From a virus: a stretch of DNA of 23,786 bases. The notes beneath the pieces are model-generated. The model did not search any database. It saw only the letters and a list, made by a program, of their open reading frames with translations, and had not been told where the DNA came from. This document shows positions 1 through 23,786 of this stretch, piece after piece (position 1 is the stretch's first letter; each line of letters opens with the position of its first letter). The DNA lies in IMG/VR virus record IMGVR_UViG_3300006735_000262, positions 1 through 23,786 of that record. The stretch is one strand, 5' to 3'. The translations under genes and the position numbers were made by a program.

Positions 1-392
1 AACTGGATGTTTACATCAGTGTAACGACGAGATATTTCGTTGTAGCTCCAAGTGCGATGACGATGATGCTGACTCCTAACAAACAAAGGAACCACAAAAC
101 GTAGAGTAACAACGTTGTGCTCAAACGTAGAAGTGTGTCTGTGTTTAACCAAGTAGTTAACCAGTTTTTCATCTTTTTCATCTATCGTTTCCTTATGCTT
201 CCCAAAGCTAACGCGGGCACTATTAACGATAGTGAGATCAGTACCCATGTAGTCCACGAGGTCAACGCGGCCAATTCCGTCTCTATAGACATGTATACTC
301 CTTAAGGGCTTTTCTTCAAAGGGTGCTGCCCGTGGCACCGTTACTTTAAAATCGTGGTGTGGATTATGTTTTGGATCCCTTCCATCACTCAT
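1..392 (-). CDS. thyX: Flavin-dependent thymidylate synthase ThyX, N-terminal part, cut by window edge
   Basis: This reading frame starts at 392 and stays open to base 1, giving 130 residues of a protein whose C-terminus lies outside the window. ThyX makes dTMP from dUMP with FAD, NADPH and methylenetetrahydrofolate. The diagnostic RHR-X7-S signature is present as R111-H112-R113 followed by S121, in the context SYNEISRRY. Upstream are the usual HTSTFEH block (residues 86-92) and a hydrophobic strand ending in P102. The start codon overlaps the stop of the co-chaperonin gene as ATGA (389-392), so the two are probably translationally coupled. With the class II reductase two genes upstream it forms a nucleotide-supply block. 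The 62-residue plus-strand frame at 117-305 is its antisense shadow. The family call is secure. The FAD-binding remainder cannot be checked here. Confidence 0.93.
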   Translation of the reverse strand, partial: MSDGRDPKHNPHHDFKVTVPRAAPFEEKPLRSIHVYRDGIGRVDLVDYMGTDLTIVNSARVSFGKHKETIDEKDEKLVNYLVKHRHTSTFEHNVVTLRFVVPLFVRSQHHRHRTWSYNEISRRYTDVNIQ

Positions 393-661
393 TCTGGCTC
401 CACAACAGCCATGATGTGGCCTCTCTCAATAAGATAAAACTGTTGATCAACAACGTCGATTTCTCGTATGATATGGGATGGTACTATAAGAACGTCTCCA
501 AATTTATAGTCACCCAGAGGGTCACGTTTCATTGACACAGCCTTGTACGGTTTCTCAGCGGGCCTATAGTCCTCTGGAAGTGCTACAAGACTTTCTTTCT
601 CTTCTTTTTTGTCAAAAGAAAGATCTACCTCGATCCAATTATTTTTAGGTTCTAAAATCAT
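389..661 (-). CDS. GroES-like co-chaperonin (Cpn10 / T4 gp31 role)
   Basis: This small protein matches the Cpn10 pattern along its length. A first strand (EPKNNWIEVDL) is followed by a charged segment and SLVALPEDY, which aligns with the GroEL-binding mobile loop and its IVLP-like core. Then come YKFGDVLIVP, matching the conserved VGDKV strand, and a C-terminal YLIERGHIMAVVE, matching the YLVLRE.DILAVIE end of GroES. A phage co-chaperonin would cap host GroEL for folding of phage proteins, as T4 gp31 does for the capsid protein. The frame could begin at 682, but that ATG has no ribosome-binding site and sits within about 5 bases of a -10-like box. The ATG at 661 has GGAG at good spacing and begins like GroES (MILEPK), so I prefer 661 (90 residues). 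The function rests on sequence pattern only. Confidence 0.75.
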   Translation of the reverse strand: MILEPKNNWIEVDLSFDKKEEKESLVALPEDYRPAEKPYKAVSMKRDPLGDYKFGDVLIVPSHIIREIDVVDQQFYLIERGHIMAVVEPE

Positions 662-684
662 TATTACTCCGTGTTTGTCCATTT

Positions 685-713
685 ATATTATCACATATTG
701 ATGATAACGTCAA
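685..713 (-). promoter_or_regulatory. Candidate sigma70-type promoter with overlapping dyad, upstream of the co-chaperonin gene
   Basis: On the minus strand TTGACG (713-708) is separated by 17 bases from TAATAT (690-685). A perfect inverted repeat, TTATCA-N8-TGATAA (707-688), fills the spacer and overlaps the -10 box, which is where a repressor operator could sit. The box lies in the short gap after the ribonucleotide reductase stop. Transcription would begin near 678, inside the longer version of the next frame, which supports the downstream start at 661. Confidence 0.5.
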
Positions 714-714
714 G

Positions 715-2571
715 TCACTTTATCTCACAGGCTCCACCAGCACACGCCAATTCTCCCTGCAAATCAGTATCGTCCTGCATCTCTACAATACCTGAGAGTT
801 CGACATCGACTAAATCTTTCAACATCTGTTCATATACTTCTTGAGTGCAGTCTTCAAAAGGAGCCTGGATATACGTCCCGCCATCGTAAGGCAATACAGA
901 CAAACCATTGTAATAGTTTCTGTTCTCCCACATCCAGTCGCCAACACGATCCCATTCATCTTCTTTTATAGTAACTGTGGCTGACACATTGTGAGTATTT
1001 TGGCCCTTACGGTGGCCCTCTTTAATCCAGTTAGTGCTGAACCGTTTGACTCTTTCGAGTAGTTCTAAGGCGCTTTCAGAGCGTAATATAGAACCCTCCG
1101 GTGCCTTCTGCGGCACCTGGATCACAGCAGTATCGTGTGGGCGGAAATATTCATCCTCAACCAGTCCAGAATGGTAGTTATTTAAATGAGTATAAATGGC
1201 CTCATTCTTACCGACCCTAACTCTTCGAATGTAGTATGGCGCATGCCAAGCATGAATACCTGAGGATGTCCCAAGCGTAAGACTAGTGGTCCCAGCAGGC
1301 TTTATACAGGTTGTTCTAGCTGCTGGATTAATACCAATCAAGGCAGCGGCCCTTGCGTTCTCTTCTTTAACTACGTCCGCTGCTTCAGAAGTATCTAAAT
1401 CCAGCACTTTACCAGATGCAATACCAGTCATCGAAACACCAATTAGTGCGTCCTTCTCGGTAGTGCGTTGCCAAACGGGCCTTAAATAATGGAAATCAGT
1501 ATACGAGGCCTGGAGGGTTCCGATGAACGTAGCCGCTCGGACACGGTCGTTTAGATCTCCTTGATCTTGTACGTTAGATACATTCACTTCGGTTAGGTTA
1601 CAGAATTGGAAAGGGCGCAGAGCAATCTCGCAGCATGGATTAGTTCCCCAGTCTTTATCATATGTAAAATAAAAACCTGGTTCGCCAGCACCAGACGCCC
1701 TGACCCTTTCCCAGAGATCCTTAAAGAAATCTTCTGTTACAATGTGGCGCATTAACACAATTGAATTGTTGGCTCGTCCTCTCTGTGGATTGTTCTCCCA
1801 CCAACTTCCTGTCTTGGCAGCGATCATTTCATCATCGTCAGCCGAGAACAAGGAGATAAGAGCGGCACGTCGAATGCCACCGGCCAGCACTGCGTCTGCT
1901 ATGTGGCAGATCATGTCGTGGACTTCAATTGGTCTTAGCTTATCGCCATTTTCTTTTGCTTCTAGGATGCCTTCAAGTTTAACCAAACATTCTTTGAGAG
2001 GTTGTGGTCCGGGGGCTTTACCACCCGATGTTACCAGCCTGCTACCTTTAGGCCTAATGTCCGAAAAATCGAACCGTAACTTAGAAGTTCCACGGAAGTA
2101 GGACATTACAAGAGCTTTAACGGCATCAGCCCAGCCCTCAATAGAATCCCCCACTAAGAAACGGTAAGTCCTCTTACCGTTGGGTTTTAGTATTTGTGGC
2201 AGCTTTTCTACATGGTGTGCTTGTACCGAGTACCCAACACCAGTGCCCCCCAGTAGGAGAAACATAATTTCTCCAAAAGCTCTAACGTCATCAGCCGGCA
2301 AATAAGCACAGTTGAAGACTCTATTAGGAGCAACCTCAATTGGTTTACCCCCAAACTGCATCGAACGCATAGAAGGGAGAACCTTCTTATCATAAACAAA
2401 CTGGTACGCCTTTTCGATTTCTTCCTTTAGATTAGGATACTTTCTAATATGCATCTCTTTGTTTCTAGTAACAAGCTCTTCGTATGTCTCTCTACGATAC
2501 TTCTCTGGTAAGTACCGTGCATATTTCATGTAGACTGTGATGTCTGACAATATTCTTGAGGCGATCTCCAT
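715..2571 (-). CDS. nrdJ: Adenosylcobalamin-dependent class II ribonucleotide (triphosphate) reductase
   Basis: This enzyme reduces ribonucleotides to deoxyribonucleotides with a radical generated from coenzyme B12, supplying dNTPs for phage replication without oxygen or a second subunit. The 618-residue protein resembles the monomeric RTPR type of Lactobacillus leichmannii (about 740 residues). Visible hallmarks are NCAYLP with the first redox cysteine C88, the glycine-rich FLLLGGTGVGYSVQ segment (104-117), the finger loop NPCCE with thiyl-radical Cys C313 and acid E315, the second redox cysteine C324, the KPAGTTSL loop (424-431), and the C-terminal shuttle pair C610-X4-C615 near the end (CAGGACEIK). 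C314, next to the catalytic cysteine, is an extra cysteine. It follows the helicase by one base and belongs to the same transcript. Dependence on B12 means the host must make or import cobalamin. Confidence 0.95.
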   Translation of the reverse strand: MEIASRILSDITVYMKYARYLPEKYRRETYEELVTRNKEMHIRKYPNLKEEIEKAYQFVYDKKVLPSMRSMQFGGKPIEVAPNRVFNCAYLPADDVRAFGEIMFLLLGGTGVGYSVQAHHVEKLPQILKPNGKRTYRFLVGDSIEGWADAVKALVMSYFRGTSKLRFDFSDIRPKGSRLVTSGGKAPGPQPLKECLVKLEGILEAKENGDKLRPIEVHDMICHIADAVLAGGIRRAALISLFSADDDEMIAAKTGSWWENNPQRGRANNSIVLMRHIVTEDFFKDLWERVRASGAGEPGFYFTYDKDWGTNPCCEIALRPFQFCNLTEVNVSNVQDQGDLNDRVRAATFIGTLQASYTDFHYLRPVWQRTTEKDALIGVSMTGIASGKVLDLDTSEAADVVKEENARAAALIGINPAARTTCIKPAGTTSLTLGTSSGIHAWHAPYYIRRVRVGKNEAIYTHLNNYHSGLVEDEYFRPHDTAVIQVPQKAPEGSILRSESALELLERVKRFSTNWIKEGHRKGQNTHNVSATVTIKEDEWDRVGDWMWENRNYYNGLSVLPYDGGTYIQAPFEDCTQEVYEQMLKDLVDVELSGIVEMQDDTDLQGELACAGGACEIK

Positions 2572-2572
2572 T

Positions 2573-3934
2573 TTATATACTCTCCCTTTGTTGTTTCTTA
2601 AACTTTTGATATTTCTCTTTCAATACATCCGATTGGCTCTTAGCTGTAAGTTCACTTTCTTCCTCGTCACTAGGTGGCAGTACGCGAATCTTAACATTGC
2701 TAGTGTCCATAAAGATGGGATATACAAGCCCATCCGGGCCATTTCGGTTTTTGGCCACATAAATTCTACCTGAGTTTGCGCTCTTATCTTCCATGGTCCT
2801 AGAGACGGTAAAGATGAAATCAGCAACAAAACATTTGTTAAAGGCTTCTGAAATAGACTCCATGGTTATCACCTCCGCGTTGAGACCCGACCGGTTTGTT
2901 TGCGAGGCGGTCCAGACTGGGCACTTAAATTCTTGTGCTATCGCTCGCATCTCTTCGTAAATAGACTCCAATTCATTACGCTTCTCTTTTCTTACCGTAA
3001 CTGGTCGTAAAAGATCTCCGTAGTCAATTATAATAAGTCCCGGATCTATGCCACGGTTAATAAGCTTCTCAAGATGATTCCTGATTGTTCTGGTGGAAGC
3101 TGACTTAGTTGGGTATTCTTTAACAATAAGTTTGCCCTTGACATCCTCTACTTTTTCATAAATCAATTCCTTAAAAGAGAATAGGTCACCAAGTGGAACT
3201 CCGGTAATACAACTATCATACCTAGAAGCTATGGTGGTATCACTAAGTTCTAGTGTATAGTGTATAACATTTACACCCTTCATCAACGCGGCTGCCCCCA
3301 AGTGAGTCAAAACCATTGACTTACCAGCGCCGGTTGGTGCCACTACCACACCCAATTCACCCTGACCAAGACCATCCTTAGAGATTTTGTCTACCTCGCC
3401 CCAGCCTGTTGTTATAGGGTTGCGAGCTTTCAACTCAAACCTTTTCTCAAAATCTACCAAGTAATCATAACCAAAGTTGGAATCGCTACCCAATACTAAA
3501 GCATCATTGATGATCTTAGAGATTTCATCGAATGAGCATGTTTGTAGCAAGTCCACAGACTTTAGCATCGCCCCCTTCAGCTTTTGTTTCCTGCAAAACT
3601 CAAGTGCCTTGTCTTTAATAAACTCCGAATCCTTAATTTGTTCAGAGACCATAATCGTAGCAAAATAATCTCTTACTTGCTTCTGAATTGCCTCATTCTC
3701 TTTTTCAAGATCAGACTTTATAATCGTATTCATAATCTTCTTAGTAGGATGAACACCATACTTCAATCGGTATGCTATTATCTTCGACACAAAAAGCCGA
3801 AGATACCCTAGCTCTAAAAATGTGATATCAAATACTTCTAATATTTGATCTGCGAACGGCCTGTCTTCTAACATAAGCAGACATAGCGCCTCTTGGAAAC
3901 TTTTACCAAAATGGCTAAAATCAGTGCGTTTCAT
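2573..3934 (-). CDS. Replicative DNA helicase, DnaB / T4 gp41-like
   Basis: This is a RecA-fold hexameric helicase expected to unwind DNA at the phage fork. Residues are numbered from the longer frame that starts at 3967. The N-terminal roughly 170 residues are helical. The motor domain starts near residue 186 and holds Walker A APTGAGKS (210-217), the catalytic E240 in YTLELSD, Walker B IIIDYGD with D315, sensor-type Q356 in WTASQTNR, and a basic KNRNG (406-410) where DnaB helicases carry the arginine finger. An ATG at 3967 overlaps the exonuclease stop as ATGA. However, the ATG at 3934 is preceded by GAGGGGG at ideal spacing, like the neighbouring exonuclease and recombinase genes, so I prefer 3934 (453 residues). 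No primase domain is visible, so a separate primase would be needed. The helicase call is firm. Confidence 0.9.
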   Translation of the reverse strand: MKRTDFSHFGKSFQEALCLLMLEDRPFADQILEVFDITFLELGYLRLFVSKIIAYRLKYGVHPTKKIMNTIIKSDLEKENEAIQKQVRDYFATIMVSEQIKDSEFIKDKALEFCRKQKLKGAMLKSVDLLQTCSFDEISKIINDALVLGSDSNFGYDYLVDFEKRFELKARNPITTGWGEVDKISKDGLGQGELGVVVAPTGAGKSMVLTHLGAAALMKGVNVIHYTLELSDTTIASRYDSCITGVPLGDLFSFKELIYEKVEDVKGKLIVKEYPTKSASTRTIRNHLEKLINRGIDPGLIIIDYGDLLRPVTVRKEKRNELESIYEEMRAIAQEFKCPVWTASQTNRSGLNAEVITMESISEAFNKCFVADFIFTVSRTMEDKSANSGRIYVAKNRNGPDGLVYPIFMDTSNVKIRVLPPSDEEESELTAKSQSDVLKEKYQKFKKQQRESI

Positions 3935-3963
3935 ATTTCCCCCTCTGTCCCCTTTAACATAAC

Positions 3964-4926
3964 TCATTTACCTAAACTAGCAACTATTTTTCTCATCGCG
4001 ATAATAAGATCGATATTGTCCCATTCACCAAAGCCATCTGTCATCATCATTTTTCTAAATTCAGTTAAATTCAGTTCAGCTTCTGTATTCTCTAAAATAT
4101 AATTTACTTGTGATTTTACGGTTGGTGAAAGTGAAGGGCTGTAGAGTTGCATAAGTCTGTAGTTTTGTTTTATCTTATCTACATTCTCTATTATTCTCTT
4201 ATGTACTAAGAGGGGCTTCTCTACTCCTTCACAGTGTCGTACAATATCTTCTATTAAGTAGTCGTTCTCCTCACACATAAAGGAAAATCTTTTAGAAATT
4301 GTTTTAAGCCCAGCGCCTGGTACACCTTTCAAATTGTCAGAAGGGTCACCAGCGATAGCTCTAGCCAAAGCAAAATTGTTTGGGTGGATACCAAACTGAT
4401 CCACTATGGAATTTTTGTTCAATATTTCTTTCTGTGTGGGTCGATAGATTATAGTTTTATCATCGCACAATTGATAAAAATCTTTGTCACTAGATATGAT
4501 TATTTTATTATAATCGGCCAGCCTTTTATTTTGTACCAAGTAGGATATTATATCGTCTGCTTCGACATCTTCAATACAATACTGTATGACAGGGAGTTGA
4601 TTGAGATATTCAGAAAGCCTTATTTGTTGCCACACCTTATTATCTTGTTCCTCTCTGAGTGTGAGATTCCTTATTTCGCGATTCAGCCTTACTGGGGATC
4701 TTCCTGCTTTATAGTTTTTATTTAGTGTTTTTCGTTTTCTAGAACCACCGCCACAGTCCCATACCACTATCACTTTATCTGGGCGGATCTCTCTGCAAAG
4801 CTTTTGTAGAGTTTTTAGAAAACCCTTAAACCCACCTATCGGAGCACCGTTCGCTGACAGGCTGGGGTCCACTATATAGGACCGCAGGTATATATTCATG
4901 CAGTCTACAAGCATGACTCTCTTCAT
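3964..4926 (-). CDS. 5'-3' exonuclease / flap endonuclease (FEN, RNase H-like)
   Basis: This is a 320-residue FEN-family nuclease, the stand-alone counterpart of the Pol I 5' nuclease domain and functional relative of T4 RNase H. It would remove RNA primers and flaps during lagging-strand synthesis. Acidic metal ligands are visible in order: D8 (LVDCMN), D57 (VVWDCG), E122-D124-D125 (VEADD), D147 and D149 (SSDKDFYQL), then D194 and D197 (GDPSDN). A helix-hairpin-helix DNA-binding motif, GVPGAGLKT, occupies 201-209. The basic arch segment (SRKRKTLNKNYKAGR) lies at 62-76. A strong Shine-Dalgarno (GAGGGGGGG) precedes the start. It sits between recombinase and helicase, and it supplies the 5' nuclease activity absent from the short polymerase encoded further upstream. 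Confidence 0.92.
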   Translation of the reverse strand: MKRVMLVDCMNIYLRSYIVDPSLSANGAPIGGFKGFLKTLQKLCREIRPDKVIVVWDCGGGSRKRKTLNKNYKAGRSPVRLNREIRNLTLREEQDNKVWQQIRLSEYLNQLPVIQYCIEDVEADDIISYLVQNKRLADYNKIIISSDKDFYQLCDDKTIIYRPTQKEILNKNSIVDQFGIHPNNFALARAIAGDPSDNLKGVPGAGLKTISKRFSFMCEENDYLIEDIVRHCEGVEKPLLVHKRIIENVDKIKQNYRLMQLYSPSLSPTVKSQVNYILENTEAELNLTEFRKMMMTDGFGEWDNIDLIIAMRKIVASLGK

Positions 4927-4953
4927 AATCCCCCCCTCAAGTTATTATTTCAA

Positions 4954-6090
4954 CTAGCTTTCGACATCTTTGTCAACATTTTCAAATGACTCTATGTCGC
5001 CTATTCTGTCCTTATACTTACCGATAACCTCAATATCCATCAGTTCTTCAACTCTTTGCCTGAACCTCGGGTCCTGAAGGTAACTCATCCATTTTGTGGC
5101 TTGAAATTTTTGTTCTTCTCCATTGTCATAAACAAGGGTATACCAAGCTCCGCTTTGTTTAATAAATTCAGAACCTTTAATCGCTTCAAACCATGATTCT
5201 TCATCCATGATCCTGACTTCATCATCACCCCAAGTAATCTGAAACGTGCATTGTCGCCTTTCAGTACCGAAGCGAGATTTCTTTAAAGTCGCTTTAACTT
5301 CTGAACCAATCGTAAAGCCATTTTCATCTGTTACGAAAGCAGATTTTGACTTTCTCTTGGTTAGCCAGACACGAAGAGAAGACGCATATACAAGAGACTT
5401 TCCTCCTGGTGTGGTGTAGGGCTCTGACATTATTTCCGTCCTTTCCGCATGTGTTGAGGCGATCCTTTGCTTTAGCTGGTTAAGGCACAGCAGAGTGCAT
5501 TCTGCATTGGCAAGTGGGATAGTCAGCTTTTGAAAAGCTAAGGAAAGAGTTCTGGCCTTCTTACCTACAGAGGCGTTTGGGTTAAACCCACCTTCCTTAT
5601 CAGACTCTGTTGGAGTATTTGCAATAGAATCCCAGATAAACAACGTTCGCTGTTCTGCTCCAAGAAAGTCTTCAATCATCTCAAGTACTTGCTCTACTGT
5701 AATTGCCTGAATATATACAAAAGCATCTGGATCGGTGTTTATACCAGCTTTTTCTAGGAATGTAGGGTCGATAGCACTTTCGGAATCAAAATAAACTACA
5801 TATATACCCTGCTTCTGCGCCTCAGCAGCAACGCAGGCCGCCATATAACTCTTACCAGTAGCAGACAAGCCTGCGATTTCCGAAATCTTGCCAATGGGGA
5901 TGCCAGCTTTTTGTCCCTTACAAATGATAGAATCTAACCATCGTGACCCTGTAGGGATCCAACCTTTGACCTCTGTTGGGTTATCTTCGTTTAGGTTGTG
6001 AGCAACTTCCATGCCATACTTCTTATTCAACCTCTTTATCATGTCACCCATATTATTGACTTTACCCGTCTTAGCTTGTCTTCTAGGCAT
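4954..6090 (-). CDS. uvsX: RecA/UvsX-like recombinase
   Basis: This is a strand-exchange ATPase that coats single-stranded DNA and drives recombination-dependent replication and repair. The 378-residue protein has the RecA core: Walker A GLSATGKS (74-81), the catalytic glutamate in YFDSES (E104), Walker B TLFIWDS (D154), the allosteric N204-Q205 switch in LCLNQLK, and TTPGGKSLVYASSLRV (226-241), corresponding to loop L2 and the following strand. The length and the GLSATGKS P-loop resemble phage UvsX more than bacterial RecA. The start is supported by AGGAGGGG five to six bases upstream. A terminator for the upstream cassette lies just before it and no clear promoter of its own is visible, so it may depend on read-through. 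The C-terminus is acidic, common in this family. Confidence 0.93.
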   Translation of the reverse strand: MPRRQAKTGKVNNMGDMIKRLNKKYGMEVAHNLNEDNPTEVKGWIPTGSRWLDSIICKGQKAGIPIGKISEIAGLSATGKSYMAACVAAEAQKQGIYVVYFDSESAIDPTFLEKAGINTDPDAFVYIQAITVEQVLEMIEDFLGAEQRTLFIWDSIANTPTESDKEGGFNPNASVGKKARTLSLAFQKLTIPLANAECTLLCLNQLKQRIASTHAERTEIMSEPYTTPGGKSLVYASSLRVWLTKRKSKSAFVTDENGFTIGSEVKATLKKSRFGTERRQCTFQITWGDDEVRIMDEESWFEAIKGSEFIKQSGAWYTLVYDNGEEQKFQATKWMSYLQDPRFRQRVEELMDIEVIGKYKDRIGDIESFENVDKDVES

Positions 6091-6102
6091 TACCCCTCCT
6101 GT

Positions 6103-6141
6103 AAAAAATAAAAATTAAGGCACCTGTTAACCCTGTGCCTT
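6103..6141 (-). terminator. Rho-independent terminator after the lipoprotein gene
   Basis: On the minus strand a perfect 7-base stem AAGGCAC/GTGCCTT (6135-6141 with 6117-6123) encloses an 11-base loop and is followed by AATTTTTATTTTTT (6116-6103). It lies between the lipoprotein stop and the recombinase start, so transcription of the two-gene cassette probably ends here, with partial read-through into the recombinase. Confidence 0.8.
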
Positions 6142-6152
6142 CCCGTGGGTTG
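6129..6152. repeat. Intergenic element, copy A (left flank of the membrane/lipoprotein cassette)
   Basis: In plus orientation the segment reads AACCC-T-GTGCC-T-TCCC-GTG-GGTTG. Copy B at 6782-6803 reads AACCC-GTGCC-TCCC-TGC-GGTTG. They differ by two single-base indels and a short central difference. The ends can pair (AACCC with GGGTT). The GTGCC part doubles as one arm of the terminator stem. The two copies flank exactly the two-gene cassette. Confidence 0.55.
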
Positions 6153-6156
6153 TTTA

Positions 6157-6462
6157 TCAGCTACCTGTACCTGTACCTGTACCGGTGCCAGTGGTTGTTG
6201 TACCAGTAGTACCAGTTCCAGTTGTAGTACCAGTTCCGGTTCCAGTCGTGGTACCAGTGGTCGTACCTGTGGTAGTTCCCGTGGTGCCAGTGGTGGTCCC
6301 AGTGGTAGTAACCGTGGTAGCCGTAGTGGTCGTCATAACAGCCGTGTCGGCTGTCTCATCACCCTTCTCGTCTCCACATCCAGTAACGAATGCTAGAGCC
6401 GAAAGTGCTGCCACTCCAAAGACCGCGCCAAAGACGTGATCACGATTAATAAAACTAAACAT
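6157..6462 (-). CDS. Thr/Gly-repeat lipoprotein; o-spanin or moron candidate
   Basis: This is a 101-residue protein with an N-terminal signal (hydrophobic residues about 11-26) ending in a lipobox, VTG-C29. Signal peptidase II would cleave before C29 and the protein would be lipid-anchored, probably in the outer membrane. An acidic linker (GDEKGDETADTA) leads to about 57 residues made almost only of Thr and Gly (44-100), a flexible extended tail. There is no catalytic domain. Its start overlaps the stop of the membrane-protein gene by one base (TAATG), with AGGAG ten bases upstream. This order, inner-membrane protein then lipoprotein, is the layout of two-component spanins, but it could equally be a surface moron that alters the host envelope. 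The repeat also opens frames on the opposite strand (6145-6439), which lack a lipobox and are shadows. Confidence 0.72.
   Translation of the reverse strand: MFSFINRDHVFGAVFGVAALSALAFVTGCGDEKGDETADTAVMTTTTATTVTTTGTTTGTTGTTTGTTTGTTTGTGTGTTTGTGTTGTTTTGTGTGTGTGS
6163..6333 (-). repeat. Low-complexity Thr/Gly codon repeat in the lipoprotein gene
   Basis: About 170 bases consist of alternating ACN and GGN codons in blocks such as T-T-T-G and T-G. Synonymous codons vary along the tract, so it is not a perfect tandem repeat, but it is repetitive enough to allow slippage and length variation between relatives. Confidence 0.75.
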
Positions 6463-6719
6463 TATTCTTTCTCTCCTGTAATTTCTTTCTCAATAGGTTC
6501 TTCTTCAGTAGACCCTTTGGCCTCTACAACCACTTCAAGCATTTCATTGCTTTCTTGGTTGGATACAACCTGTGTTTCCTTAGCGTTTTCAGATGCTTTG
6601 TTAACAACTACCTCTTCCTCACCACCAAAATCTGTGATAAAGAAACTAAGCACTAAAGCGAGTGCTGCAACAAATCCAATAATAACATATTGGTTTTTCA
6701 TGATTTCACTAAAATTCAT
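6462..6719 (-). CDS. Small single-span membrane protein with acidic tail; i-spanin or moron candidate
   Basis: This is an 85-residue protein with a short N-terminus, one strong transmembrane segment (about residues 11-28, YVIIGFVAALALVLSFFI) and a roughly 55-residue highly acidic, Glu/Val-rich tail without cysteine. With K8 before the helix and the acidic tail after it, a tail-outside (periplasmic) orientation is favoured. AAGGAAA lies upstream of the start. The stop overlaps the lipoprotein start as TAATG, so the two are probably made together. I recognise no family. An i-spanin reading fits the topology and the partner, but the tail is short and has no obvious long coiled coil, and the position between SSB and recombinase is unusual for lysis genes. 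Confidence 0.72.
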   Translation of the reverse strand: MNFSEIMKNQYVIIGFVAALALVLSFFITDFGGEEEVVVNKASENAKETQVVSNQESNEMLEVVVEAKGSTEEEPIEKEITGEKE

Positions 6720-6746
6720 AATTAATTTCCTTTTATTTTTGAAAAT

Positions 6747-6793
6747 GAGACACCTATTAGAAGATCTTGGGATAGTTCTTCAACCCGTGCCTC
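6747..6793 (-). terminator. Weak terminator-like hairpin after the SSB gene
   Basis: On the minus strand GAGGCAC (6793-6787) can pair with GTGTCTC (6753-6747) with one G-U pair, around a long loop that can itself form GAAGA/TCTTC. Only a short T run (ATTTTC) follows, so termination would be partial. It mirrors the strong terminator at 6103-6141, which uses the same GGCAC arm. Confidence 0.35.
6756..6783 (-). promoter_or_regulatory. Candidate promoter for the membrane-protein/lipoprotein cassette
   Basis: On the minus strand TTGAAG (6783-6778), a 16-base spacer and TCTAAT (6761-6756) resemble a sigma70 promoter (4/6 and 5/6 matches). Transcription would start near 6749, about 30 bases before the membrane-protein start at 6719. 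The match is modest and the segment overlaps a possible hairpin. Confidence 0.35.
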
Positions 6794-6803
6794 CCTGCGG
6801 TTG
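6782..6803. repeat. Intergenic element, copy B (right flank of the cassette)
   Basis: This is the partner of the element at 6129-6152: AACCC-GTGCC-TCCC-TGC-GGTTG in plus orientation. It lies directly after the SSB stop codon. Similar ends and core suggest common origin or shared RNA structure. Confidence 0.55.
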
Positions 6804-6811
6804 GGGGGAAC

Positions 6812-7576
6812 TTAGAATGCGGCGCTGCTACTCAGAAGCTCATCAAGCTTTTGGTCTACCGTATTCGCCTCAGCGCTACCTCCGTATTTTTCAACGGACT
6901 GCCCACTGTCACTTTCACCTGCCAGCCATTCATTAAGCATTTGGCCGACTTCGGCTGGAGTCTTGCGGGACTCAGCAAACACTTCATCGAAATCAGGGAT
7001 CTCATTAAGTGCGGCTGCCGCTTTTGCACCACCTTGGTCATCGCTGAACAATGGTGATGAACGACGGCGTGGAGTGATCGAAGTCTTAGGGAAAGAAGCT
7101 CCTGGTGGCTTTCCATAGTTAATCACAAGATCAGTGCCCGATTCTGGGTCAGTGATATCATCGTAGTCCGGGTTCAACGCAAGGGTGACCAGTTCCTTGT
7201 AAGCCATCTTGCCATAACCCCAAAGGCGTACACCTTTGTCTTCTTCACCTCGAACAATGACCGGCGAGAAGAAACGCTGGCGGGCCATTAGATCCTTTGC
7301 CATCTTGATATCATTTGGTTCGCCGTCGCTGAAGAGTTTGCGGACAAATGCATCCAGCGGATCATCCTCTCCAAAATTCCTTTTTGGGCTCAAGAAACCA
7401 CGGTTCTCACCTAGGTTGTAGTGAAACCACATCTCACGGAAGGGGTCGCCATCTGGCATCGGGAGAATCCGAATTGTCTGATCTCCATCTTGGGGCTTCC
7501 AAAACACAGATTGTGTTCTGCCCTTTCCTTCCAACTTATCCAACTTATTACGCATTTTTTTCAAATCAATAGCCAT
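6812..7576 (-). CDS. Single-stranded DNA-binding protein, T4 gp32-like
   Basis: This 254-residue protein is expected to coat single-stranded DNA at the fork and to work with recombinase, helicase and polymerase. It begins with a basic helix (LKKMRNKLDKLEGKGR), as in gp32 cooperativity regions. Next comes SVFWKPQDGDQTIRILPMPDGD (23-44) and W50-F51-H52-Y53, matching the FW.P..G...IR.LP start of the gp32 OB fold. GEDDPLDAFVRKLF (69-82) and the RQRFFSPVIVRG strand (99-110) also fit the family. There is no cysteine at all, so the zinc module of T4 gp32 is missing. The tail after about 170 is low-complexity and partly acidic, as expected for partner binding. AGGAG lies six bases before the ATG. A promoter and hairpins upstream suggest it is separately controlled. 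Confidence 0.82.
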   Translation of the reverse strand: MAIDLKKMRNKLDKLEGKGRTQSVFWKPQDGDQTIRILPMPDGDPFREMWFHYNLGENRGFLSPKRNFGEDDPLDAFVRKLFSDGEPNDIKMAKDLMARQRFFSPVIVRGEEDKGVRLWGYGKMAYKELVTLALNPDYDDITDPESGTDLVINYGKPPGASFPKTSITPRRRSSPLFSDDQGGAKAAAALNEIPDFDEVFAESRKTPAEVGQMLNEWLAGESDSGQSVEKYGGSAEANTVDQKLDELLSSSAAF

Positions 7577-7600
7577 TTTATTCTCCTATGTTTAAATTGT

Positions 7601-7612
7601 GGGTGGCTACCC
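7601..7612 (-). promoter_or_regulatory. Small hairpin in the SSB mRNA leader
   Basis: GGGT-AGCC-ACCC on the minus strand forms a short GC-rich stem near the predicted 5' end of the SSB transcript. It is followed by an unstructured AT-rich stretch containing the ribosome-binding site. T4 gene 32 has an operator of comparable layout (structure plus open AU-rich leader) bound by its own product. Equivalence here is inferred. Confidence 0.35.
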
Positions 7613-7618
7613 TATAAT

Positions 7619-7655
7619 CGCAATAGCTAATATCCTATTGCGCTAATCTTGTCAA
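7619..7655 (-). promoter_or_regulatory. Candidate SSB promoter overlapped by an 8-bp dyad
   Basis: On the minus strand a consensus -35 box TTGACA (7655-7650) is followed by 17 bases and TATTAG (7632-7627). The -35 box includes the stop codon of the upstream gene. A perfect inverted repeat, CGCAATAG-N8-CTATTGCG (7642-7619), covers the downstream half of the spacer, the -10 box and the predicted start near 7620. It may be an operator or a transcript hairpin. It lacks a T run, so it is not a normal terminator. Confidence 0.5.
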
Positions 7656-7903
7656 ACTAATTTATTCTCATCGTATTCAAAAACAGTCAGATCGCCTTGC
7701 TGTGTATTATAATTAAATACTCTAAAACCACCTGCCTGTAAATCCCATACTAGTTCTTTCCCTTCTGTTTGGGTGGGCGAAGTTCCTGTACCTGTTGTTT
7801 TAACCTCTAGGAATGCCTGGGGCATATCCTCTAGCCTAGCAAAGTACATTCTCCTCGGCTCACCACTATCTTTCACAAAAGATCCAATATACGCTCTCAT
7901 CAT
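7652..7903 (-). CDS. Small WYL_2 / Sm-like SH3-fold type protein (tentative)
   Basis: This is an 83-residue protein. The layout, an N-terminal strand with GEPRRMYFARLEDMP (14-28) and a later ELVWDLQAGGFRVFNYNT, resembles the WYL_2 (DUF2693) small beta-barrel family found in many phages, where a dGxxRxM segment precedes a VWDxexxxWRxF segment. The molecular role of that family is not established to my knowledge. The start overlaps the stop of the tubulin-like gene as ATGA (7900-7903), so it is probably translated from the same message. The stop codon lies within the -35 box of the SSB promoter. The coding call is good. The family assignment is by eye. Confidence 0.6.
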   Translation of the reverse strand: MMRAYIGSFVKDSGEPRRMYFARLEDMPQAFLEVKTTGTGTSPTQTEGKELVWDLQAGGFRVFNYNTQQGDLTVFEYDENKLV

Positions 7904-8730
7904 TCCCCCTGAACTTTTGAAGTTCTATTTACACAAAAACCAAAATTGTTTTCGTACTCCGTTGAGTATAACCTGTACGAAATTTTTGTCAACCATTCTT
8001 TCTTCTTTTCTTCGACTTGCCCCTCTAAGGTGGCGATCATATTTGACTCATTAAGTAGTGATTCTTTTCTTAAAGCGTAAAAATAACTTTTTTCTCTCAC
8101 TAAATCTAAGTCGTAAAATGTTCTTTCCTCTGAGGTCTCTGTATCTAGTAACCCGATTGTTGAGATCCTGCAAACTTTTTCACGTTCCTCAATTACACCG
8201 TACACATGTTTAGAACGATTAAACACATTTATAAAATGATATGTGGATGCTATAAGATCATTAATTTTATCATAATACCCAATAACAGGTAGGTTCCCAA
8301 CTATGGCTGCGACTTTCTCATTACTAACTAAATCAATATTCTCTACAAGCCCAGATCTAGCATATTGTTGCAGGATACCAAAGGTTGCACGTTCTAACAA
8401 CCTTTTCTTACCTGTCAAGCTTTTGTGATTTGGACATATATAAAGGATTGATACCCTCTTGTTTTTTATCTGCTGTAAAATGGCCAAACTCATCGCTGAT
8501 ATATAACCAGCGCCACCAACTATGAATGTTACCTCTTCTCCAAGATTTGAGAAAAAGTCTTTTAGGTTCGGGGCGTTACTTTCGTAATCTTCGGGACTTC
8601 TTTGTTTTCTAACATTAAAACAATTCTCGCCCTCTAAACCAGCATCTATTCTGTAGGTTGTATATTGTGGATATTTATTGAAACAAACAGCCAGATTACA
8701 ACCTGCCTCACCAAGTCCTATGATGTCCAT
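7900..8730 (-). CDS. Divergent tubulin/FtsZ-like protein
   Basis: This 276-residue protein aligns by eye with the GTP-binding half of FtsZ/tubulin. It begins IIGLGEAGCNLA (3-14), matching the FtsZ T1 segment IGVGGGGNNAV. The tubulin signature position (T4 loop GGGTGTG) holds GGAGYIS (72-78), a degenerate form. It is followed by a helix and a strand, then GKKRLLERATFGI (107-119), matching FtsZ GKKR....GI. SNEKVAAIVGN (136-146) corresponds to the FtsZ NDKLL region, and YYDKINDLI (152-160) to the ADNVL nucleotide-contact helix. The T7-loop NxDxxD catalytic motif is not evident, so it may bind nucleotide without normal hydrolysis or may have changed function. It lies directly downstream of the polymerase (TAATG overlap). 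A PhuZ- or TubZ-like cytoskeletal role is possible but unproven. Confidence 0.65.
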   Translation of the reverse strand: MDIIGLGEAGCNLAVCFNKYPQYTTYRIDAGLEGENCFNVRKQRSPEDYESNAPNLKDFFSNLGEEVTFIVGGAGYISAMSLAILQQIKNKRVSILYICPNHKSLTGKKRLLERATFGILQQYARSGLVENIDLVSNEKVAAIVGNLPVIGYYDKINDLIASTYHFINVFNRSKHVYGVIEEREKVCRISTIGLLDTETSEERTFYDLDLVREKSYFYALRKESLLNESNMIATLEGQVEEKKKEWLTKISYRLYSTEYENNFGFCVNRTSKVQGE

Positions 8731-9911
8731 TATTTATCACTCTCCAGATTTCCAAAGTCACTGCCAATCGAAACGTTGGTTAAAAACTGTGTGTCTTTTA
8801 GCGTGGAGAATTTCCTCTTTATCTCTGGAAGCAAACCCATATCCTCGTCAGCCATATCTATAACCACTGAATCATGGACTGTAAAGGCAATATGTGATTT
8901 TTTATTTTCTAACATCTTATTAATTTCAATCATTTGCCTCAAGACAATATCAGCAGCAGTGCTTTGAATTAAATAGGACACTGCGTGGAACTTGTCACAT
9001 TCTATGCTTCTACCGAAAGGGTTTGTCACAGACTTTCCATCCCAATATTTATTTAGTATTTCATTTCTATTATACATACCCTCGGACATTGTATCTTTTG
9101 AATCAAGATTATATAGCCAAGCGAATATTCTAGTTTTAGCTTCATCGCGGGTGATTGTATTGTTATATACATTAGCCACGTTCCATTCATGGATATCGCC
9201 TAACGGCTGTGCCTTCCCTAGCAAATATAACAAAACACGAATCTCAAACGCATTATAATCAAATTCAACAAACTTATTGTTAGTGGGCAGTACGGCTTTC
9301 CTAAATTCCTTATTCAGATTTAAAATTGGAAAGCTATTTTTCTTTGTGGTTAGTCGTCCTGTCCTTGAACCAAAAATATTATATCTTATATATGATTCCG
9401 CCGATCTAGCGCTCTTTAATTTATTCTGATTTGCAAAACTCATACCACTTGTATTAATCCGGGAAAAATCTAATTTTAACTTTCTTAAGCTAATTAATTT
9501 CTCTATCTTGTGAAGATCATTTAAAAATTTATAATTACTAGGCTTTTCAAAAGTATCAAAAACATATTGTGATATCCTATTTTTGATATCGCAAAATCTG
9601 ATTAAAAATGACTCGGGCATTAAATCATAAAAACAATGCTGATTAATGTCGATCTTTGATTCGCCTACCGAAATAGCGAAAGCATTTAATAAGGAGATAA
9701 TTTCGTCGAACTCCTCTTTTAGATAAATGGGGCAGACCTCAGCTAAAGTTTTTTTACAGTATAGGTATGCGTATTCAATTGGTAAATCACTTAGGTATTC
9801 CGATGTTGCCCAAGTGTGAGTCATATCGTTTTGTATATGATTTTTGAATAAAGTGCCATTTTTGTAAATAGCTACGCATGATTTCTTGTCGTCCAAAGCT
9901 TGAAAAAGCAA
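8730..9911 (-). CDS. Family A DNA polymerase, polymerase domain only
   Basis: This 393-residue replicative-type polymerase carries the palm and fingers motifs of Pol I. SRTGRL lies at 182-187. Motif A is FVEFDYNAFEIRV, with D218 as metal ligand. Motif B is R255, K259, F263 and Y267, where F263 occupies the position of E. coli F762. Motif C is FTVHDSVVI, with H346 and D347. The usual HDE is HDS, with Ser at 348. The first roughly 145 residues do not show the 3'-5' exonuclease motifs, and there is no 5' nuclease domain. The start is TTG at 9911 behind GGGGGA. The frame is open a little further upstream but without a standard start. The next gene overlaps by one base. T4-like phages normally use a family B polymerase, so this combination is mosaic. 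Confidence 0.9.
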   Translation of the reverse strand: MLFQALDDKKSCVAIYKNGTLFKNHIQNDMTHTWATSEYLSDLPIEYAYLYCKKTLAEVCPIYLKEEFDEIISLLNAFAISVGESKIDINQHCFYDLMPESFLIRFCDIKNRISQYVFDTFEKPSNYKFLNDLHKIEKLISLRKLKLDFSRINTSGMSFANQNKLKSARSAESYIRYNIFGSRTGRLTTKKNSFPILNLNKEFRKAVLPTNNKFVEFDYNAFEIRVLLYLLGKAQPLGDIHEWNVANVYNNTITRDEAKTRIFAWLYNLDSKDTMSEGMYNRNEILNKYWDGKSVTNPFGRSIECDKFHAVSYLIQSTAADIVLRQMIEINKMLENKKSHIAFTVHDSVVIDMADEDMGLLPEIKRKFSTLKDTQFLTNVSIGSDFGNLESDK

Positions 9912-9921
9912 GTTTCCCCCA

Positions 9922-11184
9922 TCAATAAAAAGTTTTTCTTGAATCAGCCACAGAATCTAATAACATATCTCGGAGCCCTTGTCTAGAAAACGAACGATCT
10001 TTTACCATGTTCCTAGCCGTGACAACCCCGTTGTATGCATAGGGATCATTTAAAAAACCAATGTATTGATAATCAACATACTCTAAAGCCCGTTCTAGGC
10101 CTTGAATATTTAAATATGATAAAGCATTTTCCTTCATCAATTCCACGAGTGAGTCAGTGTACCTACCCCCGCTTTCATAATTTCTTAAATCAACATATAA
10201 ATTAATTCTATAATTTTCATTATATTTATTATTTAATTCATAAATTGATATTTTTTGTTTTTTTATAATATAATTAAAGGTTTTTGTTTCTTTTCTAATA
10301 TTTGGCCTTAAAGAAACAAATCTGTTATAAAATTTTCTCATGTAATTCATAAAATATGCATGATCTAAGGTATAAATATGACTGTAATAATCATTAAATA
10401 TATCGCTTGAATTTGTGTTATACAATTTCATATACGATTCCATTTGAGGAGATCCCAAATTCGCACAAAGTCTAGTCGGCTTATTATAATCTATCATAAA
10501 ACCGTGCCTGTTCGCGTTATTCATCATAAATTCAAAATTAGGCCTATCTATGACCTTTGTGACCTTTGGAGCATCGTCGTCCGCAAGATCGACTAGATCA
10601 ACAAACAATCCAGTACCCAAAGGCGACGAATGCCTACTAGCAACAAACCCTGTTAGAGTTACCGGAATCACTTGGTCCATTAAAAAAATTTCATTTAAAA
10701 AGAAATTTATAAAATCATCAAAATCTTGAATAGTATTGTGAGCACGAATCATTTTTTTATGAATCTTGTTCCTCAAATCGTTCATGTACAGATCGTAAGC
10801 AGTTAAGAGCCTCTTGTGACCGGCAAATGGATTAATTTCAGACAAAAATTCATCATTTTTTTGTATTTTACTAGTCGAGAAGGCTTTTCTGTGCTCCTTT
10901 AAAAAATCATCTAATGCATGTGACACAAAATCCACTAAATAAATGGCTCTACCGCCCTCACCAGAGCTAGATCTCAAATTATCCTCATCTAATAAAATAA
11001 ACTTGTGATTTTGATCTATTCTACCGTAATACATGTTCTCTATAAACCAAAAATCTCTAAAAAGGCCAGGATATTTATTTTTTAGTCTACTCGGGACTGC
11101 TTCATTTCTATATTTGCCTCTTTCATCAAATATATTTTTAGTACCTTTGGTAGTATTACTGGCTGAGAATTTTCTGTAAGACAT
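9922..11184 (-). CDS. Unrecognised protein, probably virion or tail associated
   Basis: This is a 420-residue soluble protein with no signal or membrane segment. I recognise no domain. It begins with a polar segment (MSYRKFSASNTTKG), has many Asn, Tyr, Phe and Lys, and includes the well-defined blocks RHSSPLGTGLFVDL and ANLGSPQMESYMKLY. No nuclease or polymerase motif is visible, so it is unlikely to be the missing proofreading half of the polymerase that follows 10 bases later. Its start overlaps the stop of the large hub-like gene by one base, suggesting it belongs to the structural operon. Base composition is extreme: 10201-10260 has about 5 G/C in 60 bases, and Asn/Ile/Lys/Tyr codons dominate its second half. 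Confidence 0.8.
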   Translation of the reverse strand: MSYRKFSASNTTKGTKNIFDERGKYRNEAVPSRLKNKYPGLFRDFWFIENMYYGRIDQNHKFILLDEDNLRSSSGEGGRAIYLVDFVSHALDDFLKEHRKAFSTSKIQKNDEFLSEINPFAGHKRLLTAYDLYMNDLRNKIHKKMIRAHNTIQDFDDFINFFLNEIFLMDQVIPVTLTGFVASRHSSPLGTGLFVDLVDLADDDAPKVTKVIDRPNFEFMMNNANRHGFMIDYNKPTRLCANLGSPQMESYMKLYNTNSSDIFNDYYSHIYTLDHAYFMNYMRKFYNRFVSLRPNIRKETKTFNYIIKKQKISIYELNNKYNENYRINLYVDLRNYESGGRYTDSLVELMKENALSYLNIQGLERALEYVDYQYIGFLNDPYAYNGVVTARNMVKDRSFSRQGLRDMLLDSVADSRKTFY

Positions 11185-14141
11185 TATTCGGCTCCCGGCT
11201 GCGATGTTTTAGAGATCTCCGGTAACCCTAGATCACCTCTTAGGTCATTACGAAGGTTCTGTACTTCTCGCTCTAAATCGGCGCATTCGGGTATGGCCAC
11301 ATCACCAGACCTAGTAAGCTTATCAACAAAAGAACCTAATCCATCGCCACTGCTTTCCCAACGGCACCGCAGCGTAGTAATATATTCAGATGGAGTTATA
11401 CTGTGTTTAACTGTGATGACATTATGATAACCGCCAAGACCCATAGTGTTGGCGTTGGAGCCATCTTTACCTGGGTCTCCTAGTTCGTCAGACCCCAAAC
11501 CTCTCGGGTTTATAAATAATCGACAACCTGGAGCGAATAAATTATTTCCATACATCCTAAGGTCACATTCATAAACATTTGATAACTGGAGTTCCGGATC
11601 AAAATCAGACATTAGATATCTAAGTTCTCGCAAATGTTTTTGGGTTGTTGCTGTAAAAGTCATACTTTTAACCAAGCCACGATCTAAGCCTGTTGCAGTA
11701 TGTAATATGCCATTGGTCAAATCTCTTTCATACCTGCTATCAAACTCACCCTTTTCAAAACTAAGATCCAGTCTTCCAGCTTCAACATTATATATTACAA
11801 AATACTCAAAGCTTCTATCTAAACTTTTCTTGTTAAATGAATCAAAAACAAATTTTGTTTTCCCTTTGTTTTTGGCCTTTCTATTTCCAAAAAGACCGTC
11901 GCTAGTCTCCGAAGGTATCAGGAGGTTTTTACCATATTCATCTATGTTTAAGGATGAATTATCTCCCATCTTTGCAGCGATAGGGTCACTACCACCAAAC
12001 GATGAGTCAGCACTTATTATAGCACTGCCGGCTAAAAAAGCTGCTCTACGATCACCGCTACCACATTCTGGTCCCAAAGCCTCATACATTAACTTCTTCA
12101 TAACTGACCTCATAAAGTGGAGAAGAGGGAATGTATTTTTTCTACCCCTTATCACCTCATCTCTCATAAAATCAGTGAATAATTCAACCGATATGGGTAT
12201 ATCAGCAATGTTAAGAGAAATTTTATTGCCACTTTTATCGAGAATATTGGTTCCGTCAAATACAGCAGGGCCCAACATAAATCTTATATTGCCAAAATTT
12301 ATATTTCGCGTGTTAGTGGTAAAATTCTGCATATTTTCTAAAACATTGTTGACCACGAGAGCGTATAGGTCGCCCAAGTAAAAAAAGTTAATTTTCCTAA
12401 CGCCTGGCTCAAGCAAGAAACTTTCCACATCTATGTCTATCTCGTCATCGCATGATACATTCTCTACTACAAAAGTTATTTGTGGCGGCTCCTCACCATC
12501 AAGCATCGCGAATGTTTTATCTGCCTCTGTGGGGGTGGTCAATTTAGCAGTGTATATACATCCCTCAAAAATTAATTGTTTTAGAATTGATAAGTAAGAA
12601 TCTTCTCTTTCTTTTTCTATAGTCTGTTCATACAATTGTCTAAGTTCTTTTATAGAATCATCTTCACATTTAATTTTCTCTTCATTCATTAAAGTTCTTT
12701 TCGAAGTTATTTCATTTATTTTGTTTATTCTTTCGTCTCTTTTGGCAATTGTTGGTGGATCAAAAAGAACATCTGCTCTTTTGGGGTCCATCATAATAGT
12801 TTCTATCCTAGCACGAAAATCTAATATAAGCCTTACTGAACCATCATCTTTAAAATCAAACTTATGATTTGTTGTCGTTAAAAACATCTCAACCTGATTG
12901 TCTTTTATAGCTGAAGATAAATCATCTGATAGAACTCCTCCTCCACCAGTAGCAGCCCAGCCGGCCACTGCTTTTATTTCATAAAAATTAGGATTAAATT
13001 CATTTGTTTTTCGTGTATTTCCTTTTTCATTAACATAACGATATTTAGGTTCTAACAAGACCAAATCTATTATTCTATAGCCTCCTTTTAACGGCACGCC
13101 GTTCTGGTCTAATCCAGGCCTTTTCTTAAATAATTCATTAAAGTTTTGTGCATGTATAACTAATTGAGCTTTTATGTCAGCTTTGGCTGTGGCAGGTTGA
13201 ACGCCAACAAAACTAAAGTTAAAACTTTCTATGCCGACACCTACGCCCCTCTGTAACGTGCTGTTGAGCATAGATTGTAGATCTTTAACTGGATCTACAA
13301 AACTAGAAAATTCAAACTCCACTTCTTTTGGTGGAGCTTTTGGAGTTTCATAATATTGTTTATACAGTCTGACTGTGGGTGTTAATTGTGAAAGCTCGTA
13401 ATGTTTGATATTCAAGAACTGGTTTAATCCTTTGGTGAGTCTCAGCCTGTTCATCAAAGTGCCAGGGTTATTTGTCGAGATCTTGTGTATTTTTTTGTAT
13501 TTTATATCAGATCTAGAATTTAGCAGCGTCTCGTCTCCATGTTCATGAAAAGAAGCTCCTGGCATGGGCGGTTTTGATCTATTGAAAACCGCTTGTAAAT
13601 TGTTAATAAGAAAACATTGATCATCAATTTTTTCCTCAGAGGATTTAACAGGCTCTGTTTCTAAAACCTCGGATCTCTTTAAAGAGTTAAGAGTTTGCTC
13701 GTCTAATACACAACTTGGAACGCCTTCACCACATTCATTATTATCGGAATCATTGCACTTTATGCCCTTCTTCTCTAATAACATATTAAAAGCGCCTTGA
13801 GTTTCACATCTCCAAACGCCGTCGATACCAAAATCTGGCAGCACTGGGGTGTTACCAGCCTCGTTACCATCCCAATCAGGGTCTAATTCACCTGCCATGT
13901 ACGTCTGGAGAGCGACAACATTTTCGTCAGCGTCCCCAAGTTGCGCTATATTAGTTCCTAGCGCACCTCTCCCGTTTCGATTTTCATCTGGTAGAAAATC
14001 TAGATTCCCGTCTCCAAAGCCAGAGCCGCCTGTTATTTTATTTAGTTCATCAAGAGAACCTCCTGAGGGAACATTGGAGACCTGAGAATTCTCCTCCTCA
14101 TTAGTAGACTTTTCTCTTTGATCGGTTTCTTTACCAGCCAT
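11184..14141 (-). CDS. Large baseplate hub / tail-tip-like protein with N-terminal peptidoglycan-binding-like domain
   Basis: This is a 985-residue structural protein. After a disordered, acidic N-terminus (1-60), residues about 66-127 look like a PG_binding_1 domain: ENVVALQTYM, then FGIDGVWRCETQGAFN, the family's VxxLQ...DGxxGxxTxxAF pattern. A cysteine-rich linker follows (C129, C137, C144). The middle contains beta-rich segments and a charged helical, coiled-coil-like stretch roughly at 470-525 (rich in K/E, ending in LRQLYEQTIEKERED). Near the C-terminus, NLFAPGCRLFINPRG and GLGGYHNVITVKHSI resemble the OB-like or barrel part of many hub proteins, followed by EREVQNLRNDL, a short coiled coil. 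No lysozyme or peptidase active site is evident. The position between the gp53-like protein and the structural unknown supports a baseplate role. The precise T4 counterpart (gp27/gp5-like) is uncertain. Confidence 0.6.
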   Translation of the reverse strand: MAGKETDQREKSTNEEENSQVSNVPSGGSLDELNKITGGSGFGDGNLDFLPDENRNGRGALGTNIAQLGDADENVVALQTYMAGELDPDWDGNEAGNTPVLPDFGIDGVWRCETQGAFNMLLEKKGIKCNDSDNNECGEGVPSCVLDEQTLNSLKRSEVLETEPVKSSEEKIDDQCFLINNLQAVFNRSKPPMPGASFHEHGDETLLNSRSDIKYKKIHKISTNNPGTLMNRLRLTKGLNQFLNIKHYELSQLTPTVRLYKQYYETPKAPPKEVEFEFSSFVDPVKDLQSMLNSTLQRGVGVGIESFNFSFVGVQPATAKADIKAQLVIHAQNFNELFKKRPGLDQNGVPLKGGYRIIDLVLLEPKYRYVNEKGNTRKTNEFNPNFYEIKAVAGWAATGGGGVLSDDLSSAIKDNQVEMFLTTTNHKFDFKDDGSVRLILDFRARIETIMMDPKRADVLFDPPTIAKRDERINKINEITSKRTLMNEEKIKCEDDSIKELRQLYEQTIEKEREDSYLSILKQLIFEGCIYTAKLTTPTEADKTFAMLDGEEPPQITFVVENVSCDDEIDIDVESFLLEPGVRKINFFYLGDLYALVVNNVLENMQNFTTNTRNINFGNIRFMLGPAVFDGTNILDKSGNKISLNIADIPISVELFTDFMRDEVIRGRKNTFPLLHFMRSVMKKLMYEALGPECGSGDRRAAFLAGSAIISADSSFGGSDPIAAKMGDNSSLNIDEYGKNLLIPSETSDGLFGNRKAKNKGKTKFVFDSFNKKSLDRSFEYFVIYNVEAGRLDLSFEKGEFDSRYERDLTNGILHTATGLDRGLVKSMTFTATTQKHLRELRYLMSDFDPELQLSNVYECDLRMYGNNLFAPGCRLFINPRGLGSDELGDPGKDGSNANTMGLGGYHNVITVKHSITPSEYITTLRCRWESSGDGLGSFVDKLTRSGDVAIPECADLEREVQNLRNDLRGDLGLPEISKTSQPGAE

Positions 14142-14142
14142 A

Positions 14143-14478
14143 TTAGACTCCTAAAAAACTTAATACTTTATCTATGGGATGCGGCACATAAATTATATCG
14201 CCATAATTTACATCAGCTTCTGTTGGTTTTTTATTAAACCAGGCTATAACCCACCATAGTTTTGATTGTCCATAATGGTCAAAGGCAAGTTTATAATATC
14301 TATCCCCAGTTTTCCATACATGAGTTATAGTCCTTAAGGATGCAATCTGTTGTTTAGTAGCATGATCTAAAATGGGCGTTGCATACTGTTCAACACCAGA
14401 AACCTTGCGTTCATCAAGCATGGATTCATATAACTTATTAGAATTAAAAAATATTTCTCTACCAGAATATCTAGACAT
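14143..14478 (-). CDS. Baseplate wedge protein, T4 gp53-like with LysM-type fold
   Basis: This is a 111-residue protein dominated by a conserved block: THVWKTGDRYYKLAFDHYG, SKLWWVIAWFN, KPTEADVNYGDIIYVPHP. This is the GD-YKLA-YG-LWWVIA-N-P-D-GD-I-IP pattern of gp53/gpX-type baseplate proteins, which carry a LysM-like fold and in T4 bind at the wedge-to-hub interface. Length is shorter than T4 gp53 (about 196 residues), keeping mainly the LysM-like core. It overlaps the upstream gene by one base (TAATG) and is followed after one base by the hub-like gene, consistent with a baseplate cluster. Confidence 0.78.
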   Translation of the reverse strand: MSRYSGREIFFNSNKLYESMLDERKVSGVEQYATPILDHATKQQIASLRTITHVWKTGDRYYKLAFDHYGQSKLWWVIAWFNKKPTEADVNYGDIIYVPHPIDKVLSFLGV

Positions 14479-15287
14479 TAGTCATCGCCTCCCAAAAGTT
14501 CTGAGATTGCAACTTCTTGTATTGCGTCTCCTGTATCAAAATTTCCTATAAATGCAGAAGAACCCTTTTGAGCGCCTGCCGACCAAGGGAATTGAGATGC
14601 GTCAGCCCCCCAACTTGGTGCTGCGTTCTCAGCGAAGTCTTGCCTACGATCGTTAATTTTATCTGTTTTTAGCGCTGACGGTGTTTTTTCGCCGTTCACC
14701 GACACAAGACCGGAGTAACCTCTTTCAATAGCTTCTGCTTTTTCCCACCCAAGACTATGCTGGTGAAGAACTTGAAAGCCTATGGTTAATGTTATTAACT
14801 TAGGATATAGTTTGTTTATAGGATCAAAAAAGCCCTCTTTAGGGTTTGGGTTCCACCCCAGGTTTGTTATGACACCTAACAGCCCGCAAGTTCTGACATC
14901 ACCCCCTGGACCCCTTGAGGCATCAAAAATTAAATTTGCAAACTTCATTTTAATTAGCGGCCCTTTTGATATCGTAGAGGCCGAGTCAAGTTTGGAATAT
15001 TCCGGGTATAACATTCTAGAAAGAGTAGACGTTTTAGATAAGTTTCCTATTGCATCGTCTAAGCTAAAAGCTGGTATCCTCCAACCTAAGTTGATGCTTC
15101 TTTGAGTTCCTTGGTAAGTCTGTATTGGATCTGGTCTCCCAAATACCCTTTGCTGGTTCCAATTGCACTGATAAGTTTCACTATAGTTATCTAAGAAAGC
15201 CTTAAACGAAACAGTGGCCCCTGAGAACGTTTGGTAGAATTCTAATACTTGTCCCTTTTTTTCTAATATATCTGTTGGATCGTACAT
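14478..15287 (-). CDS. Baseplate / tail-tube junction structural protein (gp48/gp54-position candidate)
   Basis: This 269-residue protein has no signal or membrane segment. Recognisable blocks are VSFKAFLDNYSETY, QRVFGRPDPIQTYQGTQRSI, LGWRIPAFSLDDAIGNL and LSRMLYPEY, followed by beta strands with LITLTIGFQVLH. The VFGRxDPIxTYxxTxR pattern is one I associate with tail-tube-initiating baseplate proteins of contractile phages, but I cannot verify this. It lies between the tape measure and the gp53-like gene. In T4 the order 29-48-54 places the tube cap and tube initiator right after the tape measure, so position supports a baseplate-to-tube role. The C-terminal third is Gly/Ala/Ser-rich and probably flexible. 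Confidence 0.55.
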   Translation of the reverse strand: MYDPTDILEKKGQVLEFYQTFSGATVSFKAFLDNYSETYQCNWNQQRVFGRPDPIQTYQGTQRSINLGWRIPAFSLDDAIGNLSKTSTLSRMLYPEYSKLDSASTISKGPLIKMKFANLIFDASRGPGGDVRTCGLLGVITNLGWNPNPKEGFFDPINKLYPKLITLTIGFQVLHQHSLGWEKAEAIERGYSGLVSVNGEKTPSALKTDKINDRRQDFAENAAPSWGADASQFPWSAGAQKGSSAFIGNFDTGDAIQEVAISELLGGDD

Positions 15288-15299
15288 TTTAAAACTCCT

Positions 15300-16730
15300 T
15301 TATCCGTTCAGTTGGTGTCGGGAAACATTTTCAGCTATTTCTTCGCCATCAAGTAACACTTGTAAACGAATAACCGTATCTCCCTGTGGTTCTGTTGGTT
15401 GTCTCGCGGTTTCTCGCCGTTCAACCGTAGCAGTTGCCCTAGCTGCCTCTACGTCTCCTAGGGACTTGACTAACAAATCTACAGAGTTCTTCATAATATC
15501 TAATTCTTCACCAAGGCCGCCTTTTAATTTTTCCCTGACCTTTTCGGCGCTATTGGCAAGAGGTGTAAACCCAGTCCTGAATATTTCATCAAGGCTTTGG
15601 CCAACGCCATCAACACCCTTGAGGACCTCCATAAATACTTTCTTGTTCTCCTCTGCTGTTCTTTGAATCATCGCTTCTTGTGATAATTCATCTCTATCTT
15701 TCGCTTGTGCATCCATTGCATCTGTTAACAAATCAAATTCGCCTCTCGCCAATTGCATAACTTGAATGTTGTTCTCAATCCCTGGAATAGCCTCGACAAA
15801 AGCATTCTGGAGACGCCTATTATTAGCCAACACATCCGCTGAAAATCCTGCCTGGTTCATAGCAGTTGAAAATGCTTGCATTCTTTCAATTGGATCATCC
15901 ATCATTGTTATTTCAACAGCGTTCAAGAACGGGCCTTGCAAAAGAGCGTTTAACCTACCCACTGCTTCAGTTGACCCTTCAAAGGTATCCGTAAGATCGA
16001 ACATACTCATTATTGTTTTAACTTCCATCCCAGAAGATTTAGACGCGGCTGACACTCTCCTGAAAACATGTTCGGCGTTATCGCCAAACTGTGTCATAAC
16101 GGGCATCTGTTCGTTAAATGATTGTATAAGAGTTTTTGAAGAAACACCCAACTCCTCAGCGAAATTCTCCAGCCCTAAAACAGTTCTGGCAATCTCGCCA
16201 TCAGTTTGGCCAAGGCCTTTTCTTAATACTTGAAAACTTTTAGCTGTCGCTTCTGCGGGGATTCCCAAAGCCTGAAGCACCATGGCTGTCTCCACGAGTC
16301 CCGCCTCAGTTGGGCTTATACCGTCTATTGTGAAATCTGTAAATGTATCGGTCAAATTACTAAAGACCCCAGATATTTCCTCTGCGCTAAGACCTAAATC
16401 TCTGTTAGCAAAGGTGGTGTCCATAATTTGCTTATTATATGTAGCTGCAAAGCCTGTGGCCTCATTAAATGCTCTTGCAGCCTCTAACTGACGGGTCGCG
16501 ATATCACCGGTAACCCCAAACAGTATACTTCCCCCTTCGGCGGCTGCCCTTGCGGCTACTTCATAAGCCCCCAAAACAGCAACCGAAGAGCCTAACTGAT
16601 TCTCGGTCTGCTCGTTAATCTCCTTAAGATCTTCGAGTGCATCGGTCAGTCCGCCAACTGCCTCTACTGCCCCACCTCCAACCGCTATGGCAAAGCCTTC
16701 TAAGGCTTTTATAAACTTATCAAAATCCAT
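15300..16730 (-). CDS. Tail tape measure protein
   Basis: This is a 476-residue, mostly helical, Ala/Glu/Leu-rich protein that would set tail length and be released during DNA injection. It begins with a Gly-rich, mildly hydrophobic segment (FAIAVGGGAVEAVGGL, 13-28). It continues with amphipathic helices such as EAARAFNEATGFAATYN and LQALGIPAEATAKSFQVL, a pattern common to tape measures. The end is more polar (ETARQPTEPQGDT) with a final small strand pair. With the usual relation of about 1.5 angstroms per residue it predicts a tail near 70 nm, shorter than T4. It follows the gp26-like gene and the frameshifted frame, the standard slot for a tape measure. No peptidase or muramidase insertion is seen. 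Confidence 0.75.
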   Translation of the reverse strand: MDFDKFIKALEGFAIAVGGGAVEAVGGLTDALEDLKEINEQTENQLGSSVAVLGAYEVAARAAAEGGSILFGVTGDIATRQLEAARAFNEATGFAATYNKQIMDTTFANRDLGLSAEEISGVFSNLTDTFTDFTIDGISPTEAGLVETAMVLQALGIPAEATAKSFQVLRKGLGQTDGEIARTVLGLENFAEELGVSSKTLIQSFNEQMPVMTQFGDNAEHVFRRVSAASKSSGMEVKTIMSMFDLTDTFEGSTEAVGRLNALLQGPFLNAVEITMMDDPIERMQAFSTAMNQAGFSADVLANNRRLQNAFVEAIPGIENNIQVMQLARGEFDLLTDAMDAQAKDRDELSQEAMIQRTAEENKKVFMEVLKGVDGVGQSLDEIFRTGFTPLANSAEKVREKLKGGLGEELDIMKNSVDLLVKSLGDVEAARATATVERRETARQPTEPQGDTVIRLQVLLDGEEIAENVSRHQLNG

Positions 16731-16772
16731 ACTCTTAGGCCCTCTTTATATAAGTAGTAAGGACATTCATAT

Positions 16773-16940
16773 TTAATCTTTGCCTAATTCATGCTCTTTT
16801 TGTTCTATTAGCCGCTTTATAAACCACTTTCGTATAGCTATAGGTAGACTGTAAGCCTCGGCATATGACCATTTACCATAATAGCATAAGAAGAAGAATT
16901 CTTCGTATACATCCTCTAGGTAGTTATCAGGAAGGCCAAA
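16773..16940 (-). CDS. Start-less 55-residue frame, probably expressed as a +1 frameshift extension of the gp26-like protein
   Basis: After the gp26-like frame ends, a frame shifted by +1 continues to a TAA at 16773-16775. It encodes a coherent sequence containing LPDNYLEDVYEEFFFL, CYYGKWSYAEAY and LPIAIRKWFIKRLIEQKE, which looks like a real protein: aromatic and amphipathic, not random. The frame opens at 16973, just after a TAG, and has no ATG, GTG or TTG codon before the conserved part, so independent initiation is not possible with standard starts. Frameshifting at 16936-16944 would give a fusion of about 325 residues. Paired short and long products from frameshifting directly before the tape measure are a known hallmark of tail assembly chaperones in other phages. 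That this is the role here is inference. A sequencing indel is the main alternative. Confidence 0.65.
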   Translation of the reverse strand, partial: FGLPDNYLEDVYEEFFFLCYYGKWSYAEAYSLPIAIRKWFIKRLIEQKEHELGKD

Positions 16941-17751
16941 GAAAGTTAATTCCGAGTGGCACCTCCCGGACCACTACATGTTGACAATTTGGGCACTGCA
17001 CTTCTTGTTCCATATCAAGAGAAGGATTTACACTATCGTAAATCTTCTTTATGGTTCTAGAATCTTGTGCCGGCATTTGATCTATAAAGTTTTCTAATTC
17101 TTGCCTATCGCTAATAGAATTAATCGACACGACGATCATTTTTAATAAGTTAGTCCTGTTAGCCTCTGGTAAGTTGTGTTTTACGCTTGTCTTTCCCGAA
17201 TCCTCAAGGAATTTTTGTTCTTTTGAACTTAGAATCCTTAATTCCGCCGTGAAACCAGTAACGGGCAATTTAACAGCAAAGGTACCCGCCGATGTCAGAT
17301 TAATATTTTCTGGGACTTTCTTAATTGGCAAGTTTGTAAGATCTATAACATGCTCATGCTTATGGGAACAAGCTGGGCAAGTGACTTGTCCAGTATATTC
17401 TGGTCCATAACCAGTAGCGCGGGTAGCAATCATAAGTGCCGTCTTGTCCCCAGGGTAAAGTGTGGTAACATCAATTGTCTTGTCAACAAGAACGCTTTGT
17501 ATTAAACGATCGATAACAACACCTCGGCTAATCAAAGCCCTAGATGTCAGAATGTCTTCTTCCTTAGCCGTCATGTAGTTTATTTCTACTTCCGGTACAA
17601 GGTGAAGTGGATGTCCCTCAGGATAAAACTTTCCTTCGGTTGGTAACTGAACAAACTCAGTTGGTCTCGTAAAGCTTAGCGCTCCGCTAAACTGTGGAAC
17701 GGGGGGAGCAGCAGGTGCTGACGCCCTATTCTTATTATTTCTTCTAGCCAA
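16927..17751 (-). CDS. T4 gp26-like baseplate protein (T4_baseplate family) with CxxC pairs
   Basis: This 274-residue protein matches the T4 gp26-type family by eye: FTRPTEFVQLPTEGKFYPEGHPLH (28-50), MTAKEEDILTSRALISRGVVIDRLI (60-84) and LYPGDKTALMIATRATGYG (98-116). Two CxxC pairs, C125/C128 and C253/C256, could form one zinc ribbon. Between them lies a mixed domain ending in repeated helices. The protein ends LGINFLWPS, like the FFWP-type ends I associate with relatives. In T4, gp26 is needed for baseplate hub assembly. The position between tail tube and tape measure, together with the frameshift-like downstream frame, also fits an assembly chaperone. The start codon is TTG at 17751 behind GAGGTG, since no ATG is available upstream in frame. 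Confidence 0.72.
   Translation of the reverse strand: MARRNNKNRASAPAAPPVPQFSGALSFTRPTEFVQLPTEGKFYPEGHPLHLVPEVEINYMTAKEEDILTSRALISRGVVIDRLIQSVLVDKTIDVTTLYPGDKTALMIATRATGYGPEYTGQVTCPACSHKHEHVIDLTNLPIKKVPENINLTSAGTFAVKLPVTGFTAELRILSSKEQKFLEDSGKTSVKHNLPEANRTNLLKMIVVSINSISDRQELENFIDQMPAQDSRTIKKIYDSVNPSLDMEQEVQCPNCQHVVVREVPLGINFLWPS
16936..16944 (-). other. Candidate +1 ribosomal frameshift site
   Basis: Frame 0 reads AAC-TTT-CTT-TGG. Slipping forward one base at TTT onto TTC (same tRNA-Phe), or at CTT onto TTT (the slip used in bacterial prfB), moves ribosomes into the small downstream frame. Frame 0 ends nearby with TGA-TAA at 16929-16924. Confidence 0.5.
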
Positions 17752-17770
17752 GTAACACCTCTAGTAAATA

Positions 17771-18391
17771 TTAGCTGTAGTTTTGTCCTGGGCCCCAGTA
17801 TTTGTTTAGGCCAGGAGCAGGGTTCTCAGAACCTGGGCCGGGATCTGCCTTATTATTAGCACCGCCAGGCTTAAATGTCTCTATGGAGGCCCAATCGTAA
17901 CGGCACTTAAGGGAAACTGTTGTAAGGCCTTCCGAGCCGTACTCTAACTTCCCGCCATAGTTGATCTCCGTAAGGAATGGGTTGGTTAAAGTCCATCTTT
18001 CAATTGGATCACCCGCAGCATCAATCTGCTCAATAACAATTGATTGAAGCGCATCGACTGCTTCTTTTTTAGAGATTGTAGTGTTGTCGTTAACATCAGT
18101 CGGTGGACGATACCCTGAATCGAATAGGATTCTAGACAAGTTAATAGAAGCATCAGGACTAACAGGATCAACCAATTCAATCGTAATCTCGTTCCATGTT
18201 ACTTTTCCTGGATAATAGAAGGTATGGTTTAAAAACTCATGAGTACTGGGGTTTACATTAACTTGCGGTTTTGTGACCGACTTAGAATACCATGTAGCCC
18301 CATTAGGCATGGATCCAATGCGAACTAAAAACCTAAAATTTCTTTTTGGCGACACTGCCGCTGAGGTCCAAAACCCTGCTGTACTTGACAT
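17771..18391 (-). CDS. Tail tube protein, T4 gp19-like
   Basis: This 206-residue protein would polymerise into the inner tail tube that guides DNA. It shows the tube fold layout: an N-terminal segment NFRFLVRIGSM (18-28), a central FLNHTFYYPGKVTWNEITIELVDP (53-76) with the conserved PGxxxWxxIxIxLxDP pattern of gp19 proteins, and a C-terminal LEYGSEGLTTVSLKCRYDWASIE strand pair typical of tube subunits. A Pro/Gly/Asn-rich tail follows. It lies immediately downstream of the sheath gene, as in T4 (18-19). AGGAG lies ten bases before the start, and a candidate late promoter motif lies at 18416-18430. Confidence 0.85.
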   Translation of the reverse strand: MSSTAGFWTSAAVSPKRNFRFLVRIGSMPNGATWYSKSVTKPQVNVNPSTHEFLNHTFYYPGKVTWNEITIELVDPVSPDASINLSRILFDSGYRPPTDVNDNTTISKKEAVDALQSIVIEQIDAAGDPIERWTLTNPFLTEINYGGKLEYGSEGLTTVSLKCRYDWASIETFKPGGANNKADPGPGSENPAPGLNKYWGPGQNYS

Positions 18392-18415
18392 TTTTAATAT
18401 TCTCCTTTGCTTCTA

Positions 18416-18430
18416 GTATTAAATAGTATT
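18416..18430 (-). promoter_or_regulatory. Shared late-promoter-like motif before the tail tube gene
   Basis: On the minus strand the 15-base segment reads AATACTATTTAATAC. The same motif, with one difference, lies before the sheath gene at 21455-21469. It sits 24 bases upstream of the tube start codon and upstream of the ribosome-binding site, a suitable place for a promoter of a highly expressed late gene. Confidence 0.4.
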
Positions 18431-18431
18431 C

Positions 18432-18449
18432 AAATAACTTTTGTTATTT
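18432..18449. other. Hairpin after the sheath gene
   Basis: A perfect 7-base stem AAATAAC/GTTATTT with a 4-base loop directly follows the sheath stop codon. No T run follows on the minus strand, so it is at best a weak terminator or an mRNA-end stabiliser. Confidence 0.3.
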
Positions 18450-18450
18450 T

Positions 18451-21423
18451 TTAGTCGTCGAACGAAGCCCCCGATCTGGTGATAACAAAATCAATCGCAA
18501 TAAACTCAATCGCCCTAGCAGGCTTCAGGAAGATCTTAGCATACATGATGTTTCTATCAACGAGATCATCGGTTGTAGTAGTTTTATCAAGCACAACCTT
18601 GAACTCTGTGAGACCTAGTCTAGCTTGCACAGAACCAAGGAACTTGTCCGCTTCTGTTTTAAATCTTAACCATGTGGTGTTAACATTCTGGTCGAACAGA
18701 ATGCCAGCAGCAATTCTTGAAATTCTCTTCTTAAGGAAGATAAGCAGTCTGCGAACATTGATTCTATCGAGCGCAGATGGAGTAACTTGCAGTGTTTTTT
18801 GACCAAAGATAACGATGCCCTCACTGGGGAACGTTGCAATTGGGTTAATATTAACTTCGTACAAGTCGTCACGGTCTTCTCTGCGTAATCTTTCGGTAGT
18901 GTTCAGAACAGGGAAGCCGCCTGCTCCTGTGCTTAGCCCACCACGGGTAAAGCCGGCAGGCGCAAACCAAAGCTCAGAACGTGCTTCTGAGGACGCGAAG
19001 GTTCCCACGGCTATAACAGATGGTGGTACCCACAAGGATGCATTAGAAATATCATCCCTGATGCGAACCCAGGGATAGAAAGTACAGCCATAGCTTGTGT
19101 TAATTCTTCTGCTTTCAAGCCCCGAGACAGCAGTTGAGACACTGCCTAACCTGTTCTGGTAGGACTGTGTACTCTCTGTTTTAGGAGTATAAACATTTTC
19201 GATATCTATGACCGCTAAGCAGTCACCGCGAGCTTCTGCAAGAGCGAGCATTTGGTCTGTAACAATTGGCTGTGTAATCCCAGGCGCACTAATCATGTTA
19301 GCTTCCACAAGTTCTGGGTCTGCAACTACATCGAGCGCTCGCTTGACAGAATAGTAAGCATAGCTACTATCTTCGGTAGGTGAAGCACCGATCGCTGTGT
19401 TGTTGAACGGCTCTTGTTCACCAATATCAACACCGTTGTGGCCACCCCATAATGGCATTGTAAACTTGTTAAAACCATTATCAAGAACTGATGTGTGGGT
19501 GTTGTTAGTTGCGTTAAGTGATTTGTTAGCATCAGTTGAAGTGCCTGAAGAGCCAGAACTATGCACACCAGCAGAGCCACTGATATCGTCTAGTGTGAAG
19601 ATAAAGGAATATTGGAACCCAGTGTTTCCAACAGGTGAGAAAACATCGCTAGCCCCCGGAGCGGGTCTTACATAATCAACATAGCCTGGGTCGTGTCTGA
19701 GGCTAGTAGCCGTAATGGTTGGCTGGATACCAAAGTAAGCTTTCTTACTATCTGTAATCCCGCCGGCTGCCGCACTGACTCTTAGAGGAATTGACGGGAA
19801 AATAAATGAAGCAGTTAGATTAGTCGTAGTGGCTGGTGTGGCCAAGAACGAGTTGGCAGCCGCTGTATCTAAACCATCAGGCCTAACTTTAGTCCCATCT
19901 GATCTAGCGAGATCTTCAATTAAATCAGCGCTACCTGTTGCAAAGCTAACAAGCCTAGTTCCACCAGTAGAAGGATCTCCAGCAGTCGGAGCAGAGCCTG
20001 ACTTAAAGGTATGAACGCTGCCAGAGACGACAGTAAAATCATTTGGCTTTGGCGGCCCATAGAAACCGAAAGGAAGTAAGCCAGGATCGGCGTTACCGTC
20101 TGCAACAATGCTTTCCATAGTCACGTAGATATATTTTGACTGGTTGTTAAACTCTCCATACTCGCGTAGCCTATTCTGAGAAGTGTCGTACTGAACGTAC
20201 TTGTCACCTACTTTCTTAGCAAGGTAATTCTCAGACGCAGGATTAAGATTACAATTAGTGAATTGCTCAACTATTTGTGGGGCATTGTCACTGTCACTTG
20301 CAAACCTTACCTGCACGGTAAAGGTTCCATAAGCATCAACATCATTTGTTGATGCTTTGATGTCTGAAATGGAAATCTTTAAATTCTTCGATGCCCACTC
20401 AGCGTGATTTAAAGCTGTAAACTTAAACAAGTTTGTTGTGTCGGTCTGAGCGTCAAACCCAGTGTAATTTGTCGAAACATTTTGTGAGAAAACAATGCCT
20501 GACTGACCGTCACTAAATCCACGACGCTTATACGCATAGTTGTTATCTGCCGTAGTATCTTGGGCAAGAGGCACCACAATACCAAATGCGTCTTTGGAAG
20601 TGTCTAGGAAGTCTGTGACAGCAAATCTTTCAAAAGTTTCACCTAAGAAATAATCATTAGAAGAAGTCGGAATAACTGTCGCCGGATCTGTGTGTGTAGT
20701 GGCTCGCCCGTTAAGCAATTGAGGGTTAGTGTTAAATACTTTTCTAATATACTTTGACGAGTTTCTATCAAAGTTAAAGTTAGTAGTGTACGATGTATTA
20801 TTACTGCTGCTGATGACCATTTTAAATTCAGGACCAGTGCCCACAGATTCAATTAAAGCTAGTTGCCCTTGATCGCCTGTACCAGTCGATGCTGCATGGG
20901 CACCGCTAAGCTCAAAGTACGAGCCAGTACCATAGAAAACAGCAGCTAAACGCCCATCACCCACATCTTTTGTTGCCATCTCTGAACCCGATTTGAAAAG
21001 GAAAAGGCCAAAAGCTCCACAGTTAGTCGCATGAGTGGTATCAACTGAACTATCACCAGGACCCATCCATCCAGCTTCTTGGCCAGAGTCGGCAGTAGGG
21101 CTTTGTGCCCCAAGAAGTCTAACATAGTTAACAGGACCGACCCCAGCGCGGAGATAAGCTAAGGCAGCATACGCACCATATGTAGGACCAGTGTAATTAC
21201 CATCTCTCCAAACATCGTCGCCTCTTCCACCAGGGATTGGATTACCATAAAACTCTATGAACTCAGAAGGAGAATTAATTCTAATTGGGCGCAAGGCTGG
21301 GCCGTATTCAGCGCGACCAACAATAATTGGACCAACGTCCGGAAGATCATTAGGAAGTTGCGAATTGTCAACTTCGTTTACAAAAATGCCTGGTGATACA
21401 AATCTAAACTTTTTTTCAGCCAT
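18451..21423 (-). CDS. Contractile tail sheath protein, T4 gp18-like
   Basis: This 990-residue protein forms the contractile outer tail. The N-terminus is typical: VSPGIFVNEVDNS (9-21), then GPIIVGRAEYGPALRP and a NSPSEFIEFYGNP block. The C-terminal domain has NVNTTWLRFKTEADKFL, the NIMYAKIFLKPARAIEFI block and FVITRSGASFDD, matching the conserved end of gp18 proteins. At 990 residues it is much longer than T4 gp18 (659). The extra length is in the middle (about 120-640), rich in Ser, Thr, Gly and Asp with strand-like segments, and probably forms surface-exposed protrusion domains. AGGAG lies ten bases upstream of the ATG, and a candidate late promoter lies further upstream. Its order before the tube gene is as in T4. 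Confidence 0.9.
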   Translation of the reverse strand: MAEKKFRFVSPGIFVNEVDNSQLPNDLPDVGPIIVGRAEYGPALRPIRINSPSEFIEFYGNPIPGGRGDDVWRDGNYTGPTYGAYAALAYLRAGVGPVNYVRLLGAQSPTADSGQEAGWMGPGDSSVDTTHATNCGAFGLFLFKSGSEMATKDVGDGRLAAVFYGTGSYFELSGAHAASTGTGDQGQLALIESVGTGPEFKMVISSSNNTSYTTNFNFDRNSSKYIRKVFNTNPQLLNGRATTHTDPATVIPTSSNDYFLGETFERFAVTDFLDTSKDAFGIVVPLAQDTTADNNYAYKRRGFSDGQSGIVFSQNVSTNYTGFDAQTDTTNLFKFTALNHAEWASKNLKISISDIKASTNDVDAYGTFTVQVRFASDSDNAPQIVEQFTNCNLNPASENYLAKKVGDKYVQYDTSQNRLREYGEFNNQSKYIYVTMESIVADGNADPGLLPFGFYGPPKPNDFTVVSGSVHTFKSGSAPTAGDPSTGGTRLVSFATGSADLIEDLARSDGTKVRPDGLDTAAANSFLATPATTTNLTASFIFPSIPLRVSAAAGGITDSKKAYFGIQPTITATSLRHDPGYVDYVRPAPGASDVFSPVGNTGFQYSFIFTLDDISGSAGVHSSGSSGTSTDANKSLNATNNTHTSVLDNGFNKFTMPLWGGHNGVDIGEQEPFNNTAIGASPTEDSSYAYYSVKRALDVVADPELVEANMISAPGITQPIVTDQMLALAEARGDCLAVIDIENVYTPKTESTQSYQNRLGSVSTAVSGLESRRINTSYGCTFYPWVRIRDDISNASLWVPPSVIAVGTFASSEARSELWFAPAGFTRGGLSTGAGGFPVLNTTERLRREDRDDLYEVNINPIATFPSEGIVIFGQKTLQVTPSALDRINVRRLLIFLKKRISRIAAGILFDQNVNTTWLRFKTEADKFLGSVQARLGLTEFKVVLDKTTTTDDLVDRNIMYAKIFLKPARAIEFIAIDFVITRSGASFDD

Positions 21424-21454
21424 TGGATGGATTCTCCTAAATAGATGTCTTTAC

Positions 21455-21469
21455 GTAATAAATAGTATT
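21455..21469 (-). promoter_or_regulatory. Shared late-promoter-like motif before the tail sheath gene
   Basis: AATACTATTTATTAC on the minus strand matches the motif before the tube gene at 14 of 15 positions, and lies 31 bases upstream of the sheath start codon. It is not the T4 late box TATAAATA in the direction of transcription. If it is a promoter it would use a different sigma or a phage-specific factor. Confidence 0.4.
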
Positions 21470-21489
21470 TTAAAAGCGCAAAGCACAAA

Positions 21490-22407
21490 TTACTCTTTAT
21501 AAAAGAGGTCTATGGTTCTAGTGGCATCGAACTCAGGAATATCACCGAAAATAACTTTTTCTCTAGGTATCTTAACTTCAACTGCATTTTCTCTAATCGA
21601 AAGTTTTGGTCTATCTCTATTAGGCCCTTCGCCTATAAGATAACCTAATATTTTGATGGTTAGTGGAACCTCGTACATTCTTTCTTCTTCCTTAAGGTTT
21701 GCAACATTGCTTGCTTGCCCAAACTCTCCCTGTATAAACCCCTCAAACCTGTGACCTTCGTGGTCAATAAAGAAGTTATTAATTTGCCCTGTTTTTGTAA
21801 TAAACGGGGCGACCATCTCATTCACTTGCTGCTGATATTCAGTTCTAAGAGTGACAGCGTAATCTATAACAACATAAGTAGGAACTGGCATAGAAATTGT
21901 TTCGTACACCACCTTACCAGCGTTTTTGGACGGAAAGTTTTGTTGCCCTTCACCCACAGTAGCGTCAGCATCTGCTAAGGACCCCTTGAGCCGCGCTGAA
22001 TCTGCATTTAAAAAGTTAGAAGTCTTATCTTGCTTTATTCTTCTAGCTACTATGAGAGCACCACCTTTCTCATCGTTTATCTCAGGTATGTGGGACCAAG
22101 CTACACCTTTCATGCTTGGGTCTTTTTTCATTGCCTTTCTTTCTATAGTTATTAGTGGCAATTTTAAAACTCCCTTATCATCTCTCAAACCTTTATCCCG
22201 TTTAATTTGGAACGCACGCTCAGCGGAGACCCAAATGACTGGGACTTTCTTAAACCCTTTATTAGTATTTGATGAGATGTTGAGTTCCTCATCTATAAAT
22301 TTGAAAAAAGCTTGGTCTATCGTTTCAATGGTTGATGGCATAAAAGTAACTTCTTTAAGCTTGCCATCCACCTTTTCAATTTGAGTATAGCCATAATCAT
22401 GTGGCAT
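21490..22407 (-). CDS. Putative tail sheath stabiliser / tail completion protein (gp15-position)
   Basis: This is a 305-residue soluble protein. A conserved-looking core, KKVPVIWVSAERAFQIK followed by LKLPLITIERKAMKKDP (52-96), resembles the VPVxYxxxER...LPLIxxxR pattern of phage neck/tail-terminator proteins. A TYVVIDYAVTLRTEYQQQVNEM block (about 175-196) and FFIDHEGHRFEGF then form a beta-rich part. T4 order 13-14-15-(16-17)-18 would place gp15 before the sheath, which matches its position here, but identity with gp15 is inferred. Its start overlaps the end of the preceding gene by 11 bases, behind GAGGG. A capsid or portal role is unlikely given its size and motifs. Confidence 0.55.
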   Translation of the reverse strand: MPHDYGYTQIEKVDGKLKEVTFMPSTIETIDQAFFKFIDEELNISSNTNKGFKKVPVIWVSAERAFQIKRDKGLRDDKGVLKLPLITIERKAMKKDPSMKGVAWSHIPEINDEKGGALIVARRIKQDKTSNFLNADSARLKGSLADADATVGEGQQNFPSKNAGKVVYETISMPVPTYVVIDYAVTLRTEYQQQVNEMVAPFITKTGQINNFFIDHEGHRFEGFIQGEFGQASNVANLKEEERMYEVPLTIKILGYLIGEGPNRDRPKLSIRENAVEVKIPREKVIFGDIPEFDATRTIDLFYKE

Positions 22408-22885
22408 CGAATAGGCCCTCCCGTGCTCTAATACACTTAGCTGAGATCTCTAATTTATGGTCCACCTGTCCATATATTAACTTTGGCTCTGATAATGTTA
22501 CTATTTCATAGAATGAATCACCGTAATAAACAAAATCGCCTTCTCTCACAAATAAGTCTTGGTCTTCCGTCAGACGCCTCTTATGAAAATGGATGGTAAT
22601 GCTCTGGATTTTATCTAAGCCAATATTTTTAGAGTATTCAGTTTTCAGACCCTCGTATTCAATTAAGGCCTTTACAGCCACAGGGGGAAGAAATGTTTTC
22701 TTTACTGCTTCTCCATAAAGGTTATGAAAGTATGTTCTTTCTAAGTCAATTGGGTAATATGCTATTGTTTGTCCTATGACTCTCTCTATGAGTTCGTCGT
22801 TGACCTGCTTGACTAGATCTCTTTCTTTGGCCCCTGTGAAGAGCGGAGGAGGGGGCGCATCCGGTTGTGTCCACTTTTTACTCAT
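22397..22885 (-). CDS. Putative neck / head-to-tail connector protein (gp14-position)
   Basis: This is a 162-residue protein. It has a proline-rich N-terminus (APPPPLFTG), a helix (RDLVKQVNDELIERVIGQ), YYPIDLERTYFHNLYGE (43-59), and strands FLPPVAVKALIEYEG and FVREGDFVYYGDSFYEIV, ending with KLEISAKCIRAREG. The pattern of an N-terminal helix, a Tyr-rich loop and a small barrel with an EGDFVYYGDxxYEI hairpin is common in head-tail connector and neck proteins. Its place between a gp13-position and a gp15-position gene supports a gp14-like role. Without a search this remains a positional assignment. It is separated from the upstream gene by 4 bases. Confidence 0.5.
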   Translation of the reverse strand: MSKKWTQPDAPPPPLFTGAKERDLVKQVNDELIERVIGQTIAYYPIDLERTYFHNLYGEAVKKTFLPPVAVKALIEYEGLKTEYSKNIGLDKIQSITIHFHKRRLTEDQDLFVREGDFVYYGDSFYEIVTLSEPKLIYGQVDHKLEISAKCIRAREGLFDAT

Positions 22886-22889
22886 CTAT

Positions 22890-23786
22890 TTACCCCACAA
22901 AAATAGGAGATGGTGTCTCCTCCAAAATCTTACCGTTAGCGTCAAGAAGCTCCGCATCATTTTTCATAAGTTGCAGATACGTTGTTTCTTCAAGTATTTT
23001 CTTAAGCTCTTCTATAAGCGCAGTCTTCTCAGCCCCTGCTTGGGTCAACAGGTCGCCAGAGTTAAGTGTAACTTTGTCACCAGGAATTGGTATATTACCA
23101 CCAAACTTACCTCTAATTTGGCCTAGCATTTCTTTAGATAGGGCGAGAGCATACCTACGAATCCAGTGTTTACCAATTGCATTAATGTTTTTGTATGGTA
23201 AGTTATCAAATGGGATGGAGTTGATGTTATTTATGCCATCTGCACCTGTTTGTTTATCAGCTTCATCCTCCCAGGCATCTGTCTCTATGGTAAATTTAAA
23301 AAAGAATCTATCTGCTAAGCCTGGTGCGACTTGAGTCGGGGGTGGATATAAAGTAAGCTTGTTGTTAATTATTTCATAAGAATAGTGAGATATTCTAGTG
23401 TGGATGTGATCTTCATAGGCCATTGCCTGCATTTTATTTTGCCATGCTGGGATAATTTCGAATGTCGAATCATCTGCAAACTGACCGTATGTTTGCATAT
23501 TTCCTATAACATTAATACCACCGTAGTAACCAAAAAATCGCCACATCGCTAGTGGTGTTTTATAATATACTCTTGTAATACGAACTTTGTTGTTACCCAC
23601 TAAACCGTTATAATCTACGGCATTGCCTGTTCCAGAATCTGTGCCTGTAGCGGAAGATTCGGAGACAATTTGCTGCAAATCATATATAGCTTGGCCAGCC
23701 GCAACATTGAAAGATGCAGAGTACTCGGTTAGGTTTCCACCAAACCCCGCTTCCTCAGCAATACCTTCTCCGATTCTTCGAGAATA
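22890..23786 (-). CDS. Putative neck protein (gp13-position), 5' end cut by window edge
   Basis: The frame remains open to the right edge and yields at least 298 residues. The first visible residues (YSRRIGEGIAEEAGFGGNL) extend beyond the TTG at 23678, which is therefore not the true start. The protein has RITRVYYKTPLAMWRFFGYYGG, a YEIINNKLTLYPPP segment typical of structural proteins with beta-sheets, NINAIGKHWIRRYALALSKEML (about 200), and a helical C-terminus ending SPIFVG. It is the first of the neck/tail-completion genes in transcription order. Identity with T4 gp13 is suggested by order only. Another neck or tail-completion role is possible. Confidence 0.55.
   Translation of the reverse strand, partial: YSRRIGEGIAEEAGFGGNLTEYSASFNVAAGQAIYDLQQIVSESSATGTDSGTGNAVDYNGLVGNNKVRITRVYYKTPLAMWRFFGYYGGINVIGNMQTYGQFADDSTFEIIPAWQNKMQAMAYEDHIHTRISHYSYEIINNKLTLYPPPTQVAPGLADRFFFKFTIETDAWEDEADKQTGADGINNINSIPFDNLPYKNINAIGKHWIRRYALALSKEMLGQIRGKFGGNIPIPGDKVTLNSGDLLTQAGAEKTALIEELKKILEETTYLQLMKNDAELLDANGKILEETPSPIFVG

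Follow-up and report, generated by a model that had tools for sequence, protein, structure and literature searches.

A probable programmed +1 frameshift behind a gp26-like tail assembly chaperone gene and its recurrence among phage relatives

We describe a tail gene locus of a marine phage in which a conserved small domain lies in the +1 frame behind a gp26-like gene. Judging from its sequence and from those of its relatives, the locus in all likelihood employs a programmed +1 frameshift, by which a short and a long tail assembly chaperone would be made immediately upstream of the tape measure gene; we regard the +1 shift as such as very probably real. The argument is carried by what can be read in the sequences themselves: a conserved layout, a small frame with no conserved start, a slip motif under constraint, a folding signal upstream of it and the homology of the extension. 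Throughout, 'the window' denotes the whole stretch of DNA that was analysed, 23,786 nucleotides in length.

Introduction

Frameshifting in tail assembly chaperone genes is conserved among long-tailed phages and is mostly of the -1 type, with T4 as the named exception (PMC5009743). The tail assembly chaperones of T4 are gp26 and gp51, the products of a short and a long gene, according to the work of Vladimirov, Gautam and Davidson (2022, Virology 566:9) as it is cited in PMC10885494 and PMC12846349; the latter also credits that study with polyT -1 signals in T4-like phages (PMC12846349). The preliminary description of the present locus had proposed that gp26 is the T4-like equivalent of the G/GT chaperone, which agrees with Vladimirov et al. 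as far as these two papers convey their findings. A literature search omitting most subscription journals found neither the +1 variant nor a frameshift in injection systems, and likewise no experimental data on injection systems with the domain DUF6760, to which we return below.

Results

The locus and its start-less frame

The gp26-like open reading frame matches PF12322 (E 1.5e-18; 67.7 bits against a curated Pfam cut-off of 24.5) and phrog_150 of PHROGs (E 5.9e-19). It lies between the tail tube gene and the probable tape measure gene (Table 1), which is the position of a tail assembly chaperone. The product of the probable tape measure gene has no Pfam match over cut-off; in phage immuto, which has the same gene order, the gene in its place is annotated as tail tape measure. 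The 23.8-kb record holds a single gp26-like gene and no T4-style pair of separate paralogous genes; as the record is a fragment, a second gp26-like copy may exist elsewhere in the genome.

At its 3' end the gp26-like frame reads GGA ATT AAC TTT CTT TGG CCT TCC TGA, so that the protein ends in NFLWPS. Between the TAG at 16974-16976 and the TAA at 16773-16775 the +1 frame has no stop; it reads FGLPDNYLEDVYEEFFFLCYYGKWSYAEAYSLPIAIRKWFIKRLIEQKEHELGKD and encodes a conserved domain of about 55 residues ahead of which there is no ATG, GTG or TTG. Much of this had been noticed in the preliminary description, and it is confirmed in the sequence: the gp26-like frame does end in FLWPS at 16927 with the +1 frame behind it, the TAG does close that frame upstream, the conserved part is indeed preceded by none of the three start codons, and the TTT-CTT-TGG reported from the overlap is found at 16936-16944. 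The small domain has no match in PHROGs. An identical sequence was found in another IMG/VR contig (L002).

Table 1. Features of the chaperone locus and its neighbourhood, in window coordinates
Feature	Position	Strand	Remarks
Probable tape measure gene, 476 aa	15300..16730	minus	placed directly after the chaperone
+1-frame extension (T-like domain), GGC... to TAA 16773-16775	16773..16937	minus	predicted fusion 325 aa
gp26-like short tail assembly chaperone	16927..17751	minus	T4_baseplate PF12322; putative start TTG 17749-17751
Slip site TTT-CTT-TGG in the 0 frame	16936..16944	minus	TTY-YTT-TGG in 94/94 motif loci
Predicted 5' RNA hairpin, candidate stimulator, upstream of the slip	16954..16977	minus	-10.2 kcal/mol, z -2.3 relative to synonymous recodings
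GGAGG, Shine-Dalgarno-like	16962..16966	minus	20 nt before the P-site codon
TAG closing the +1 frame upstream	16974..16976	minus	
Tail tube protein	17771..18391	minus	phrog_4542, E 4e-19
Tail sheath protein, 990 aa	18451..21423	minus	phrog_23, E 1.1e-63

Two further observations concern other genes of the window. The tail sheath protein, with its 990 residues, is about twice as long as the phrog_23 profile (496), and a minus-strand frame at 6157-6462 encodes a 101-residue lipoprotein-like product whose long Thr/Gly tail consists of imperfect tandem repeats.

Recurrence among relatives

Searching viral contigs with the gp26 protein yielded 16 loci, and an alignment query gave at least 80 more. 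Together with GenBank phages, the matches listed make up 103 loci in which the gp26 end can be read; once duplicates are taken out, 94 distinct loci carry the TTTGG motif. The small domain lies in the +1 frame in 101 of the 103 (among the matches listed), far from what chance would give, and the recurrence of the two-frame layout and slip sequence, which the preliminary description had proposed to look for in related phages, is clearly positive. Cultured members with the +1 arrangement are Microcystis phage Mel-JY01, the Flavobacterium immuto phages and Rhodothermus RM378; the motifs are different in SP-15, LIS04 and GXN1, which share the +1 frame, and a scan with SP-15 gp26 as query matched SP-15 itself alone. 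Unlike its +1 relatives, the jumbo phage LR756511 (L024) has the domain in the -1 frame, preceded by T-TTT-TTC. In BRock the small domain falls below threshold, but its +1 frame is nonetheless similar in appearance. With the layout present in 94 distinct loci, a sequencing error is rejected as an explanation, and relatives in which one extra or missing base would make a single gene, the form that such an error had been expected to reveal, were not seen among the loci examined.

From the slip onward, F-G-L is invariant in all 94 loci among the matches listed. Followed to the tenth codon past the slip, the open +1 stretch contains no ATG in 48 of the 94 and none of ATG, GTG and TTG in 26; start codons in the remaining loci are scattered, and none is conserved. 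Stops in the +1 frame are found at codons -12, -9, -5 and -3, in 26 of the 94 listed loci just 2-4 codons ahead of the slip, and there are none in the 13 codons after it.

Signals at and upstream of the slip site

The motif reads TTT-TTT-TGG in 83, TTT-CTT-TGG in 6 and TTC-TTT-TGG in 5 of the 94 distinct loci among the matches listed. In the window the P-site CTT (16939-16941) can re-pair with TTT (16938-16940) by a +1 shift, and as a matter of base-pairing potential the +1 re-pairing of YTT gives UUU in 94 of 94 listed loci. The A-site codon is UGG here; distant +1 members have CAC, CGT or AGT instead. In 93 of the 94 listed loci the base immediately before the T-run is one of C, G and A, and codons of the form NNC outnumber NNT by 67 to 1, against a gene background of 1311 to 2058 in which NNT is the commoner (p 4e-26, a value that overstates certainty because related loci are counted as independent). 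We read the non-T at this place as serving to avoid U-UUU-UUU, a -1 slippery heptamer.

In 59 of the 94 listed loci (L003-L112) an exact GGAGG stands at the same place, 20 nt ahead of the P-site codon. The Glu codon at -8 that makes it is GAG in 62 cases and GAA in 2, with a background of 700 to 1035 (Fisher p 1e-21, overstated for the same reason). At 20 nt, GGAGG is too distant for action of the prfB type. The likeness to prfB that had been suggested for this site thus holds in part: the re-pairing on YUU-U stands, CUU-U in prfB being the same P-site codon with the same slip, while the A-site stop codon and the nearby Shine-Dalgarno do not, since prfB has UGA where UGG is found here and a Shine-Dalgarno by the slip is absent, with an upstream hairpin instead.

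RNA folding provides a further signal. Over the 94 loci among the matches listed, the 36 nt before the slip have a mean fold z of -1.63 relative to synonymous recodings, compared with -0.26 to +0.11 in five control windows of the same gene; the signal is strongest in the last 27 nt before the slip (mean z -2.08), and folding in the windows downstream is weak (mean z -0.25 to -0.69). The nucleotides of the hairpin at 16954-16977 are near-invariant in the window's own clade, where one of its pairs varies: three loci have U-A, L008 has C-G and further loci have U-G. Between loci the register of the upstream hairpin varies, and RNAalifold gave no consensus structure either upstream or downstream of the slip. 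Identical residues share the same codon at a frequency of 0.67-0.79 at the 3' end of the gene versus 0.46 elsewhere. In published experiments with a 70S system, +1 frameshifting was raised and -1 frameshifting lowered by hairpins lying just upstream of the slip site (PMC6321510), which fits the forward direction proposed here. Between the two sequence signals, the 5' hairpin appears a likelier stimulator than the Shine-Dalgarno.

Fold and homology of the product

The AlphaFold2 model of the fusion has a mean pLDDT of 86, with the extension predicted as helices of lower confidence (67-84). VIA-align, run on Foldseek candidates whose Foldseek E values are not significant, gave moderate Z values for the PDB chains 3fgx (6.6), 3klu (YqbN, 6.1) and 2ob9 (HK97 tail assembly chaperone, 5.7), these top three over residues 15-124, and 3.9 for the fourth row; GenBank phage loci were left out of the fold alignment rows.

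Profile comparison by hhalign relates the extension to the small frame of cyanophage gp51 (81-89%) and to DUF6760, and in neither case did a column-shuffled control score as high; the Pfam model of DUF6760 (PF20546) scores 17.5 bits on the extension, below its curated cut-off of 27. DUF6760 is in turn related to the P2 extension E' (hhalign 84%, with a weak Pfam cross-match), annotated as the product of a -1 frameshift. The direct profile match between P2 E' and the window's domain is not significant, and the link passes through DUF6760. Nor is the direct profile match between the small frame and the C-terminus of T4 gp51 significant, 20 of 60 shuffles being as high; the cyanophage frame is related to that C-terminus, as the KVP40 record likewise states, which provides an indirect link for the window's domain.

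Layout and direction elsewhere in the family

In all 79 parsed cyanophage contigs U-UUU-UUC precedes the domain, which lies in the -1 frame; 3 of these contigs have no start near the domain, and the cyanophage-like layout is also found in Syn9, HTVC008M, KVP40, phiAS5, phiM12 and Melnitz-3. The gp26-gp51 small gene of cyanophages and KVP40 resembles that of the window in its order, in its related domain and in the slip motif just before the gp26 stop, but lies in the -1 frame with U-UUU-UUC/U; as most of these phages have an ATG after the slip, only some are start-less. T4 shares with the window the PF12322 family and a long form composed of a gp26-like part and a C-terminal extension, residues 1-201 of gp51 matching PF12322 and about 48 residues following. 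In T4, however, gp26 and the longer gp51 are encoded by two separate genes without a shift, and no start-less frame was found behind gene 26, where gene 25 comes next.

In Vibrio K441 and YC and in Pseudomonas Cygsa01 (L295, L296, L300) the domain lies in the -1 frame, its start overlaps the preceding stop as TAATG, and a slippery heptamer is absent; to judge by this arrangement, it is possibly made there as a separate polypeptide. A start codon of its own, which the preliminary description had envisaged as evidence against a shift, is present only in some distant -1 relatives, and is not conserved in the +1 clade.

Contractile injection systems of bacteria and archaea (L213-L292) were found with an approximate DUF6760 consensus as the query; the matches are real loci, and Pfam confirms the query as DUF6760. 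G-GGG-G occurs in the gp26-like frame in 79 of these 80 loci, and DUF6760 lies in the -1 frame, start-less in 22 of the 80 (Nostocales, ANME-1 archaea, Myxococcota and others); the actinobacterial systems have GTGA or ATGA overlaps. The pattern suggests a -1 frameshift in contractile injection systems. They resemble the window in that a gp26-like zinc-ribbon protein is followed by a related small domain, and differ in the -1 frame, in G-GGG-G and in being cellular systems. On the gp26 tree, in which long branches meet, direction is clustered, with 4 changes for 4 groups (the minimum being 3) and none of 200 shuffles as low.

Discussion

How might the two forms be made? In the mechanism that we infer, and with it the occurrence and efficiency of the shift, the parts played in it by UGG and the hairpin, and chaperone function in this phage, most ribosomes would stop at the TGA at 16927 and release the short form, gp26. 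In a minority, the tRNA on CTT (UUU in most relatives) would occupy the P site with UGG waiting in the A site; these ribosomes would step one base forward, the tRNA re-pairing with UUU, and would then read GGC CTT CCT and onward into a long form of 325 residues with a helical C-terminal domain of about 54 residues. The predicted junction peptide of the fusion is ...GINFLGLPDNYLEDVYEEFFFL. The forward shift is probably helped by the 5' hairpin as it refolds once the ribosome has passed. If the analogy with lambda G/GT holds, the tape measure protein would be bound by the gp26 part and the tail tube protein recruited by the extension. Lambda G/GT and P2 E/E+E' likewise owe their short and long chaperones to a frameshift ahead of the tape measure, in their case a -1 shift, and their direct sequence link to the locus is not significant.

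Could the small frame instead be a separate gene, reached by re-initiation or by a non-canonical start near the gp26 stop, so that the two halves are separate polypeptides? GGAGG does lie at an RBS-like spacing to +1 codon -5, where 13 of the 94 listed loci have a start codon, and the overlaps in the distant -1 relatives (TAATG) and in the actinobacterial injection systems (GTGA/ATGA) point the same way. Yet that very codon is a stop in 22 loci, neither a start nor a near-cognate start is conserved, 26 loci are start-less, conservation starts exactly at the slip, and T4 gp51 has a related domain fused to its gp26-like part; we consider a separate gene improbable. We find it harder still to accept that ribosomes enter the +1 frame through a -2 shift, which is known in Mu (PMC5009743) and which the preliminary description had mentioned beside +1. 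On TTT-TTT-TGG, the motif of 83 of the 94 listed loci, a P-site UUU could re-pair two bases back, but in the five TTC-TTT-TGG loci this would put tRNA-Phe on UCU; the distant TTT-C members (SP-15, GXN1, LR756508) fit +1, and the 5' hairpin favours forward movement. The -2 alternative is disfavoured. Transcriptional slippage on the T-run, yielding an mRNA one base longer or shorter, might be thought of in view of the run of seven T in most loci. The window, however, has just TTT-C-TTT, and the 11 of the 94 listed loci in which the run is interrupted keep the layout, so that we give slippage hardly any credence.

The programmed +1 frameshift preferred here places the locus in a large group of gp26 relatives with an apparent forward frameshift, in a setting where T4 was the stated exception (PMC5009743). 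Whether frameshifted short and long chaperones are a common rule of the gp26 family, including the injection systems of cyanobacteria, actinobacteria and archaea, with a direction that switches between +1 and -1 and with a +1 lineage stimulated by a refolding 5' hairpin and a sense A-site codon, we regard as an evenly balanced proposition. The loci, at least 94, offer many natural sites for studying how the bacterial ribosome slips by +1 on a sense codon. On this reading, annotation would miss the long chaperone or give it a wrong start in many marine phages, and the same reading predicts that frameshifting would also be found in contractile injection systems.
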